From assembly GCF_900102425.1 (NCBI RefSeq), contig NZ_FNBT01000010.1:1-64000 (forward strand): 64,000 bases of DNA. Direction: 5' to 3'. The DNA is from Blastococcus aurantiacus (GTDB taxonomy: Bacteria > Actinomycetota > Actinomycetes > Mycobacteriales > Geodermatophilaceae). Positions 1 through 64,000 of this stretch are shown here, piece after piece. Each line of letters opens with the position of its first letter. Positions within the stretch are counted from its first letter, which is position 1. The notes under the pieces are model-generated. The model saw nothing but the letters and a program-made list of their open reading frames with translations. It made no database searches and was not told where the DNA came from. The translations under genes were made by a program, and so were the position numbers.

Positions 1-648
1 CTGCTGGGCGCGGGTGCGGGTGTCCCCCGCGGGGCGGGATGCCTGCAGGATCGACTCGACCGCGGCCTGGAGCTTCTCCCCGCCGATGGCGTCGAGGGTG
101 CCGTGGAAGGACAGCGACCCGTCGGTGCGCTTGCTCAGCGACAGCGACCGCTTCTCGGTGGGGTCGGGTTCGGTGCCGTCGGGGTCGAGGCGGGCCAGGT
201 AGTGGCCGACCACCTGCCGCAGTTCGGCATGCGGCCGGGTCGATGCCACCGTCGTGAGTGCGGCGTCGATCGCCGGGACGTCGACGTCCTGCGCCTCGGC
301 GCGGGCGAGGTTCTCGGCCGAGGCGACCGGCGCGACCACGGACACGGCTTCCGCGGTCACCGCACCAGCCGTAGCCGCTGCTGCGAGGGCCGGTAGCTGC
401 TCCAGGGCGCGCCCGTTGCGCACCAGCCGGCTCGCCTCGCCCTGGGACAGGCGGTGGTGGCCCCGCAGCCAGGAGGACATCGATGCCTTGCCGTCATGCT
501 CCGAGGCCTGGGTCAGCTCGCCCTCGCGCACCGTGCGCGCCAGCACCGCGTCCAACCGGTTCCGGGCCACCACCAGCGAGCCGGTCCGCTCGATCACCGC
601 CGGCCCGAACGACTGCTTCAGGTCCTCACCGGCCAGCGTCTCCAGCAC
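1..648 (-). CDS. DUF222/HNH endonuclease-family protein, 3' end cut by window edge
   Basis: The minus-strand reading gives a DUF222-type N-terminal region: a stretch reading VLETLAGEDLKQSFGP, then ELTQASEHDGKASMSSWLRGH, then ENLARAEAQDVDVP and a LSLSKRTDGSLSFHGTLD segment. This is the architecture of the actinobacterial 13E12-repeat/DUF222 proteins that carry a C-terminal HNH nuclease. The nuclease part would lie beyond position 1 and is not seen. The GTG at 648 is used as the start because it opens the conserved frame. A plausible earlier N-terminus (LFDRLCDSEGG, from a TTG at 692) lies in another frame, so the gene may carry a 1-base deletion near 655. The biochemical role of these multicopy proteins is not established. 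Confidence 0.7.
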   Translation of the reverse strand, partial: MLETLAGEDLKQSFGPAVIERTGSLVVARNRLDAVLARTVREGELTQASEHDGKASMSSWLRGHHRLSQGEASRLVRNGRALEQLPALAAAATAGAVTAEAVSVVAPVASAENLARAEAQDVDVPAIDAALTTVASTRPHAELRQVVGHYLARLDPDGTEPDPTEKRSLSLSKRTDGSLSFHGTLDAIGGEKLQAAVESILQASRPAGDTRTRAQQ

Positions 649-816
649 ACCTGCGAGGCACCGCCTTCGGAGTCGCACAGCCGGTCGAACAATGTACGAA
701 GCCTACCGAGGTGGAGTGTCGTCCAGCACCCGAACCCGCAGGTCAGCGCCCTGTCCACAGATGTCGAAGGGGTCTTGACGAGGCTCGCGTGGGCTGTCAT
801 CAGCGGTCGGGTGCGC

Positions 817-822
817 TACGGT
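817..822 (+). promoter_or_regulatory. -10 element, near-leaderless promoter of the thioredoxin-like/UGSC pair
   Basis: TACGGT fits the TANNNT actinobacterial -10 and ends 6 bases before the ATG at 829, so transcription would begin at or next to the start codon. The same geometry occurs at the promoters near 30380 and 33010. No convincing -35 is seen. Nothing else is recognisable between 649 and 828. Confidence 0.4.
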
Positions 823-828
823 CCGGCG

Positions 829-2226
829 ATGCGGCTCCCGGACGGTCTCGTGGCCGTGGTGAAGCGCGAGTGCCCGACCTGCGTGCTCGTCGAGCCGGTG
901 CTCCGGGAGCTCGGCGCCGAGGTCTGGTGCCAGGACGACGCCGGCTGGTTCGAGCACGACGACACCGAGCTCGAGCTGTCCTATCGCCTGGGCATCGAGA
1001 CGGTGCCGACCCTGCTGCGCATCCAGGACGGCGAGGAGACCGCCCGCGTCGTCGGCTGGAGCCGCGAGCAGTGGGAGGCCCTCACCGGCGTCCCAAGCCT
1101 GGGCGCGGACCTTCCCGAGCACCGCCCGGGCTGCGGCTCGCTGTCGGTCGACCCGTTCCGCATCGACGCGCTGGAGGCCCGCTACGGAGGCAGCGGTCTC
1201 GGCAGCCGCCGGGTGGAGCTGGCAGACCTCGAGGACGAGCACGAGGCGATGTTCGACCGCGGCTGGACCGACGGTCTCCCCGTCGTCCCGCCCACCCTGG
1301 AACGCGTCCTGCGGATGCTGCGCGGCACGACCCGCGCGCCCGGCGATGTCGTCGCGGTCGTGCCGCCGGACCTCGTCGAGTGCACGGTCGAGAAGGTCGC
1401 CGTCAACGCGGTGATGGCCGGCTGCCTCCCGGAACACCTGCCGGTCGTGCTGGCGGCGCTGGAGGCGGCGTGCACCGAGGAGTTCGCCCTGCACGGCCTC
1501 CTGGCGACGACGTACTTCTCCGGCCCCATGATCGTGGTGAACGGCCCGATCGCCCGCCGGATCGGCATGAACAGCGGGGTCAACGCCCTGGGCCAGGGCA
1601 ACCGCGCCAACGCCACGATCGGCCGGGCGCTGCAGCTCGTCGTCCGCAACGTCGGCGGCGGCCGGCCCGGCGGCATCGACCGCGCCACTCTCGGCAACCC
1701 GGGCAAGCTCACCTCCTGCTTCGCCGAGCGCGAGGAGGGCAGCCCCTTCGCACCGCTCGCCGCCGACCGCGGCGTCCCCGGTGACGCGGTCACCCTCTTC
1801 GCCGGCTCGGGCGTGCAGCCTGTCGTCGACCAGCTGAGCCGGACGCCCGAGTCCCTGGCGCGCTCGTTCGCGGCCTGCCTGCGCGTCAACGGGCACCCGA
1901 AGCTGCCGCTGTCGTTCGACGCGGTCCTCGTCGTCTCCCCGGAGCACGGGCGCGTCTTCCGCGAGGCCGGCTGGGACCGGGCCCGGCTGGTCGCCGAGAT
2001 CGAGGGCCTGCTGACGCTGGACGCCGACGAGCTCGTCCGCGGCGCCGGCGGCATCACCGAGGGAGTGCCCGAGGCGCTCGCCGGCAGGAAGCTGCCCAAG
2101 TTCCGCCCCGGCGGGCTGCTCGTGGTGCACGCCGGTGGCGACGCCGGCCTGTTCAGCGCCGTCGTCGGCGGCTGGGTGTCCGGTACGACCGGGAGCTCCC
2201 CGGTGACTCGAGAGGTGCGCGCATGA
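829..2226 (+). CDS. Thioredoxin-like domain fused to a UGSC-associated domain
   Basis: This 465-residue protein has two parts. Residues about 1-90 look like a thioredoxin fold, with CPTC at residues 15-18 (KRECPTCVLVEPVL) and a cis-Pro-like TVPTLL further on. From about residue 130 there is a conserved domain containing WTDGLPVVPPT and CTVEKVAVNAVMAGC that commonly accompanies UGSC-family genes. I know no enzymatic activity for it. The ATG at 829 is chosen because the Trx fold begins directly after it; the frame is open further upstream but that part is not protein-like. The stop overlaps the start of the UGSC selenoprotein gene (ATGA at 2223-2226), so the two are probably co-translated. The CXXC suggests it reduces the Sec/Cys centre of its partner (inference). 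Confidence 0.75.
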   Translation: MRLPDGLVAVVKRECPTCVLVEPVLRELGAEVWCQDDAGWFEHDDTELELSYRLGIETVPTLLRIQDGEETARVVGWSREQWEALTGVPSLGADLPEHRPGCGSLSVDPFRIDALEARYGGSGLGSRRVELADLEDEHEAMFDRGWTDGLPVVPPTLERVLRMLRGTTRAPGDVVAVVPPDLVECTVEKVAVNAVMAGCLPEHLPVVLAALEAACTEEFALHGLLATTYFSGPMIVVNGPIARRIGMNSGVNALGQGNRANATIGRALQLVVRNVGGGRPGGIDRATLGNPGKLTSCFAEREEGSPFAPLAADRGVPGDAVTLFAGSGVQPVVDQLSRTPESLARSFAACLRVNGHPKLPLSFDAVLVVSPEHGRVFREAGWDRARLVAEIEGLLTLDADELVRGAGGITEGVPEALAGRKLPKFRPGGLLVVHAGGDAGLFSAVVGGWVSGTTGSSPVTREVRA

Positions 2227-2750
2227 GAACCGTCCTGGACCCGACCGGCGAGCAGCAGGCATCGGTGCGGGAGCTGCTCCCGCGTCCGGCGTCCCTGCGC
2301 GGCCGCACGGTGGGCCTGCTCGACATCAGCAAGCCCCGGGGGGACGTCGTCCTCGACCGGCTCGAGGAGCTGCTCGCCGCGGGCGGCGCCGTGGTGCGTC
2401 GGTACCGCAAGCCCACGTTCACCCGGACCGCGCCGGTCGACCTGCGGCACGAGATCGCCGAGCAGTGCGAGGTGGTCATCGAGGCGCTCGCCGATTAGGG
2501 CTCGTGCACGTCGTGCAGTGTGCACGACATCGCCGACCTCGAGCGCCGTGGCGTGGTGGGGGTCTTCCTCGCCAGCGAGGTGTTCGCCGACGCCGCCCGG
2601 TTGCAGGGCGCCGCACTCGGCTTCCCCGCGCCGTTCGTGCTGGTGCCGCACCCGGTCCAGGACCGCACCGACGCCGAGCTGCGTGCAGCCGCCGAGGGTG
2701 CCTACGCCGCGGTCGTCGCCGCCGTCACCGCCGGGGGAGGAGCTGCCTGA
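2223..2750 (+). CDS. UGSC-family selenoprotein with UAG-encoded selenocysteine
   Basis: Reading through the TAG at 2496-2498 gives one 175-residue protein with Sec as residue 92. Residues 1-91 end in EIAEQCEVVIEALAD. The codon after the TAG opens G-S-C-T-S-C-S-V-H-D and continues through LERRGVVGVFLASEVF to AAVTAGGGAA. Both halves are in the same frame, and the split falls exactly at the U of the family's U/C-G-S-C motif, where relatives carry UGA-coded Sec or Cys. An 8-bp hairpin begins 4 bases after the TAG. UAG-decoding tRNA-Sec has been reported in Geodermatophilus and Blastococcus. The Sec-Gly-Ser-Cys centre implies a redox enzyme; the substrate is unknown. The gene overlaps the CPTC-containing gene upstream by four bases. 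A standard gene caller would truncate it at 91 residues. Confidence 0.85.
2499..2527 (+). promoter_or_regulatory. Putative bacterial SECIS hairpin for UAG recoding
   Basis: Immediately 3' of the TAG at 2496-2498, TCGTGCAC (2502-2509) pairs perfectly with GTGCACGA (2520-2527). This makes an 8-bp stem around a 10-base loop (2510-2519). Two G-U wobbles (2510/2519 and 2511/2518) could extend it to 10 bp with the hexaloop CGUGCA. In the bacterial systems I know, the SelB-binding hairpin lies directly downstream of the Sec codon with its loop at about this distance. A bulged U like that of the E. coli fdhF element is not obvious, so SelB recognition is inferred. Confidence 0.65.
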
Positions 2751-2772
2751 CCCGTGGTGCCGTCCCGGTTGC

Positions 2773-3756
2773 TCAGGGGCGGCGGGCGGTGGTGAGCCGC
2801 AGGGGAGCGAGCAGCCGACGTCCCGCGCGCCGGGCGTGCGCCGCCGCGACGGCGTTCGCCAGGTGGTCGGCGTGCGCGCGCAGGTCGGCCCGCCGCTGCT
2901 GAAGCGCGGCGACCTCCGCGCTCAGGACGTCCAGCTCGGCGAGCAGGGCGGCGCGGCGCGCGGCGGCGTCGTCGTCGAGCCGGGTGCGCGCGTCGGCCGC
3001 GGCGTCGTCGGCGCGACGGCGCTCCTCGCGGCCGGCGGCGAGCAGTGCGACGACCTCCTGGCGGGCGTGCAGCAGCGCGGCCGCGGCGTCGGCGGTGGCC
3101 CGCTCCCGGAGACGGTCCGCCTCCTCGGCGGCGCGCCGTTCGAGCGCGGCCACGCCCTCCAGCCGCCGGTGGGCCTCGGCGCGGGCGCGGACGCCGGTCT
3201 CCCGGGCCGCGTCGCGGTCCTGCCGTGCCTCGTCGAGCAGCGCGCCGGCCGCGGCCCTGGCCTCCACCAGCGTCCGTTCGGCCTGCGCCGCCGTCTCGGC
3301 CGCCCGTCGCCGGGCGACGGCGATCGTCTCCTCGGCGGCGTCCGCGGCGGCCCGCCGGTCGGCGGCAGCCTCCGCGCGCATGGCGTCGGCCTCGTCAGCC
3401 GCGGTGGCCATCAGGGTCCCGATCCGGCGGGAGACCTGCAGGAACTCACCGCCCCCCGCGGAGTGCCCGAGGAGCTCGCGGGCCTCGTCGAGCGCGGCCC
3501 GGGTCTCCAGCTGCCGGGCCAGCAGGTGCTCCCGCTCGCGGTCGGCCGTGGCCAGCTCGCTCTCGGCCCACTGGACGTAGGACTGGACCTCGAACCGGTC
3601 GTAGCCGGCGATCGCCCGCCGGAACATGGGCGCGGACCCCAGGACGTCGTCCAGGTCGCCCGCCACGTTCGGGCGCGTGCGCTCGGCGGGCTCCGGAGGC
3701 AGGAGGGGACCGGGGTGGCCGTCCGTCCGGCCGTCGGCGTGCAGCTCGATGGTCAT
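2773..3756 (-). CDS. DivIVA-like coiled-coil protein
   Basis: This 327-residue protein is mostly predicted coiled coil: Ala/Glu/Arg-rich heptads run from about residue 75 to 300 with almost no prolines. Near residue 50 it has FRRAIAGYDRFEVQSYV, which resembles the N-terminal membrane-binding GYD..V motif of DivIVA/Wag31-type polar scaffolds. A C-terminal basic tail ends in RRLLAPLRLTTARRP. The ATG at 3756 is preferred over the GTG at 3765 because GGGAG lies 8 bases before the ATG. A role in cell-pole or septum organisation is inferred from family resemblance only. The gene is convergent with the UGSC gene, 22 bases away. Confidence 0.65.
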   Translation of the reverse strand: MTIELHADGRTDGHPGPLLPPEPAERTRPNVAGDLDDVLGSAPMFRRAIAGYDRFEVQSYVQWAESELATADREREHLLARQLETRAALDEARELLGHSAGGGEFLQVSRRIGTLMATAADEADAMRAEAAADRRAAADAAEETIAVARRRAAETAAQAERTLVEARAAAGALLDEARQDRDAARETGVRARAEAHRRLEGVAALERRAAEEADRLRERATADAAAALLHARQEVVALLAAGREERRRADDAAADARTRLDDDAAARRAALLAELDVLSAEVAALQQRRADLRAHADHLANAVAAAHARRAGRRLLAPLRLTTARRP

Positions 3757-3949
3757 CCCACTCACTCCCAGCAGTACCGGTATCCGGGACGACGCTAGGT
3801 GGAGCTGAGCGTGCCCGCCCGGTCACGTTCAGTCGCATCACCCGGACGGGGAGGGTGCCGCGCCTCCGCCGGGCGAGGCCTCGCTCCGGCGGGTGACGGC
3901 GTCCTCTCAACGGTCGCCGACGGCGGCGCGCGGGGGAACCCTCGGTGCC

Positions 3950-4231
3950 ATGACCCCCGATGCGACCCCGGAACCGGGCAGCCTCACCGTCCCGCCGCTG
4001 TTCGGCTGGGAGGGCATCGTGGTGCTGCTGGTCGCCGCGGTCGTGATCGGCGTGGGATACCTCGTGCTCAGCGCCCTGTCCGCGAGCCGACGTCCCTCGG
4101 CGGACTGGGACGAGTGGCTGCAGGGCCGCTCCCGGCAGCGGCACGACGTCGTGGACCGGTTCGGCGCCCAGCGGTCGGCCCCGCCGTCCGGGCACGCGGC
4201 CGAGCGTCACGGAGCACGCCGGTCCGGCTGA
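3950..4231 (+). CDS. Small single-pass membrane protein of unknown function
   Basis: This 93-residue protein has a short proline-rich N-terminus, one clear transmembrane segment (GIVVLLVAAVVIGVGYLVLS, about residues 24-43) and a basic cytosolic tail containing DWDEWLQGRSRQRHDVVDRFG. I do not recognise the family. The ATG at 3950 is used because the 19 codons upstream in frame do not look protein-coding and the membrane segment follows naturally. It is divergent from the coiled-coil gene. Confidence 0.55.
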   Translation: MTPDATPEPGSLTVPPLFGWEGIVVLLVAAVVIGVGYLVLSALSASRRPSADWDEWLQGRSRQRHDVVDRFGAQRSAPPSGHAAERHGARRSG

Positions 4232-4338
4232 CGGAGCGCCGAAGCGACGGCTCCGGCTCGCGGGCGCGTGCTGCCCACCCGGTGTCCCCTCTGCCACACG
4301 GCCCGGTCCCCGTGCCCTGATCCGGGCGCCGCCGATCG

Positions 4339-4373
4339 GGCCCCGCGGGGCCGGGTGAGGCCTGCGTTACAGT
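4339..4373 (+). promoter_or_regulatory. Palindrome and possible -10 upstream of the acyl-CoA ligase operon
   Basis: The intergenic stretch 4232-4454 holds a 14-bp palindrome, GGCCCCGCGGGGCC (4339-4352), followed by TACAGT (4368-4373), which fits a TANNNT -10. The ligase ATG lies 81 bases further on. No strong -35 is visible. The palindrome could be an operator or the terminator of the preceding small gene; nothing else stands out in this stretch. Confidence 0.3.
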
Positions 4374-4454
4374 CCGAAAGCCGGCGGGCCGATGTGGGCC
4401 CGCTCACGCGGTCCGGGGTGCGTCACCGGCCCGCCCGCTCCGTGGAGGCAGCCG

Positions 4455-5957
4455 ATGACCGAGACCGTGCCGGCCCCCGGACCCGTCGAGGAACCCCCGC
4501 CCGCGATCCCCATCGGGGTGCGGGTCGCCCAGCTCACGGCCGAGTACGGCGACGCGCCCGCCGTCATCAGCGGGGACACCACGCGCAGCTGGACCGAGCT
4601 CGACCGCCGCACCAACCGGCTCGCCCGCGCCCTGCTCGCGCGCGGCGTCGTCCTCGGCGACCTGGTCACCATCGGCCTGCCCAACAGCGTCGAGTTCGTC
4701 GAGGCCTGCGTCGCCTGCTGGAAGGCCGGCGCCGTGCCGCAGCCGGTCTCGGCGGCGATGCCGCCGCTGGAGCTGCAGGGCATCGTCGAGCTGGCGAACC
4801 CGCCGCTGGTCATCGCCCGCGGCGACATCCCGCTGGACCGCCCGATCGCCGACGTCGACGAGCTGATCGCCGAGGCGGAGGACGACGGCCCGCTGCCGAC
4901 GGTGGTGTCCCCGGCGTACAAGGCGCCCGCCTCGGGTGGCAGCACCGGGCGGCCCAAGCTGATCGTCTCCGCGCAGGCCGGCGTCGTCGAGCCGTTCGGG
5001 TCGATGGTGTGGAAGCACCGGCCCGGCGGCACCGTCCTGATGCCCGGCCCGATGTACCACAACGGGCCCTTCACCAGCGCCATGGCAGGACTGCTCAACG
5101 GCTCCACGATGGTCCTCATGCCGCGGTTCGACGCCGAGGGCGTGCTGCGGCTGGTCCAGGAGCACCGCGCGACCTGGCTCTACCTCGTGCCGGCCATGAT
5201 GAGCCGCATCTGGCGGCTGCCCGAGGAGGTGCGCGCCGCCTACGACCTCTCCTCGCTCGAGACCGTCTGGCACCTGGCCGCCCCCTGCCCGCCGTGGCTC
5301 AAGGAGGCTTGGATCGACTGGGTCGGCCCCGAGGTGCTCATGGAGCTCTACGCCGGCACCGAGGCGCAGGCCGGCACGATCATCAGCGGGACCGAGTGGC
5401 TCGAGCACCGCGGCTCGGTCGGCACGGTCCTCTACGGCGAGATGACGATCCTCGGCCCCGACGGCGAGCAGCTGCCCCCGGGCACGGTCGGCGAGGTCTA
5501 CCTCCGCCGTGGCCCTGGCCAGGGACCCTCCTACCGCTACATCGGCGCCGAGGCGCGCACCCGCGGCGACTGGGAGTCCCTCGGCGACATCGGCTGGATG
5601 GACGAGGACGGCTACCTCTACCTGGCCGACCGGCGCACCGACATGATCCTGGTCGGCGGCTCCAACGTGTACCCGGCGGAGGTCGAGGCCGCGCTCGACG
5701 AGCACCCGCAGGTCGCCTCCAGCGCCGTCATCGGGCTGCCCGACCCCGACCTCGGCCAGGTCGTGCACGCCATCGTCCAGCCGGCTCCCGGCCTCACCGA
5801 CGTCGACCTCGACGACCTGCGCCGCCACCTGGCCGAGCGGCTGGTCCGCTACAAGCAGCCGCGCACCTTCGAGCTGGTGAGCGAGCCGCTGCGCGACGAC
5901 GCCGGCAAGGTCCGGCGCTCCCAGCTCCTGGCCGACCGGGTGCCCGCCCAGCAGTGA
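4455..5957 (+). CDS. Class I adenylate-forming acyl-CoA ligase
   Basis: This 500-residue protein has the ANL-superfamily order. The P-loop region is present as APASGGSTGRPK (about residues 155-165), then the aromatic motif MPGPMYHNGPF, ELYAGTEAQA, GDIGWMDEDGYLYLADRRTDMI and a C-terminal DDAGKVRRSQL with the catalytic lysine. It would activate a carboxylic acid to its CoA thioester through an acyl-AMP. The specific acid is unknown; the sequence resembles bile-acid/steroid-type CoA ligases more than long-chain FadD proteins. The ATG at 4455 follows GGAGG at a 7-base spacing. It heads an operon with two acyl-CoA dehydrogenases. Confidence 0.85.
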   Translation: MTETVPAPGPVEEPPPAIPIGVRVAQLTAEYGDAPAVISGDTTRSWTELDRRTNRLARALLARGVVLGDLVTIGLPNSVEFVEACVACWKAGAVPQPVSAAMPPLELQGIVELANPPLVIARGDIPLDRPIADVDELIAEAEDDGPLPTVVSPAYKAPASGGSTGRPKLIVSAQAGVVEPFGSMVWKHRPGGTVLMPGPMYHNGPFTSAMAGLLNGSTMVLMPRFDAEGVLRLVQEHRATWLYLVPAMMSRIWRLPEEVRAAYDLSSLETVWHLAAPCPPWLKEAWIDWVGPEVLMELYAGTEAQAGTIISGTEWLEHRGSVGTVLYGEMTILGPDGEQLPPGTVGEVYLRRGPGQGPSYRYIGAEARTRGDWESLGDIGWMDEDGYLYLADRRTDMILVGGSNVYPAEVEAALDEHPQVASSAVIGLPDPDLGQVVHAIVQPAPGLTDVDLDDLRRHLAERLVRYKQPRTFELVSEPLRDDAGKVRRSQLLADRVPAQQ

Positions 5958-6027
5958 CGGCGCCCGCCCACCCTGACGGCACCCACCGCCCACCCACTGA
6001 CCGCCCCGATCCGACTGGAGCCCGACC

Positions 6028-7227
6028 GTGACGACGACCGACGCACGAACCGTGGGGGAGGACCTGCGCCAGCGGGTCGCCGACTTCCTCGCCGAGCACG
6101 ACCACACGACCATGGACCGGCTGGACTTCCTGCGTGCCCGGTACGACGCCGGCCTGGCGTGGGTCAACTTCCCGGAGGGCCACGGCGGCCTCGGCCTGCC
6201 CCGCGCCCTCCAGGGCCAGGTGGACGCCCAGCTCGCCGCCGCCGGCGCCCCCGACAACAACCCGCGCGGCAACGGCATCGGCCTGGGCATGGCCGCGCCG
6301 ACGATCCTGGCCTTCGGCACCGAGGAGCAGAAGAAGAAGTTCCTGCGCCCGCTGTGGACCGGCGAGCAGGTCTGGTGCCAGCTGTTCAGCGAGCCCGGCG
6401 CCGGCTCCGACCTCGCCGCCGTCAGCACGCGCGCGGTCCGCGAGGGCGGCGACTGGGTGGTCAACGGCCAGAAGGTGTGGACGTCGAGCGCGCACAAGGC
6501 GCAGATGGCGATCCTGGTCGCCCGCACCAACCCGGAGGTGTCCAAGCACGCCGGCCTGAGCTACTTCCTCTGCAACATGGACGCCCCCGGCGTCGACGTC
6601 CGGCCGCTGCGGCAGATCACCGGTGAGGCCGAGTTCAACGAGGTCTTCCTCACCGACGTGCACATCCCCGACAGCCAGCGGCTCGGCGACGAGGGGCAGG
6701 GCTGGAGGGTCGCCACGGCCACCCTGAACAACGAGCGGGTGGCCATCGGCGGCGGTGGCGGCGGCCGGGAGAGCGGCATGGTCGGCGTGCTGGCGAAGAG
6801 CTGGCGCGAGCACCCCGAGCGGCGCGGCGTCGGCCAGCACGACAAGCTCCTGCGGCTCTGGGTGGACAACGAGGTGGCTCGCATGACCGGCCAGCGGCTG
6901 CGGCAGAAGCTCGCCGCGGGCGAACCCGGCCCTGAGGGCTCGGCGATGAAGCTGACCTTCGCCCGCATCGCCCAGGAGGCGAGCGGCATGGAGCTGGAGC
7001 TGCTCGGCGAGGAGGGCCTGCGGGCGTCGGACTGGACCATGAAGCGTCCGCAGCACGTCGACTTCACCGGCCGCGACGCGGTCTACCGCTACCTGCGCGC
7101 CAAGGGGAACTCCATCGAGGGCGGCACCTCGGAGATCCTGCGCAACGTCATCTCCGAGCGGGTGCTCGGACTGCCCTCCGAGCCGCGCGTCGACACCGGC
7201 ATCGCCTGGAAGGACCTGCCCCGATGA
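6028..7227 (+). CDS. Acyl-CoA dehydrogenase, first subunit of an adjacent pair
   Basis: This 399-residue flavoprotein has the FAD-binding signature QLFSEPGAGSDLAAV, the KVWTSSAHKAQMAILVART strand and C-terminal NSIEGGTSEILRNVISERVLGL. Members oxidise acyl-CoA to 2-enoyl-CoA and pass electrons to ETF. The GTG start at 6028 follows the ligase by 70 bases. The stop overlaps the next dehydrogenase by four bases (ATGA at 7224-7227). Adjacent coupled acyl-CoA dehydrogenase genes in actinobacteria often encode alpha2beta2 enzymes for steroid or cyclic acyl-CoAs, so a heterotetramer is a reasonable inference. Confidence 0.88.
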   Translation: MTTTDARTVGEDLRQRVADFLAEHDHTTMDRLDFLRARYDAGLAWVNFPEGHGGLGLPRALQGQVDAQLAAAGAPDNNPRGNGIGLGMAAPTILAFGTEEQKKKFLRPLWTGEQVWCQLFSEPGAGSDLAAVSTRAVREGGDWVVNGQKVWTSSAHKAQMAILVARTNPEVSKHAGLSYFLCNMDAPGVDVRPLRQITGEAEFNEVFLTDVHIPDSQRLGDEGQGWRVATATLNNERVAIGGGGGGRESGMVGVLAKSWREHPERRGVGQHDKLLRLWVDNEVARMTGQRLRQKLAAGEPGPEGSAMKLTFARIAQEASGMELELLGEEGLRASDWTMKRPQHVDFTGRDAVYRYLRAKGNSIEGGTSEILRNVISERVLGLPSEPRVDTGIAWKDLPR

Positions 7228-8351
7228 GCGACCTGAACCTGCTCTACACCGACGTCGAGGACGACCTGCGCAGCAGCGTCCGCGACCTGGTCGCCGCGCG
7301 CAGCGAGCCCGCGTCCGTGGCGGCGGTCTACGACGGCGACCGGTCCGTCGTCGACCCGCTGTGGCGCGCGATCGCCGGTGACCTCGGCCTCGCCGGACTG
7401 CTGATCCCGGAGGAGCGCGGCGGCGCCGGCGCCTCGGCGCGCGAGGTCGCCGTGGTCCTCGAGGAGCTGGGCCGGTCGGTCGCCCCCGTGCCGTTCCTGA
7501 CCAGCAGCGTCGTCGCCACGACCGTGCTGCTGGCCGCCGCGCCGGGGGGTGCGGCCGACGACCTGCTCGCCGGCCTGGCCGCCGGTGAGCGCACCGCGGC
7601 GCTGGTCCTCCCGCTGGCCGCCGGGCCCGGCGACGAGGCGCCCGCCTTCGCCGTCGACGCCGACGGGCGCCTCACCGGGAGCGCCCGCAGCGTGGCCGGG
7701 GCGCTGGAGGCCGACGTCCTGCTGGTGCCGGTCGGGACCGCCGGCGGAACCGCCGTGTACGCGGTCCCGGCCGCGGACGCGCGGATCGAGCCGGTGGTCT
7801 CCCTGGACATGACCCGCCAGCTCGCCGACGTGACCATCGAGGGCGCCGCCGGCCAGGAGCTGCTCGGTGGCGCGCAGGGCGGCGACGCCGTCGCCCGCGC
7901 GCTCGAGGTCGGCGCCGCGCTGCTGGCCTCCGAGCAGTTCGGCGTGGCCCAGTGGTGCCTGACCACGACGATCACCTACCTCAAGGACCGGCGTCAGTTC
8001 GGCCGTGTCGTCGGTGGCTACCAGGCGATCAAGCACCGACTGGCCGACCTGTACGCGGCCGTGGAGTCCGCGGGCGCCGCGGCGCGCTACGCGGCGGCGG
8101 CGACGGCCGAGGACGACCCCGACGCCGTCGTGTCCACCGCGGTGGCGCAGTCGTTCTGCTCCGACGTGGCGGTCAAGGCGGCCGAGGAGGCCGTCCAGCT
8201 GCACGGCGGGATCGGCATGACGTGGGAGCACCCCGCCCACCTCTACCTCAAGCGCGCGAAGGCCGACCAGATCGCGTTCGGAACGCCGGCCACCCACCGC
8301 GCCCGGCTGGCCGAGCTGGTCGACCTGCCCGCGCCGGTCCCGGTGGGCTGA
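7224..8351 (+). CDS. Acyl-CoA dehydrogenase, second subunit of the pair
   Basis: This 375-residue acyl-CoA dehydrogenase homologue has RRQFGRVVGGYQAIKHRLAD, typical of the C-terminal helical domain, and EEAVQLHGGIGMTWEHPAHLYLKRA near the end. The middle beta domain lacks the SEPGAGSD signature seen in its partner, and the N-terminal region is rich in Ala/Gly insertions. This is the usual division of labour in heteromeric FadE pairs, where one subunit supplies most FAD or catalytic residues. Its ATG overlaps the upstream stop. A strong hairpin follows 27 bases after its stop. Confidence 0.82.
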   Translation: MSDLNLLYTDVEDDLRSSVRDLVAARSEPASVAAVYDGDRSVVDPLWRAIAGDLGLAGLLIPEERGGAGASAREVAVVLEELGRSVAPVPFLTSSVVATTVLLAAAPGGAADDLLAGLAAGERTAALVLPLAAGPGDEAPAFAVDADGRLTGSARSVAGALEADVLLVPVGTAGGTAVYAVPAADARIEPVVSLDMTRQLADVTIEGAAGQELLGGAQGGDAVARALEVGAALLASEQFGVAQWCLTTTITYLKDRRQFGRVVGGYQAIKHRLADLYAAVESAGAAARYAAAATAEDDPDAVVSTAVAQSFCSDVAVKAAEEAVQLHGGIGMTWEHPAHLYLKRAKADQIAFGTPATHRARLAELVDLPAPVPVG

Positions 8352-8378
8352 CCGCCGGGCACCGCACGCCGGAACGCG

Positions 8379-8422
8379 GACGGGCCCGGCCCCGGGTGGA
8401 ACCACCCGGGGCCGGGCCCGTC
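8379..8422. terminator. Perfect 21-bp inverted repeat, bidirectional terminator
   Basis: The arm 8379-8399 is an exact reverse complement of 8402-8422, with only AA between them. It lies between the converging stops at 8351 (plus) and 8431 (minus), so it can end both operons. It lacks a U-tract, which is usual for hairpin terminators in high-GC actinobacteria. Confidence 0.8.
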
Positions 8423-8430
8423 GTCGTCGG

Positions 8431-9480
8431 TCAGACCGAGGACTGCGACGCGCTCTCCGTCGGCGCCGAGGCCCGGGCCGCCGCGCGGCGGGCCAGGAGC
8501 AGGGCCGCGACGAGGAGCAGGACGCCCAGCACGAGCAGCACGACCGGCAGCACCGTCCCGACCAGGTTCAGCAGGCGGGAGTCGTCGGCGACCTGGTCGC
8601 CGCGGGTGTCGATCGAGTCGTCGGTGGAGTAGATGTCGATCGTCGCGAAGGGCACGTCGACGGTGGTGACCCCGAGGTCCAGCGAGCCGGTGACCTCCTG
8701 CTTGCTGCCGCCGGCGATGGTCGCCCCGAGCTCCTGGTCGGCGTCGACGAAGGTCGTCGTCCGCGACGTCCAGGCGATCGGGATCTCCGCCGGCAGCGAC
8801 GGCAGCACCGCGGGCAGAGCGGCCAGCAGCTCGGGGGAGACCAGGCCGTCCAGCCCCGGCGCGAGCGCGGCCAGCGTCGCCTTGGGCAGCGAGGTGGGCA
8901 GGTTCAGCGCGGCCGGGTTGGCCAGATCGCCCTCGGAGACCGACTCGTAGCGGTAGACGTCCCGGCCGCCGAAGGTCTCCTCGCCCTCGAAGGTCACCGG
9001 GGCGGACTGCAGCGTGTTCTGGTCCCAGTACTCGTACGCACCGTCCTCCGTCGAGGGGTCGACCGGCAGGGTGAAGACCAGGCCCTCGGCGTCGGTGACG
9101 TCCTCGGCGCCATCCGGGGCCGGGCCGGCCTCGGCGGTCTCGCGGTCCACGGCGAAGAAGACCTCGGTCAGCGCGGGCTCGCCGTCGCCGACGGTGCGCT
9201 CGTCGGCGCGGCGCACGATCTCGGTGTCGCCGTCGACCGACTCGGCCGAGACGTTGCGGGTGGCGACGATCGGGACGCCCTCGGCCAGGACCTCCGTGGC
9301 CCCGCCGGAGAGCACCGCGGGGTTGATGCCGTCGTACGTGCCCGCGAACTCGAGCGTGACGTCGAGGTCGGTCGGGAGCTTGGTCACCGACGGGACGACG
9401 ACGAAGCGGACGACGGCGGCCGCCACGATCAGGAGCACGCCGACGACGGCGAGCACGACGGAGGAACGGGACAGTTTCAC
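8431..9480 (-). CDS. DUF3068 (PorA-like family) membrane-anchored protein
   Basis: This 349-residue protein has an N-terminal transmembrane segment (SSVVLAVVGVLLIVAAAVVR), a long extracytoplasmic acidic domain and a C-terminal transmembrane helix (TVLPVVLLVLGVLLLVAALLLARRA) with a positive tail. The layout, the KLPTDLDVTLEFAGTYDG start and the YWDQNTLQSAP segment match the DUF3068 family, sometimes named after porin PorA. No function is established. The GTG at 9480 is chosen because GGAG lies 8 bases upstream and the signal anchor follows at once; the frame is open further upstream. Confidence 0.7.
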   Translation of the reverse strand: MKLSRSSVVLAVVGVLLIVAAAVVRFVVVPSVTKLPTDLDVTLEFAGTYDGINPAVLSGGATEVLAEGVPIVATRNVSAESVDGDTEIVRRADERTVGDGEPALTEVFFAVDRETAEAGPAPDGAEDVTDAEGLVFTLPVDPSTEDGAYEYWDQNTLQSAPVTFEGEETFGGRDVYRYESVSEGDLANPAALNLPTSLPKATLAALAPGLDGLVSPELLAALPAVLPSLPAEIPIAWTSRTTTFVDADQELGATIAGGSKQEVTGSLDLGVTTVDVPFATIDIYSTDDSIDTRGDQVADDSRLLNLVGTVLPVVLLVLGVLLLVAALLLARRAAARASAPTESASQSSV

Positions 9481-9595
9481 TGAGCAGACTCCGGGTTCGT
9501 ACGGGCGCAAAGAAGCCAGTCTGCGCCCGTGCCGGCCGTCACAGCGGGGCCGGGTGGTTGGCCCTGTCAACCGGTTGGCGCGCCGGTGACGCCGG

Positions 9596-10255
9596 TCATC
9601 GCTCGCCGGTGCCGCGCCCTTCGGGGTCGTCGCGGCGGCGCACGGCCGGCGGGAACGGCGCGTCGATGTCGTAGCGCACGCCCAGCATGCGGATGGCGAA
9701 GCACACCGCGGCGGCCGCGACCGCGGCGACCGGGCCGCGGGTGTCGAGCACGTCGGCGACCACGACCACGGTGGCCCCGACGAGGGCGGGAACGGCGTAG
9801 AGCCCGCTGCTCAGCACCGACGGCACCTGGCGGATCAGCACGTCGCGCAGCGTGCCGCCGCCGACGCCGGTGATCGCGCCGACGATCACCGCCTGCGCCG
9901 GGCCGAAGCCCAGGTCGACCGCCTTGAGCGCGCCGGTCACCGCGAACAGGCTCAGCCCGGCCGCGTCCAGCACGGTGATCGTGCCGTTCAGCCGGTCCAG
10001 GCGGTGCCCGGTGAGGAAGGCGAGCAGCCCTCCGGCGGCCGCCACCGCCAGGTAGCGCCAGTCGAGGAACGTAGCCGGCGGCAGGGCGTCGAGGAAGACG
10101 TCCCGGAGCACGCCACCGCCCAGCGCGGTGATCATGCCGAGCGTGATGACGCCGACGATGTCCAGCCGGGTGGCCCGCAGAGCGGTGAGGGCACCGTTGA
10201 GCGCGAAGGCGAAGGTGCCCACCAGGTCGAGGACCAGCAGGGCCGTCGTCGTCAT
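9596..10255 (-). CDS. Trimeric intracellular cation (TRIC) channel family protein
   Basis: This 219-residue membrane protein has a twofold repeat of the TRIC/UPF0126 signature. The first copy is ALGGGVLRDVFLDALPPATF (about residues 45-65) and the second GVGGGTLRDVLIRQVPSVL (about 130-150), each within hydrophobic helices, giving seven predicted membrane segments. Bacterial TRIC proteins form cation-permeable trimers; the physiological ion here is unknown. The C-terminus is charged (RRRDDPEGRGTGER). The ATG at 10255 is the first in frame; its ribosome binding site is weak, with GGGAG 13 bases upstream. Confidence 0.85.
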   Translation of the reverse strand: MTTTALLVLDLVGTFAFALNGALTALRATRLDIVGVITLGMITALGGGVLRDVFLDALPPATFLDWRYLAVAAAGGLLAFLTGHRLDRLNGTITVLDAAGLSLFAVTGALKAVDLGFGPAQAVIVGAITGVGGGTLRDVLIRQVPSVLSSGLYAVPALVGATVVVVADVLDTRGPVAAVAAAAVCFAIRMLGVRYDIDAPFPPAVRRRDDPEGRGTGER

Positions 10256-10375
10256 GCCGGGAACGTAGCTCCCGCCACGCCCGCCCCCGGCCGGCGCCCG
10301 GCGGCGCAGGACGTCTAATGGTCGAGGCCGGTCATGGTCGAGGCCGGCGATCGGCCGGGAGGAGGGACCACCGCG

Positions 10376-11632
10376 ATGAGTTCGACCCTGAGCACCGTTC
10401 TCCGGCAGATCGGGCCGTCGGTGATGCTGCCGATGCTGGTCTACGAGATCGGCCACGGTGCGGTCATGCCGGTCATCGCCCTCGTGGCCCTGGACGCCGG
10501 CGCATCGACGACGGTGGCCGGTCTGATGCTCGCCGCCATCGGCATCGGCACCATCCTCGGCGACGTCCCCGCCGCCTGGCTGGCGAACCGGGTCGGCGAG
10601 AAGGGCGCCATGCTCGCGGCGATGCTCGCCTCGGCGGTCGCGATGTCCTCGGTCCTGGTCTTCGACTCGGTCGCCGCCCTGGCCGTCGCGCTGCTGGTAC
10701 TGGGCGCGTGCGGGGCGACGATGCACCTGGCCCGCCAGTCCTACGTGGCCGAGGTCGTGGCCGTGCACCACCGGGCGCGCGCGATGTCGACCCTCGGCGG
10801 CGTCTTCCGCATCGGGCTGTTCATCGGCCCGTTCGTGGGCGCGGCCGTCATCTCGGTGTGGGGCACCCGCTCGGCCTTCGCGGTCGCGGTCGTGGCGTCG
10901 CTGCTGGCGGCGGTCGTCCTGGCGTTCGCGCCGGTCACCGGCGCCGCGGGCGCACCCGCGGGCGGCGCGCACGCCGGCCCGGTCGGTGTGCGGGAGATGT
11001 TCCGCCGGAACCGCCGCCTCTTCTTCACGCTGGGCGTCGCCGTGGCGTCGATCAGCGCCATCCGCGCGGCCCGGGTGGCGGTGATCCCGCTGTGGGCCGA
11101 CCACATCGGGCTGGACGCGACCACGACCAGCCTGATCTTCGGCATCGCGAACGCCGTGGACATGGTGCTGTTCTATCCGTCCGGCCACGTGATGGACCGG
11201 CTCGGGCGGCTCTGGATCGCCGTTCCCTGCATGGTGGTCCTCGGCCTGGGCACGCTGGCCCTGCCGCTGACGGACAGCGCCGTGAGCCTCACGGCCGTCG
11301 CCATGGTGATGGCCTTCGGCAACGGGATCGGCTCGGGCATCGTCATGACCCTCGGCGCGGACACCTCGCCGGCGGTGGACCGGCGCTCGTTCCTGGCGAT
11401 CTTCCGGCTGATGAGCGACGTGGGGCAGTCGCTGGGCCCGGTGGTCCCGGCCGCCATCGCCACGGTCGCCACCCTGGGGACGGGCATCTCGGTGATGGGC
11501 GGCGTCGCCCTGCTCGGTGCGGCCGGGCTGGCCCGGTGGGTGCCGAGGTACTCGACCTACGCCACGCGGGCCATGGTGCGCGACCACCACCGCCGGCTCA
11601 CCGAGGAGCGGGACTCCGTCACCCCGGGCTGA
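10376..11632 (+). CDS. Major facilitator superfamily transporter
   Basis: This 418-residue protein has about 12 hydrophobic helices. The loop between helices 2 and 3 has GDVPAAWLANRVGEKGAML and the one between 8 and 9 has DRLGRLWIAVP, the two MFS A-type loops. A cytosolic loop near residues 195-215 separates the halves. It is probably a drug or metabolite exporter; the substrate cannot be told. AGGAGG precedes the ATG at 10376. Its last 14 bases overlap the 3' end of the converging luciferase-like gene. Confidence 0.85.
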   Translation: MSSTLSTVLRQIGPSVMLPMLVYEIGHGAVMPVIALVALDAGASTTVAGLMLAAIGIGTILGDVPAAWLANRVGEKGAMLAAMLASAVAMSSVLVFDSVAALAVALLVLGACGATMHLARQSYVAEVVAVHHRARAMSTLGGVFRIGLFIGPFVGAAVISVWGTRSAFAVAVVASLLAAVVLAFAPVTGAAGAPAGGAHAGPVGVREMFRRNRRLFFTLGVAVASISAIRAARVAVIPLWADHIGLDATTTSLIFGIANAVDMVLFYPSGHVMDRLGRLWIAVPCMVVLGLGTLALPLTDSAVSLTAVAMVMAFGNGIGSGIVMTLGADTSPAVDRRSFLAIFRLMSDVGQSLGPVVPAAIATVATLGTGISVMGGVALLGAAGLARWVPRYSTYATRAMVRDHHRRLTEERDSVTPG

Positions 11633-12647
11633 CGGCCCGCTCGAGCGGGGTGGCGGCGCGGCCGAGGAGCGTGGCGAGGGCTGCGTCCGAGGCGGCCAGC
11701 GCGGCCCGGTCGAAGGTGCTGCTGCTCGCGACCAGTTCGGCGGCACCCGTGCGCTCGAGCAGCTCGGCCAGCCGGCTCTCCACCGAGGCGGGGGTGCCGG
11801 CGATCGCCATGGCCGCCGTCCGCTCCACGTACTGCCGCTGTCGCGGGGTGGGCGAGGCCGCACGGACCGCGGCCACCGGTTCCAGCGGCGGGAACGAGCC
11901 GGTCGTGCGCGAGAGCGCCATCGCCCAGGCCTCGGGCAGCAGCAGGTCGGCGGCCTCGGCGGCGGTGTCGGCCACCAGGACGTCGAGGCTGATCGACACC
12001 CGGGGCCCGGGCTGCTGGGCCGAGGGCCGGAAGGCGCGCCGGTAGTCGGCCAGGGCCGCCAGACCCGGCTCGGGGTCGCCGGCCACGCCCAGTAGCGGAC
12101 CGCCGACGATCACCGGTAGCCCGAGCGCGGCCGCCACCTGCAACCCCTGCCCGGTGGCCAGCACGTGCATGGGGACGTTCCCGGCCGGCTGCGGGTGCAG
12201 GGTGATCTCGCCCGAACCGGTGAGGAAGGCGCGCAGCTCGGCGAGGTCGGCGGCGAAGTCCCGCTCGGTCTCCCGCAACGCGCGGCGCACCGGCGGGGTG
12301 AAGCCGGGGGAGCGGCCCAGCCCCAGGTCGACCCGGCCGGGTGCGAACGCCGTCAGGGTGGCGAACTGCTCGGCGACGACGAGCGGCTGGTGGTGGGGGA
12401 GCATGACCCCGGCCGAGCCCAGCCGGATCGTCGACGTCGCCCCGGCGATCGCCGCCAGGAGCACGGCGGGCGCGGCGCCGGCGATGCCCGGCACCCCGTG
12501 GTGCTCGGCCACCCAGAACCGGCCGTAGCCGAGCCGCTCGACGGCGACGGCGCGGGAGACCACGCCGGTCAGCGCGGCGCCGTCGGGCTCGCCGGCCCGC
12601 GTGCGGGCGCGGTCGAGCAGCGAGAACCCCGGTCCGGTGTCGGTCAC
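11619..12647 (-). CDS. Luciferase-like flavin-dependent oxidoreductase (MsnO8 type)
   Basis: This 342-residue member of the LLM class has LGYGRFWVAEHHGVPGIAG, TSTIRLGSAGVMLPHHQPLVVAEQF and PGRVDLGLGRSPG, the strand-loop motifs of the TIM-barrel that holds reduced FMN. Sequences with AEHHG and PHHQPL form the MsnO8 subgroup of LLM oxidoreductases. The substrate is unknown. The GTG at 12647 (VTDTGPGFSLLD) is preferred; the longer ATG start at 12701 would add an Ala/Arg-rich leader and overlap the upstream transporter gene. Confidence 0.82.
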   Translation of the reverse strand: MTDTGPGFSLLDRARTRAGEPDGAALTGVVSRAVAVERLGYGRFWVAEHHGVPGIAGAAPAVLLAAIAGATSTIRLGSAGVMLPHHQPLVVAEQFATLTAFAPGRVDLGLGRSPGFTPPVRRALRETERDFAADLAELRAFLTGSGEITLHPQPAGNVPMHVLATGQGLQVAAALGLPVIVGGPLLGVAGDPEPGLAALADYRRAFRPSAQQPGPRVSISLDVLVADTAAEAADLLLPEAWAMALSRTTGSFPPLEPVAAVRAASPTPRQRQYVERTAAMAIAGTPASVESRLAELLERTGAAELVASSSTFDRAALAASDAALATLLGRAATPLERAVSPG

Positions 12648-12684
12648 GGCACCTGCAGCGCGGGCGGGCGGCGCGCTGTTCCGC

Positions 12685-13926
12685 TCAGCCGCCCGGTGCA
12701 TCCGCGGCGGGGACGCCGGGCTGCTCGACGGTCCGCGGCAGCGCCAGCGTCGCGCCCACCGCCGCGGCCAGCACGAGCGCGCTGAGGCCGAACGCCCACT
12801 GGAAGGACGCGACGTCGGTGAGCCAGCCGGCCACGAGCGGCCCGGTGATCGCCCCGAGGTCCGCGGCCATCTGGAAGACCGCGACCAGCCGCCCGCCCCG
12901 TGCCGGGCTGACGTCGGCGACCAGCGCAGCGGGTGCGCTGGAGAGGAGGGCGGCGGCCAGTCCGAAGACCGCCATCGACAGCAGGAACAGGCCCAGCTGC
13001 GGCGGGGCGACCAGCACCAGCATCGACGTCGTGGCCAGCGTCGAGCCGAGCAGCAGGGACGGACGCCGTCCCCACTCGTCGACGAGCCGGCCCGAGCGCA
13101 GCAGCGCGATCGCCTGGGCCAGGGAGCCGGCCAGCAGACCGGCCCCGGCCCAGGCGACGGTGCGGCCGAGCTCCTCGGTCACGTACAGCGGCACCAGGGA
13201 GTTGCGGACGCCGAAGGCCACCCAGCCCACGCCGAGATTGGCGATCAGGGCGGCGCGGTAGGCGCGGGTGCGCAGGGCGGCGCGCAGCGGCACCGCGCCG
13301 GAGCCCAGGTCGACGCCGGTCGTCGCCGGAGCCGGACCCTCGGGCGCGGAGCGCAGCATCACCAGGCCGACCGCGCCGGCCACCAGCAGGAAGCCGGCGT
13401 AGAGCAGGAAGGGCAGCCGCGGCGAGAGCTCGGCGAGCAGGCCACCGGCGGCCGGGCCGGCGATCCCGCCGAGGATGAAGCCGCCCTGCCAGGTGGCGGC
13501 CGCGCGTCCCCGGTGCGTCGGCGGCGCGACCCGGAACAGCAGCGAGAGCGCGGCCACGGTGAACATCGCGCTGCCCACGCCCCCGGCCGCGCGCAGCGCC
13601 AGGAAGACCGGGAACGACCCGGCCAGGCCGGCCGCTCCGGTGGTGACGGCGACGACGACCAGGCCGGCGGTGAGCACCAGCCGTTCCCCGAACCGCTCGA
13701 CGAGCGAGCCGCCGCCGAACGCGGAGACGAACCGGAAGAAGGCGAAGGCGCTGACCGCCAGGCCGACCGCGGTCCGGCCGACGCCGAAATCGCGGGCGAA
13801 CAGCGGGATGGCCGGCGCCACGATGCCGAAGCCGAGTGCGACGACGAAAGCGATGATCGCGAGGACGCCGACCTCCCGGGGCAGGTCCCCGCGCCCCATC
13901 AGCCGCACGACGGTCGATCCTGGCAC
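12685..13926 (-). CDS. Major facilitator superfamily transporter
   Basis: This 413-residue, 12-helix MFS protein has GGGSLVERFGERLVLTAGL in the loop after helix 2, RAAATWQGGFILGGIAGPAAGG in helix 5 (a motif-C-like Gly/Pro-rich antiporter helix) and GRLVDEWGRRPSLLLGS in the second A-type loop. Motif C points to an efflux antiporter. It sits 37 bases upstream of the luciferase-like gene and probably forms an operon with it. Confidence 0.85.
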   Translation of the reverse strand: MPGSTVVRLMGRGDLPREVGVLAIIAFVVALGFGIVAPAIPLFARDFGVGRTAVGLAVSAFAFFRFVSAFGGGSLVERFGERLVLTAGLVVVAVTTGAAGLAGSFPVFLALRAAGGVGSAMFTVAALSLLFRVAPPTHRGRAAATWQGGFILGGIAGPAAGGLLAELSPRLPFLLYAGFLLVAGAVGLVMLRSAPEGPAPATTGVDLGSGAVPLRAALRTRAYRAALIANLGVGWVAFGVRNSLVPLYVTEELGRTVAWAGAGLLAGSLAQAIALLRSGRLVDEWGRRPSLLLGSTLATTSMLVLVAPPQLGLFLLSMAVFGLAAALLSSAPAALVADVSPARGGRLVAVFQMAADLGAITGPLVAGWLTDVASFQWAFGLSALVLAAAVGATLALPRTVEQPGVPAADAPGG

Positions 13927-13952
13927 GCCGTCGTGGCGGACCTGCCGGGGGC

Positions 13953-14123
13953 TCAGGCCGGCTCGGGCACCCCGCCCGGGTCGCCACCGGGGTCGTCCGG
14001 CGTCGCCTCGATCGGCGGGGGCGGGAGCTCCTCGGGTGCGTCGGGGAGCAGTTCGGCCGGATCGTCGGGGATCGGCTGATCGGGGTCGATCTCCCGACCC
14101 GATTCCGGCAGCGGAGAGACCAT
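13953..14123 (-). CDS. Small acidic proline-rich protein
   Basis: This 56-residue reading frame encodes a strongly acidic, proline-rich peptide (PDQPIPDDPAELLPDAPEEL, then a C-terminus rich in Asp, Gly and Pro). No family is recognised. It lies between a transporter gene and the dioxygenase operon, after the hairpin at 14146. No clear ribosome binding site precedes the ATG at 14123, so expression is uncertain. Confidence 0.35.
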   Translation of the reverse strand: MVSPLPESGREIDPDQPIPDDPAELLPDAPEELPPPPIEATPDDPGGDPGGVPEPA

Positions 14124-14145
14124 GCGGTCAGTCAACCAGGTGGGA

Positions 14146-14180
14146 CGTCCCCGGCGCAGCGCCGTGCGCGGCCGGGGACG
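14146..14180 (-). terminator. Hairpin downstream of the dioxygenase gene
   Basis: CGTCCCCGGC (14146-14155) pairs with GCCGGGGACG (14171-14180), a 10-bp perfect stem with a 15-base loop that can fold further. It begins 14 bases after the stop of the last gene of operon C, as expected of a terminator. Confidence 0.65.
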
Positions 14181-14194
14181 CCCTCCGTGCCAGG

Positions 14195-15244
14195 TCAGGC
14201 AGGCCGTGCGGCCAGCACCCGTGCCGCCTCGCGCTCCGCCTCCGGGTTGGCGACGCCGGCCCGCGATCCGGCCAGCTTGGCCCGGATGTGCTCGCCCACC
14301 GTGGTCGGGCCGTAGGCCGAGGTGCCGTCGGCGTCCAGGCAGGTCGGGAGCGTCTCGATGACGGCGTCGATGTTGCCGTCGTGGAAGAACGCCGCGGACC
14401 GGCGCCGCTCGATCCGGCCGTCCACGATCGGCGGCTTGACGCGGTGCAGCGTCGACATCCAGCGCTCGTTCGTCCACCGCGCCATGAGGTCGCCGAGGTT
14501 GATGAGCAGGGCGCCGTCGGCGGGCGAGACGTCGTGCCAGCCGCCGTCCCGGCCGAGCACCTGCAGACCCTTGACCTGGTCGGCCCAGAGCACGGTCACG
14601 ATGCCGTAGTCGGTGTGCTCGCCCATGCCGGTGAGGTCGCCGTCCAGCGTCACCTCGCCCGGAGGCAGGGCGTAGTTGTTCATCCGCAGCACGTCGAGGC
14701 TGTGGTCGGTGAAGCCTTCGAAGAACCCCGCGGGGAGGCCGAGCGCGTCGGCGAACATCGTGGTCAGCGTGCGGGCCACCCGCCCCGCCTCGTCGAAGTA
14801 GGCCGACACCGCCTCCTCGAAGCCGGCGGCCTCGGCGGGCCACACGTTCTCCGGGTAGTCCTCGGCGGGCAGGTCCAGACCGGGGTAGTCGCTGACGGCC
14901 GCCCCGACGTTGAACGCCTCGAAGAAGTCGTGCATCCGGTTGGACGGTGCCAGCCCCAGGCTCAGGCTCAGCGACTCGGTCTTCGGCGGGCTGTACCCGC
15001 GGTTGATCTGCGGCGGGGTCCGGTAGGCCTTCTTGGCGTCCACGGGCAGGTGGAAGAACGAGTCGAGCGCGGCGGCGAAGGCGTCGGTGACCGCCGCGGG
15101 CACGCCGTGCCCGAGGATCTGGACGAAGCCGACCGTGCGGGCGGCCTCGTCGAAGGCCCGCGCGGCCGCCTGCCGGTCCTCGTCGGTGGCGGCGGGGTCG
15201 ACGTAGGCGGAGATGTCGACGACGGGGACGGAGAAGTCGGTCAT
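14195..15244 (-). CDS. Fe(II)/2-oxoglutarate dioxygenase, isopenicillin-N-synthase-like fold
   Basis: This 349-residue enzyme has an N-terminal DIOX_N region (VPVVDISAYVDP...GFVQILGHGVP) and the double-stranded beta-helix core. The iron ligands are His210-Thr-Asp212 (GEHTDYG) and His267 (MSTLHRV), and the 2-oxoglutarate-binding RxS follows at Arg281-Ser283. Such enzymes hydroxylate or oxidise small molecules. It overlaps the adenine-deaminase-like gene by four bases and closes an operon with a nucleobase-type ABC importer. A nucleobase substrate is therefore likely; thymine-7-hydroxylase belongs to the same fold group. The exact substrate is unknown. Confidence 0.85.
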   Translation of the reverse strand: MTDFSVPVVDISAYVDPAATDEDRQAAARAFDEAARTVGFVQILGHGVPAAVTDAFAAALDSFFHLPVDAKKAYRTPPQINRGYSPPKTESLSLSLGLAPSNRMHDFFEAFNVGAAVSDYPGLDLPAEDYPENVWPAEAAGFEEAVSAYFDEAGRVARTLTTMFADALGLPAGFFEGFTDHSLDVLRMNNYALPPGEVTLDGDLTGMGEHTDYGIVTVLWADQVKGLQVLGRDGGWHDVSPADGALLINLGDLMARWTNERWMSTLHRVKPPIVDGRIERRRSAAFFHDGNIDAVIETLPTCLDADGTSAYGPTTVGEHIRAKLAGSRAGVANPEAEREAARVLAARPA

Positions 15245-16392
15245 CGGGAGCTGTCCTCCAGGAGGTCGGGACGGTCAGGGGCTGGCGGGGGCGGGAGGAG
15301 GGATTGCGGAGGCGCGTCGGGGGTGGCGGCGACCACCGCCTCGACCCGGCGGAGCAGGTCCGCCTTGCTGGTTGCGTCCAGCCAGCAGGCCTCGACGGCG
15401 TTGGCGGTGAAGGCGGCCAACTGGTCGCGGCGGTAGCCGAGGGCGTGGGCGAGCACCCGGTAGTCGTGCGTGGGGTCGGTGCCGAACATCGGCGGGTCGT
15501 CCGAGTCGATGGTGACGAGCAGCCCGGCGTCGACCATCTGCCGGATGCGGGCGTGCGTGCCGTCGCCGCTGCCGGAGTAGCGGCCGATGTCGGAGCTCAC
15601 CGGGGTGCAGGTGAACGGGATCCGCTCGGCGACGCAGCGCGCGGTGATCTCCGGGTCGTCGACGACGTGGTAGCCGTGGTCGACGCGGCTGCAACCGAGC
15701 TCGTCCAGCAGCGTGAGCACGTGGGCGGGCGGGCCGGACTCGGAGTGCGCCGTCCGCCCGAGGCCGGCGCGACCGGCCAGCCGGTAGGCCTCGACGAACC
15801 GCCCGGGTGGGCCGTTGACCTCCGCGTAGTCCAGGCCGATGCCGACCACCTCGTCGATCCGGTGCTCGATCACCTGCTCGACCAGCTCCACCGCGTCGGC
15901 GCCGCTGCGCTCCCGGTTGATGCCGACGACGAGCCGGGCGTCGATGCCGGAGTCGGTGCGGGCGTCGCGGAGCCCGGCGACGACGCCCTCGAGGATCCGC
16001 GGGTACGGCACCTCCGGGTGACCCGGGGGGCTGAGCTGGATCTCGCGGTAGAGGACGTTGTGGTCCGCACCGCCGGCGACCAGCGACTCGTAGGTGACCC
16101 GGTGGAAGTCGTCGACGTCGCGGATGACCGAGCCGACGACGTCGAGCACCCGGAGGAACTCGCCGAGGTCCTCGTAGCTGCCGTGGTCGTACAGGTCGTG
16201 GGCCCCGCGGTCGAGGGGCACGCCGTGCTTGGCGGCGAGCTCGACCACCGTCGCCGGCGCCACGGTGCCGATGAGGTGGCAGTGCAGGCTCACCTTGGGC
16301 AGCGCGGCGACCATCGCGTCGACGGCCGGGTCGGCGGGGACGGGCCTGGAGTGCGGGGGATAGCCGGGTGGCCGCCGCTGGGTGTCGGTCAT
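15241..16392 (-). CDS. Adenosine/adenine deaminase family protein with altered motifs
   Basis: This 383-residue TIM-barrel deaminase has metal-binding His37-x-His39 (SLHCHL), His217/Glu219 (AHSESGPP), His240 (RVDHGYH) and Asp299-Asp300 (TIDSDDPPMFG). The layout matches adenine deaminases and 6-aminodeoxyfutalosine-type relatives. Two features are unusual. The acidic residue normally after CHL is Ile41 (HLIG instead of HLEG or HLDG). The HAGEEGPP motif is one residue shorter (HSESGPP). A modified purine or related substrate is possible. It overlaps its neighbours by four bases on each side, between a permease gene and a dioxygenase gene. The last 25 residues are a proline-rich tail. Confidence 0.8.
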   Translation of the reverse strand: MTDTQRRPPGYPPHSRPVPADPAVDAMVAALPKVSLHCHLIGTVAPATVVELAAKHGVPLDRGAHDLYDHGSYEDLGEFLRVLDVVGSVIRDVDDFHRVTYESLVAGGADHNVLYREIQLSPPGHPEVPYPRILEGVVAGLRDARTDSGIDARLVVGINRERSGADAVELVEQVIEHRIDEVVGIGLDYAEVNGPPGRFVEAYRLAGRAGLGRTAHSESGPPAHVLTLLDELGCSRVDHGYHVVDDPEITARCVAERIPFTCTPVSSDIGRYSGSGDGTHARIRQMVDAGLLVTIDSDDPPMFGTDPTHDYRVLAHALGYRRDQLAAFTANAVEACWLDATSKADLLRRVEAVVAATPDAPPQSLLPPPPAPDRPDLLEDSSR

Positions 16393-17240
16393 GCCCGGCC
16401 GGTCTGGCCGAAGCGGCTGAGGACGGCGGCCTCGACCAGCTGGGCCACGAGGTAGAGCAGCAGCGACACCAGCGTGATGACGACGACGAGCGCCCACACC
16501 TTGCCGATCTGGGACCGGGAGGCGGCGGACACGACCGCGTACCCGATGCCCTTGCCGGTGGCCAGCCACTCCGCGAGCAGCGCGCCGGTCATCGACGCGG
16601 GCACGGCGATGCGGACGGAGGCGAAGAACGCCGGCAGGGCGGAGGGGAACGCGACCTTGCGCAGCACCGACGCGGGGCTGCCGCCGTAGACAAGCACGAC
16701 GTCGCGCATCTGCGGGTTCACCGACCGCAGCCCGACGACGATGTTGACCAGCGCGGGGAAGAGCACCACGACGGCGCTCATGACGGCGACGATGGAGTAG
16801 CCGCGACCGACGAGCAGGATGAGCATCGGTGCCAGCGCGATCAGCGGCACGGTCTGCAGGATCAGTGCCACGGGCATGATCGCGCTCTCGGCGGCGCGGA
16901 AGCGGACGACGACAGCGGCCAGCACCACCGCGGCCAGCATGCCGGCGAGGAAGCCGATGCCCGCGTCGATCAGCGTGCGCCCGAGCAGCCCGGCGATCTC
17001 CGACCGCAGGGCCGCGGCGTCCTCGTCGAGGATGAGGATGTCGACGACGTCCATCGGCCCCTTGCCGACGTAGGTGGAGACGTCGAACACCTTCAGCGCC
17101 AGCACCCACAGGCCGACGACGACGGCGAGGACGAGGGCCATCGTGCCCACCGCCCGGAGCACGGCGCTCAGCAGCGGACGACGACCGGAGGGGGCAGGGA
17201 CGCCCGCCGTCGGGGCGGACATCAGCAGGTCGGCGCTCAT
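16389..17240 (-). CDS. ABC transporter permease (SsuC/TauC/ThiX type)
   Basis: This 283-residue protein has six hydrophobic segments and the BPD_transp_1 core. The EAA-like cytosolic loop reads VLVYGGSPASVLRKVAFPSALPAFFASVRIAVPAS, followed by [18 protein letters not shown]. It belongs to the permease type that works with NMT1/SsuA-like binding proteins. It is the second of two distinct permeases in operon C and overlaps the first by four bases. A heteromeric permease pair with a single ATPase is implied. Confidence 0.88.
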   Translation of the reverse strand: MSADLLMSAPTAGVPAPSGRRPLLSAVLRAVGTMALVLAVVVGLWVLALKVFDVSTYVGKGPMDVVDILILDEDAAALRSEIAGLLGRTLIDAGIGFLAGMLAAVVLAAVVVRFRAAESAIMPVALILQTVPLIALAPMLILLVGRGYSIVAVMSAVVVLFPALVNIVVGLRSVNPQMRDVVLVYGGSPASVLRKVAFPSALPAFFASVRIAVPASMTGALLAEWLATGKGIGYAVVSAASRSQIGKVWALVVVITLVSLLLYLVAQLVEAAVLSRFGQTGRA

Positions 17241-18028
17241 GCCGCTCCTCGGGACCAGGGGGTGACCAGTCGGGCGAACAGGGCGAAGAGGGCGTAGAAG
17301 GCACCGGCCACGAGGGCGCAGCCCAGGCCGATGGCCCAGGCACCCGCGACGTCGACGTTCTGCTGGGCGATCTTGAGCGTGATGGCCACGCCGCGCTGCA
17401 CCCCGCCGACGTACTCGCCGAGGATCGCGCCGAGGAACGCCAGGGGTGCGGCCACCCGCAGGGCGGCCAGCATCGCGGGGAGGGCCGCGATCAGCCGGAC
17501 CTTGGTGAGCTGGCGGACGGCACCGCCGCCGAAGACGCGGACCACCTCCAGGCTCGCCGGATCCGCCGAGCGGAGGCCGAGCACGGTGCCGACGACGGTG
17601 GTGAAGAAGACCGACAGCGCCGCGAGCGCCGTCGCGGTGCCGGCGCGGGTGCCCTCCTCGGGGTTGCCGATGACGATGAACAGCACCGGCGCGATGGCGA
17701 CCAGCGGCACGCAGTAGGTGATGACGGCGATCTGCATGACCAGCTGCTCGAGTGCCGGCACCAGCAGGGTGACGGCGGCGAGCGCGATCGCGGCCACCGT
17801 GCCGTAGGCGAAGCCGACCGCGGCCTCCTCCAGCGTCATGCCGAAGTGGGTGGCGTAGAAGGTCCAGCCGCGATCGAGAGCGGCCTCCACGACCCCCGCC
17901 GGTGAGGGGATGCGGGCGTCGGCGAGCACGCTCAGCACGAGCAGCTGCCAGACGGCGACCGCACCGAGCACGCCGAGCAGCCCGAGACCCGCGGAGCGCA
18001 GGGCGTCCCGGCGGAGCAGGGCGCTCAC
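17237..18028 (-). CDS. ABC transporter permease (SsuC/TauC/ThiX type)
   Basis: This 263-residue integral membrane protein has a BPD_transp_1 domain. The coupling loop is [35 protein letters not shown], followed by [20 protein letters not shown]. The GTG at 18028 overlaps the ATPase stop (GTGA) and puts the first membrane helix ([22 protein letters not shown]) at the usual distance. Its partner permease begins within its last codons. Confidence 0.88.
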
Positions 18029-18882
18029 TCCGCGGCCGCCCCGCCGCCGAAGAGCAGCTCGGAGGCGTGGTCGTGCAGGGCGTGGAACTCCGGCGTCCGC
18101 ATGATCTCGGGATGCCGCGGGCGCGGCAGGTCCACGTCGATGACCTCGACGATCCGGCCGGGCCGCGCGCTCATCACCGCGACCTGGTCGGACAGGAAGA
18201 TCGCCTCGGAGATGCCGTGGGTGACCATCAGGGTGGTGGCCGGCTTCTCCGTCCAGATGCGCAGCAGTTCGACGTTGAGCCGTTGCCGCGTCATGTCGTC
18301 CAGGGCCCCGAACGGCTCGTCGAGCAGCAGCACCGACGGCTTGACCACCAGCGCGCGGGCGATCGACACGCGCTGCCGCATGCCGCCCGAGAGCTGGGCC
18401 GGCTTGGCCTTCTCGAACCCGGACAGGCCGACCAGGTCGATCAGCTCCGCCACGAGGGCGGCGTCCGGCCGGGCGCCGGCGACCTCGAAGGGCAGCCGGA
18501 TGTTGGCCTCGACCGAGCGCCACGGCAGCAGCGCCGAGTCCTGGAACGCGATGCCGAGGGCGTGCGCCCGGCGCAGCTCCTCGGGAGTCATCCCGTCGAC
18601 CAGCGCGGTGCCGTCGGTCGGCTTCTCCAGGCCCGCGAGGATCCGCAGGATCGTCGACTTGCCGCACCCCGACGGGCCGAGCAGCGAGGTGAAGCTGCCC
18701 TGGTCGGTGTGCAGGGAGGCGTCGGTGAGGGCCTGCACCTGCTTGCGGCCGGAGCCGAAGGACTTGGTGAGGCCCTGGAGGTGGATGCCGGTACCTCCGG
18801 CCGGCCGAGGAGCGGCCGGCCGGAGGGTCCCGGTCCCGGAGAACGATGTCCCGGAGAGCGATGTCTCGGAGAGCGAGGTCAC
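18025..18882 (-). CDS. ABC transporter ATPase (SsuB/TauB type)
   Basis: This 285-residue ATPase has Walker [11 protein letters not shown]-loop [14 protein letters not shown], signature [15 protein letters not shown], Walker [14 protein letters not shown] and the H-loop VTHGISEA. The first 35 residues are an extension made partly by three tandem 15-bp repeats ([16 protein letters not shown]). The GTG at 18882 follows GGAG by 7 bases. It powers the permease pair encoded downstream and lies 38 bases after the binding-protein gene. Confidence 0.9.
18832..18876 (-). repeat. Three 15-bp tandem repeats in the 5' end of the ATPase gene
   Basis: Units at 18862-18876, 18847-18861 and 18832-18846 differ by only a few bases and encode the pentads [10 protein letters not shown] and SFSGT. 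They keep the reading frame and lengthen a presumably flexible N-terminus ahead of the ATPase domain. Confidence 0.8.
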
Positions 18883-18920
18883 GGGTGTGCTCCGGTTCCG
18901 ATGGGAGGGGCAGGGGGCGG

Positions 18921-19976
18921 TCAGGCGCCGGTGGGCACCTCGGTGAGCTCCGGCTTCTCCTCGAGCAGCTCCTCGAGCAGGGAGAGGTCGAACAGGTCGT
19001 CGGCCTCGGTGACGCCGATGTCGGCGGCGGCCAGGGTCTCGAGCACCTGCCCGATGAGCTCGTCGGTGATCGTCAGCAGCCCGTTGGCCTCGACGTCGGG
19101 GGTGACGATGAGCGTGCTCTGCACCTCGGCCTGCTCGATTTCCTTCGCCATGTCGAGGTCGAGGTCCTTGCCGTACTCCTCGACGGCGAGCCGGGCGCCC
19201 TCTTCCGGGTCGCGCAGGTAGTCCTGCCAGCCGAGGATCTCGGCCTCCAGGAAGGCCTTCACCTTCTCGGGCTCCTCGGCGATCATCTGCTCGGTCGTGA
19301 TGATGCTCTCGGCGACGAACGGCAGACCGTTGTCCGCGAAGGGCAGGTTGGTCACCGCGTAGCCGGCGCTCTCCACCGTGATCGACTCGTTGGTGATGTA
19401 GGCCAGGAAGCCGTCGACCTCGCCGTCGATGAGCGGCGCGGGGTCGTACTCGACCGGCACCTTCTCGACCGAGGCGGGATCGATGCCGTTGACCTCGAGG
19501 AGCGCGTCGAACAGCGTCTCGTTGCCGCCGGCCTGGACGCCGATCTTCTTGCCGACGAGGTCCTGCGGCGTCGCGATGTCGCCGCCGTCGGCCATCGACA
19601 GGATGGTGAAGGGGTTCTTCTGGAACTTCGTGCCGATGATCTTCAGCGGCGCGTCCTCCTCGGCGATGACCTGTGCCGTGGAGACGGCGTTGCTCAGCCC
19701 GAAGTCCACCTCGCCGCTGGCCACGAGGGTCTCGATCGGGCCGGGGCCCGGGTCCATCGTCACGTCGGAGAAGCCGACGTCGGTGTAGTGGCCGTTGGCG
19801 TCGGCGAAGTACTCACCGGCGAACTCGGCGTTCTTCACCCAGGACAGCTGGAGGCTGACCGGGCCGAGGTCGCCGCCCTCGGCCGCGGAGTCCGACTCGT
19901 CGGAGCCGCCGCACGCCGTCATGGCGAGGACGGCACCGGTGAGCACGGCGGTGGTGCGCAGGGCGCGGTTCAACAT
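18921..19976 (-). CDS. ABC importer substrate-binding lipoprotein (NMT1/ThiY-like)
   Basis: This 351-residue protein has a lipoprotein signal with lipobox LAMTAC (Cys22), an acidic linker, then an NMT1/THI5-like domain: [55 protein letters not shown] and [13 protein letters not shown]. Relatives bind aromatic N-heterocycles such as thiamine precursors, riboflavin or nucleobases. With a deaminase in the same operon and purine catabolism next door, a nucleobase is the best guess. The first gene of operon C, it starts about 55 bases after the shared promoter motif. Confidence 0.88.
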
Positions 19977-20034
19977 GTGCGACTCCAGGTCGGGAGAGGG
20001 GTTCTGCGACGGCGGGAGGCCCGCCGTCTCTCGG

Positions 20035-20064
20035 TGCTGGACGCTAGGAGCGGCGGGTTTCGGC
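20035..20064 (-). promoter_or_regulatory. Promoter C with shared GAAAC-N7-TCCTA motif
   Basis: On the minus strand, GCCGAAAC is followed by 7 bases and then TCCTAGCGTCC. The -10 is TAGCGT (ACGCTA at 20041-20046 on plus). The same arrangement occurs upstream of operons A (30374-30403) and B (33005-33034). GAAAC lies inside the 17-base spacer just upstream of the -10, and no -35 consensus is visible. It probably drives the ABC importer/deaminase/dioxygenase operon with a leader of about 50 bases. The rest of 19977-20137 shows nothing else. Confidence 0.6.
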
Positions 20065-20137
20065 CCTGGTCGACCGGCGTTTCCGGGCGGTTAAGGAAAT
20101 TCCCGTTGCAGGCCGGAACGACCGTTGCGCCGCCGGC

Positions 20138-20605
20138 TCAGTAGTCGACGCGCACCGGGTTGTCCCGCCAGGCCTGGAACGGGGAGCCGGCGGAGTGCAG
20201 GCGCAGCTCGTGGACGGCGGTGGGCCAGCCTTGCGGGGCGGTGGTGAGCAGCTCGTAGAAGGCGCGGTCGTCGAAGCCGCCGTCGGCGGCGTCGTCGCGG
20301 TTGGCGCAGAACACCACGCGGTCCAGCCGCGCCCACAGCGACGACGCCGCGCACATCGGGCACGGCTCGCAGGAGGTGTAGAGCGTGCAGCCGGTCAGCG
20401 CGAAGACGCCGAGCTCGCGGCAGGCCGCGCGGATCGCGGTGACCTCCGCGTGCGCGGTCGGGTCGAGGTCCAGGGTCACCCGGTTCACGCCGGTCGCGAC
20501 GACCGCGCCGTCCCGGACGACGAGCGCCCCGAACGGGCCCCCGCCGACCGCGACGTTCGCCGTCGCCAGGTCCACGGCGCTCTGCAGCCAGTGCTCGTCG
20601 GTCAT
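20138..20605 (-). CDS. guaD: Guanine deaminase (cytidine-deaminase fold)
   Basis: This 155-residue zinc deaminase has the HAEVTAIRAAC motif (zinc His and catalytic Glu) and SCEPCPMCAASSLWA (two zinc Cys). The C-terminal NRDDAADGGFDDRAFYELL and VDY ending resemble bacterial CDA-fold guanine deaminases, which convert guanine to xanthine. It is the last gene of operon A and overlaps the xanthine dehydrogenase gene by four bases, so its product would feed that enzyme directly. GGAG lies just upstream of the ATG at 20605. Confidence 0.85.
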   Translation of the reverse strand: MTDEHWLQSAVDLATANVAVGGGPFGALVVRDGAVVATGVNRVTLDLDPTAHAEVTAIRAACRELGVFALTGCTLYTSCEPCPMCAASSLWARLDRVVFCANRDDAADGGFDDRAFYELLTTAPQGWPTAVHELRLHSAGSPFQAWRDNPVRVDY

Positions 20606-23253
20606 CGCTGTTCTCCTCGGGTCAGGCGCCAGATGCGGTCCCGGCTCATGGGCAGCTCGTGCGGGCGGACGCCGACGGCGTCGCGCACCGCGTTGGCCAG
20701 CGCCGGCGCCACGGGGTTGTAGGGGGCCTCGCTCATGGACTTCGCGCCACGCGGTCCGAGCTCGTCGAACGTGCGGGCGAACAGCACCCGGGTGGGCGGC
20801 ACGTCGCCGATCTGCGGGGTGCGGTAGCTGCGGAAACCACGGGTGAGCACCTCGCCGTCGACCACCAGCACCTCCTCCTGGAGGGCCGAGCCGAGCGCCT
20901 GGGCGACGCCGCCCTCGACCTGGCCGCGCAGCTGCTCGGGGTTGATGACCACGCCCGCGTCGACCGCCTGGACCGAGTCGAGGATCCGCACCTCGCCGCT
21001 GGCCGGGTGCACGGCGACGCGGACGGCGTGCACGTTGAACGCGACCGAGCGCCGCCTGCCGTCGCTGCGCCCGGTCGCCGACAGCTGCCCCTCGAGACGG
21101 CCGAGTGCGGGAGGCCCGCCGAGCGCGTCGAGCTGCCGGCGCACCTCCTCGGCGGCGCGCTGGACGGCCAGGCCGGCCACCACCGAGCCGGTGGAGCCGA
21201 AGGCGCCGGAGTCGTAGCCGGAGGTGCCGGTGTCGGAGGGGACCAGGCGGACCCGGGCGGGGGAGACGCCGAGCGCCTCGGCCGCGAGCTGCGCGTGCAC
21301 CGTCGCGGTGCCGTTGCCGAACTCCGCGGTGCCCACCTCGACGGTCACGGTCCCGTCGGGGTCGAGCACGACCCGGGCCTCGGAGTGGTGGCCGCGCGGC
21401 GGGATGGTGGCGATCATCGCCATCGCCATGCCCTCGCCCACGGTCCAGCCCTCGCCCGGCGGCACCGCCGGTGCGGTGCCGGCGAGGGCCTGCTCGGCGA
21501 GGTCCAGGCACTGGTCCAGCCCGTAGCTGCCGAACTCCAGGTCGGTGGAGGGCGGCCCGTTGACGACGAGGTCGTCGCCGGGGACGACGACGTTGCGCCG
21601 GCGCAGCTCGTAGGGGGACAGGCCCACCTCCCGCGCCAGCTCGTCGAGGGCCGACTCGATGCCGAACATGACCTGGCCCAGGCCGTAGCCCCGGAAGGCG
21701 CCGCTGGGCGGGTTGTTCGTGTAGACGGCCTCCGCGTCGACCCGCTTGGCGGCGCAGCGGTAGACGGCTACCGACTCGTGCACGCCGTGGTACATCACGC
21801 CCGGGCCGTGGTTGCCGTACGCCCCGGTGTCGCTCAGGACGTCGACGTGCATCGCGGTGAGCCGCCCGTCGGTGTCCGCGCCCAGCCGCACCGACACGCG
21901 CATGGGGTGGCGCAGCGGCACCGCGGTGAACTGCTCCTCGCGGGTGAGCTCGAGCTGCACCGGCCGGGAGTCGCCCCGGTCGGCCAGCCGCAGCGCCGCC
22001 AGCGCGACGACGTCCTCCACGAGCAGCTCCTGCTTGCCGCCGAAGCCGCCTCCGACGCGGGCCGCGATCACGCGGACGCCGGCCGGGTCGCGGCCGAGCA
22101 CGTGGGCCAGCTCGTCGCGCACGAGGAAGGGCACCTGGGTGCTGGTCCGCACGACGAGCGTGCCGTCGTCGTCCACCCAGGCCCGCGCGCCGTGGGTCTC
22201 CAGGGCGGCGTGGGTGACCCGTGCGGTGGTCCAGGTGCCGCTGACGGTGTGCGCGGCGGTTGCCATCCCGGCCTCGACGTCCCCGACCTCGCCGGAGGTC
22301 CGGGCGACGACGTTCCGGCCGGGCTCGGCGATGCGGGACTCCGCGGCGTCCTTGTCCCCGTGCACCAGCGGCGCCCCGGGGGTGCGCGCCTCCTCGGGGT
22401 CGAAGACCGCCGGCAGCGGCTCGTAGGTGACGTCGACCAGCGCCGCGGCACGGTCGGCGAGCGCCGCCGACTCGGCGACGACGGCCGCCACCCGCTGGCC
22501 GCGGAAGCGGACCACGTCGTCGAACAGGCGGGTGTCGTCGGGGTCCTCCAGCCGGCTCTCGTGGCGGCCGGTCGAGTAGAGGACGCCGGGGGAGTCGCGA
22601 TGGGTCAGCACGAGGACGACTCCGGGGAGCGCCTCGGCGCGCGAGGTGTCGACGGAGCGGACGCGGGCGTGCGCGTGTGGGGAGCGCACGAGCTTCACGT
22701 GCAGGACGCCGGCCTCCGGCATGTCCAGCGTGTAGGGCTCCCGGCCGGTGGTGACGCGCGCCCCGGCGGGCGCGGCGACCGACGCGCCGAACGCCTCTCC
22801 GCAGCCCCCGCGGGTCACGTTCGCCCGGCCGGCGAGGGCGTCGCGGATCGACCGGTAGCCGGTGCACCGGCAGAGGTTGCCCTTGAAGCACCGGTCGATG
22901 TCCCCGTCCGGGACGGTGCCGTCCTCGTCGGCGAGCGCGGTCGCGGTGACCACCCACCCGGGCGTGCAGAAGCCGCACTGGAAGGCGGCCGCCTCGGCGA
23001 ACCGGCGCTGCACGGGCGAGGGCTCCTCGGGGGTGCCGAGACCGGCGGCGGTGGTCACCGTCCGGCCCTCGGCGCGCACCGCCGGGGTGATGCACGAGTG
23101 CACCGGCACGCCGTCGAGCAGCACGCTGCACGCGCCGCAGTCGCCGGTGTCGCAGCCCTTCTTGACCGCCGTCCCACCGGACGCGCGGATCCAGGTGCGC
23201 AGGCACTGCCCCGGCGCAGGCCGCCCCGTCACCGGGGTCCCGTCGAGGTTCAC
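20602..23253 (-). CDS. Xanthine dehydrogenase, fused [2Fe-2S] and molybdopterin subunits
   Basis: This 883-residue protein joins two domains that are often separate chains. Residues 1-150 carry plant-type cluster ligands Cys34, Cys39, Cys42 and Cys54 (GCDTGDCGAC) and second-cluster ligands Cys93, Cys96, Cys128 and Cys130 (CGFCTPG, CRCTGY). From about residue 160 comes the molybdenum domain, with GGGFGGKQE, GAFRGYGLGQ and the active-site Glu in GAKSMSEAPYNP. The usual context of that Glu is GVGEPP, so SMSEAP is divergent. Context (guanine deaminase, uricase) makes xanthine or hypoxanthine the likely substrate. The GTG at 23253 overlaps the FAD-subunit stop (GTGA). No XdhC-type maturation gene is present. 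Confidence 0.85.
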   Translation of the reverse strand: MNLDGTPVTGRPAPGQCLRTWIRASGGTAVKKGCDTGDCGACSVLLDGVPVHSCITPAVRAEGRTVTTAAGLGTPEEPSPVQRRFAEAAAFQCGFCTPGWVVTATALADEDGTVPDGDIDRCFKGNLCRCTGYRSIRDALAGRANVTRGGCGEAFGASVAAPAGARVTTGREPYTLDMPEAGVLHVKLVRSPHAHARVRSVDTSRAEALPGVVLVLTHRDSPGVLYSTGRHESRLEDPDDTRLFDDVVRFRGQRVAAVVAESAALADRAAALVDVTYEPLPAVFDPEEARTPGAPLVHGDKDAAESRIAEPGRNVVARTSGEVGDVEAGMATAAHTVSGTWTTARVTHAALETHGARAWVDDDGTLVVRTSTQVPFLVRDELAHVLGRDPAGVRVIAARVGGGFGGKQELLVEDVVALAALRLADRGDSRPVQLELTREEQFTAVPLRHPMRVSVRLGADTDGRLTAMHVDVLSDTGAYGNHGPGVMYHGVHESVAVYRCAAKRVDAEAVYTNNPPSGAFRGYGLGQVMFGIESALDELAREVGLSPYELRRRNVVVPGDDLVVNGPPSTDLEFGSYGLDQCLDLAEQALAGTAPAVPPGEGWTVGEGMAMAMIATIPPRGHHSEARVVLDPDGTVTVEVGTAEFGNGTATVHAQLAAEALGVSPARVRLVPSDTGTSGYDSGAFGSTGSVVAGLAVQRAAEEVRRQLDALGGPPALGRLEGQLSATGRSDGRRRSVAFNVHAVRVAVHPASGEVRILDSVQAVDAGVVINPEQLRGQVEGGVAQALGSALQEEVLVVDGEVLTRGFRSYRTPQIGDVPPTRVLFARTFDELGPRGAKSMSEAPYNPVAPALANAVRDAVGVRPHELPMSRDRIWRLTRGEQR

Positions 23254-24059
23254 GGTGCTCCGTCCGCGAGCTCGGCGCAGACCTCGACCGCGAGGCGCGC
23301 GGTCTGGGCCGCCCGCCAGTCCGGCGCGCCGTGCGGATCGGCGTACCAGCCCACCCGGGCACCGGCGTCCGCCACGGCGTCCCGCACCGCGGCCTCCGGG
23401 GAGCCGACAGGGACGGCGACGACGACGGGCCGGGGCACGGAGCCGGTGAGCGTCAGGACGACGGAACCGGGCTCGGCCCGGCCGATCACCAGCGCGCCGG
23501 TGCGACCGTGGGTGGTCAGCGAGGCACGCCGGAGCGCCGTCGGACGGGAGAGGGCCGCGGCGGGCAGGTCGACCGCGCGGACGACGTCGCCGGGCCGCAG
23601 GTCCACGACCTCCGGGCCGCGTACGAAGTCGGTCACGGGCGTGCGCCGCTCCCCGCCGTCGGGGGTCCAGATGACGACCTCGCCGTCGAGCGCCGCCGTC
23701 AGCGCGATCATGGCGCCGGCCGGCAGCGCCAGGCACAGGTTGCCGCCCACGGTGGCGGTGGACTGGACCTTGAACGACATGAGCAGCGCATCGGCGCACT
23801 GCCGGATCAGCCCGGCCCCGGGCCACGGCGCCTGCTGGGCTTGCGCGATCGTGCAGGTCGCGCCCAGCCGGAGGCCCCCGTCCGGGAGGTCCTCCCACGG
23901 CGCCCACCCGAGCGAGGTCAGGTCGACCAGGCCGGTGACGTCCGGCTGCGGCGCGGAGAACAGCCAGGTCCCGCCCGCCAGTACGTGCTCGCCCGGCCGC
24001 AGGGCCAGGTCTCCGCGGTCGACGGCGAACCGGTGGGTCTCCACCCGGGTCAGGTCCAT
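23250..24059 (-). CDS. Xanthine dehydrogenase FAD-binding subunit
   Basis: This 269-residue protein resembles the CoxM/XdhB FAD domain. LAGGTWLFSAPQPDVTGLVDLTSL is the first FAD loop, and LLMSFKVQSTATVGGNLCLALPAGAM contains the ATVGGN motif of the second. A degenerate CO_deh_flav_C region follows. It would pass electrons from the Mo/Fe-S chain encoded downstream to NAD+ or another acceptor. The ATG at 24059 lies 10 bases inside the regulator gene, and its stop overlaps the fused subunit gene. Confidence 0.82.
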   Translation of the reverse strand: MDLTRVETHRFAVDRGDLALRPGEHVLAGGTWLFSAPQPDVTGLVDLTSLGWAPWEDLPDGGLRLGATCTIAQAQQAPWPGAGLIRQCADALLMSFKVQSTATVGGNLCLALPAGAMIALTAALDGEVVIWTPDGGERRTPVTDFVRGPEVVDLRPGDVVRAVDLPAAALSRPTALRRASLTTHGRTGALVIGRAEPGSVVLTLTGSVPRPVVVAVPVGSPEAAVRDAVADAGARVGWYADPHGAPDWRAAQTARLAVEVCAELADGAP

Positions 24060-24874
24060 TCCTCCACCTCTGCCAGCCGGTCGTAGGTCGCGCTGATCGC
24101 CGAGATCCGCTCCCGCCCGGGCCGACCGACGCGCGACAGCACGCCGTCGGCGAGGACCCCGACCAGGCTCATCGCGGCGGCGTAGGAGTCGTAGGCGAGC
24201 GCGCCCTGCACGGGGCATTGCAGCCAGACGCGGGCGGAGCCCGAGTGCCCGGCGGCGGTCGGGTCGCCGACCAGGACGACGTCCGCGCCGGTCAGGGCTG
24301 CCGCGGACATGAACTCCGCGAAGCCGGCCGGCCGCCGGCGGAAGCCGACGGCGACCACCGCGTCGCCGCGCCCGAGGTCGACCAGTTCCTCGCCGAGCAC
24401 CTGCCCCGGCAGCGGGGCCAGCGCGACGTCCGGCCGGGCCTGGACCAGCTGCTCGCGCAGGTGCAGCGCGACCGGGTGGCTGTTCCGCCAGCCGACGACG
24501 AGCACCCGGCGAGCCTCGGCGAGCACGGCCACGGCGGCGGCGACGGCGGGCTGCAGCACGGTCGTGGCCACCGCCGTCGCCTCGTGCTGGGCGTGCGCGG
24601 CCAGGTCGGGCAGCCCCTCGACCCGGCGCGGCTCGCCGGCGGTCCGCAGGGCGCGCAGGTGGTCGCGCACCTCGTCGAAGTCGGTGAAGCCCAGCGACCG
24701 GAACAGCCGGCTCATCGTCGCCTTCGACACCCCGGCCATCGCCGCGAGCTCGGCGGCGCGGTAGGTGGCGAGGTCGTCGAGGTGCTCCAGCAGGGTCTCC
24801 GCGGCCCGCCGCTCCTGCGCGCTGAGCGAGGGGTGGCTGCGGGCGATCCGCTCGTCGATCCGCAGCCCGCTCAT
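24050..24874 (-). CDS. MurR/RpiR-family transcriptional regulator
   Basis: This 274-residue regulator has an N-terminal helix-turn-helix of the RpiR type (ELAAMAGVSKATMSRLFRSLGF, about residues 43-64) and a C-terminal SIS domain (VLVVGWRNSHPVALHLREQL, then GDAVVAVGFRRRP) that usually senses phosphosugars. It is embedded mid-operon, overlapping genes on both sides, so it is made with the purine enzymes. It is the only regulator in the region and the best candidate to act on the shared promoter motif (inference). RpiR proteins controlling purine catabolism are less common than PucR types. Confidence 0.85.
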   Translation of the reverse strand: MSGLRIDERIARSHPSLSAQERRAAETLLEHLDDLATYRAAELAAMAGVSKATMSRLFRSLGFTDFDEVRDHLRALRTAGEPRRVEGLPDLAAHAQHEATAVATTVLQPAVAAAVAVLAEARRVLVVGWRNSHPVALHLREQLVQARPDVALAPLPGQVLGEELVDLGRGDAVVAVGFRRRPAGFAEFMSAAALTGADVVLVGDPTAAGHSGSARVWLQCPVQGALAYDSYAAAMSLVGVLADGVLSRVGRPGRERISAISATYDRLAEVEEWT

Positions 24875-26109
24875 CGCGCCGTCACCTCCGCCGCGACGCG
24901 CAGCACCGCGGCCTCGAGCGCGTCGAGCCCCCGGGCGACGTCGACGGCGCGGACGGACTCGTCGGGGGAGTGGCTGATGCCGTCGGCGCAGCGGAGGAAC
25001 AGCATGCCGACGTCGGTGACCGCCGCGATGGCCATCGCGTCGTGCCCGGCGGGGCTCCACAGCGCCATCGGCTCGTGGGCGCCGACGTCGTCGGTGGTCC
25101 GGATGCCGTCGACCACGGCCTGCTGCAGCCACGGGGCGCAGGGAGCGGCCGGCGCGCGGTGGGTCTCGACGACCTCGAGCGCCAGTGCGCGGCGGTCGCA
25201 GATTGCGGCGATCTCGGCGCGCATGCGGTCCCACATCGCGTCCCGCTGGGCGTCGGTCCCGGCGCGGAGGTCGAGGGACAGTTCCGCGCGGCCGGGGATG
25301 ACGTTGACCGCGCCCGGCCACACCTGGATGCGGCCGACGGTGGCCAGGCAGCCGCCGTCTCGGGCCAGCCGCTCGACGGCCACGACCGCCTCGCCCGCGC
25401 CGACCAGCGCGTCGCGGCGCCGCGGGTAGGGGGTGCCGCCCGCGTGCCGGGCCTCGCCGACGACGGTCAGCAGGAAGCGCCGGGCGCCGGCGATGGTGGT
25501 CACGTAGCCCAGCGAGCGGTCCGCGGCCTCGAGGTAGGGGCCCTGCTCGATGTGCGCCTCCAGGTAGCCGACCAGCTCCTCCGGGCGCCGGGCCGCCTCG
25601 CCGACGCGGGCGACGTCCAGGCCGAAGTCGAGGAAGGCCTGGCGCAGGGTCGTGCCGTCCCGGTCGCGCAGCTCCGCCCAGGCCGGGTCCCAGGTGCCCG
25701 CGACCGCCGAGCTGCCGAGCAACGCCTTGCCGAACCGCGCGCCCTCCTCGTCGCCGAACCCGACCACCTCGAGGGCGAAGGGCAGGTCGGTGCCGCGCAG
25801 CCGCTCGGCGACGGCGATCGCCATGACCACGCCGAGCATCCCGTCGTAGCTGCCGGCGTCGGGCACGGTGTCCAGGTGCGAGCCCAGGACCAGCGCCGGC
25901 CGGCCCGGGGTGCGCGCCTCGCGGCGTCCCCACTGGTTGCCGGCGGCGTCCTGCCAGGTCCGCAGGCCGGCCTGCTCGAGCCAGCCGGCCGCCAGCCGGT
26001 TGGCCGCCGCGTGCTCCGGGGTGAGGTGGACGCGCTCCAGGTGGTGCGGGCTCGCCGAGCAGCGGTCCAGCTGGGCGCAGCGCGCCAGGACCTCGGCCGC
26101 GGTGGTCAT
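24871..26109 (-). CDS. allC: Allantoate amidohydrolase (M20 peptidase family)
   Basis: This 412-residue binuclear metalloenzyme has GSHLDTVPDAGSYDGMLG (metal His and Asp), GFGDEEGARFGKALLGSSA (Glu-Glu pair), LEAHIEQGPYLE, and a C-terminal SPAGHDAMAIA and HSPDESV. These fit the AllC/N-carbamoyl-amino-acid hydrolase subgroup of M20. Its place between allantoinase and the ureidoglycine aminotransferase makes allantoate the likely substrate, giving ureidoglycine, CO2 and ammonia. The ATG at 26109 shares one base with the upstream stop (TGATG); a GTG lies one codon earlier. Confidence 0.85.
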   Translation of the reverse strand: MTTAAEVLARCAQLDRCSASPHHLERVHLTPEHAAANRLAAGWLEQAGLRTWQDAAGNQWGRREARTPGRPALVLGSHLDTVPDAGSYDGMLGVVMAIAVAERLRGTDLPFALEVVGFGDEEGARFGKALLGSSAVAGTWDPAWAELRDRDGTTLRQAFLDFGLDVARVGEAARRPEELVGYLEAHIEQGPYLEAADRSLGYVTTIAGARRFLLTVVGEARHAGGTPYPRRRDALVGAGEAVVAVERLARDGGCLATVGRIQVWPGAVNVIPGRAELSLDLRAGTDAQRDAMWDRMRAEIAAICDRRALALEVVETHRAPAAPCAPWLQQAVVDGIRTTDDVGAHEPMALWSPAGHDAMAIAAVTDVGMLFLRCADGISHSPDESVRAVDVARGLDALEAAVLRVAAEVTAR

Positions 26110-27332
26110 CACGCGTACACCTCGCGGGCGGCGCAGACCCCGCCGCCGGCGGTCACCGGCACGCCGTAGCCCCGGAGCACCTGCTCGAGCGCGGCCAGGG
26201 TGGTGAGGACGGCGTCCCGGCGGGCGTTGTAGCCCATCGTCCCGATCCGCCAGACCCGGCCGGCGAGCGGACCGAACGAGGTGCCGATCTCGATGCCGAA
26301 GTCCTCCAGCAGCGCGTTCCGCGCGGCGTCACCGGGGACGCCGTCGGGGATCTCCACCGCCACGACGTTGGTCATCTTGTGCGCGACGTCGCCGAAGACG
26401 GCGAGGCCCAGGCCGCGGACGCCCTCGAGCATCGCGCGGCCGTGCAGCTCGTGCCGGGCCACGGCGGCGTCGACGCCCTCCGCGACGAGCAGCCGGGCGC
26501 ACTCGCGGGCGGCGTAGAGCATGCTGCCCGCCTCGGTGTGGTGGTTGAGCCGGCGCGGGCCCCAGTAGGCCATGATCTGGCCGAGGTCGAGGTAGTTGGA
26601 CGCGATGCGGGTGCCCCGGTCGGTGTCCTGGTCGGAGCGGATGCCCGCCTCCACGTGGGCGCGGGCGTCGATCACCTCGACCGCCCGCGGCGACAGGGTG
26701 ACCGGTGCGCTGCCCGACGGCCCGCCGAGGCACTTCTGCAGCCCCGCGGTGGCGACGTCGATGCCCCAGGCGTCGGCCTCGAACGGGTTGCCGCCGAGCG
26801 AGGCGGTGGCGTCGCAGTAGAGGAGCACGTCGTGGCGGCGGCAGATCTCGCCGATCCCGGCGAGCGGCTGGCACATCGTGGTGGAGGTGTCGCCCTGCAC
26901 GAGGGCCACGAGCTTCGGCCGCACCCGGACGACGGCGTCCTCCACCGCCTCGGGCGCGAACACCTCGCCCCACGGCACCTCGACGGTGTGCACCTCGGCG
27001 CCGCAGCGGGCGGCGATCTCCTGGAGCAGGTGGCCGAACCGGCCGAAGACGGGCACCAGCACCCGGTCGCCTGGCTCCAGCAGCGACACCAGCGCCGCCT
27101 CGATGCCGGCGCGGGACGTGCCGTCGACCAGGAACGTCTGCTCGTTGTCCGTGCGGAAGACGGCGCGGTAGAGCTCCATCGTCTCGTTCATCGTCGTGGT
27201 CATGAACGGGTCGAACTGACCGACCAGCTGCGCGGACATGGCCCGCAGGACCCGTGGGTCGACGGTGATCGGGCCCGGGCCCATGAGCAGCCGGGGTGGC
27301 ACGTCGAGCTCGGCCGTGGCGCGCGAGACCAT
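26109..27332 (-). CDS. pucG: (S)-Ureidoglycine-glyoxylate aminotransferase
   Basis: This 407-residue class V PLP enzyme resembles alanine-glyoxylate aminotransferases. PPRLLMGPGPITVDPRVL is the N-terminal signature, Lys200 in TAGLQKCLGGPSG is the Schiff-base lysine, and Gln39 (VGQFDPF) and Asn246 (ASNYLDL) seem to match the residues that tell ureidoglycine enzymes from AGT (from memory of PucG). It moves the amino group of ureidoglycine to glyoxylate, giving glycine and oxalurate. Its position after allantoinase in a urate operon supports this over an AGT role. It shares one base with the allantoinase stop. Confidence 0.85.
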   Translation of the reverse strand: MVSRATAELDVPPRLLMGPGPITVDPRVLRAMSAQLVGQFDPFMTTTMNETMELYRAVFRTDNEQTFLVDGTSRAGIEAALVSLLEPGDRVLVPVFGRFGHLLQEIAARCGAEVHTVEVPWGEVFAPEAVEDAVVRVRPKLVALVQGDTSTTMCQPLAGIGEICRRHDVLLYCDATASLGGNPFEADAWGIDVATAGLQKCLGGPSGSAPVTLSPRAVEVIDARAHVEAGIRSDQDTDRGTRIASNYLDLGQIMAYWGPRRLNHHTEAGSMLYAARECARLLVAEGVDAAVARHELHGRAMLEGVRGLGLAVFGDVAHKMTNVVAVEIPDGVPGDAARNALLEDFGIEIGTSFGPLAGRVWRIGTMGYNARRDAVLTTLAALEQVLRGYGVPVTAGGGVCAAREVYA

Positions 27333-28672
27333 CAGGGGGTCCTCTCCAGCTGGCGGCCCCACGAGCGGTCGGGGCGGTCGGGGTCCACGGCGCGGCCGCG
27401 CACGAGGGTGGTGGTGACCCGGCCGGGGAAGGTGAGCCCGTCGTAGGCCGAGATCGGGTTGCGGTGAGCCAGCCGGTCGGCCACCACGACGGTGTCCTGG
27501 GCGGTGTCGTGCACCAGGAGGTCGGCGTCCGCGCCGACCGCGATGCGGCCCTTCGTCGTGAAGCCGACCAGGTCGGCGGTGGCGCGGGACATCCAGCGGC
27601 TGACGGTCGGAACGTCGATGCCCCGGCGGGCGGCCTCCGCGGCGACGGCGGGGAACCCCACCTGCAGGCCGGAGACGCCGCCCCACGCCTGCTGCAGGTC
27701 GCCGTCGCCCCGCTGCTTCTCCTCCGCCGTCGCGGGGGAGTGGTCGCTGACGACGCAGTCGACGACCCCCTCGACCAGCGCCGCCCAGAGCTCGTCGCGG
27801 TTCGCGGCGTCCCGGATCGGCGGGCAGCACTTGAACTGCGGCGCGGCGTCCGGCACCTGCTCGGCGGTGAAGGTCAGGTAGTGCGGGCAGGTCTCGACCG
27901 TGACCGGCAGGCCCTCGTCCCTCGCGGCGCGGAGCAGCGGCAGCGCCCGCGCGCTGGACAGGTGCAGGACGTGCACGCGGGCTCCGGTCTCCCGGGCGCC
28001 GTCGAGGACCTGGCGGATCGCGCGGGTCTCGGCCTCGTCGGGGCGGCTCACGAGGAAGTCCGCGTAGGCCCGGCTCGGCCGGGCGGGTGCCGCGTCGAGG
28101 ACGCCGGCGTCCTCCGCGTGCACGACCACCAGCCCGCCGAAGCCCGCGACGGTCCGGAGCGCGCGGCGGAAGGCGGTCGGGTCCAGCGGGGGGAACTCGT
28201 CGACGCCGCTGGGGGAGAGGAAGCACTTGAAGCCCAGGACGCCGGCGTCCCACAGCGGCTCGAGGTCGTCGGCGTTCCCGGGGACGGCGCCGCCCCAGAA
28301 GGCGACGTCGACGGCCAGCTGCCCCGCCGCGGCGGCCTGCTTGGTGCGCAGGTGCGCCACCGTGGTGGTCGGCGGGAGGGAGTTCAGCGGCATGTCGACG
28401 AAGGTGGTGACGCCGCCGAGCGCCGCGGCCAGGGTCGCGCTGGCGAACCCCTCCCAGTGCGTGCGGCCGGGCTCGTTGACGTGCACGTGGGTGTCGACGA
28501 CGCCGGGCAGCACGGTGGCGGTGTCGGGGACGTCGAGGTCCGGGACGCCGGCTTCGTCGTAGGCGTCGATCGCGGCGATGCGCCCGGCGGCGATGCGCAG
28601 CGTGGCGGGCCGGAGCTCCTCGCCCACCAGGACCCGGCGGGCCCGGACGGTGGCGACGTCGTCCCGGCTCAC
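27332..28672 (-). CDS. allB: Allantoinase
   Basis: This 446-residue cyclic amidohydrolase has metal-binding DTHVHVNEPGRTHWEGF, the carboxylated lysine in GFKCFLSPSGVDEFPP, HAED, VHVLHLSSA and DHSPAT, all typical of allantoinase. It opens the hydantoin ring of allantoin to allantoate. The GTG at 28672 overlaps the uricase stop (GTGA). A downstream ATG would cut into the N-terminal beta domain. Confidence 0.92.
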   Translation of the reverse strand: MSRDDVATVRARRVLVGEELRPATLRIAAGRIAAIDAYDEAGVPDLDVPDTATVLPGVVDTHVHVNEPGRTHWEGFASATLAAALGGVTTFVDMPLNSLPPTTTVAHLRTKQAAAAGQLAVDVAFWGGAVPGNADDLEPLWDAGVLGFKCFLSPSGVDEFPPLDPTAFRRALRTVAGFGGLVVVHAEDAGVLDAAPARPSRAYADFLVSRPDEAETRAIRQVLDGARETGARVHVLHLSSARALPLLRAARDEGLPVTVETCPHYLTFTAEQVPDAAPQFKCCPPIRDAANRDELWAALVEGVVDCVVSDHSPATAEEKQRGDGDLQQAWGGVSGLQVGFPAVAAEAARRGIDVPTVSRWMSRATADLVGFTTKGRIAVGADADLLVHDTAQDTVVVADRLAHRNPISAYDGLTFPGRVTTTLVRGRAVDPDRPDRSWGRQLERTP

Positions 28673-29565
28673 GCGAACGCCGGGACGCTGGCCCACGCGC
28701 GCGGCTCGTCCGGGACGCCGGCGCGCTGGATCGTGGCCTGGATGAGCCCGTAGGGGCGGTCGGCGGCGAGGAAGACCTCCCCGCCGTTGGCCATCCCGAA
28801 CGGGGTCAGGTCGACCTCGAAGTGGTGCTTGTTGGGGCAGCTGATCCGGATCTCGGCGACCTCGGGCACCGCGTCCAGCGCCGCGGCGCCCATGGCGTGG
28901 ATCGTCTGCTGCAGCGCGAGGCTGTGCGTGCCGGCGAAGGCGTCGACCATCGCGGCCCGGATCGCGGCGTAGGCGGCGTCCCAGTCCAGGTCGGTGGTCG
29001 TGTACCGCCACCAGGCCGTGACGCTGGTTGCCAGGATCCGGTCGTCGGTCTCGGGCAGCGTGGTGAACCGGTCACGCGGGAAGCCGGCGAACTCGCTGCC
29101 GGTGCTCTTGAGCACGACCAGGCCGGTGAGCCCGCCGACGACGAAGGTGTCGTCCCCGTCGGTCTGGACGACGGCGGTGCGCGTCTCACCACCGGCCCGG
29201 GCGAAGGAGTGGCCGCTGCCCGGCGTGCCGGCGCCGATGCGCTCCCAGGCGTACTGCTCCGCGGTCATCTGGGTGCCGGTCACCCACGGCTGCTCGCGCC
29301 AGTGGCCGGCGAGCACGAGCAGGAAGCCCTCGGGGGAGGGCACTCCGTGCTGCTTGGCCAGCGCGTAGACGGTGTTCTTCTGCGTGTCGGTGGCGTGCAC
29401 GTGGGCGTTGTCGCCGTCGGTGTAGGCGGCCGCGAAGTCGCCGCGCAGCTGGGTGCTGACGTTGAGGTCGGACAGCACGTGGGCGGGTGAGTAGCGGTCG
29501 ACGCGGACCAGCCGGCACTCGGCCTTGCCGTACTGGTTGGGGCCCAGCACGTAGGAGCTGCTCAT
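28669..29565 (-). CDS. Uricase (cofactor-free urate oxidase)
   Basis: This 298-residue uricase has two T-fold halves. The N-terminal part shows YGKAECRLVRV and HATDTQKNTVYALAKQHG (active-site Lys and Thr region). The C-terminal part shows SCPNKHHFEVDLTPFG with the NKHH motif. It oxidises urate to 5-hydroxyisourate with O2 and needs no cofactor. The ATG at 29565 shares a base with the HIU hydrolase stop, so successive pathway enzymes are co-translated. Confidence 0.94.
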   Translation of the reverse strand: MSSSYVLGPNQYGKAECRLVRVDRYSPAHVLSDLNVSTQLRGDFAAAYTDGDNAHVHATDTQKNTVYALAKQHGVPSPEGFLLVLAGHWREQPWVTGTQMTAEQYAWERIGAGTPGSGHSFARAGGETRTAVVQTDGDDTFVVGGLTGLVVLKSTGSEFAGFPRDRFTTLPETDDRILATSVTAWWRYTTTDLDWDAAYAAIRAAMVDAFAGTHSLALQQTIHAMGAAALDAVPEVAEIRISCPNKHHFEVDLTPFGMANGGEVFLAADRPYGLIQATIQRAGVPDEPRAWASVPAFA

Positions 29566-29879
29566 CAGGACCCCCGGTAGGTCGTGTAGGCGAAGGGGCT
29601 CAGCAGCAGGGCCACGTGGGTGTGCTCCCCGTCGGGGAGGGCGACGATCACCGTGACCGCGGGGAAGAAGGTGTCGCGCTGCTGGTCGGCGAACCACGAG
29701 CCGGTCCCGAATCGGACGGAGTGCTCGCCGGCGGGCAGGTCGGCGTCCACCCGGGCGCGCCCGTCGTCGTCGGTCCGCAGCGCGATGGTGCTGCCGTCGG
29801 GCAGGGCGAGGGCGACGTCCATGCCGGCCGCGGGCCGGCCGAGCACGGCGTCGAGCACGTGCGTGCTGAAGGTGCTCAT
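29565..29879 (-). CDS. uraH: 5-Hydroxyisourate hydrolase (transthyretin-like)
   Basis: This 104-residue protein has the N-terminal STHVLDAVLGRPA histidine motif, the central RTDDDGRAR strand with the active-site Arg, and the diagnostic C-terminal YRGS. It hydrolyses the product of uricase to OHCU. Full length for the family. Its ATG overlaps the OHCU decarboxylase stop by four bases. Confidence 0.95.
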   Translation of the reverse strand: MSTFSTHVLDAVLGRPAAGMDVALALPDGSTIALRTDDDGRARVDADLPAGEHSVRFGTGSWFADQQRDTFFPAVTVIVALPDGEHTHVALLLSPFAYTTYRGS

Positions 29880-30373
29880 GGGGTGATCTGGCCTTCCAGT
29901 CGGAGCAGCGCGATCTCGGCGAGCTGCTCGCGGGTGACCGCCAGCTCGGTGGCGGGGTCGTGGGTGAGCCGCTGCTCCAGCAGGTCGAGCAGCTCGGGCC
30001 CGGTGCGGCCGGCGGCGCGGACGAGGTAGATCCGCCCGAAGCGCTCCTCGTACCGGCGGTTCCCGTCGGCCAGGCGGCGGCGCAGCTCGTCGTCGGCGGG
30101 GTCGACGCCGGCCTGCTCCCGACCGGACATCGCGCCGCTCGCACCCGCGCCGGTGGGCCGCTCGCCGATGCGGGGGTGGTCGGCCAGGGCGGCGTCCACC
30201 TCGTCGTCCGTCCAGGCGGCCGCCGCGGTGCGGGCGACGACCATCAGCTCGTCGACGCCGCCGTAGGGCCGGGCCGCGGTGAGAGCGGTGACGAAGGAGG
30301 GGATGCGGGCGCAGCTGCGGACCAGGTCGCCGGCCTCGCCGGCGGGCAGTGCGTTGAACGCGGCGAGCTGCAT
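29876..30373 (-). CDS. uraD: OHCU decarboxylase
   Basis: This 165-residue helical protein has ALADHPRIGERP, in which the His is the catalytic base, plus NRRYEERFGRIYLVRAAGRTGPELL and a C-terminal LRLEGQITP. It converts OHCU stereospecifically to (S)-allantoin. It is the first gene of operon A. The ATG at 30373 lies only 6 bases after a -10 element, so the transcript should be leaderless or nearly so. Confidence 0.93.
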   Translation of the reverse strand: MQLAAFNALPAGEAGDLVRSCARIPSFVTALTAARPYGGVDELMVVARTAAAAWTDDEVDAALADHPRIGERPTGAGASGAMSGREQAGVDPADDELRRRLADGNRRYEERFGRIYLVRAAGRTGPELLDLLEQRLTHDPATELAVTREQLAEIALLRLEGQITP

Positions 30374-30403
30374 GGGCCGAACGTAGGAAACCCGCGTTTC
30401 AGC
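30374..30403 (-). promoter_or_regulatory. Promoter A with GAAAC-N4-GTTTC operator, urate operon
   Basis: On the minus strand GCTGAAAC is followed by 7 bases and TCCTACGTT; TACGTT is the -10 and the uraD ATG follows 6 bases later. GAAAC and GTTTC form an inverted repeat 4 bases apart within the spacer, a position where a bound repressor would block RNA polymerase. The motif recurs at 33005-33034 and 20035-20064. Confidence 0.6.
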
Positions 30404-30418
30404 AGCGTTGCGTCCGTT

Positions 30419-31936
30419 TCAGGTTCTCGTGTCCTCCTGCACCAGGTCCAGCAGCGCCCGGTCCCGGCCCGGTGCGGCGACCAGGCAGACGCCGGCGGGC
30501 AGGCCGTCGCCGGTGCGGACGGGGAGGCTGACCGCGGGCAGGCCGGCCAGCGCCGCCAGGCAGGTGAGCCGCATGGTCGCGTTCCGCAGCTCGGGCGTCG
30601 CGCCGGTCGCGGCCAGGGGTGCCACCGAGGGAGCGCTCGGCAGCACCAGCACCCGGTCCCCGACGAGGTCCAGCACCCGCGAGCGTGCTGTGTCCAGCAG
30701 CGCCCGTGCCCGGCCGGCCGCGTCGTCGTCGATCGCGGCGGCGGTCTCGAACCGCGACCGCACGTCCGGCCCGAGCACGTCCATCCGGTCGGCCAGCCAG
30801 GGGCCGTGCGCCTGCCACGCCTGGAACCCCTGCCAGGTCTGGAAGGCGGCCCGCCAGGCGTCGAGGTCGTCGAGCGTCTCGCCGAGCTCCGTCGCGCCGG
30901 CGTCGGCGAGCCAGCCGCGGACGGCGCTGCGGACGTCCGGCTCGGCGGAGTCGACCAGGCCGGGCAGGAAGACCAGCCGGTCCCCGCCGCCGGACGACCC
31001 GGCGGGGAGCAGCACGTCGCCGACGGCGGCGAGCAGGGCCGGCGAGCGGGTGAGCCAGCCGACCGCGTCGAAGTCGGCCGCGAGGGGGAGCAGGCCGGAC
31101 CGGTCGACGGCGCCGTGCGTCGTGCGGATGCCGTAGAGGCCCTGGTAAGCGGCCGGGACGCGGATCGAGCCGCCGGTGTCGGTGCCCAGGCCGATGGTCG
31201 CGTGCCCGAGGGCGACGGCACTGGCGCTGCCGCTGGAGGAGCCGCCCGGGACGCGGTAGGGCGCCGCCGGGTTGGGCGGGGTGCCGTAGTGGGCGTTGGT
31301 GCCGGCCAGGGAGTAGGCGAACTCGTCGGTGCGCGCGATGCCGCGGACCGCGGCGCCGGCGCCGAGCAGCCGGCCGACCGCGCCCGCGTGCGCCGGCTCC
31401 GGGGCGGCGTCGGCGAGCCGCGCCGGGTTGCCCGCGCCGACGGCGTGGCCGGCGACGGCGTACAGGTCCTTGACCGCGACCGTCTGACCGGTCAGGGGTC
31501 CGTCCCCGGACGGCGGGACGAGCGGATCGCCGACGGCCCGCCACACCCGGGCGTCGAGCGCGGGCGGTGACACGGACACGTGCGCGGCGGTGATCCGCCA
31601 GCCGCCGTGCCCGGGCCGGTCGGCGGAGCGCTGCCAGAGCTGGGTCTGCAGGCCACGTCCGCCGCGGTCCAGGACGGTCCCCGCCACCACCAGCGCGCTG
31701 TCCTGGTCGACGGCGCGGACGTGCACCTCGGCGAGCGTGCGCCCGGGAGCTCCGCCGCGGGTGGCGCGGAACTCCGCGATCCGGTCGTGGCCGACGAGCA
31801 CGCCCTCGCCGTCGGCGCGCAGGGTGTCCGCACCCGGGGCGAAGAGCTCGTCGAGCGTCGCGACGTCGTCGGCCATGAGGGCGGCCTCGTAGGCGCGGAA
31901 CGCCTCCAGCAGGCACTCCGGTGCGGGGCCGGTCAC
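30419..31936 (-). CDS. AtzH-like (NTF2-fold) domain fused to an amidase
   Basis: This 505-residue protein has an N-terminal domain (about residues 1-130) resembling the SnoaL/DUF3225 AtzH fold: FRAYEAALMADDVATLDELF, LVGHDRIAEFRATRG, WRITAAHVS. An amidase-signature domain follows, with the catalytic triad Lys (TVAVKDLYA), cis-Ser (GGSSSGSASAV) and Ser (TDTGGSIRVPAA). AtzH-AtzE fusions are known in the cyanurate/biuret route, where AtzE hydrolyses 1-carboxybiuret. Here a ureide such as oxalurate or a carbamoyl compound may be the substrate, given the urate operon next to it (inference). GTG start overlaps the upstream stop (GTGA). Confidence 0.82.
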   Translation of the reverse strand: MTGPAPECLLEAFRAYEAALMADDVATLDELFAPGADTLRADGEGVLVGHDRIAEFRATRGGAPGRTLAEVHVRAVDQDSALVVAGTVLDRGGRGLQTQLWQRSADRPGHGGWRITAAHVSVSPPALDARVWRAVGDPLVPPSGDGPLTGQTVAVKDLYAVAGHAVGAGNPARLADAAPEPAHAGAVGRLLGAGAAVRGIARTDEFAYSLAGTNAHYGTPPNPAAPYRVPGGSSSGSASAVALGHATIGLGTDTGGSIRVPAAYQGLYGIRTTHGAVDRSGLLPLAADFDAVGWLTRSPALLAAVGDVLLPAGSSGGGDRLVFLPGLVDSAEPDVRSAVRGWLADAGATELGETLDDLDAWRAAFQTWQGFQAWQAHGPWLADRMDVLGPDVRSRFETAAAIDDDAAGRARALLDTARSRVLDLVGDRVLVLPSAPSVAPLAATGATPELRNATMRLTCLAALAGLPAVSLPVRTGDGLPAGVCLVAAPGRDRALLDLVQEDTRT

Positions 31937-33003
31937 GCGAAGTCCGACTTCCGGATGGTGGCGTGCACGCCCTTCACGACGTCGACGACCTGGCTGATGC
32001 GGAAGTCGGTGGCGGCGGAGAGGTAGGCGTAGGCCAGCCGGGGGTCCATGCCGAAGCGGGCCTGCAGCAGCGCGATCGCGGCGCGGACGCAGTGCTGGAC
32101 GGCGACGTCCAGGTCCTCGTCCATGCCGGTGGGGACCAGATACTCGGTGGTCTCGGCGAGCGGGCCGGCCAGCTCGCCGAACCGCTGCAGCGCGTCCTCG
32201 CGGGCGACCACGTCCAGCCGGACCGTCGCGCGCAGGCTGCCCTCCATCGCGGTCAGGCTCACCTCGCCGTCGCCCTGGGCGAAGTGCGGATCACCGACGT
32301 AGGCCAGCGCGCCGTCCACCTGCACCGGCAGGTAGAGCGTGCTGCCCGCCGTCAGCAGCGAGATGTCGATGTTGCCCCCGTGCGGTCCCGGCGGCACCGA
32401 GTGCGGGCGCTCGCCGCCCGGTACGGCGACGCCCATGATCCCGAGGAAGGGACGCAGCGGGAAGCGCACCGACCGCTCGCCGCCGTCCACCAGCGGCAGC
32501 AGCCCGGACGTGCCGTCGTCGCTGACGCCGGCGAAGGCGCTGAACAGCGGCATGCCCTCGCCCGGGTACTCGCCGGGCAGCGCGCCCCGCCCGTGCCGGT
32601 TGGAGATGACCCCGTAGGGCACCCGCGGCGTGGCCTCGAGCAGGGTGACGGCGAGCAGATCGCCGACGCACGCGCCGGATACGGCGATCGGCCGGCTCAC
32701 CACGTGCGGCCCGTCGATGCCGAACCGGTGCGGGTCGTCGCTCCCCGCCAGGGCGATCGCGTCGTCGAGCACGTCGACGACACCGTGCCGGCCGAAGAAG
32801 TCCGCCGGGTCGCGCCCCTGGTCCTCCAGGATCCCCTCGTGGCTCACCGTGTCGAGGGTGAGCTCGGTGCCGGGGTCCACGGTGAGGACCGGCGCGTCCG
32901 TCGCGCAGGGCAGCCGGCCCCAGAGCACGTGGTCCGGCGTCGAGGGCAGGTACGTGGCGGCGGGGATCGGGCCGCTGCCGGGCTGGAGGACGGGGCTGGT
33001 CAC
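31933..33003 (-). CDS. Acetamidase/formamidase family protein
   Basis: This 356-residue member of the FmdA_AmdA family has LTLDTVSHEGILEDQGRDPADFF, PHVVSRPIAVSGACVGDLLAV, PPGPHGGNIDISLLTAGSTLYLPV and VGDPHFAQGDGEVSLTAMEG. The family hydrolyses short amides such as formamide, using metal ions. Its GTG at 33003 lies just after promoter B, and it is followed without a gap by the AtzH-amidase fusion. A role in the late, amide-releasing steps of ureide breakdown is inferred from context. Confidence 0.88.
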   Translation of the reverse strand: MTSPVLQPGSGPIPAATYLPSTPDHVLWGRLPCATDAPVLTVDPGTELTLDTVSHEGILEDQGRDPADFFGRHGVVDVLDDAIALAGSDDPHRFGIDGPHVVSRPIAVSGACVGDLLAVTLLEATPRVPYGVISNRHGRGALPGEYPGEGMPLFSAFAGVSDDGTSGLLPLVDGGERSVRFPLRPFLGIMGVAVPGGERPHSVPPGPHGGNIDISLLTAGSTLYLPVQVDGALAYVGDPHFAQGDGEVSLTAMEGSLRATVRLDVVAREDALQRFGELAGPLAETTEYLVPTGMDEDLDVAVQHCVRAAIALLQARFGMDPRLAYAYLSAATDFRISQVVDVVKGVHATIRKSDFA

Positions 33004-33004
33004 C

Positions 33005-33034
33005 GGCCGGACGGTAGGAGACGAACGTTTCAGC
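33005..33034 (-). promoter_or_regulatory. Promoter B with shared GAAAC-N7-TCCTA motif
   Basis: Minus strand GCTGAAAC, 7 bases, then TCCTACCGT; TACCGT is the -10 and the GTG at 33003 follows 7 bases later, so the transcript is probably leaderless. Spacing and sequence match promoters A and C. GAAAC-N4-GTCTC is an imperfect version of the inverted repeat in promoter A. Confidence 0.6.
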
Positions 33035-33061
33035 GATGTTCCGGCCGGAACGCGCCGGCGG

Positions 33062-34090
33062 TCAGGTCCGCGGTCGCCACCCCAGCGCCGGCCCGAGGCG
33101 GCCGGCGATGTCGGTGAGGATCTGCTCGTAGTCCTCGTCCGCGAAGCTGAACGGCAGCGCGAACGCCACCTCCCTGACCTCCCGGAATCCGGTGTGGGCG
33201 TGCAGCTGCTCGGCGATCTGCTCGGCGGTGCCGATCAGGTCTGCGGTGAACAGCATGCGGGCCGGCCCCTGCGGGGCGGTCGTGCGGGGGAGGCGCTGGG
33301 CCACGTAGGCGGCGTACTTCTCCCGCTGGGCGGGGGTCGCGCTGTCGGTCGGGATGACCACCAGCCCCTGGGAGACGCGGGCCGCATCCCCGAGCGGGTG
33401 CGCGGCCCGGAAGGCCTGGATCTGGGCGCGCTGGATGGCGGCGAAGTCGGGCTCGGCGCCGTCCTCGGCCTTGACCACGCTGCTGGTCAGGAAGTTCATG
33501 CCGTGCGCGCCGGCCCACCGTGCCGAGCCGAGGCTTCCGCCGCCGTACCAGAGCCGGTCGCGCAGTCCTGCAGCGTGCGGCTGGACGCGGTCGGACCACT
33601 CCTCGACCACCCCCTCGCGCCCGGCGAAGGAGCTCGCCGGCTCACCGCCGACCAGCGCGAGCAGCCGGGCCACCCGCGCGTAGGAGAAGTCCTCCAGCTC
33701 CGCGGTGTCCGGGTAGAGGGCGCCCTTGACGTCGTCCCAGTGCATCGGCGGGCCGACGCTGACGCCGGGGTTGAGCCGGCCACCGGAGAGGACGTCGACG
33801 GTCGCGAGGTCCTCGGCCAGCCGCAGCGGGTTCTCCCAGCCGAGCGGGATCACCGCGGTGCCGAGCTCGATCCGGCTGGTGCGCTGGCTGGCGGCGGCGA
33901 GGACCGCGACGGGGGAGGAGATGCCGTACTGCAGGTGCCGGTGGCGCACCCACGCGCTGTCGAACCCGAGCCGCTCACCCAGCTCGATCACCCGCAGCGT
34001 CGTCTCGTGCCCCGCCCGCGGATGGGCGCCGTCGAAGGAGCCGATGGTCAGGAAGCCGAGCTTCTCCAGCGGCTGCGAGGGGACGGGCAT
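33062..34090 (-). CDS. LLM-class flavin-dependent oxidoreductase
   Basis: This 342-residue luciferase-like enzyme has EKLGFLTIGSFDGAHPRAG at the N-terminus, GFDSAWVRHRHLQYG, SQRTSRIELGTAVIPLGWENPLRLAEDLATVD and SGGRLNPGVSVGPPMHW. These are TIM-barrel strand motifs of FMNH2- or F420-using members. The RHRHLQYG motif suggests a distinct subgroup. AGGAG precedes the ATG at 34090. It is a single gene just upstream of operon B. Its substrate is unknown. Confidence 0.82.
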   Translation of the reverse strand: MPVPSQPLEKLGFLTIGSFDGAHPRAGHETTLRVIELGERLGFDSAWVRHRHLQYGISSPVAVLAAASQRTSRIELGTAVIPLGWENPLRLAEDLATVDVLSGGRLNPGVSVGPPMHWDDVKGALYPDTAELEDFSYARVARLLALVGGEPASSFAGREGVVEEWSDRVQPHAAGLRDRLWYGGGSLGSARWAGAHGMNFLTSSVVKAEDGAEPDFAAIQRAQIQAFRAAHPLGDAARVSQGLVVIPTDSATPAQREKYAAYVAQRLPRTTAPQGPARMLFTADLIGTAEQIAEQLHAHTGFREVREVAFALPFSFADEDYEQILTDIAGRLGPALGWRPRT

Positions 34091-34228
34091 GCGGGGGTGC
34101 TCCTTCGTCGGTCCGGCCGGCCCAGTCAAGCAGCGCCGCGCCCGCACGAGCCGGGGCACCGCCCCCCGAACGGGCGGACTCGCGTCCCGGTGACACGCGC
34201 CGGACCGCCGCTCGTGGATGATCGCGCG

Positions 34229-36565
34229 GTGAGCGGGGGTGGCGGCGAGACGGCACACCCGCCGGTGACCCGCGTCCGTCGCCCGAACGACCTCGTCCAG
34301 CTGCTCACCACCGCGGCCGGGCTGGGCGTGATCGTGCTGCTCACGCTGCAGACGCCCGACGCCGTCGCGACGCTCGACCGCACGGTGCCCACGGTCGTGC
34401 GCGACCCGCTCCGGGCGCTGTTCTCCCTCGCCTCGGTGGTCTCGTCCCTGGCCACGCTGGCCGTCCTGCTCACCGTGGCCGTCGACGCGGCACGGCACCG
34501 GCGGGCGGCCCTGGCCCAGGCGCTGGTCGCCGGCGTGCTCGGCCTCGGGCTCGGTGCGGTGGCGGAGCGCATCGGCGACGCGGCCGGCGGCGTCGTGGCC
34601 GACGTGCTGACCGGTCCCCGCACGGACGCGGCGCTGGTGCCCGTGGTGGCCACGATCGCCTTCCTCGTCGGCGCGGACCTCCAGCGACGGCGGCGCTGGC
34701 GGCAGCCCAGCCGGTGGGCCGTGCTGGCGGGGCTGGCCTGCGGCGTGGCGCTGGGCAACCTCACCCTCCAGGGCACGGTCGCTGCGGTGCTGCTCGGGGG
34801 GGTCGCGGGGCTGGCCGTGCGCCTGGTGGCCGGTGTCAGCTCCGCCCGCCCGTCGGACGACGTCATCCGCACCGAGCTCGCCCGCGCCGGGGTGGTGGTC
34901 GACGCGCTCGAGGTCGCCGAGCAGCACGCGGGCCTGGTCCGCCTGACCGGGGCCGATGCCACGGGCCCGGTGTGCATCACCGTCGTCGACCCCGACGGCC
35001 GGGGGCTGCCGCTGGTGCGCCGGGCCGGGCGCATGCTCCGGTTCCGCGCCGCCGTGGTCGGCCGGCCCTCCCTGAGCCAGCGCGGTGACCTGGAGCGGGA
35101 GGCGTCGAGCGCGGCCCTGGCCGCCGCGGCCGGCGTGCCCGTGCCCGCGGTCATGGCGCTGCTGGCCGTCGGACCGGCGCTGGTCCTGGTCGAGCGCCCG
35201 CTGACCGGCACCCCGCTGACCGAGGCGGGTGAGCGGGCGGCTGACGCGCTGGCGGCGGCCTTCGCGGCGCTGCGCAGGCTGCACGCCGTCGGGCTCGCGC
35301 ACGGCGCGCTCACCCCTGACTGCGTCCTCCTCGAGCCGGACGGGACCGTCGGCTTCCGCGACCTGCGGGCCGCGCAGCCGGCGGCCGGCGAGCTGCAGCG
35401 CGAGCTCGACACCGTCGCCCTGCTGGTGGCCGGCGCGGCCGTCGTCGGCTCGGACGCCGCCGTCGCGGCGCTCCGGGCGGGCGGCGCGGACCCGGTGCCG
35501 CCGCGGGTGCCGGCGCTGCTGCAGCCGGTCGCCCTCCCGTCGTCGGTCCGGCGGGCGGTGCGCGGCACGGGACTGCTCGGCGAGCTGCGGCGCGCCCTCA
35601 CCGGCCCGGACGGCACCGTGGCCGCCGCGCCCCGACTCGAACGCTTCTCCCCGCGGGTCATCCTCACCGTCGCGGCGTCGACCGTCGCGGCCTTCCTGCT
35701 CGCCTCGCAGCTGTCCCAGGTGAGCATCGTCGACGAGCTGCGCCGGGCCGATCCGCTGTGGCTGCTGGTCGCGCTCGGCGGCTCCGCGCTCACCTACGTC
35801 GGGGCCGCCCTCGCCCTCATCCCCTTCGTGCCGGTCGCCCTCTCCCTGGGCCGTACCACGCTGGTGCAGCTGTCGACGGCGTGGCTGACGCTGGTCACCC
35901 CGCCGACGGTGGGCCACGTCGGCCTCAACATCCGGTACCTGCAGCGGGCCGGCCTCACCGTGGGGGCGGCCGCGGCCAGCGTCGCGGTGAGCCAGGTGGC
36001 GACGGTCGCGGCGACCGTGCTGCTGCTCCTCGTCGTCGGCTGGGCCAGCGGGGTGTCGACGGCGCGGCTGTCACTGGTGCCCAGCGGGGACGTGCTGCTC
36101 GTGCTGCTCGGGGCTGTCGCCGTAGTCGGGCTGCTGGTCGCGATCGCGCCGGTGCGCCGCCTGCTGATCAGCCGTCTCGAGCCGCTGGTCCGGCAGTCGC
36201 TGCCCCAGCTGCTCGCCGCCGCCACCGAACCGCGGCGGCTGGCCACCGCGCTGGGCGGCATCCTGCTGCAGAACGCCGGGTACGTGCTGGCGCTGGCCGC
36301 CTCGCTACGGGCGTTCGACGCCTCTCTGGCGCTGCCCACGGTCATCGGCGTCTACCTGGTCTCCTCCGCCGTCGGCTCGGTCGCACCCACACCCGGCGGG
36401 CTCGGCGCGGTGGAGGCGGCGCTGCTCGGCGGCCTGACCGCGACCGGTGTGCCGGTGGCGGCGGCGCTGGCCGCGGTGCTGGCCTTCCGCGTCGTCACGT
36501 TCTGGCTGCCGGCACCGGTGGGCTGGCTCGCCTTCGTCCACCTGCAGCGCCGGCACGCCATCTGA
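34229..36565 (+). CDS. Membrane protein: kinase-like domain plus flippase-like (AglD/MprF) domain
   Basis: This 778-residue protein has five to six N-terminal membrane helices (about residues 25-215). Then comes a soluble region of about 230 residues that resembles a degenerate protein kinase: LVLVERPLTG, RRLHAVGLAHGALTPDCVLLEPDGTVGFRDL, where HGAL replaces HRDL and FRD stands near DFG. A C-terminal lysylphosphatidylglycerol-synthase transmembrane domain (UPF0104) follows, with LVTPPTVGHVGLNIRYLQRAG and PTPGGLGAVEAALLGGL. It may move or modify lipid-linked substrates; the kinase fold is probably a pseudokinase or sugar/lipid kinase relative. The GTG at 34229 is chosen; an in-frame GTG at 34214 is an alternative. 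Confidence 0.75.
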   Translation: MSGGGGETAHPPVTRVRRPNDLVQLLTTAAGLGVIVLLTLQTPDAVATLDRTVPTVVRDPLRALFSLASVVSSLATLAVLLTVAVDAARHRRAALAQALVAGVLGLGLGAVAERIGDAAGGVVADVLTGPRTDAALVPVVATIAFLVGADLQRRRRWRQPSRWAVLAGLACGVALGNLTLQGTVAAVLLGGVAGLAVRLVAGVSSARPSDDVIRTELARAGVVVDALEVAEQHAGLVRLTGADATGPVCITVVDPDGRGLPLVRRAGRMLRFRAAVVGRPSLSQRGDLEREASSAALAAAAGVPVPAVMALLAVGPALVLVERPLTGTPLTEAGERAADALAAAFAALRRLHAVGLAHGALTPDCVLLEPDGTVGFRDLRAAQPAAGELQRELDTVALLVAGAAVVGSDAAVAALRAGGADPVPPRVPALLQPVALPSSVRRAVRGTGLLGELRRALTGPDGTVAAAPRLERFSPRVILTVAASTVAAFLLASQLSQVSIVDELRRADPLWLLVALGGSALTYVGAALALIPFVPVALSLGRTTLVQLSTAWLTLVTPPTVGHVGLNIRYLQRAGLTVGAAAASVAVSQVATVAATVLLLLVVGWASGVSTARLSLVPSGDVLLVLLGAVAVVGLLVAIAPVRRLLISRLEPLVRQSLPQLLAAATEPRRLATALGGILLQNAGYVLALAASLRAFDASLALPTVIGVYLVSSAVGSVAPTPGGLGAVEAALLGGLTATGVPVAAALAAVLAFRVVTFWLPAPVGWLAFVHLQRRHAI

Positions 36566-36592
36566 GTCACCCTGTCGGACCGGGGGCCGGGC

Positions 36593-37279
36593 TCAGGCGT
36601 CGAAGGCGGCGCTCTCCCAGGCGGCGGTCCAGGGCTCCCGGCTGTACTCCAGGCGCAGCCGGCCGGGGCGGGCGTCGATCGTCTCGGCGAAGACCGTGCC
36701 GTACACCCGGCCCTCCCGCTCGCGGCGGACGACGAGTGCCTCGGCCTCGGGTGCGGGCTCCTGCTCCTGCACCAGTCCGCGCCACCGGTCGGGGAAGGCC
36801 GCCTCCGCGAAGGTCCCGCGCCAGAGCTCGCCCTTGCGGTCCTCCGATCCGCCGGAGGTGAACACGTGCGTGCCGGCGGGGTGCTCGGTGGTGGTCAGCC
36901 GCTCGCCGTCGAACTCCCGGCTGGTCAGCCGGTCCGGAGCGACCAGGACGAGGAGGAACCCGGCCATCCCGGTCAGGGCGACGTGGTCCACCCACGCCGC
37001 CCCGTGGACGACGCCGAGCAGGGGGAGCACGCCGCGGCTCGGTGCTCCCGGGGCCGCCGTCCGCTCGTGGTAGCGGTTGAGCACCAGGGCCGTGACGCCG
37101 GTGCCGACGTCGGTGGCGCACCACGTCCCGCCGGCGACGCGGTCCCGGCCGCCGACCACGGAGGGGAGCTCCGGCCACCACCGCCCGGGATCGTCGAACT
37201 GCCGCCCCGTCAGCTCGTCGCGGACGGCGAGGACCTCTCCGGGCCGGTCGCCGGACCGTCGCACCACCACCGTGCACAT
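36593..37279 (-). CDS. TANGO2/NRDE-family protein
   Basis: This 228-residue protein begins MCTVVV with Cys2, as in NRDE/TANGO2 proteins, whose N-terminal Cys recalls Ntn hydrolases. It continues with LAVRDELTGRQFDDPGRWWPE, GGTWCATDVGTGVTALVLNRY and TLTTTEHPAGTHVFTSGG-like segments. TANGO2 relatives are linked to haem and lipid handling, but bacterial functions are not settled. The ATG at 37279 is fixed by the MC start. The converging flippase-like gene ends 27 bases away. Confidence 0.72.
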   Translation of the reverse strand: MCTVVVRRSGDRPGEVLAVRDELTGRQFDDPGRWWPELPSVVGGRDRVAGGTWCATDVGTGVTALVLNRYHERTAAPGAPSRGVLPLLGVVHGAAWVDHVALTGMAGFLLVLVAPDRLTSREFDGERLTTTEHPAGTHVFTSGGSEDRKGELWRGTFAEAAFPDRWRGLVQEQEPAPEAEALVVRREREGRVYGTVFAETIDARPGRLRLEYSREPWTAAWESAAFDA

Positions 37280-37396
37280 GCGGCCATCCTCCCGAGCCGG
37301 GTCGGGCTCCTCCGCGCGGGGCAGGACCTTGCGCTCTGTGCACCGCTCGGCGGGCGGAGAACACTCCCTGACGCAGGCATCCCCGTGGGAGACGCG

Positions 37397-37717
37397 ATGA
37401 GCACCGAGACCAGCACCTCGCGGACGCGACCGGCACGCCCGGCCCCCGACCCCCTCCAGATGAGCGCCGCCGAGAAGTGCATGGCCGAGTGGGAGGCGCG
37501 GCACGACGTCGCCGCCCGCGGCCACCGGAGCAGCCCCGAGGCACTGCAGCACTACGTCGCGCGCTCCCGGCTGAGCCGACCGGTCCCGCCGCACCCTCGC
37601 ACCACCCAGTCCCCGACGGTGCACGAGCGCGAGCGGCAGCAGACCGTGGTGCCTGCGCGGACCGGGCGGCACCGGCCCCGCTCGCTGCTCGCGCGGCTGC
37701 TGCGCCGCTCGGGCTGA
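37397..37717 (+). CDS. Small basic protein of unknown function
   Basis: This 106-residue protein is rich in Arg, Pro, Ser and Thr. A short segment, MSAAEKCMAEWEARHDVAARGH, looks helical, and the C-terminus is basic and hydrophobic (SLLARLLRRSG). No family is recognised. GGGAG lies shortly before the ATG at 37397. It is divergent from the TANGO2 gene and followed by a 22-bp perfect palindrome. Confidence 0.5.
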   Translation: MSTETSTSRTRPARPAPDPLQMSAAEKCMAEWEARHDVAARGHRSSPEALQHYVARSRLSRPVPPHPRTTQSPTVHERERQQTVVPARTGRHRPRSLLARLLRRSG

Positions 37718-37721
37718 CGTC

Positions 37722-37743
37722 GGGCCGGGCCGCGGCCCGGCCC
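37722..37743. terminator. 22-bp perfect palindrome between converging genes
   Basis: The 22 bases from 37722 to 37743 equal their own reverse complement, centred on GCGC-like GGCCGCGGCC. It lies 4 bases after the stop at 37717 and 17 before the converging stop at 37761. As RNA it can form a hairpin from either strand, and it probably terminates both genes. Confidence 0.65.
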
Positions 37744-37760
37744 CGGTCGCCAGGGGCGCG

Positions 37761-40304
37761 TCAGGTCTGGGCGATGGCGTCCAGAACCTTCAGCCGGGCG
37801 GCTCGCCGGGCCGGCCCGACGGCGGCGAGCACGCCGATGACCGCCGCGACGAGCAGGAACACCGCCATCCGCGGGAGGGGGACGACGAGCTCGGTGATGC
37901 CCTGATCGGCCAGTGACCGGCTGAGGGCGACGCCGAACAGCGTGCCGAGGACCAGCCCCAGCACCGCGCCGTAGATGGAGATGACCACGGCCTCGAGCCG
38001 GACCATGCGGCGCAGCTGTGCCCGCCCGAGCCCGACCGCCCGCAGCAGCCCGATCTCCCGCGTCCGCTCGATCACCGACATCGCCAGTGTGTTGACGATC
38101 CCCAGCGCGGCGATGAGCACCGACAGCACCAGCATGGCGTTGATGAGCAGCAGCAACTGGTCGACCGAGCTCTTCTGCTCGTCGGAGAACTCGCCGCGGT
38201 CCTTGAGGTCCACGACGGGATAGGCGTCGGTCACCTCCTCCAGCTGCGGGCGCACGTCGGCCGGTGCCACGTCGTCGGCCAGGTCCACGAAGAGGAAGCG
38301 GTCCAGGGCGACCCCGCCGAACGCGGTGAGCGAGTCCAGGGAGACCACGGTGGAGCCGATCACCTGGTTGGACTCGAAGACACCGCGGACCACCAGCTCC
38401 TGCTGGCGCCCGTCGCGCGTCAGCACCTCTACCGTGTCGCCCACGGCCCAGCCCCGGCCATCAGCTGTGCTCTCGTCGACGAGGAGCCCGTTCCCGCCGA
38501 GCCGTTCGGTCGAGCCGTCGACCAGGCTGAGCTCGATGGAGCGGTCCAGGGAGTCGGGGTCGACGGCGGTCAGGAAGCTGGTCCGGCCGTCGAGCTGGGC
38601 CTGACCCCAGCGCAGCGGCATGATCGCGTCCACGCCGTCGACCTCGGCCAGCTCCGCCGCGACGTCGCCGCTGAACGGGACCTGCACCGCGCTGGACACC
38701 ACGAACTCGGCGCGCACGGAGCCCGTGACGAGCTCGTCGATGCTCGCGTTGGTCGACGCCCCGATGACGCTGAACGCGCTCACCAGGGCCAGGCCGATCA
38801 TGAGGGCGGACGCCGTCGCGGCCGTGCGCCGCGGATTGCGGACGGCGTTCTCCTGCGCCAGCCGCCCGGTCGTGCCCCAGATGCGCGGCAGCAGCGCGCC
38901 CACGCTGCGCAGGAAGGGGACGGCCAGCACCGGGCTCAGCGCCGTCGCCCCCAGGATCAGCGCGAGAGCGCCCAGCCCCACGAGGGAGGCCCCCGTCCCG
39001 CCGTCGTCCGAGAGCGTGCCGCCGACCAGGGCGGCGATGCCGACCGCCGCGAGCACGGCGCCGACCACGGTGCGCCTGCGCAGCCCTCGCTGCGCGGTGA
39101 CGACGTCGTCGCGCATGGCCGCGACGGGCGGCATCCGCGCCGCGCGCCGGGCCGGCACGTACGCCGACACCAGCGTCACCAGGACCCCGACGGCGTAGGC
39201 CCACAGCACCGTGTCGGTGCTGAGGACCAGGTCCCCGTCCAGGGTCAGCCCGAACGAGCCGAACAGGGCGCGCAGCCCGGCGGCGATGCCGTAGCCGGCG
39301 GCCAGCCCGAGGGTGGATCCGACGAGCCCCACCACCAGGGCCTCGCCCAGGACCGACCGGGTCACCTGCCCCCTGCTGGCGCCGAGGGCGCGCAGCAGCG
39401 CCAGCTCGCGGGTGCGCTGGGCGACGAGCATCGAGAACGTGTTGAGGATGATGAAGGTGCCGACGAACAGCGCGATCGCGGCGAAGACCAGCAGGAAGAT
39501 GTTGATGAACTGCAGGGCCTCGGAGAAGTCGGACGAGAGGCTCTCGGCCTGCTCGCTCGCGGTCTTCACGTCGTAGTCCGACCCGACGACGGCGGCGACG
39601 CGGTCGGCCAGCTCGTCGGGGTCGACGCCGTCCGCCGCGCCGACGCCGATCCCGGTGAACTGCCCGGGCGCGCTGAGCAGCTCCTGCGCCGTCGTCGTGT
39701 CGAAGGCGGTCAACGAGGCGCCGGCGAGCCCGCCCTCGTCGCCGAAGCGGAAGGTGCCCACGAGCTCGGCCTCGACCCGGGGTCCGGGGGTCAGCACCGT
39801 GATGGTGTCGCCCACCCGGTAGCCGGTGTCCTCCGCCGAGTTGGTGTCGATCATGACCTCGCCCGGGCCGGTGGCCGCCCGGCCGTCGACGAGCGTGGTG
39901 GGGGAGAGGGACTCCTCGGTGTCCCAGCTGATGCCGATGCCCGGCGCTCCGCCGGTGTCGAGCACCTCGCCGTCGGCGTCGAGGATGTACACGCCCTCGG
40001 CCTGGACATTGCCCTCGACGGCCGCCACACCCTCGACGTCGGCGATCTCGTCGACGAGCCCGGCCGGCACGTAGGTGGCCGTCCCGCCGGTCCCGGTGCC
40101 CTCGAGGCCCTGGTCGAAGGCGGCCGCGCGGGTGACGTTGACATCTGCCGCGGTGCTCTCGAACAGGTCGTTGAACGTCTTGCTCAGGGTGTCGGTGAAG
40201 ATCAGCGTCCCGACGACGAAGGCGACGCCGAGCACGATCGCCAGCCCGGACAGCGCCAGGCGGAGCTTGTGGGCCAGCAGGCTGCGCCAGGTGGTGCGCC
40301 ACAC
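37761..40304 (-). CDS. ABC exporter permease, FtsX/MacB type with two FtsX domains
   Basis: This 847-residue protein has one N-terminal helix (LALSGLAIVLGVAFVVGTLIF), a large extracytoplasmic MacB-like domain, three helices ending in TRELALLRALGASRGQV, a central linker and then a second extracytoplasmic domain and FtsX bundle with RTREIGLLRAVGLGRAQLRRMV. This duplicated layout is typical of actinobacterial MacB/LolCE-like permeases that extrude lipids, peptides or drugs mechanically. The GTG at 40304 lies one base after the ATPase stop. Confidence 0.88.
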   Translation of the reverse strand: MWRTTWRSLLAHKLRLALSGLAIVLGVAFVVGTLIFTDTLSKTFNDLFESTAADVNVTRAAAFDQGLEGTGTGGTATYVPAGLVDEIADVEGVAAVEGNVQAEGVYILDADGEVLDTGGAPGIGISWDTEESLSPTTLVDGRAATGPGEVMIDTNSAEDTGYRVGDTITVLTPGPRVEAELVGTFRFGDEGGLAGASLTAFDTTTAQELLSAPGQFTGIGVGAADGVDPDELADRVAAVVGSDYDVKTASEQAESLSSDFSEALQFINIFLLVFAAIALFVGTFIILNTFSMLVAQRTRELALLRALGASRGQVTRSVLGEALVVGLVGSTLGLAAGYGIAAGLRALFGSFGLTLDGDLVLSTDTVLWAYAVGVLVTLVSAYVPARRAARMPPVAAMRDDVVTAQRGLRRRTVVGAVLAAVGIAALVGGTLSDDGGTGASLVGLGALALILGATALSPVLAVPFLRSVGALLPRIWGTTGRLAQENAVRNPRRTAATASALMIGLALVSAFSVIGASTNASIDELVTGSVRAEFVVSSAVQVPFSGDVAAELAEVDGVDAIMPLRWGQAQLDGRTSFLTAVDPDSLDRSIELSLVDGSTERLGGNGLLVDESTADGRGWAVGDTVEVLTRDGRQQELVVRGVFESNQVIGSTVVSLDSLTAFGGVALDRFLFVDLADDVAPADVRPQLEEVTDAYPVVDLKDRGEFSDEQKSSVDQLLLLINAMLVLSVLIAALGIVNTLAMSVIERTREIGLLRAVGLGRAQLRRMVRLEAVVISIYGAVLGLVLGTLFGVALSRSLADQGITELVVPLPRMAVFLLVAAVIGVLAAVGPARRAARLKVLDAIAQT

Positions 40305-40305
40305 G

Positions 40306-41109
40306 TCAGCGCACCCCGGCCCGGGACGCCGCGTCCGCCTCGCCGGTCCGGTCCTCGGCGGGGTCGAACGCCTTGAGCCGCTCCAGCACCCGCTCGGCGG
40401 TGGGCTCGGCCATCTCGTCGACGATCCGCCCGTCGGCGAGGAACAGGACGCGGTCGGCGTAGCCGGCGGCCTTGGGGTCGTGCGTGACCATGACGACGGT
40501 CTGGTCCATCCGGCGCACCGAGCTGCGCAGGAAGTCCAGCACGTCCGCGCCGCTGCGGGAGTCCAGGTTCCCGGTGGGCTCGTCGGCGAAGACGATGTCC
40601 GGGCGGCCGGCCAGGGCCCGTGCGCAGGCCACCCGCTGCTGCTGGCCGCCGGAGAGCTCGGTGGGGCGGTGCGCCAGCCGGTCCCGCAGGCCGACGGTGT
40701 CGATCACCTGGTCCAGCCACGCCTGGTCCGGCTTCCGGCCGGCGATGTCCATCGGCAGCGTGATGTTCTCCAGGGCGGTGAGCGTCGGGAGCAGGTTGAA
40801 CGCCTGGAAGACGAAGCCGATCCGGTCGCGCCGCAGCACGGTGAGCGCCTTGTCGTCGAGCGAGCTCAGGTCGACGTCGCCGATGAAGGCCTGTCCCTCG
40901 GTCACCGAGTCGAGGCCGGCCATGCAGTGCATGAGCGTCGACTTCCCGGAGCCGGACGGCCCCATGATCGCGGTGAAGCGGCCCCGGTCGAAGTCCACGT
41001 CGACCCGGTCGAGCGCCACCACCCGGGTGTCGCCCTCGCCGAAGACCTTGGTGAGGGTGCGACCGCGTGCTGCCGGGAGTGCGGCGGACTGCGGGCCGGG
41101 GAGGGTCAC
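40306..41109 (-). CDS. ABC exporter ATPase, MacB/LolD type
   Basis: This 267-residue ATPase has Walker A GPSGSGKST, Q-loop FVFQAFNLLPTLTALENI, signature LSGGQQQRVACARAL, Walker B IVFADEPTGNLD and VTHDPKAA. NLLPTLTALENI and DEPTGNLD mark the MacB/LolD subfamily. It pairs with the FtsX-type permease directly downstream. The GTG at 41109 has GGAG 5 bases upstream; a longer in-frame start would add a basic low-complexity leader. Confidence 0.9.
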   Translation of the reverse strand: MTLPGPQSAALPAARGRTLTKVFGEGDTRVVALDRVDVDFDRGRFTAIMGPSGSGKSTLMHCMAGLDSVTEGQAFIGDVDLSSLDDKALTVLRRDRIGFVFQAFNLLPTLTALENITLPMDIAGRKPDQAWLDQVIDTVGLRDRLAHRPTELSGGQQQRVACARALAGRPDIVFADEPTGNLDSRSGADVLDFLRSSVRRMDQTVVMVTHDPKAAGYADRVLFLADGRIVDEMAEPTAERVLERLKAFDPAEDRTGEADAASRAGVR

Positions 41110-41150
41110 GGGAACTCCAGGGGTGAGGGTGTCCGAGGCGTGCGGCCACG

Positions 41151-41156
41151 ACGCTA
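41151..41156 (-). promoter_or_regulatory. -10 element of the MacB-type exporter
   Basis: On the minus strand CCTAGCGT contains TAGCGT, a TANNNT -10, 41 bases before the GTG at 41109. The same CCTAGCGT occurs before several other minus-strand genes here (20041, 45797, 48604), so it is probably the local housekeeping -10. The -35 is not clear. Confidence 0.4.
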
Positions 41157-41267
41157 GGGAAGATCCACGACAGTTCGGTAGGGCTTTTCGGACCATCCGC
41201 CGCACGGCGGACGCACCGCCTCGGCTGCGGCTTGTCGACCTGGTCCCGGCGCGGTTGGCTGACCGCG

Positions 41268-42050
41268 ATGGAGGTCGAGGCGGGCGAGGTGCGGTTCTCC
41301 GTCGTGGAGCACGGGCCGGGGCGGCCCGTGCTGGTCCTGCACGGCGGCTACGTCGACCACCGGGAGGCCGAGGCGTGCTTCGAGCCGGCTCTCGAGGGCG
41401 TCGGTGGTCTGCGGCGGATCTATCCCGACCTGCCCGGCATGGGGCGCACCGCGGCACCCGACACGCTGCGCAGCTCCGACGACGTCCTCGAGGCGCTGCT
41501 CGCGCTCGGGGACGCGGTTTCCGGCGGCTCGCCGTACCTGCTGGCCGGGCACTCGGCCGGGGCCTGCTACGCCCAGGCGATGGCGGCCCGGCGGCCGGAA
41601 CAGGTCGCCGGACTCGCCCTTGTCTGCCCGCTGCTGCCAGGGGTGCGCGACGTCCCGGCGCACCGCGTGGTCGCCGGGGCGCCGGACCTGGGTGACGAGG
41701 AGTTCCGCGGGTACTTCGTGCTGCACACCGCCGAGATGCTCGAGCGGTACGAGCGGTTCGTCGCCCCGTCGGCGGCGCTCGTGGACGTCGCGGCGCAGGA
41801 ACGCCTGGGCGAGCGGTGGGAGCTCACCCCGCATCCCGGACCGCCCTACGCCGGGCCCGCGCTGGTCGTGGCGGGGCGGCTGGACTCGACGGTCGGGTAC
41901 GCCGCCGCCGTCGAGTTCGCCGGGTCGCTTCCGCACGCCACGCTGGCCGTCGTCGACCACGCCGGGCACGCTCTGCCGCACGAGCAGCCGGCGGTGCTCC
42001 GCGCCCTGCTCGGCGAGTGGCTCGGCCGCGTGGAGCGCTCGGGCCGGTGA
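41268..42050 (+). CDS. Alpha/beta hydrolase
   Basis: This 260-residue alpha/beta hydrolase has PVLVLHGGYVDH (oxyanion-hole HGG), YLLAGHSAGACYAQAMAA with the nucleophile Ser in GHSAG, an acid residue in VVAGRLDSTVGY, and the catalytic His in VVDHAGHALPHEQP. The substrate is unknown. The ATG at 41268 begins the first beta strand properly; an in-frame GTG start 12 codons upstream is less likely. It converges with the VOC gene, 4 bases from its stop. Confidence 0.82.
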   Translation: MEVEAGEVRFSVVEHGPGRPVLVLHGGYVDHREAEACFEPALEGVGGLRRIYPDLPGMGRTAAPDTLRSSDDVLEALLALGDAVSGGSPYLLAGHSAGACYAQAMAARRPEQVAGLALVCPLLPGVRDVPAHRVVAGAPDLGDEEFRGYFVLHTAEMLERYERFVAPSAALVDVAAQERLGERWELTPHPGPPYAGPALVVAGRLDSTVGYAAAVEFAGSLPHATLAVVDHAGHALPHEQPAVLRALLGEWLGRVERSGR

Positions 42051-42054
42051 CCGA

Positions 42055-42447
42055 CTAGAGCCAGAGCTCGAACTGGATGCCGTCGGGGTCCTCGAAGGAC
42101 ACGAAGCGCCCGAGGTCCAGGACGCGGACCGGCGAGTGGGGGACGCCCAGCTCGTCGAGGTGGGCGACCCAGGCGTCGAGCTCCGCCTCGTCGGCCACCT
42201 TGAAGGCGAGGTGGTCCAGGCCGGTGCGCCGGTGGTCGAACGGCTCGGACGATCCGTCGTCGGGCTGGCAGAGCCCGAGCACGAAGAAGCTGCTCGGCTC
42301 CAGCAGCAGGACGCGCGGCGACCCGGCGTCCTCCGCGCTGTACCGGCGGAGCTCCTGCAGACCGAGGACGCGCTGGTACCACTGGGCGCTGGCGTCCATG
42401 TCGCGGACGGTCAGAGCCACGTGCGAGGCGCCGCCGAGGGAGGGCAT
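42055..42447 (-). CDS. VOC-family (glyoxalase/dioxygenase-fold) protein
   Basis: This 130-residue protein has two beta-alpha-beta-beta-beta modules. Metal ligands are likely His10 in ASHVALTVRDM, His in TGLDHLAFKVADE and Glu in IQFELWL. ASAQWYQRVLGLQ is the family signature. The reaction is unknown. It ends in a TAG stop (42055-42057), which is relevant because TAG is recoded elsewhere in this window; what follows that TAG does not resemble a continued protein. Confidence 0.82.
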   Translation of the reverse strand: MPSLGGASHVALTVRDMDASAQWYQRVLGLQELRRYSAEDAGSPRVLLLEPSSFFVLGLCQPDDGSSEPFDHRRTGLDHLAFKVADEAELDAWVAHLDELGVPHSPVRVLDLGRFVSFEDPDGIQFELWL

Positions 42448-42510
42448 GCCGCGATCCTGGCAGCTCCTGGTGGCGTCGTCCCGTGCTCCGTGCACGGGTG
42501 GCCGGCGCGG

Positions 42511-43017
42511 TCAGGCGTCGAACTGGTCGTGGGCCCAGAGGTTGGCCAGCCGCTCCTCCTCGGAGAGCTGGAGGCCGGCCGCGGCCCGGGCGATGTTCCC
42601 GGCGAAGTAGGACTCCCTCGGTGCACCGGGCGCGAACAGCAGCAGCATCTCCGCGCGCTCCCCGGAGGCGTTGCGGAAGGCGTGCACCCCGCCGACGGGC
42701 ACGTGCAGGAAGTCCCCGGCCGTGGCGTCGTACCAGTCGCCGCCTTCGTAGAGCTGGACGGTGCCGGACAGCACGAAGAACGACTCCGAGATGGTGCGGT
42801 GGAAGTGCGGGCCCGGGCCCGTGGGAGGGCCCGTCATCGTGTACCGGTACAGGCCGAACTCGCCGTCGGTCTGCACCGCGGTGGCCAGGAACCCGATCTC
42901 GGTGGCCGGGCCGACCAGGTCCGGTGGGGTGCCGGCACGGCGCAGCCGGCCGCTGCGCTCGCCCTGCTCGTCGCGGTACCGGACCGGCGGGTAGCCGGGC
43001 GCGTCCGGGAAGCTCAC
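42511..43017 (-). CDS. Cupin-domain protein
   Basis: This 168-residue protein has a single cupin fold. Motif 1 reads GPHFHRTISESFFVLSGTVQLYEGG, with His, His and Glu metal ligands, and motif 2 reads DFLHVPVGGVHAFRN with the last His. A C-terminal helix follows. A quercetinase-like or regulatory role is possible; no substrate can be assigned. GTG start at 43017. It lies 63 bases upstream of the VOC gene and may be co-transcribed with it. Confidence 0.82.
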   Translation of the reverse strand: MSFPDAPGYPPVRYRDEQGERSGRLRRAGTPPDLVGPATEIGFLATAVQTDGEFGLYRYTMTGPPTGPGPHFHRTISESFFVLSGTVQLYEGGDWYDATAGDFLHVPVGGVHAFRNASGERAEMLLLFAPGAPRESYFAGNIARAAAGLQLSEEERLANLWAHDQFDA

Positions 43018-43060
43018 CGGTCCAGCCTGCCAGAGCTGCGGGCTCGGCGGTCCGGTCCTC

Positions 43061-44404
43061 CTACCGGCTCAGCGAGCGGTCGCGGAGGGCGTAGGCCCTC
43101 TCCGTGAAGGTCGCGACTATGCGCGCCTCGTCGAGGCCCACGACCTCCCCGCCGTCCACCAGGACGCGACCGCCGACGACGGTGTGCGTGACGTCGCCGG
43201 CCCGGCTGCTGTAGACCAGCGCGGCGGCCGCGTCGTACACCGGCGCGGTGTGCGGGCGGTCCAGGTCGACGACGATCAGGTCGGCCGGTGCGCCGACCGC
43301 CAGCCGACCCACCTCGGGCCGGTGCATCGCGTCCGCGGAGCCGGCCGTGGCCAGGTGCAGCGCCTCGCCGGTGGTGAGGAACGTCGGGTCCTGCGTCGCC
43401 TGCTTCTGGATGGCGGCGGCGAACTTCATCTCCTGGAACATGTCCAGCGAGTTGTGGCTGGCCGGCCCGTCGGTGGCCAGCCCCACGGTGACCCCGGCCT
43501 GCAGCAGTCCCCGGAGATCCATGGTCCCGGACACCAGCTTGGCGTTGCTGATCGGGCAGTGGGCCACCTTGACCCCGGCGCCGGCGAGCAGCGCGATGTC
43601 GCTCGCGGTGAGCTGCGTGCAGTGCGCCGCGGTCACGTCGGGGCCGAGGAAGCCGAGGTCGTCGAGCCACTGCACCGTGGTGCGTCCGTGGGTCTGCTCC
43701 ATGAACGCCTGCTCGCGCAGCCCCTCAGCGACGTGCGTGTGGATCGGCAGCCCGCGGTCGGTGGCCAGTTCGCGCAGCGCCTTCCAGAGATCCCCGGTGC
43801 AGGAGTAGGGCGCGTGGGGGGACAGCCCGAGGCGCACCCGGTCGCCGTCGACTCCGGCGGCGACGGCACCGGCGGACGCCGCGTCGAAGTCGTCGACCGC
43901 CTTCCAGGACCACGGGGCCACGTCGGCGTAGACGCCGCGGTCGGCGAACCCGAAGCCGAGGGTGGCTCGCAGCGGCAGGTCCTGCAGGGCCCGCACCTGC
44001 GGGGTCACCGCGTAGGCGTCGAAGTGCTCGTTGAAGCTGGTGATCCCCGCCTTGGCCATCTCGACGAGGCCGCACATCGATGCCCAGTACAGGGTCTCGT
44101 GGTCGAAGTCCTGCTTGAGCTGCCACATGGTCTCCAGCCAGGCGAACAGCTCGGTGTCCTCCAGCAGGCCGCGCAGGAGCATGTTCGACGCGACGTGGGT
44201 GTGCGAGTCCACGAAGCCCGGTAGCACCGCCGAGCCCGAGGCGTCGATGGTCCGCGTGGCGCGCACGGGCACCGAGGCCGGGACGACGCCGGTGATCACC
44301 CCGCCGTCCACGAGGACCGTCGCGCCGGGCAGCGGGTCGCCGCCGGTCATCGTGAAGACGGTCCCGCCGGTGACGGCGAGGTCGCAGGTCCGTTCGGGGG
44401 TCAT
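43061..44404 (-). CDS. Amidohydrolase, TRZ/ATZ (MtaD/SAH deaminase-like) family
   Basis: This 447-residue metal hydrolase has DSHTHVASNMLLRGLLED (metal HxH), THVAEG, AHCTQLT, HCPISNAKLVSGT and TDGPASHNSLDMFQEMK. These match the deaminase branch that includes S-adenosylhomocysteine/5-methylthioadenosine deaminases and triazine hydrolases. It deaminates or dechlorinates an N-heterocycle; the substrate is unproven. ATG at 44404 overlaps the stop of the frameshifted amidase gene (ATGA), so the two formed an operon. Confidence 0.87.
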   Translation of the reverse strand: MTPERTCDLAVTGGTVFTMTGGDPLPGATVLVDGGVITGVVPASVPVRATRTIDASGSAVLPGFVDSHTHVASNMLLRGLLEDTELFAWLETMWQLKQDFDHETLYWASMCGLVEMAKAGITSFNEHFDAYAVTPQVRALQDLPLRATLGFGFADRGVYADVAPWSWKAVDDFDAASAGAVAAGVDGDRVRLGLSPHAPYSCTGDLWKALRELATDRGLPIHTHVAEGLREQAFMEQTHGRTTVQWLDDLGFLGPDVTAAHCTQLTASDIALLAGAGVKVAHCPISNAKLVSGTMDLRGLLQAGVTVGLATDGPASHNSLDMFQEMKFAAAIQKQATQDPTFLTTGEALHLATAGSADAMHRPEVGRLAVGAPADLIVVDLDRPHTAPVYDAAAALVYSSRAGDVTHTVVGGRVLVDGGEVVGLDEARIVATFTERAYALRDRSLSR

Positions 44405-45725
44405 GCCGGTTCTCCTGAGGGGGAAGGGGTGCGGAAACGGACGAGCCCGAGCGCCTCGAGCCGGCAGCCCAGCTGCAGCAGTGCCCGGTCGGATCCGGGG
44501 GCGCCCAGGAGCTGGGCGCCGACGGGGAGGCCGCTCTCGTCGCCGGGCCCCACGGGGACGACGAGGGAGGGGCAGTGCGCGACCGAGGTGATCACCGACC
44601 AGTCGCACAGCGACTCCGCCGGCATCTCGACGCCGTCGACGGTGGCCGTGCGCTGCGCGGCGGGGACGTCGGACAGCAGCGAGGCAGTGGTGGCCACCGC
44701 CGGGCAGACCAGCGCGTCGACCGCGCCGGGGCCGGCGTAGACGCCGTCGGTCCAGGCGGCGGCGACGTCGGCCTGCTCCTCCAGGTCGGCGAGCAGCGGC
44801 CGGGCGGGGGAGAGGTCCCCCGCACCGTGGGCGATCTGGGCGGCGACGAGGCGGCCGTACAGCTCCGCCTCGGACCGGCCGGCCCGCGGCGGGGTGACCG
44901 GCACGACGTCGCAGCCGGCGTCCGCGGCCTCGGTGCACCACCGCTCCAGCGCCCGGCGGGTCTCGGAATCGGTGGCGGGCCACACCGCCGGCAGCCAGAG
45001 GCCCAGCCGGGGGGCGCGCTCCGTCGGGGGAGCCGTGTCCGCCGGTCCGAGGTGCAGGGCGGCGCCGGCGAGCAGGGCGTCCCAGGCGGGGATCAGCTCC
45101 GCGCAGGTGCGGGCCGTCAGCCCGACCGTCGCGGCCGGCGGTTCCAGGCGCAGCCGTGAGGGCCAGGGCAGGTGGCCTCGATTGGAGACGACACCGTGGG
45201 TGGGGCGCAGCGCCGCGACGCCGCACCAGGCCGCGGGCATCCGGACCGAGCCCACCATGTCGCTGCCGAGGTCGAGCCGGGAGTGGCCGGCCGCGACGGC
45301 GGCCGCCCCGCCGGAGGACCGCCCCCGGTGCGCGTCCGGTCCCACGGGTTCCTGGTGTGCCCGAACTCCGCGGACCGGGCCTGGTGGTCGGCCAGCCGCT
45401 CCGGGACGTTCGTCTTGCCCACCACGACGCACCCGGCCGCGCGCAGGGCAGCGACGGCGGGGGCGTCGGCCGCCGCGACGTGACGGTGGTCGGGCACCCC
45501 GTCGTCGGTGACCAGCCCGGCCACGTCGAAGGAGTCCTTGACCGTGATGGGCAGGCCGGCCAACCGGGGGAGGGGCGCGCCGGACCGCCGCCCGGCATCG
45601 ATCGCCGCCGCCTCGGCCAGCGCCGCGGGGGCCGGCCGTACCACCGAGTTGACGGGGTCCTCCGGTCCGTCGCGGTCCTGCGCGAGGGCGGCGAGCACGG
45701 TGCGGACGGCGTCCTGAGCAGTCAT
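44401..45725 (-). pseudogene. Amidase gene broken by a 1-base deletion
   Basis: Two frames together make one amidase-signature protein of about 441 residues. The first runs from the ATG at 45725 (MTAQDAVRTVLAALAQ) through GLPITVKDSFDVAG (catalytic Lys) and GHTRNPWDRTRTGGG. The second runs on from about 45318 with SSGGAAAVAAGHSRLDLGSDMVGSVRMPAA (cis-Ser and Ser nucleophile region) to GEPA. The change of frame lies at about 45319-45323, in the middle of the GGGSSGG motif, where one G appears to be missing. The total of 1325 bases is one short of 442 codons. Either a real frameshift mutation or a sequence error in a GC-rich run is possible. Another start is at 45740. Confidence 0.8.
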
Positions 45726-45796
45726 CGGCGGGCAGGTCATGTTCGGCGGCACCGCGACTCCCTCGGCGACGACCCGGGCGGCTGTCGGTGCGAGCG

Positions 45797-45802
45797 ACGC
45801 TA
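45797..45802 (-). promoter_or_regulatory. -10 element upstream of the amidase/amidohydrolase operon
   Basis: CCCTAGCGT on the minus strand gives TAGCGT (ACGCTA on plus, 45797-45802), about 72 bases before the ATG at 45725. CATCCGG precedes it by a few bases, as it also does near 48610. The remainder of 45726-45954 holds no recognisable gene. Confidence 0.4.
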
Positions 45803-45954
45803 GGGAGGCCGGATGCGCTCCGGGCGTCCGCGGTGTTCCTCTTGGGTTAACTCGCGGGACCTCGCGGCCGCCGTCCGGACCCCCGGCGGAAAGGTTCACG
45901 GCACCGAAACACGGCGGCACCCCGGGGCTGACATGCCCGCCGCATGCTGGGCCG

Positions 45955-46473
45955 GTGACGACCCACCTGCCGCCCAGTGCGGGCACGATCGAACGACTGA
46001 CCGCCGCCGACCGGGCGCACCTCCTCGAGGCCATCCGGCTGTCCTCCGTCTCCCGGGCCGAGGGAAGGCATCCCTTCGCCGCGCTCGTCGTGAGCGGGGA
46101 CGGCGCCGTCGTCGCCTCGGCGGGCAACAACTCGCTGCCGCCGGAGGGGGACCCGACCCAGCACGCGGAGCTGCGCGCGGTCGCGGCCGCCGCCCGGGTC
46201 CTCTCGCCGGAGGAGATGAACCGGGCGACGATGTTCACCAGCGCCGAGCCCTGCGCCATGTGCTCCGGGGCGGTGTACTGGACCGGCATCTCCCGGGTGG
46301 TCTACGCGCTGTCGGAGCACCGGCTCCTCGAGCTCACCGGCGATCACCCGGAGAACCCCACGTTCTCGCTGCCCTGCCGCGAGGTCTTCGCGCGGGGCCA
46401 GCGGGACATCGAGGTCGTCGGCCCGCTGCTGGAAGACGAGGCGGCGATCGCCCACGAGGGCTTCTGGGTCTGA
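45955..46473 (+). CDS. Nucleoside/nucleobase deaminase (cytidine-deaminase fold)
   Basis: This 172-residue zinc deaminase has HAELRAVAAAARV (zinc His, catalytic Glu) and SAEPCAMCSGAVYWTGISRVVYAL (zinc Cys pair). It resembles guanine or cytosine/adenosine deaminases of the TadA-like branch, but the C-terminal region (EHRLLELTGDHPENPTFSLPC) differs from tRNA-type TadA and from the guanine deaminase at 20138. The GTG at 45955 (VTTHLPPSAG) is chosen because the preceding open frame is low-complexity. It is divergent from the broken amidase gene. Confidence 0.82.
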   Translation: MTTHLPPSAGTIERLTAADRAHLLEAIRLSSVSRAEGRHPFAALVVSGDGAVVASAGNNSLPPEGDPTQHAELRAVAAAARVLSPEEMNRATMFTSAEPCAMCSGAVYWTGISRVVYALSEHRLLELTGDHPENPTFSLPCREVFARGQRDIEVVGPLLEDEAAIAHEGFWV

Positions 46474-46477
46474 GGGC

Positions 46478-47047
46478 CTACTGCTCCGGGCGCTGCTCGG
46501 CGATGGCGCGCAGCACCGTCTTCCGGCCCCGGCCGAGTTCGGCCTCGGCCTGCTCGGCGCGGTCGAGCTGGGCCTCTTCGTCCATGGCGGCCACGCGCTC
46601 GCGCGCCTCCGGAGCGGGAACGTCGATCAGCTCGGCGGCCGCACGCGCCTGCCGGGCCGCCTCGGTGTTCGGGACGTGCTGCGCGGTACCGGACCGCTTC
46701 TTCCGGTCGGTGGCCTTCTTCTCGTCGTCGGTGAGCAGCTCCCACGCGGCGTCGGGCAGGTAGCGCGCGGTGCCGTCGTCGCCTCGGGCCCGGGCGCCGC
46801 CGTCGGCGGTGTGCCAGTCCTGCTCCGTCCACTCGGCGAGGTGCTGCTGCGCCGGGGTGCGTTCGCCCTCGTGCCGGTAGCCGCCGCCCTGAGCCTCGTA
46901 CTCCGACGTCAGGAGCTGGCTCTTCCGGGCGCTCCACTGACCTGGCCGGCCGCCCCGGTCGCCGGCCTTGATCTCCTCCTTGAGGCGGGCCCGCAGCTCG
47001 GGCTCGGTGTAGTCGTCCGCGTAGTCCTCCGCCGTCTTGCCGCTCAT
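46478..47047 (-). CDS. DUF5872-like hypothetical protein
   Basis: This 189-residue hydrophilic protein begins SGKTAEDYADDYTEPELRARLKEEI. Its conserved core includes GDRGGRPGQWSARKSQLLTSEYEAQGGGY, EWTEQDWHTADGG and ARYLPDAAWELLTDDEKKATDRKKR, as in a widespread uncharacterised family (DUF5872-like, from memory). The C-terminal third is a charged helical region. No function is known. It ends in a TAG stop. Confidence 0.65.
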   Translation of the reverse strand: MSGKTAEDYADDYTEPELRARLKEEIKAGDRGGRPGQWSARKSQLLTSEYEAQGGGYRHEGERTPAQQHLAEWTEQDWHTADGGARARGDDGTARYLPDAAWELLTDDEKKATDRKKRSGTAQHVPNTEAARQARAAAELIDVPAPEARERVAAMDEEAQLDRAEQAEAELGRGRKTVLRAIAEQRPEQ

Positions 47048-47095
47048 CGCCCGGTGCTACCCGCCGGGGGAGGGACGGCGAACGTCGCCCTGGGG

Positions 47096-48541
47096 CTAGC
47101 GGGCGCCGGCGAAGTCCGCGGGCGTGAAGCGCCCGTCGGACAGCCGACCCTCGATCTGCTCCAGGCTGCGGCCGGTGAGCTCGGGCATCCGCCGGTACAG
47201 GAAGACGAAGCCGGCGATGTTGAAGGCGGCGTACAGCCAGAACGTCTGGCCGGTGCCGATCGTGTCGATGATGCTCAGCAGGGTCAGGGTGATGAGCAGG
47301 TTCGTGCCCCACAGCGATGCCGACTGCGCCGCGGCCCCGGCCTCGCGGGTGGCCAGCGGGTAGATCTCCGAACCGGTGAGCCAGCCCATGAGCTGGATGC
47401 CGCCGGCCGTGAACGCCATGAAGGTGATCAGGGTGGCGATGATGTAGGGCACCTGCGCCTCGCCGCTGTTGCCGGTGACGAAGAAGGTGCCCAGCACGAT
47501 CAGCGCCAGGGCGGCCCCCGGCAGGGTGATCAGCGTCAGCCGCCGCCGTCCGACGCGGTCGATGATCGCCAGGCCGATCAGCTGGGTGATCAGGTACGTC
47601 GCGCCCAGGGCGACCGACACCCGCAGCGCCGCGCTGTCGGAGAAGCCGTTGTCGGTGAGGATCGTCGGCGAGTAGTAGACGATCATCTCGATGCCCGACA
47701 GCTGGGTGAAGATCGCCAGGCCGCATCCGACGACGAGCGCCGGCCGGACCCACGGTTCGCGCAGGCCGCGCCAGCCACTGGTCTTCGCCGTGCGCTCGGC
47801 CTCGACCAGCTGAGAGATGTCGTGCAGCTCGGGGGAGACGTCGGTGCCGGGCGGGCGGACCCGCTCGAGCGCCTCCCGCGCGCGCTCCGCCTGACCGGCC
47901 TTGACCAGCCAGCGCGGGCTGTCGGGGAGGCGCAGCATCAACAGGAGCATCAGGGCGCTGGGCACCACGGCCGCCCCGATCGCCACCCGCCAGCCGACGC
48001 TCTCGGTCGCGCCGACGATCGTGGCGATGAGGATGCCCACGCCGATGGCGATCTGGAAGAACAGCACCAGGCGGCCGCGGTAGGCGGAGGGGGCCAGCTC
48101 CGCGACGTACACCGGGGCGGTCTGGGTGGCCCCGCCGACGGCGAAGCCGAGGACCACGCGCGACAGCGACAGGGTGACCGGATCCGGGGACAGCGACGCG
48201 GCGAGCGAGCCGAGGACGAACACCGTGGCCACGATCAGCAGCGTCTTCCGCCGCCCGAGTCGTTCGCTCAGCCGGCTGCACACCAGGGCGCCGATCACCG
48301 CACCGGCGAGGATGGAGGCGGCGATCACCTGCTCCCAGCCGCTGCCGATGGCGAACTCGTCGCTGATCTGCAGCAGCGCCCCGGAGATGATCCCGGTGTC
48401 GTAGCCGTAGAGCAGACCGGAGATCGCCGACACCAGCGCCACGATGACGACCGCGCCGGTCAGCTCACCGCCGTCGTCCCGCTGCTGGTGGGTGCCGGTC
48501 GTAGCGGAGGTGGGCGCGGCGGAGTGCTCGGACGCGGTGAT
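47096..48541 (-). CDS. Sugar-porter family MFS transporter, probable non-canonical AUC start
   Basis: This is a 12-helix sugar porter with SGLLYGYDTGIISGALLQI in helix 1, RLSERLGRRKTLL, PVYVAELAPSAYRGRL, SPRWLVKAG, GWLTGSEIYPLATREAG and RRMPELTGRSLEQIE. The only standard in-frame start, a GTG at 48442, would begin inside helix 1. Upstream the frame stays open and reads TASEHSAAPTSATTGTHQQRDDGGELTGAVVIVA, completing the helix. The codon where Met is expected is ATC (48539-48541), with GGGAG 6 bases upstream. Either AUC initiation or a base difference from ATG or GTG is implied. Ends in TAG. Confidence 0.75.
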   Translation of the reverse strand: MTASEHSAAPTSATTGTHQQRDDGGELTGAVVIVALVSAISGLLYGYDTGIISGALLQISDEFAIGSGWEQVIAASILAGAVIGALVCSRLSERLGRRKTLLIVATVFVLGSLAASLSPDPVTLSLSRVVLGFAVGGATQTAPVYVAELAPSAYRGRLVLFFQIAIGVGILIATIVGATESVGWRVAIGAAVVPSALMLLLMLRLPDSPRWLVKAGQAERAREALERVRPPGTDVSPELHDISQLVEAERTAKTSGWRGLREPWVRPALVVGCGLAIFTQLSGIEMIVYYSPTILTDNGFSDSAALRVSVALGATYLITQLIGLAIIDRVGRRRLTLITLPGAALALIVLGTFFVTGNSGEAQVPYIIATLITFMAFTAGGIQLMGWLTGSEIYPLATREAGAAAQSASLWGTNLLITLTLLSIIDTIGTGQTFWLYAAFNIAGFVFLYRRMPELTGRSLEQIEGRLSDGRFTPADFAGAR

Positions 48542-48603
48542 CGGTCTCTCCCATTCGGCGCAGCGGCGCGACGCCCCTTCGTTGGAGCTGCGCGGCGTCC
48601 GCC

Positions 48604-48609
48604 ACGCTA
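48604..48609 (-). promoter_or_regulatory. -10 element of the sugar-porter gene
   Basis: ACCTAGCGT on the minus strand contains TAGCGT (ACGCTA on plus), about 65 bases upstream of the inferred start at 48541. Its position favours a start near 48541 over the GTG at 48442. Confidence 0.4.
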
Positions 48610-48653
48610 GGTGAGCGGGCCGGATGTCGCCCGCCGGACCCCGGCCCCTCCGG

Positions 48654-50303
48654 TCAGGCGTTCCTGACCTCGGCGGCGGCCTGCAAGCCCAGCTCCTCCA
48701 CCGACACCTGTCGCATCTCGACCTTGCGGACCTTGCCTGTGACGGTCATGGGGAACTCGTCGACGACCTTCACGTAGCGGGGCACCTTGTAGTGGGCCAG
48801 CCGGCCGGCGCAGAACTCGCGCAGCGATGCCGCGGTGAGCGGCTCGGCCCCCTCGCGCAGCCGCACCCAGGCCATCAGCTCCTCGCCGTAGCGCTCGTCA
48901 GGGACACCGATCACCTGGGCGTCCACGACGTCGGGGTGGGTGTGCAGGAACTCCTCGATCTCCCGCGGGTACACGTTCTCACCGCCGCGGATCACCATGT
49001 CCTTGATCCGCCCGACGATGTTCAGGTAGCCCGCCTCGTCCATCACCGCGAGGTCGCCGGTGTGCATCCAGCGCGCCTCGTCGATGACCTCGGCGGTCTG
49101 CGCGGGCTCGTTCCAGTAGCCGCGCATCACCGAGTAGCCGCGGGTGCAGAACTCACCGGTCTCCCCGCGCGGCACGGTCAGCCCGGTCGCCGGATCGACC
49201 ACCTTGACCTCGAGGTGGGGGTGCACCCGGCCGACGGTCGACGTCCGCCGTTCCAGGTCGTCGTCGGCACCGGTCTGGGTGGACACCGGCGATGTCTCGG
49301 TCATGCCGTAGCAGATGGTCACCTCGGTCATGCCCATCTCGCTGACCACGCGCTTCATCACCTCCACCGGGCACGGCGAGCCGGCCATGATCCCGGTGCG
49401 CAGGCTGGAGAGGTCGTAGTCGGCGAAGTCCGGCAGCCCGAGCTCGGCGATGAACATCGTGGGAACGCCGTACAGCGAGGTGCAGCGCTCCTCCTGCACG
49501 GCCCTCAGGGTCAGCGCGGGGTCGAAGCCGGGTGCGGGGACGACCATGGTCGCGCCGTGCGAGGTGGCCCCGAGGTTCCCCATGCCCATGCCGAAGCAGT
49601 GGTAGTAGGGCACCGGGATGCACACGCGGTCGGCCTCGGTGTACCCGCAGCCCTCACCGACGAAGAAGCCGTTGTTGAGCAGGTTGTGGTGGGTGAGCGT
49701 CGCGCCCTTGGGGAAGCCGGTCGTGCCGGACGTGTACTGGATGTTGATCGGGTCGTCCGCCGACAGCTCGTCCTCCCTGCGGACCAGGATCCCGCGGTCG
49801 GCGGCCCGGCCGGTGCTCAGCAGTCGTTCCCACTCCGGGTCGCCGAGGAAGACCACCTCGCGCAGGTCGGGGCAGTCGCCGCGGACCTCGGCGACCATCG
49901 CGCGGTAGTCGCTGGTCCTGAACTCCGGCGCCGCCACGAGCACCGATATGCCGGCCTGCTTCAGCACGTAGGCCAGCTCGTGCGTGCGGTACGCCGGGTT
50001 GATGTTCACGAGGATCACGCCGAGCTTGGCGGTCCCGTACTGGACGAACACCCACTCCGCGCAGTTCGGCGCCCAGATCCCGACCCGGTCGCCCTTCTGC
50101 ACCCCCAGGTCGTCGAGGCCGAGCGCGCACGCGTCGACGTCGGCGACCAGCTGCGGATAGGTCCAGCGGCGGCCGGTGGCGCACTCCACCAGTGCCTCGT
50201 GGTCGCCGACCCGCGCCGCGGTCCGGTCGAGGTTGGCGCCGATGGTGTCCCCGAGCAGGGGGACCGTCGAGGTCCCGCCGGCGTACGACCGCGCTGTGCT
50301 CAT
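48654..50303 (-). CDS. Fatty acyl-CoA/carboxylic acid CoA ligase (AMP-binding)
   Basis: This 549-residue ANL enzyme has the P-loop [79 protein letters not shown] and C-terminal [12 protein letters not shown] with the catalytic Lys. It belongs to the FadD3-like medium/long-chain group (PRK12583 type, from memory). It makes acyl-CoA through acyl-AMP. ATG at 50303 is preferred over the upstream in-frame start. It seems to be a single-gene unit. Confidence 0.9.
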
Positions 50304-50417
50304 GTGTGCTGTCCCGTCCCGTGATGGTCGAGGCGTCCGCTCGGCAGGCGCCCATCCAATCGCCGGCCGGCGCCCGTGACCAGAGGGGATCAGCGTCCGT
50401 CCCATCGAGGGGCGAAA

Positions 50418-51785
50418 TCAGCCGTAGATGCCGGGCGGCCGCTCCGCCGTCTCGAGGTACGCGCTCCGGCGCTGGAACAGGCCAGGCACCAGGGACCGCA
50501 CGCGGTCGACCAGCTCGCCCAGGTCGGCGGTCACCAGCTGCCCGTCCCGGACGACGACCCGGCCCGCGACCATGGTCAGGGCGACGTCGCTGCCCCGGAC
50601 GGCGTGAACCAGATTGTGGTGCACGTTCGCGTACGGCCCGCTGCCGAGGATCGGGGTCATCCGCGGCGTGTGCGCGCGGACGGCGATCAGGTCGGCGTCC
50701 TTGCCCGGCTCCAGCGAGCCGATCCGGTCGTCCAGGCCGAGCGCGGCCGCGCCGCCCCGGGTGGCCATGTGCAGGACGTCCCAGGAGTCCATGGCCGCGG
50801 CGTCCATGTCGCGCAGCTTGCCCAGCAGCGAGGCGACCTTCATCTCCTCGAACATGTCGAGGTTGTTGTTCTCCTTCTCGCCATCGGTGCCCAGGCCGAC
50901 GTGCACGCCGGCGGCCAGCAGCTCGCGCACCGGCGCCATGCCGCTGGCCAGCTTCATGTTGCTCACCGGGTTGTGCGAGACGCCGACCCCTCGCTGCGCC
51001 AGCAGCTCCACCTCGGCCTGGTCCAGCCACACCGCGTGTGCGATGACGGCCCGCGGGACGTCGAGCAGCCCGAGCTTCTCCAGGGCGAACATCGGGCGGG
51101 CTCCGACCCTCGCCTCGAAGTCGGCCACTTCCACCTCGGCCTCGCTGCAGTGGGTGTAGAAGCCGGTGTCGTACTCGCGGGCGAGCGCGGCCGCGCGCTG
51201 CTGGCCGGCCCGGTCGGCGTAGAAGGGGTGCTCGAGGCCGACCCAGGGGACGATGCGCCCATCCGCGGCGCCCGACCACTCGCGCAGCATCCGCTCGTTG
51301 TCGTCGAGGGTGTCGAAGTAGTCGTGGTCGGGGTGGGCGCCGACGTAGTTCACCGTGACCAGCCGGTTGCCCAGCTCCGTCGCGGCCCGGGCCGCGCCGT
51401 CCAGGTAGCGCCACATGTCGACGACGGTCGTGGTGCCCGAGAGCAGCCCTTCGGCGTAGCAGAGCCATGCCGCGGCCTCCGCCTCCTCGGGACGCAGCAC
51501 CCGGTGCATCGGGTCGATGTGCAGCCGCAGCCACTCCCACACCGGCAGGTGCTCGGCGGTGCCGCGGAGCATGCCGGAGTGGTGGTGGGCGTTGACCAGG
51601 CCGGGCATCAGCACGTGGCCGCGCAGGTCGACCCGCTCGGCGTCCGGGTGCCGGGCGAGCAGGCCCGCGGCGTCGCCCACCTCGGCGATCGTGCGCCCGT
51701 CGACCAGGACGGCGGCGTCGGGGAGGACCGACCGGGCGTCGTCCATGACGACGACGTGGTCGGCGGTGAGCAGGCGGCGGGGCAT
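50418..51785 (-). CDS. Amidohydrolase, TRZ/ATZ family N-heterocycle deaminase
   Basis: This 455-residue enzyme has NAHHHSGMLRGTAEHLPVWEWL (metal HxH), GFYTHCSEAEVEV, IAHAVWLDQ, SHNPVSNMKLASGMAP and GTDGEKENNNLDMFEEMK, the TRZ/ATZ-type amidohydrolase motifs. The closest functional groups deaminate adenosine-type nucleosides or triazines. The NNNLD after the metal Asp is as in SAH deaminases. It lies divergent from the second ABC operon and may share control with it. Confidence 0.87.
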   Translation of the reverse strand: MPRRLLTADHVVVMDDARSVLPDAAVLVDGRTIAEVGDAAGLLARHPDAERVDLRGHVLMPGLVNAHHHSGMLRGTAEHLPVWEWLRLHIDPMHRVLRPEEAEAAAWLCYAEGLLSGTTTVVDMWRYLDGAARAATELGNRLVTVNYVGAHPDHDYFDTLDDNERMLREWSGAADGRIVPWVGLEHPFYADRAGQQRAAALAREYDTGFYTHCSEAEVEVADFEARVGARPMFALEKLGLLDVPRAVIAHAVWLDQAEVELLAQRGVGVSHNPVSNMKLASGMAPVRELLAAGVHVGLGTDGEKENNNLDMFEEMKVASLLGKLRDMDAAAMDSWDVLHMATRGGAAALGLDDRIGSLEPGKDADLIAVRAHTPRMTPILGSGPYANVHHNLVHAVRGSDVALTMVAGRVVVRDGQLVTADLGELVDRVRSLVPGLFQRRSAYLETAERPPGIYG

Positions 51786-51811
51786 CGGACTCCTCGGCTC
51801 GGGAGGGGCCG

Positions 51812-51817
51812 ACCCTA
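51812..51817 (-). promoter_or_regulatory. -10 element of the amidohydrolase gene
   Basis: TAGGGT on the minus strand (ACCCTA on plus) lies about 27 bases before the ATG at 51785 and fits TANNNT. The divergent region 51786-52018 serves both this gene and the ABC operon; no gene is seen in it. Confidence 0.35.
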
Positions 51818-51887
51818 GGGCTGTGCGGCGCGCCCATCCGGAGCCCTCGCGCGGATGTCGCGCAGGTCACCGGCCGGGGAACGGCTG

Positions 51888-51893
51888 TTGACA
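51888..51893 (+). promoter_or_regulatory. Possible -35 of the second ABC operon
   Basis: TTGACA is a perfect -35 consensus in the divergent region. The expected -10 position 17 bases on reads TGACCA, which is poor, so the promoter may need an activator or the match may be chance. The ATG at 52019 is 125 bases downstream. Confidence 0.3.
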
Positions 51894-52018
51894 CGAACGC
51901 AACTTCCGGCTGACCAGTTCGTCATCGACCGCGGCGAGATTCATCCCCGTCACGAGCCCGGCACACGCCGGGAGGCCGGCTCCCGGCCTGCCCGCCGTGG
52001 CGACGGGAGGAGGACGTC

Positions 52019-53665
52019 ATGTCGCAGGTCCTGACCGCAGCCGTCCCCACGACGCCGCCGGCCGGGGCGCCGCCGGTCACCGGCCGGCCCCGCCGGCGGA
52101 CCGCCTCATTGGCCGGCCGCCTGGCGCCACTCACCGGCCCGGCCGTCGTCCTGGCCGCGTGGGAGCTCGCCTCCCGCACCGTGCTGGCCGACAGCTACGC
52201 GCTGCCGGCGCCGACCGAGATCCTCGTCCGCTTCGTGCAGGACGTGCCCTTCGCCTGGCCCAACCTGCGTCAGACGGCGTTCGAGGCCGCCATGGGCTGG
52301 CTGTGGGGCAACCTCGTCGCCGTCCTGGCCGCGGCGGTGTTCGTCCTCGTGCGGCCGGTCGAGACGATGCTGTTCCGGGTCTTCGTGGCGCTGTACTGCC
52401 TGCCGATCGTGGCGCTGGCGCCGATCCTGGGTGCGGTCCTGTCGGAGCCCAGGGCCCAGATCGTCATCTCCGCCCAGGGCGTCTTCTTCACCACCCTCAT
52501 CGCCACGATGCTGGGCCTGCGCAGCGCCTCGCAGACCAACCTCGATCTGGTCACGGTCTCCGGTGGGGGCGGCTGGCGGCAGCTGGTGATGGTGCGCGTG
52601 CACGCCGCCCTGCCGTCGCTGTTCTCGGGGCTGCGGATCGCCGCGCCGGCCGCGGTGCTCGGCGCCGTCGTCGGTGAGTACCTGGGCGCGCGGTCCGGGC
52701 TGGGCGTCGCCATGGTCTACAGCCAGCAGTCCCTCGACATCACCCGCACCTGGGCCCTCGCCCTGTACACGACCCTGCTGGCGGCCGCGTTCTACCTCCT
52801 GACGGTGCTGGCCGAGCGCCTCCTGATCCCGTGGGCCACCCACGGCACCGCCCTGCAGGCCCTCCCGGCCCCGGCGGTCCGCCGGGGCGGCCGGCTGCGG
52901 CGCACGTCGGCCACCCTGGGCTCGGCGGCGCTGAGCGTGGGACTGGTCCTTGCGCTGTGGCACGGCGCGGTCGTGCTCAGCGGGCTCAGCTCCTACTTCA
53001 TGAAGACGCCGGTCGACGTCTGGGCGCACCTGTTCACCGATGCCGACGCCGCGGCCAACCGCTCGGAGCTGTGGTCGTCCCTGCTGATCACCGTGCAGGA
53101 CACGGTGCTGGGCTACGCCGCCGGCACGCTGGCCGCCCTGGGCCTGGCCACGGCCGTGGCGGTCAGCACCGCAGCGCGGCGCGTCGTGCTGCCGTTCACC
53201 ATCGCGCTGCGCGCCGTGCCGCTGGTCGCCCTCACGCCACTGTTCGTGCTGCTCTTCGGCCGCGGCGTCGGGGTGGTGCTGTTCATCGGCGGGCTGGTGA
53301 CCTGCATCCCGACGTTGATCACCGTGGTCACCGCGATGGACCGGACGCCGACGGCGGGCCGCGACCTGGTGACCGTCAACGGCGGCAGCAGGTGGCAGGC
53401 CGTGATCCGGGTGATGCTGCCGTCAGCGCTCCCGGCCGTCTTCGCCGCCGCCCGGGTCGCTGCCCCGACCGCGCTGCTGGGCGCGCTGCTGGCCGAGTGG
53501 CTGGCCACCGGCGAGGGGCTGGGCTCGGACATGCTCCGGGCCGCCGCCGGGGCCCAGTTCGGCTTCGTGTGGTCCGGCGTCGCCGCCATCACCCTCGTGG
53601 CCTTCCTCCTCTACGCGCTGGCCACGGCCGCCGAATCCGCCTCCCTGCGGCGCCTCGGGGGCTGA
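52019..53665 (+). CDS. ABC transporter permease with two fused BPD_transp_1 domains
   Basis: This 548-residue protein contains two complete permease domains. The first (about residues 35-280) has the loop [45 protein letters not shown]. The second (about 300-545) has [47 protein letters not shown]. Together they match the two separate permeases of operon C (17237-18028 and 16389-17240) in the same order, as if those genes had fused. GGAGGAGG precedes the ATG. It should form the whole membrane part of an NMT1-type importer. Confidence 0.9.
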
Positions 53666-53716
53666 CCGGCCCGGCCCGCACCGCTTCTTCCCTGTCCCTC
53701 CCCGAAAGGAACCGCC

Positions 53717-54742
53717 ATGTCCGCACGCCCCTCCACCCCGCGCCCCGGCTCCCGCTGGCCGGCCCTCGCCGCCGGCGTCCTCGCCGTCGCCCTGGCCGCC
53801 ACGGGCTGCTCCGACGACTCGTCCGAGGGCGACGCGCCGTCGGCGGACTCGCCCCAGGAGCTGACGTACCAGCTCGGCTGGCTGCCCACCGTCGAGTGGG
53901 GCGCGCACTGGATCGCGGACAGCGACGGCCTCTACGAGGACGAGGGGATCGAGTTCGAGTGGCTCCCCGGCGGCCCGAACGTCTCGCCGGACACCGTCGT
54001 CGCCGCCGGGACGGCGACCATCGGCAACGCCAGCTCGGACGTCGTCGCGGCGGCCATCGCCGAGGGCGCGCCGCTGAAGATCATCGGGGCCGGCTTCAAG
54101 CGCAGCCCGTACAGCATCGTGAGCCTGGCGGGATCCCCGATCGAGAGCCCCGAGGACATGATCGGCAAGCGGATCGGCGTGGCCGCGGGCAACCAGACGC
54201 AGTTCGAGCTGTTCCTCGCCCTGAACGACATCGACGCGGGCGACCTCACCGTCGTGCCGACGCAGTTCGATCCGTCCCCGGTCGCCAACGGCGAGGTCGA
54301 CGGCCAGGTCGTCTACTCGATCAACGAGCCGGGCCAGCTCAACGTCCAGGGCATCGAGACCAACACGATGCTCTTCGCCGACTTCGGCTTCGACGTCCTC
54401 ACCGACGTCTACTTCGCGACCGAGGAGACCATCGAGCGGCAGCCGGAGCTGCTGGCGGCTTTCCTCCGGGCCACCCAGCAGGGCTGGGCGGAGCTCTTCG
54501 AGGACCCGCAGAAGGGCGTCGACCTGACCCTCGGCGAGTACGGCGGCGACCAGGGGCTGGACGAGGAGCAGCAACTGCTCGAGGTCGAGGCCATGAAGGA
54601 GCTGGTGCTGTCCGAGGGCAGCGACGAGACGGTCGTCATGGACGAGGAGCGGATGCAGGCCACCGTCGACACCATCGCCGAGATGGGTGTCGAGATCTCC
54701 GTCGACGACCTGTTCGACACCTCGATCCAGGACATGCTGTGA
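53717..54742 (+). CDS. ABC importer substrate-binding lipoprotein (NMT1-like)
   Basis: This 341-residue protein has a Tat/Sec-like basic N-terminus and a lipobox LAATGC (Cys31), then an NMT1 domain: [73 protein letters not shown] and [15 protein letters not shown]. It is clearly related to the binding protein at 18921. GAAAGGAACC precedes the ATG. The ligand is unknown and is probably an aromatic N-heterocycle or other organic nitrogen compound. Confidence 0.88.
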
Positions 54743-55536
54743 CGGCTGCCGTCGCACCACCTGCCGTCGGCATCGAGATCACCGGCCTGTCCAAGAGCTT
54801 CCGGACCGGCAGGAGCACGGTGGACGCCGTCGACTCGGTCGACCTGACCACCGGCCCCGGCAGCTTCATCTCGCTGCTCGGCCCCTCGGGCTGCGGCAAG
54901 TCGACGGTGCTGCGGATCCTGGCCGGGCTCGAGGAGCCGACGTCGGGGACCGTCTCGATCGGCGGGCGGACCCCGCACGAGCTGCAGGCCGCCCACCAGA
55001 TCGGCATCGCGTTCCAGGAGGCTGCGCTGCTCCCGTGGCGCAGCGTCGCCCGCAACATCCGCTTCCCCAGGGACGTGGCGCGGGTGCGGACGTCGAAGGA
55101 GCGGATCGACGAGCTGATCGACCTCGTCGGCTTGCGCGGCTTCGAGGACGCGCGGCCGTCGCAGCTCTCCGGCGGCATGCGGCAGCGGGCGGCCATCGCC
55201 CGGGCGCTGGTCAACGATCCCTCGGTGCTGCTGCTCGACGAGCCGTTCGGCGCCCTGGACGACATGACGCGGCAGCGGCTGAACTTCGAGCTGCAGCGGA
55301 TCTGGACCGAGACGCGGCCCACGACGCTGATGGTCACCCACGGCATCGGCGAGGCGGTACTGCTCTCCGACGTCGTGGCCGTGATGAGTGCCCGGCCTGG
55401 CCGGGTCGTCGAGGTGGTGGAGGTGGACCTGCCGCGGCCGCGGACGCTGGAGACGCTGCGCTCCGACCGCTTCCACGAGCTCCAGGACCACCTCTCCTCG
55501 CTGCTGTTCAGCGGTGTCGTCCCGGCGGCCCCGTGA
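54739..55536 (+). CDS. ABC transporter ATPase (SsuB/TauB type)
   Basis: This 265-residue ATPase has Walker [11 protein letters not shown]-loop [14 protein letters not shown], signature [15 protein letters not shown], Walker [14 protein letters not shown] and VTHGIGEA. It is very like the ATPase at 18025 but lacks that protein's repeated N-terminus. The GTG overlaps the binding-protein stop (GTGA) and its stop overlaps the aldehyde dehydrogenase GTG. Confidence 0.9.
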
Positions 55537-57047
55537 CCGTGCAGATCGGCGCGCCACCGCGGCGGGACGGGCGGACGGCGGGGTTCCTGGACGGGGTGCC
55601 CAAGCGGCTCCTGGTGCACGGGGAGTGGGTGCCGGCGGTCACGGGGGAGACCTTCGAGACCCTCGATCCGGCCACCGGGGAGGTGCTGGCCGAGGTCGCC
55701 CGCGCCCGGGCGGCCGACGCCGACGCCGCGGTGACCAGCGCGCTGAGAGCGTTCACGTCACCCGAGTGGGCCGGGATGACCCCCGCCGCCCGGGGGTCGG
55801 TGCTGTGGCGGGTGGCCGACCTGATCGAGGCGAACGCCGACGAGCTCGCCACGCTGGAGACCCTCGACCAGGGCAAGGCTTGGCGGACCTCCCGGCTGGC
55901 CGAGATCCCCGCGGCCGCCGGTCAGTTCCGCTACTACGCGGGCTGGCCCACGAAGATCCTGGGCGACACGATCCCGACCTCGCTGGCCCGCACGCCTCCG
56001 GGGAAGGAGCTGCTCGCCTACACCCGCCGCGAGCCGGTGGGCGTGGTGGCCGCGATCGTGCCGTGGAACTCGCCGCTGCTGATGGCCGCGATGAAGCTGG
56101 CCCCCGCGCTGGCGGCCGGCTGCACCGTGGTGCTGAAGCCGGCCGAGGACACCCCGCTCACCGCGCTGCGGCTGGGGGAGCTGCTGCTCGAGGCCGGCCT
56201 GCCGCCGGGCGTGGTCAACGTGCTCACCGGGTTCGGCGCGGAGGTCGGCCAGGCGCTCGTCGAGCACCCGCGGGTGGCGAAGGTGGCGTTCACCGGCTCC
56301 ACGGAGGTGGGCAAGCGGCTGGTCGCCACGGCGGCGCAGACCCTCAAGCGGCTGACCCTGGAGCTCGGCGGCAAGTCGCCGTCGATCGTGCTGCCCGACG
56401 CCGACCTCGGGGCGGCGGTCGAGGGCATCTCCCGGGGGATCTTCGACAACGGCGGCCAGGTCTGCGTGGCCAGCGCCCGGGTCTACGCCCACCGCGACGT
56501 CTGCGACGACGTCGTCGCCGGGATGGCGGCCTACGGCAGCGGGCTGCGGCTGGGGCACGGCCTGGAGCCCGGCACCGACCTCGGACCGCTGGTCAGCCGC
56601 GCCCAGGCCGACCGGGTGAGCGACTTCGTCACCGAGGGCGCGGCCGACGGCGTGGAGGTGGTCACCGGCGGCGGCCGGCACGGGGCGCTGGGCACGTTCG
56701 TGGAGCCCACCGTGCTGACCGGCGTGCGGCCGGACGCCCGCCTCATGCGCGAGGAGGTGTTCGGCCCCGTCGCGACGGTGACGCCGTTCGACGACGTGGA
56801 CGAGGTGCTCGGCTGGGCCAACGACTCCCGCTACGGCCTGGCGGCGAGCGTCTGGACCGAGCGGCTGGGCCAGGCGCACCGGCTCGCACGACGGCTCCAG
56901 GCGGGGACGGTCTGGGTCAACTGCCACTCCTTCCTGGGCCCGGAGCTGCCCAAGGGCGGCCACAAGGAGTCCGGCTGGGGCTACGAGAACGGCCCGCAGG
57001 GCCTGGAGAACTACCTGGAGACCAAGACGATCGTGGCGGTGATCTGA
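55533..57047 (+). CDS. Aldehyde dehydrogenase (NAD(P)+ dependent)
   Basis: This 504-residue enzyme has [64 protein letters not shown] (catalytic Glu) and [12 protein letters not shown] (catalytic Cys). C-terminal [23 protein letters not shown] is complete. It would oxidise an aldehyde made by the decarboxylase or GMC enzyme of the same operon to the acid. The GTG at 55533 overlaps the ATPase stop, tying metabolism to uptake. Confidence 0.9.
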
Positions 57048-58415
57048 GTGACCAAGCCCCTCTCGCTGGGCGTGTTCGAGATGATGAACCCCAGCGTCGG
57101 CATGCCGACCTGGACCCACCCGATGGGCAAGGGCGACCACTGGGACTCCGTCGAGCACTGGGTGCAGCTGTCCCGGCTGCTGGACGGCGCCGGCGTCGAC
57201 TTCCTGTTCTTCGCCGACACCTACGGCTACCCGACGATCGACGGCCGGCTGCCCGACGCGGTGGCCGAGCACGGCATCCAGTTCCCCGCGCTGGACCCGA
57301 TGCTGCTCATCAGCGCGCTGGCCCGGGAGACGGAGTCGCTCGGCTTCGTGGTCACCTCGCCGACGACGGTGGAGCGGCCCTACGCCACGGCGCGGCGGTT
57401 CGCGAGCCTGGACCACTACACCGCCGGGCGGATCGGCTGGAACATCGTCACCGGCAGCTCCCAGTCGACGACCGACGAGCTCTTCGGCCTGCCGGACTCC
57501 GGCACGCACGACGGCCGCTACGACGCCGCGGACGAGTTCATCGACCTGTGCCTGGCGTTCTGGGAGGGCGTCTGGGAGGACGACGCCCTGGTCCGCGACG
57601 CCGCGCGCAACGTGTTCGTCGACCCGCGCAAGCTGCACCCGGTCGACCGGCAGGGGCGCTGGTTCTCGGGCGCGGGGGTCTTCGCCGTGCCGCCGTCGGT
57701 GCAGCGCAGCCCCGTGCTGTTCCAGGCCGGCACCTCCGACCGCGGCCGCGCCTTCGCCGCCCGCAACGCCGAGTGCGTGCTCATCCAGGGGCAGTCGATC
57801 GGCAAGGCCGGCGAGCACGTCTCCGACATCCGTGCGCAGGCCGTGGCGCACGGCCGGGACAAGGACGACGTCAAGGTGCTCACCGGCGCGACCGTCACGG
57901 TGGCGCCCACCCGCGAGGAGGCCCACGCCCGCCGGGCCGAGCTGGAGCGGCTGTACACGCTCGAGGACGCCGCCGTGATCTTCGCCGGCTTCACCGGCGT
58001 GGACCTGACCGGCCTGGACCCGGCCACCGAGCTGACCGCGATCCGCTCCGACCAGGGGCAGACCCTCATCGACCGGTTCGTCCGGCCGGGCGCGCCGGTG
58101 CCCACGGTGGCCGACGTCCTGGACGGCTTCCGGGTCAAGGCCAACCGCGGCTTCCAGATCACCGGCTCGCCCGAGGACGTCGCGGAGGAGATCGAGCAGA
58201 TCGCTGTCGGCACCGACGTCGACGGCCTGCTGCTGGAGCCGACCTTCGGCGGCACCGACGCCTACGCGGACGTGGTGGAGCTGGTGCTGCCGCTGCTGCG
58301 CGAGCGCGGCCTGTGGGCCGACAAGCCGGCCGGCAGCCCCCTGCGCAGCCGGCTCACCGGCGGCCCCGACGGACGGCTGGCCGCCACGCACCCCGGCGCA
58401 CGCTTCCGGCCCTGA
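57048..58415 (+). CDS. FMN-dependent monooxygenase, NtaA/SnaA/DszA family
   Basis: This 455-residue luciferase-fold enzyme has GVDFLFFADTYGYPTIDGRLPDA, LGFVVTSPTTVERPYATARRFASLDHYTAGRIGWNIVTG, QRSPVLFQAGTSDRGRAFAARNAE and ADVLDGFRVKANRGFQITGSPEDVAEEI. This large LLM subgroup includes NtaA (nitrilotriacetate), DszA (sulfone) and RutA-like enzymes that cleave C-N or C-S bonds with FMNH2 and O2. Which bond is cut here is not known. GTG start directly abuts the ALDH stop. No flavin reductase is in the operon. Confidence 0.87.
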   Translation: MTKPLSLGVFEMMNPSVGMPTWTHPMGKGDHWDSVEHWVQLSRLLDGAGVDFLFFADTYGYPTIDGRLPDAVAEHGIQFPALDPMLLISALARETESLGFVVTSPTTVERPYATARRFASLDHYTAGRIGWNIVTGSSQSTTDELFGLPDSGTHDGRYDAADEFIDLCLAFWEGVWEDDALVRDAARNVFVDPRKLHPVDRQGRWFSGAGVFAVPPSVQRSPVLFQAGTSDRGRAFAARNAECVLIQGQSIGKAGEHVSDIRAQAVAHGRDKDDVKVLTGATVTVAPTREEAHARRAELERLYTLEDAAVIFAGFTGVDLTGLDPATELTAIRSDQGQTLIDRFVRPGAPVPTVADVLDGFRVKANRGFQITGSPEDVAEEIEQIAVGTDVDGLLLEPTFGGTDAYADVVELVLPLLRERGLWADKPAGSPLRSRLTGGPDGRLAATHPGARFRP

Positions 58416-58436
58416 GCCGGCGAGGACAGGAGAGAC

Positions 58437-58937
58437 ATGCAGCAGGAAGCGGTGGACGCCGTCCTGAGCGGGCTGAAGAAGGCGGGGGTCAGCGTCGCCT
58501 GCTACCTGCCGGACTCGCTGCTCGAGGAGCTGTACCCGGCGCTGGACGCCGACCCGGACATCCGCACCATCCAGGTGACCAACGAGGGGGAGGGCGCCGC
58601 CATCTGCGGCGGGGTGTTCCTCTCGGGCAAGCGTGCGGTGCTCGTCATGGAGAACTCCGGGCTGCGGGCCTCGGTCGAGCACCTCGCGCGCATGGGCCTG
58701 GGCGCCGGCATCCCGGTCATCATGATCATGAGTCACCGCGGCGACCTCGGCGAGAACAACTGGTGGGCCGTCCCGCACGGCATCACGATGGAGCCGGTCC
58801 TCAAGGCGCTGCGGGTGCCCTACCGCATCGTGCGGTCCGCCGACGAGGTGGAGCGGGCGGTCACCGACGCCTTCACCTGGTCCTACACCGCCTACTACCA
58901 CTCGGCGGTCGTGCTCAGCGGGGAGACCGTCCGATGA
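58437..58937 (+). CDS. TPP-dependent 2-oxoacid decarboxylase, alpha (PYR) subunit, ComD-like
   Basis: This 166-residue protein corresponds to the PYR domain of TPP enzymes. It has TNEGEGAAICGGVFLSGKRA, whose Glu activates the TPP pyrimidine, and ENSGLRASVEHLARMGL. Stand-alone PYR subunits of this size occur in sulfopyruvate decarboxylase (ComD) and phosphonopyruvate decarboxylase-like enzymes. AGGAG precedes the ATG at 58437. It is coupled by a four-base overlap to the beta subunit gene. Confidence 0.82.
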   Translation: MQQEAVDAVLSGLKKAGVSVACYLPDSLLEELYPALDADPDIRTIQVTNEGEGAAICGGVFLSGKRAVLVMENSGLRASVEHLARMGLGAGIPVIMIMSHRGDLGENNWWAVPHGITMEPVLKALRVPYRIVRSADEVERAVTDAFTWSYTAYYHSAVVLSGETVR

Positions 58938-59548
58938 GCATCAGCCGGTATGCGTGCATGGAGCTGCTGGGCCGGCGGCTGACCGACGAGCTGGTCATCC
59001 TGTCCCTCGGTGGGGCGGTCGACGAGTGGTACGACGCCGCGCCGCACATGCGGGCGGCCAGCCTCTTCCAGCAGCAGCTGGGCTGCGTGAGCGCCGAGGC
59101 GTTCGGGCTGGCCGTCGGGCTGCCGCACCGCCGCGTCGTCTCCCTCGACACCGACGGCGGGCTGCTGTTCAACCTGGGCATCCTCGCCACGCTGGGCAAC
59201 GAGCGGCCGGAGAACCTCTTCGTCGTCGTCTGGGACAACGAGCAGTACCAGTCGATCGGCGGGCCGAGGACGCACACGGCGTCCGGCCGTGTCGACCTCG
59301 CGGCCATCGCCCGCGGTGCCGGCATCGACCAGGCGCACACCGTCGACACGCTGGAGGACTTCGACGCCCACTGCGCGGCCGGGCTGGCGGCCCGCGAGCC
59401 CTACCTGGTCGTGGCCAAGACCGACGGGGTCCTGCAGCCGGGGATCAGGCGGAAGCACTCCGACGGGCTGGAGGACAAGTACGTCTTCGTCCGGCACGTC
59501 GAGGAGACCGAAGGCATCACGATCATGGGCCCGAGCGAGCACAACTGA
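58934..59548 (+). CDS. TPP-dependent 2-oxoacid decarboxylase, beta (PP) subunit, ComE-like
   Basis: This 204-residue protein is the PP domain. The TPP/Mg motif reads SLDTDGGLLFNLGILATLGNERPENLFVVVWDN, and the region FQQQLGCVSAEAFGLAVGLPHRRVV is also conserved. With the alpha subunit it would form a heteromeric decarboxylase making an aldehyde from a 2-oxoacid, which the ALDH could then oxidise. The C-terminus (RRKHSDGLEDKYVFVRHVEE) extends past the minimal domain. The substrate is unknown: sulfopyruvate is one possibility, but no sulfolactate genes are seen. Confidence 0.82.
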   Translation: MSISRYACMELLGRRLTDELVILSLGGAVDEWYDAAPHMRAASLFQQQLGCVSAEAFGLAVGLPHRRVVSLDTDGGLLFNLGILATLGNERPENLFVVVWDNEQYQSIGGPRTHTASGRVDLAAIARGAGIDQAHTVDTLEDFDAHCAAGLAAREPYLVVAKTDGVLQPGIRRKHSDGLEDKYVFVRHVEETEGITIMGPSEHN

Positions 59549-61146
59549 TGGGGGCCACCCGACCGCTGCAGCCCGCCTACGACGTCGTGGTCGTCGGCGG
59601 CGGGTCGGCGGGCTGCGTGCTGGCCTACCGGCTCTCCGCCGACCCGGACGTCTCGGTGCTGCTGGTCGAGGCCGGGCCCAGCCACCGCGGCCTGGCCGAG
59701 CTGCTCGACGCCGGCCGCTGGGCCGGGCTGCTGGGCGGGCGGCACGACTGGGGCTACGACTACGCGCCGACCGACCTCGTCGACGGCCGGGTGGTGGCCA
59801 TCCCGCGGGGCCGCGTGCTCGGCGGCTCCAGCAGCATCAACGCGATGCTCTGGTACCGGGGGCACCCCTCGGACTACGACGCCTGGGCCGCGGCCGGGGC
59901 GACCGGCTGGGACTGGGCCGGCCTGCTGCCGTACTTCCGGCGCAGCGAGGACTGGGAGGGCGGCGAATCGGCGCTGCGCGGCGCCGGGGGGCCGATGCGG
60001 GTGGAGACCTCGAAGGCGCCGCACCCCGTGGCCGAGGCGCTGCTGGGCGCTGCCGCCGAGCTCGGGCTCCCGGTGATCGAGGACGCGAACGGCCCGGACA
60101 ACGAGGGCGCCACGCTGGCGAACTTCAACGCCACCACCCGCCCGGACGGCCGGCTGGAGCGGTGGAGCACCGCCCGCGGCTACCTGGAGCCGGTGCTGGA
60201 CCGGCCCAACCTCACCGTCCTCACCGGCAGCGCGGTGCGCCGCGTCGTCCTCCGCGACGGGCGGGCCGTCGGGATCGAGCACGTGGTCGGCGGCCTGCCC
60301 ACGACGACGGCGGCCCGCAGCGGTGTGGTCCTCACCGCGGGCGCGATCGACTCACCGCGGCTGCTGATGCTCTCGGGCATCGGCGACCCGGGGGACCTGG
60401 CCGCCCTCGGCATCCGGCCGGAGGTGCCGCTGCCCGGCGTGGGCCGTGGCTACCAGGACCACCCGCTGCTCATGGGCATGAACGTCCGGGCCCGGGCGCC
60501 GCTGGGTCCGGTCCGGGACAACGGCGGCGGCAGCATGCTCAACTGGCGCAGCTCGCTGGCCGGCGACCACCCCGACCTGCACGCCTTCGTGGTGCAGGGG
60601 CCGCACGCGAGCGCCGAGGTCCGGGCCGAGCACGACCTCTCTGGCGACGTGTTCGCCGTCTCCCCGGGGCTGATGCGCTCGCGCAGCCGGGGGCACGTGC
60701 GGCTGCGGTCGGCCGATCCGGCGGTGGCGCCGGAGGTGCAGCCCAACTTTCTCGCCGAGCCTGCGGACCTCGAGGCGCTCGTGGAGTCGGTGGACACGGT
60801 GATGGACCTGCTCGCGACCGGCCCCTACCGCGCGCTGAGCGCGGGTCCGGCCGCCCCGGACCGCCGGCTGGACCGCGCCGGGAAGGTCCGCTTCGTGCGC
60901 CGGAGCGTGGCGACGTTCTTCCACTCCTGCGGCACCGCGGCGATGGGCTCGGGGGAGGAGGCGGTCGTGGACCCCGGGCTCGCGGTGCGCGGCGTCGACG
61001 GGTTGTGGGTGGCCGACGCCTCGGTCTTCCCGGTCATCCCGACCTGCAACACCCAGTGGCCGGTCATCGCCGTCGCCGAGCGCGCGGCGGAGCTGGTCGG
61101 CGCCGCCATCGGCGCCGGCGTCCTCCAGGAGGCCGTCGGCCGCTGA
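59548..61146 (+). CDS. GMC-family FAD-dependent oxidoreductase (choline dehydrogenase-like)
   Basis: This 532-residue flavoenzyme has the N-terminal dinucleotide fold VVVVGGGSAGCVLAYRLSADP, GGSSSINAMLWYRG (GMC signature 1), TAGAIDSPRLLMLSGIG (signature 2) and the catalytic His in FFHSCGTAAMG with NTQWPVIAVAER near the end. It oxidises a primary or secondary alcohol. The ATG shares one base with the beta-subunit stop (TGATG), so all five catabolic genes from 55533 are contiguous. Confidence 0.9.
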   Translation: MGATRPLQPAYDVVVVGGGSAGCVLAYRLSADPDVSVLLVEAGPSHRGLAELLDAGRWAGLLGGRHDWGYDYAPTDLVDGRVVAIPRGRVLGGSSSINAMLWYRGHPSDYDAWAAAGATGWDWAGLLPYFRRSEDWEGGESALRGAGGPMRVETSKAPHPVAEALLGAAAELGLPVIEDANGPDNEGATLANFNATTRPDGRLERWSTARGYLEPVLDRPNLTVLTGSAVRRVVLRDGRAVGIEHVVGGLPTTTAARSGVVLTAGAIDSPRLLMLSGIGDPGDLAALGIRPEVPLPGVGRGYQDHPLLMGMNVRARAPLGPVRDNGGGSMLNWRSSLAGDHPDLHAFVVQGPHASAEVRAEHDLSGDVFAVSPGLMRSRSRGHVRLRSADPAVAPEVQPNFLAEPADLEALVESVDTVMDLLATGPYRALSAGPAAPDRRLDRAGKVRFVRRSVATFFHSCGTAAMGSGEEAVVDPGLAVRGVDGLWVADASVFPVIPTCNTQWPVIAVAERAAELVGAAIGAGVLQEAVGR

Positions 61147-61219
61147 AGCTGTCCGCACTCTCCCGTTCGCTGCGGCGATGACGATCCCGGCTCCCATGGG
61201 CCGGGGACAGGGACACCGC

Positions 61220-61237
61220 CGGCGCCCGCGGGCGCCG
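61220..61237. terminator. 18-bp perfect palindrome between the GMC and amidohydrolase genes
   Basis: The 18 bases at 61220-61237 (CGGCGCCCG then its complement) are self-complementary. They lie in the 125-base gap after the GMC gene and could end the operon, attenuate it, or act as an operator ahead of the deaminase gene. Confidence 0.4.
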
Positions 61238-61271
61238 CGTCACCCGGTCCTGCCGGGAGAACGGTCGTGCC

Positions 61272-62633
61272 ATGTCGGTCGATCTGCTGATCCGCAACGC
61301 CTCCCACGTCTACGTCGACCGGGGAGTGGAGGTGACCGGCGGGGGCAGCTGGCTCGCCGTGACCGGGGACCGGGTGAGCGGCTACGGCTCCTCGCTGGAC
61401 CCCGAGCCCGAGGCTCTCCGCGTCATCGACGCCGGTGGCCGGCTGGTCACGCCGGGGCTGATCAACACCCACCACCACATCTACCAGAACCTGACCCGCT
61501 CGTTCGGGCCCGCGGTGAACGGTGACCTGTTCACCTGGCTCACCACGCTGTACCCGGTGTGGGCGCGGCTGGACGAGGAGGCGGTGCACACGTCGGCCTA
61601 CATCGGCCTGGCGGAGCTGCTGCTCGGCGGCTGCACCACCTCCACCGACCACCTCTACGTGCATCCGCGGCCGAACCTCGTCGACGCCGAGATCGCCGCG
61701 GCCCGGGAGATCGGCTTCCGGTTCTCGCCGACCCGCGGGTCGATGAGCCGCTCGGAGGAGGAGGGCTACCTGCCGCCCCGGTCGGTGGTGCAGGACCGGG
61801 ACACGATCCTCGCCGACTGCGAGCGCGTGGTGGCCGCCCACCACGACCCCGCGCCCGGGGCGCTGATCCGCGTGGGCCTGGCGCCCTGCTCGCCGTTCAG
61901 CGTGGACGACGGCCTCATGCGGGCCACCGCCGAACTGGCCGAACGGCTCGACGTCCGGCTGCACACGCACCTTGCGGAGGCGGAGTCGGAGATCGACTTC
62001 TGCCGGGAGGTGTACGGGCGCACCCCGGTCGAGCACTTCGAGGACGTCGGGTGGGCCACCGACCGCGCCTGGGTGGCGCACTTCGCCTACCCGAGCGAGG
62101 CGGAGGCGGAGCGGCTGGCCCGCGCCGGCGTCGGGGTGGCGCACTGCCCGAGCTCGAACATGCTGCTGTGTGGCGCCACCGCGAAGGTCCAGCAGTACCG
62201 CGGCTGGGGCGGTCCGGTCGGCCTGGGCTGCGACGGGTCCTCCTCGGCCGACGCCGCGTCGCTGTGGATGGAGGCGCGGGCGGCGCTGCTCGTCGCGCGG
62301 CTGCTGCACGGGCCGGCGTCGATGACGGCGCGCGACGCCCTCGACGTCGGCACCCGGGGCTCGGCGGCCTGCCTGGGCCGGGACGACGAGATCGGCCACC
62401 TGACCGTCGGGGCCCTCGCCGACGTCGTCGTCTGGGACATGGACCCCGTCTCGCTGGCCGGGGCGCACAGCGACCCGGTCGAGGCGTGGCTGCGGTGCGG
62501 TCCGGCGCGGGCGTGGGTGACGACGGTGGGTGGCCGGGTCCTCGTCGAGGACGGTCGGCTGAGGCTGCCCGGCCTGTCCGAGCAGCTGCGGACGCACGAC
62601 CGGATCTCGCGGGAGATGCAGGGCCTGGTCTGA
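61272..62633 (+). CDS. 8-Oxoguanine deaminase-like amidohydrolase
   Basis: This 453-residue amidohydrolase closely follows the 8-oxoguanine deaminase/hydroxydechloroatrazine hydrolase pattern: LINTHHHIYQNLTRSFGPAVNGDLFTWLTTLYPVWARL, LAELLLGGCTTSTDHLYVHP, FRFSPTRGSMSRSEEEG, HTHLAEAESEIDFC, AHFAYPSE, HCPSSNMLL and GLGCDGSSSADAASLWMEAR. The enzyme deaminates 8-oxoguanine (or a similar oxidised purine) to urate. Urate would feed operon A, some 31 kb away. GGGAG lies 12 bases before the ATG. Confidence 0.87.
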   Translation: MSVDLLIRNASHVYVDRGVEVTGGGSWLAVTGDRVSGYGSSLDPEPEALRVIDAGGRLVTPGLINTHHHIYQNLTRSFGPAVNGDLFTWLTTLYPVWARLDEEAVHTSAYIGLAELLLGGCTTSTDHLYVHPRPNLVDAEIAAAREIGFRFSPTRGSMSRSEEEGYLPPRSVVQDRDTILADCERVVAAHHDPAPGALIRVGLAPCSPFSVDDGLMRATAELAERLDVRLHTHLAEAESEIDFCREVYGRTPVEHFEDVGWATDRAWVAHFAYPSEAEAERLARAGVGVAHCPSSNMLLCGATAKVQQYRGWGGPVGLGCDGSSSADAASLWMEARAALLVARLLHGPASMTARDALDVGTRGSAACLGRDDEIGHLTVGALADVVVWDMDPVSLAGAHSDPVEAWLRCGPARAWVTTVGGRVLVEDGRLRLPGLSEQLRTHDRISREMQGLV

Positions 62634-62644
62634 GGAGCCGGGTG

Positions 62645-62670
62645 CCGCCCGCTCACCGGGGGGCGGGCGG
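62645..62670. terminator. Hairpin between converging genes
   Basis: CCGCCCGC (62645-62652) pairs with GCGGGCGG (62663-62670) around a 10-base loop. It lies 11 bases after the deaminase stop and 14 before the converging stop at 62685, so it can serve both strands. Confidence 0.6.
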
Positions 62671-62684
62671 GCCCCGGCCGCAGG

Positions 62685-64000
62685 TCAGTCCCGCAGCGCG
62701 ATGACGACGATCCGTCCGAGCTCGATCCGCTCGAACTCCGGGCCGGTGAGCACCCGGTCCGGGAAGCTGACGTCGTCGCCCACCGTGCGGTTCGGGAAGT
62801 CGTCGACCGTGAAGGGGAGCACCAGCGCCTCGCCGACCCGTGGCAGCACGAGGCCGTCGACCCGGTCGAACTCGTTGTCGCGCAGCAGTTCGGCCGCGCA
62901 CGCCGAGGTCGGGCAGTCGCCGACCTCCTCGAGCAGCTCCACCCGTTCCTCGAACTGCCCGTTCGGATGGGAGTAGATGCTCTTGAAGGTCAGGAACCCG
63001 TGCACCGGCGTCGTGGCGAGCAGGTCCACCTGCGAGGTGACCAGGACGGCCTCGTCCAGGGGGATGTCGGGCCGCAGCGTCCGCCAGGCCGCGCGGACCT
63101 CGGTGACCGGCTCGTCGGCGGGGTCCACGAACAGGGTGGGGATGTAGGGCGGCCCGTCGGGGTCGCCGGCGGGCACCGAGCCGTCGGGGTAGCGCGTGGT
63201 CTGGGCGGTCAGCGCGTGGTGCCCGACCACCCAGTACGACGCGAGGTGGTGGGCCGCCGACGCTGCCGCGCACCCGACGAGGACGACGGCGGCCAGCCTG
63301 GGGAGCCAGGCGGCGCGCGCCCTCCGCTCGGAGTGGCGCAGCCAGCGCCCCAGCCAGTCGGCGGCACCGACCACGCCGGTGGCCAGCAGCACCATCAGGA
63401 GGGCGTCCTGCGTCTTGAAGGCGAGGAAGCCGATGTCGGCCCGCTCGGCGAGAGCGCCGAGTTTCAGCGTGGCGCAGCAGCCGAGGACGGCGAGGCCCAG
63501 CCCGCCGGCGAGCGGGTAGGTGCTGCCGCCGAGGTCCCGGCCACGGAGCCGGCACCAGGCGGCCCAGGCGAGCCAGGCCAGGCCGACCAGCCCGGCGGCC
63601 TGGGCCTCCTCGAACGGCGAGGGCAGCACCAGGTCGTGGCCGCCGAGGACCGAGTAGCGGATCTGCAGGCTGTCCGACGGGAAGCGGAGCCGCGCCACGA
63701 CGAGGGGCACCCAGGTGGGCGTGGACACCACGAGTCCCACGACGCCGATGGCCGCGGCCCGCCGCAGCGGCAGCCGCGGAGGGGGTCGCTCGCCGTCGCG
63801 GCGCGGGAGGCGGCGCCGCACCGCGTCGTAGGCGAGGGCCAGCACGGTGGCGACGCCGAAGGGCAGGAGCCAGTAGGTGTGCACGAGCGCGAGCAGCCCG
63901 AACACCACACCCAGCCGCCAGGCCGGCCACCGGGCGACCCCCGGCGCCCGGACGTCGCGTACGGCCAGCAGCCACCACGGCAGCAGGCAGGCGAGGACCA
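62685..64000 (-). CDS. AftA-like arabinofuranosyltransferase-family membrane protein, 5' end outside window
   Basis: At least 438 residues are visible. About seven hydrophobic helices (for example VFGLLALVHTYWLLPFGVATVLALAY) are followed by a soluble C-terminal domain of about 190 residues: LLATTPVHGFLTFKSIYSHPNGQFEERVELLEEVG, AAELLRDNEFDRVDGLVL and TVDDFPNRTVGDD. This resembles the GT85 arabinogalactan priming enzyme AftA, both in the SHPNGQFEERVELL and DNEFDRVDGL segments and in the helix-then-globular layout. The catalytic N-terminal loops are off the edge. Geodermatophilaceae are not known for mycobacterial arabinogalactan, so another polymer is likely. Confidence 0.55.
   Translation of the reverse strand, partial: VLACLLPWWLLAVRDVRAPGVARWPAWRLGVVFGLLALVHTYWLLPFGVATVLALAYDAVRRRLPRRDGERPPPRLPLRRAAAIGVVGLVVSTPTWVPLVVARLRFPSDSLQIRYSVLGGHDLVLPSPFEEAQAAGLVGLAWLAWAAWCRLRGRDLGGSTYPLAGGLGLAVLGCCATLKLGALAERADIGFLAFKTQDALLMVLLATGVVGAADWLGRWLRHSERRARAAWLPRLAAVVLVGCAAASAAHHLASYWVVGHHALTAQTTRYPDGSVPAGDPDGPPYIPTLFVDPADEPVTEVRAAWRTLRPDIPLDEAVLVTSQVDLLATTPVHGFLTFKSIYSHPNGQFEERVELLEEVGDCPTSACAAELLRDNEFDRVDGLVLPRVGEALVLPFTVDDFPNRTVGDDVSFPDRVLTGPEFERIELGRIVVIALRD

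Follow-up and report, generated by a model that had tools for sequence, protein, structure and literature searches.

Predicted selenocysteine insertion at an in-frame UAG codon of a UGSC-family gene in Blastococcus aurantiacus and the tRNA-Sec anticodons of Geodermatophilaceae

The UAG codon at positions 2496-2498 of the window, a stretch of 64,000 nucleotides from Blastococcus aurantiacus (NZ_FNBT01000010.1, positions 1 to 64,000), very likely encodes selenocysteine (Sec), with a probability of about 0.95, and is predicted to be read by the genome's own tRNA-Sec with a CUA anticodon. The original prediction had proposed that this codon lies within a 175-residue protein that would otherwise be cut to 91 residues, and this is supported by homology, by the Sec/Cys column of the family and by the tRNA-Sec(CUA).

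The use of UAG for Sec in UGSC proteins and formate dehydrogenases of Geodermatophilaceae is already in print. The relevant passages of PMC5330540 describe three Geodermatophilaceae genomes with a tRNA-Sec of CUA anticodon, credit its reference 56 with formate dehydrogenases and with selenoproteins of the UGSC motif, cite Mukai 2016, and add an AhpC of Blastococcus saxobsidens DD2 that has UAG; the prediction had likewise given tRNA-Sec(CUA) and UAG-Sec as reported in Geodermatophilus and Blastococcus. Passages in two reviews (PMC10778597, PMC8124441) also give UAG as a codon used for Sec in some bacteria, citing Mukai 2016. The window gene resembles the published Geodermatophilaceae cases in tRNA-Sec(CUA) and bacterial family but comes from another species, and it shares UAG-Sec and probably the genus with the AhpC described for B. 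saxobsidens DD2 in PMC5330540, although the protein family is different. Set against the UGSC family as given in the GOS study (PMC2398784, in the passage on this family), NF041046 and PF24696, it has the same U/C-G-S-C motif and an above-cut-off score but uses UAG, not UGA. The window gene is confirmation from a further species of a natural exception to the genetic code that had already been reported. What is added here is a census of 112 genomes, the finding of three genera within the family that keep UCA, a hairpin common to UAG and UGA orthologues, and a genome, that of Geodermatophilus sp. LHW52908, with both anticodons.

The UGSC gene and the decoding machinery of its genome

The features of the window that concern the gene are as follows.

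829..2226, + strand, upstream gene with a thioredoxin-like N-terminal domain containing CPTC and a long uncharacterised C-terminal part
2223..2750, + strand, predicted UGSC-family selenoprotein gene, 175 residues with the internal TAG as Sec at residue 92
2496..2498, + strand, in-frame TAG, predicted selenocysteine codon and first residue of the U-G-S-C motif
2510..2528, + strand, predicted SECIS hairpin, 8-bp stem pairing 2510-2517 with 2521-2528, loop GUG at 2518-2520, 11 bases past the TAG

The open reading frames of the window place the gene in one frame on the + strand, from an ATG at 2223 to a TGA ending at 2750. As had been claimed, the two halves share this frame and are parted by the single TAG, which is preceded by 91 residues and followed by codons for Gly-Ser-Cys-Thr-Ser-Cys-Ser-Val-His-Asp (GSCTSCSVHD); readthrough gives 175 residues. 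The read-through protein scored above the cut-offs of NF041046 UGSC_fam (residues 27-168, 140.3 bits against 125) and PF24696 (residues 3-169, 145.9 bits against 25) and was the sole NF041046 match of its genome. The motif of the family, Sec or Cys followed by Gly-Ser-Cys, is present as TAG-GSC, and alignment to UGSC members placed the TAG exactly on the Sec/Cys column. Among the 120 database relatives listed, the majority span only about half of the query, probably because gene calling ends at the TAG, here after 91 residues. The open frame past the TAG was considered as coding evidence and rejected, since 4779 of 9108 sampled 83-codon stretches on the + strand of this GC-rich window (52%) are also open; the evidence is homology.

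The decoding machinery that the prediction had proposed to look for was found in the genome, with selD, tRNA-Sec(CUA), selA and selB lying side by side in this order on one stretch (L009).

L009:6646-7653, minus strand, selD, 388.4 bits (NCBIfam cut-off 125)
L009:8253-9584, selA, 416.3 bits (NCBIfam cut-off 267.9)
L009:9575-11320, selB, 288.6 bits (NCBIfam cut-off 242.25)

The tRNA gave an end-to-end match to RF01852 of 64.2 bits (cut-off 47), with the anticodon CUA (CTA in DNA). It was one of eight tRNA-Sec model matches in the assembly, which is 97% complete; the other seven, one of them above the cut-off, were tRNA-Ser, Tyr, Leu or Met. A genome with tRNA-Sec(UCA) only would have spoken against UAG decoding, and none of the eight matches was a tRNA-Sec(UCA). 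All three protein frames are open and above cut-off, and that of selD, free of internal stops, carries GGGCACKI near its start, which we take to be the Cys form of SelD. By the known bacterial pathway SerRS would charge the tRNA-Sec(CUA), SelA would convert Ser to Sec with the product of SelD, and SelB would deliver the Sec-tRNA to a UAG having the hairpin on its 3' side, while a UAG lacking the hairpin would remain a stop.

The fold of the UGSC protein was examined using a model with Cys at residue 92, which gave a mean pLDDT of 92.0 and alternating strands and helices, with residue 92 between strand 84-90 and helix 93-108. A structure search returned matches scattered over many Rossmann-like families, the best being 8s7v_H (Z 11.4) and AerR (Z 10.8), followed by two ketoreductases and BdcA (Z 10.3-10.4) and by receiver domains, reductases and LarB (Z about 9-10). 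No single clear fold family emerged, and a search by sequence of chains of known structure gave no UGSC match (best E 0.29). The predicted fold is Rossmann-like, with Sec at a strand-helix turn, and is not an obvious thioredoxin fold; a thioredoxin fold is suggested in the passage of PMC2398784 on the UGSC-containing selenoprotein family.

The TGA of the upstream gene overlaps the ATG of the UGSC gene, the two sharing ATGA at 2223-2226. The thioredoxin match of the upstream protein was weak, covered its start and did not reach the models' curated cut-offs; the closest named proteins among the 120 relatives listed were Blastococcus thioredoxin (family) proteins, 95% identical, and the structural model was poor, with a mean pLDDT of 49. 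A redox role for the UGSC protein with this thioredoxin-like partner may be proposed, in which Sec would work as a redox-active or nucleophilic selenolate and could be reduced by the upstream-encoded protein.

Codon and hairpin in UGSC genes

The codon at the Sec/Cys column was read in 74 UGSC loci and was TAG in 45, TGA in 12, TGC in 14 and TGT in 3. It had been claimed that the residue ahead of GSC is Sec or Cys in the family, so that relatives with neither would count against the reading, and all 74 loci agreed with this; the database alignment had Trp or Arg at the column in 4 of 27 rows and a gap in one. Nine orthologues of the same subfamily from other families, 60-78% identical, carry TGA at the Sec column. 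A draw of 298 genomes of the order gave 64 UGSC matches, with 32 TAG, no TGA and 4 stop-free among the 36 in Geodermatophilaceae, and 15 TGA, no TAG and 13 stop-free among the 28 in other families, where all 15 in-frame stops were TGA. The search of all 112 Geodermatophilaceae genomes gave 95 matches in 54 genomes, of which 72 contained one in-frame stop, TAG every time, and 23 were stop-free, with no TGA; both tallies are manual counts of the rows, and some genomes occur in both searches. All TGA UGSC orthologues belong to other families. The Sec codon tracks lineage, being TAG in Geodermatophilaceae and TGA elsewhere among the sampled families.

Bacterial SECIS elements are hairpins located shortly 3' of the Sec codon, as a review passage agrees, and the hairpin past the TAG looks, from its sequence, like such an element. 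In the alignment, bases 12-19 past the codon pair with bases 23-30 around a loop GU(G/C/U). Pairing was found in 277 of 288 cells, taken from the 36 distinct sequences among 57 UAG and UGA rows, compared with only 41-163 of 288 when the stem was slid by 1-3 columns; the structure was drawn from the same sequences as were scored, which biases the comparison towards the hairpin. Two-sided changes occurred at four of the eight pairs, mostly between subfamilies. The 17 Cys-coded UGSC rows paired in 76 of 136 cells, with the GUG loop in a single row (L023). The codons beneath the hairpin, TCG-TGC-AGT-GTG, were invariant among 39 orthologues, and the Ser codon AGT, used in 39 of 39, does not occur among the 80 Ser codons of four ORFs of the window (GC3 0.968). 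Folding of 45 bases gave the hairpin as the lowest-energy structure for 33 of the 39 orthologues, and all 18 other Sec-coded rows also had it as their lowest-energy fold. The stretch of the window itself had it as such at only two of eight lengths, 45 and 55 bases, with a rival stem winning at the other six (30, 35, 40, 50, 60 and 65 bases). The hairpin is common to UAG and UGA genes, which implies that codon and anticodon changed and the putative SelB signal stayed.

The TAG might instead be a true stop, arising by nonsense mutation or sequencing error, and the gene either a pseudogene or one that encodes only 91 residues. TAG is indeed still an ordinary terminator in the window, where the stops of 34 gene-like ORFs (at least 150 residues, chosen by codon-position GC) are 32 TGA and 2 TAG, and this indicates recoding at marked sites and not a genome-wide reassignment of UAG. 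A true stop at this position is nevertheless very improbable given the recurrence of TAG at the same column in other loci and throughout the stop-containing matches of the family, the hairpin conserved past it, the retention of both halves at 70-94% identity in family orthologues, and the coding-like GC by codon position of the 3' half.

Suppression of the UAG with an ordinary residue such as Ser or Cys, in a cell whose Sec machinery is silent would also produce the full-length protein. We regard this as just as improbable as a true stop, since the two-sided hairpin changes and the strict AGT are needed for SelB-dependent insertion and not for suppression, the selA, selB and selD frames are open and score above their cut-offs, and selB was matched in all 51 family genomes among the matches listed (75 genomes with no match are not itemised). 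Pyrrolysine is the least probable of these alternatives: ARAGORN labels the CUA tRNA as tRNA-Pyl, in our reading because of its anticodon, but the tRNA is a full-length RF01852 match above cut-off located between selD and selA-selB, and the residue that it would insert aligns with UGA or Cys codons of relatives.

Formate dehydrogenase and the tRNA-Sec anticodons of Geodermatophilaceae

The suggestion that the codon change acts on one gene did not hold, as TAG occupies the Sec site of a second gene of the same genome.

L133:391-3690, minus strand, formate dehydrogenase gene, QARI-TAG-HSSTVPGLG, TAG at the Sec site

The encoded protein scored above the cut-offs of NF041513 and TIGR01553 and below that of TIGR01591. 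Used as a query it gave matches in 100 of the 112 family genomes, and on our reading of the rows TAG is listed in each match spanning residue 190; at the loci themselves TAG at this residue was verified in all 30 search loci and in each of 9 further loci covering it. All 30 fold into a 7-bp hairpin with the loop GGUCU, a loop that the hairpin of the query gene itself also has. Seven rows also list TGA, which in six lies at the gene end, past query residue 1090, and which in the remaining row, a piece at a contig end (G357), was not seen when the locus was checked. The second TAG listed in two rows (G308, G342) was likewise unseen at the locus, and in the two rows with TGA only (G164, G325) residue 190 falls outside the match. 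The rarity of UAG as a stop may have eased the codon change.

Matches to tRNA-Sec were obtained in 108 of the 112 genomes, the four without one being 72-82% complete. ARAGORN assigned anticodons in all 108, giving CUA in 101 genomes of nine genera and UCA in 7 genomes of three genera (g78, g79 and g80), whose assemblies consist of 190-550 contigs. A strict anticodon-arm pattern picked up an arm in 103 of the 115 stretches. Of these, 95 were CUA arms, every one CGGC-CUCUAAA-GCCG, 7 were UCA arms, CGGU-CUUCAAA-ACCG, and the last came from LHW52908. In the 12 stretches missed by the pattern ARAGORN found tRNA-Sec in 8 and none in 4. Comparison of the two arms indicates that the pair closing the loop changed, with compensation, together with the anticodon. 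One assembly (G328, 88% complete) carried tRNA-Sec(CUA) twice, on separate contigs (L256 and L306), and may be a strain mixture.

The presence of UCA in seven genomes of the family means that the change from UCA to CUA lies inside it, and we infer a single event, at the base of the genera with CUA. No formate dehydrogenase match was obtained in any of the 7 UCA genomes, and no TGA-Sec was seen in this branch, where two of the seven have a UGSC match, both Cys-coded. The family offers a natural experiment in which codon and anticodon shifted jointly and the hairpin was kept, with the change point between sequenced genera.

tRNA-Sec anticodons in Geodermatophilus sp. LHW52908

LHW52908 (G085) was the only one of the 108 genomes with both anticodons. 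It contains a tRNA-Sec(CUA) (L144), a UGSC gene with TAG (L024), a match to formate dehydrogenase that likewise has TAG, and one selB match, and has in addition a second tRNA-Sec, with the anticodon UCA (81.8 bits), at 1173-1263 of scaffold24 (NZ_QVQH01000024.1, here C17; the stretch is given also as 1169-1263). An AhpD-like frame lies 0.3 kb from this tRNA.

C17:1579-2154, AhpD-like ORF, PF02627 28.2 bits (cut-off 23, with TGA scored as Cys)

The ORF is interrupted in frame by a TGA at 1870 (CFY-TGA-MESH) and carries a SECIS-like hairpin. Its relatives were searched with six peptides, one spanning the Sec site, and 64 of 67 loci, LHW52908 included, aligned over the column in one best piece, with 63 TGA and one TGC. 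The hairpin paired in 414 of 420 cells from 60 distinct TGA rows, compared with 62-298 in slid controls, and the loop was GUU in 59. The TGC locus (L196, a Latescibacterota MAG) kept the whole hairpin sequence, and looks like a recent change from Sec to Cys. ARAGORN, run on stretches from 60 of the 67 loci, found no tRNA-Sec beside the AhpD-like gene in the 59 other than that of LHW52908.

The first 6 kb of scaffold24 look foreign: they have 64% GC, and their tetranucleotide correlation with the 20 reference stretches never exceeds 0.63. The correlation is intermediate at 6-18 kb (0.57-0.80), and at 18-69 kb it is 0.80-0.91 with four other LHW52908 stretches, which agree with one another at 0.82-0.92; other Geodermatophilaceae and a genome of another family (G122, 0.83-0.86) correlate with this part about equally. 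Placing the segment in its host by DNA searches failed: the matches listed for C17:20001-26000 among 12 congeners were all short or weak, the best reaching 67% over about 620 bases, and neither the LHW52908 genome nor 14 others had another complete copy of the left 1160 bases. Because these searches gave no tie to congeners, the link between segment and host rests on the assembly and on composition. In a plasmid search with the segment only the tRNA stretch matched, in 5 records. Two of these, plasmids of Arthrobacter sp. YA7-1 and Tsukamurella tyrosinosolvens (L348, L349), carry selA, selB, selD and formate dehydrogenase together, with the tRNA-Sec-like stretch between selA and selD.

We give even odds to the candidate reading of this one draft assembly, that LHW52908 encodes Sec with two codons, using its own tRNA-Sec(CUA) for the UAG sites of UGSC and formate dehydrogenase and an imported, AT-richer segment with tRNA-Sec(UCA) for the UGA of the AhpD-like gene. 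The imported cassette would bring its own tRNA and borrow SelA, SelB and SelD from the host. A chimeric or contaminant contig is a possible alternative source of scaffold24. No case of two Sec codons in one bacterium or genome was found in the open-licence PMC literature, and the passages of PMC5330540 that treat genomes with several tRNA-Sec name none with two different anticodons. A selenoprotein gene entering a lineage that uses UAG for Sec would be unreadable unless its own tRNA came along. If the candidate is true, a genome with both tRNAs shows how a change of code blocks gene transfer and how a cassette circumvents the block.
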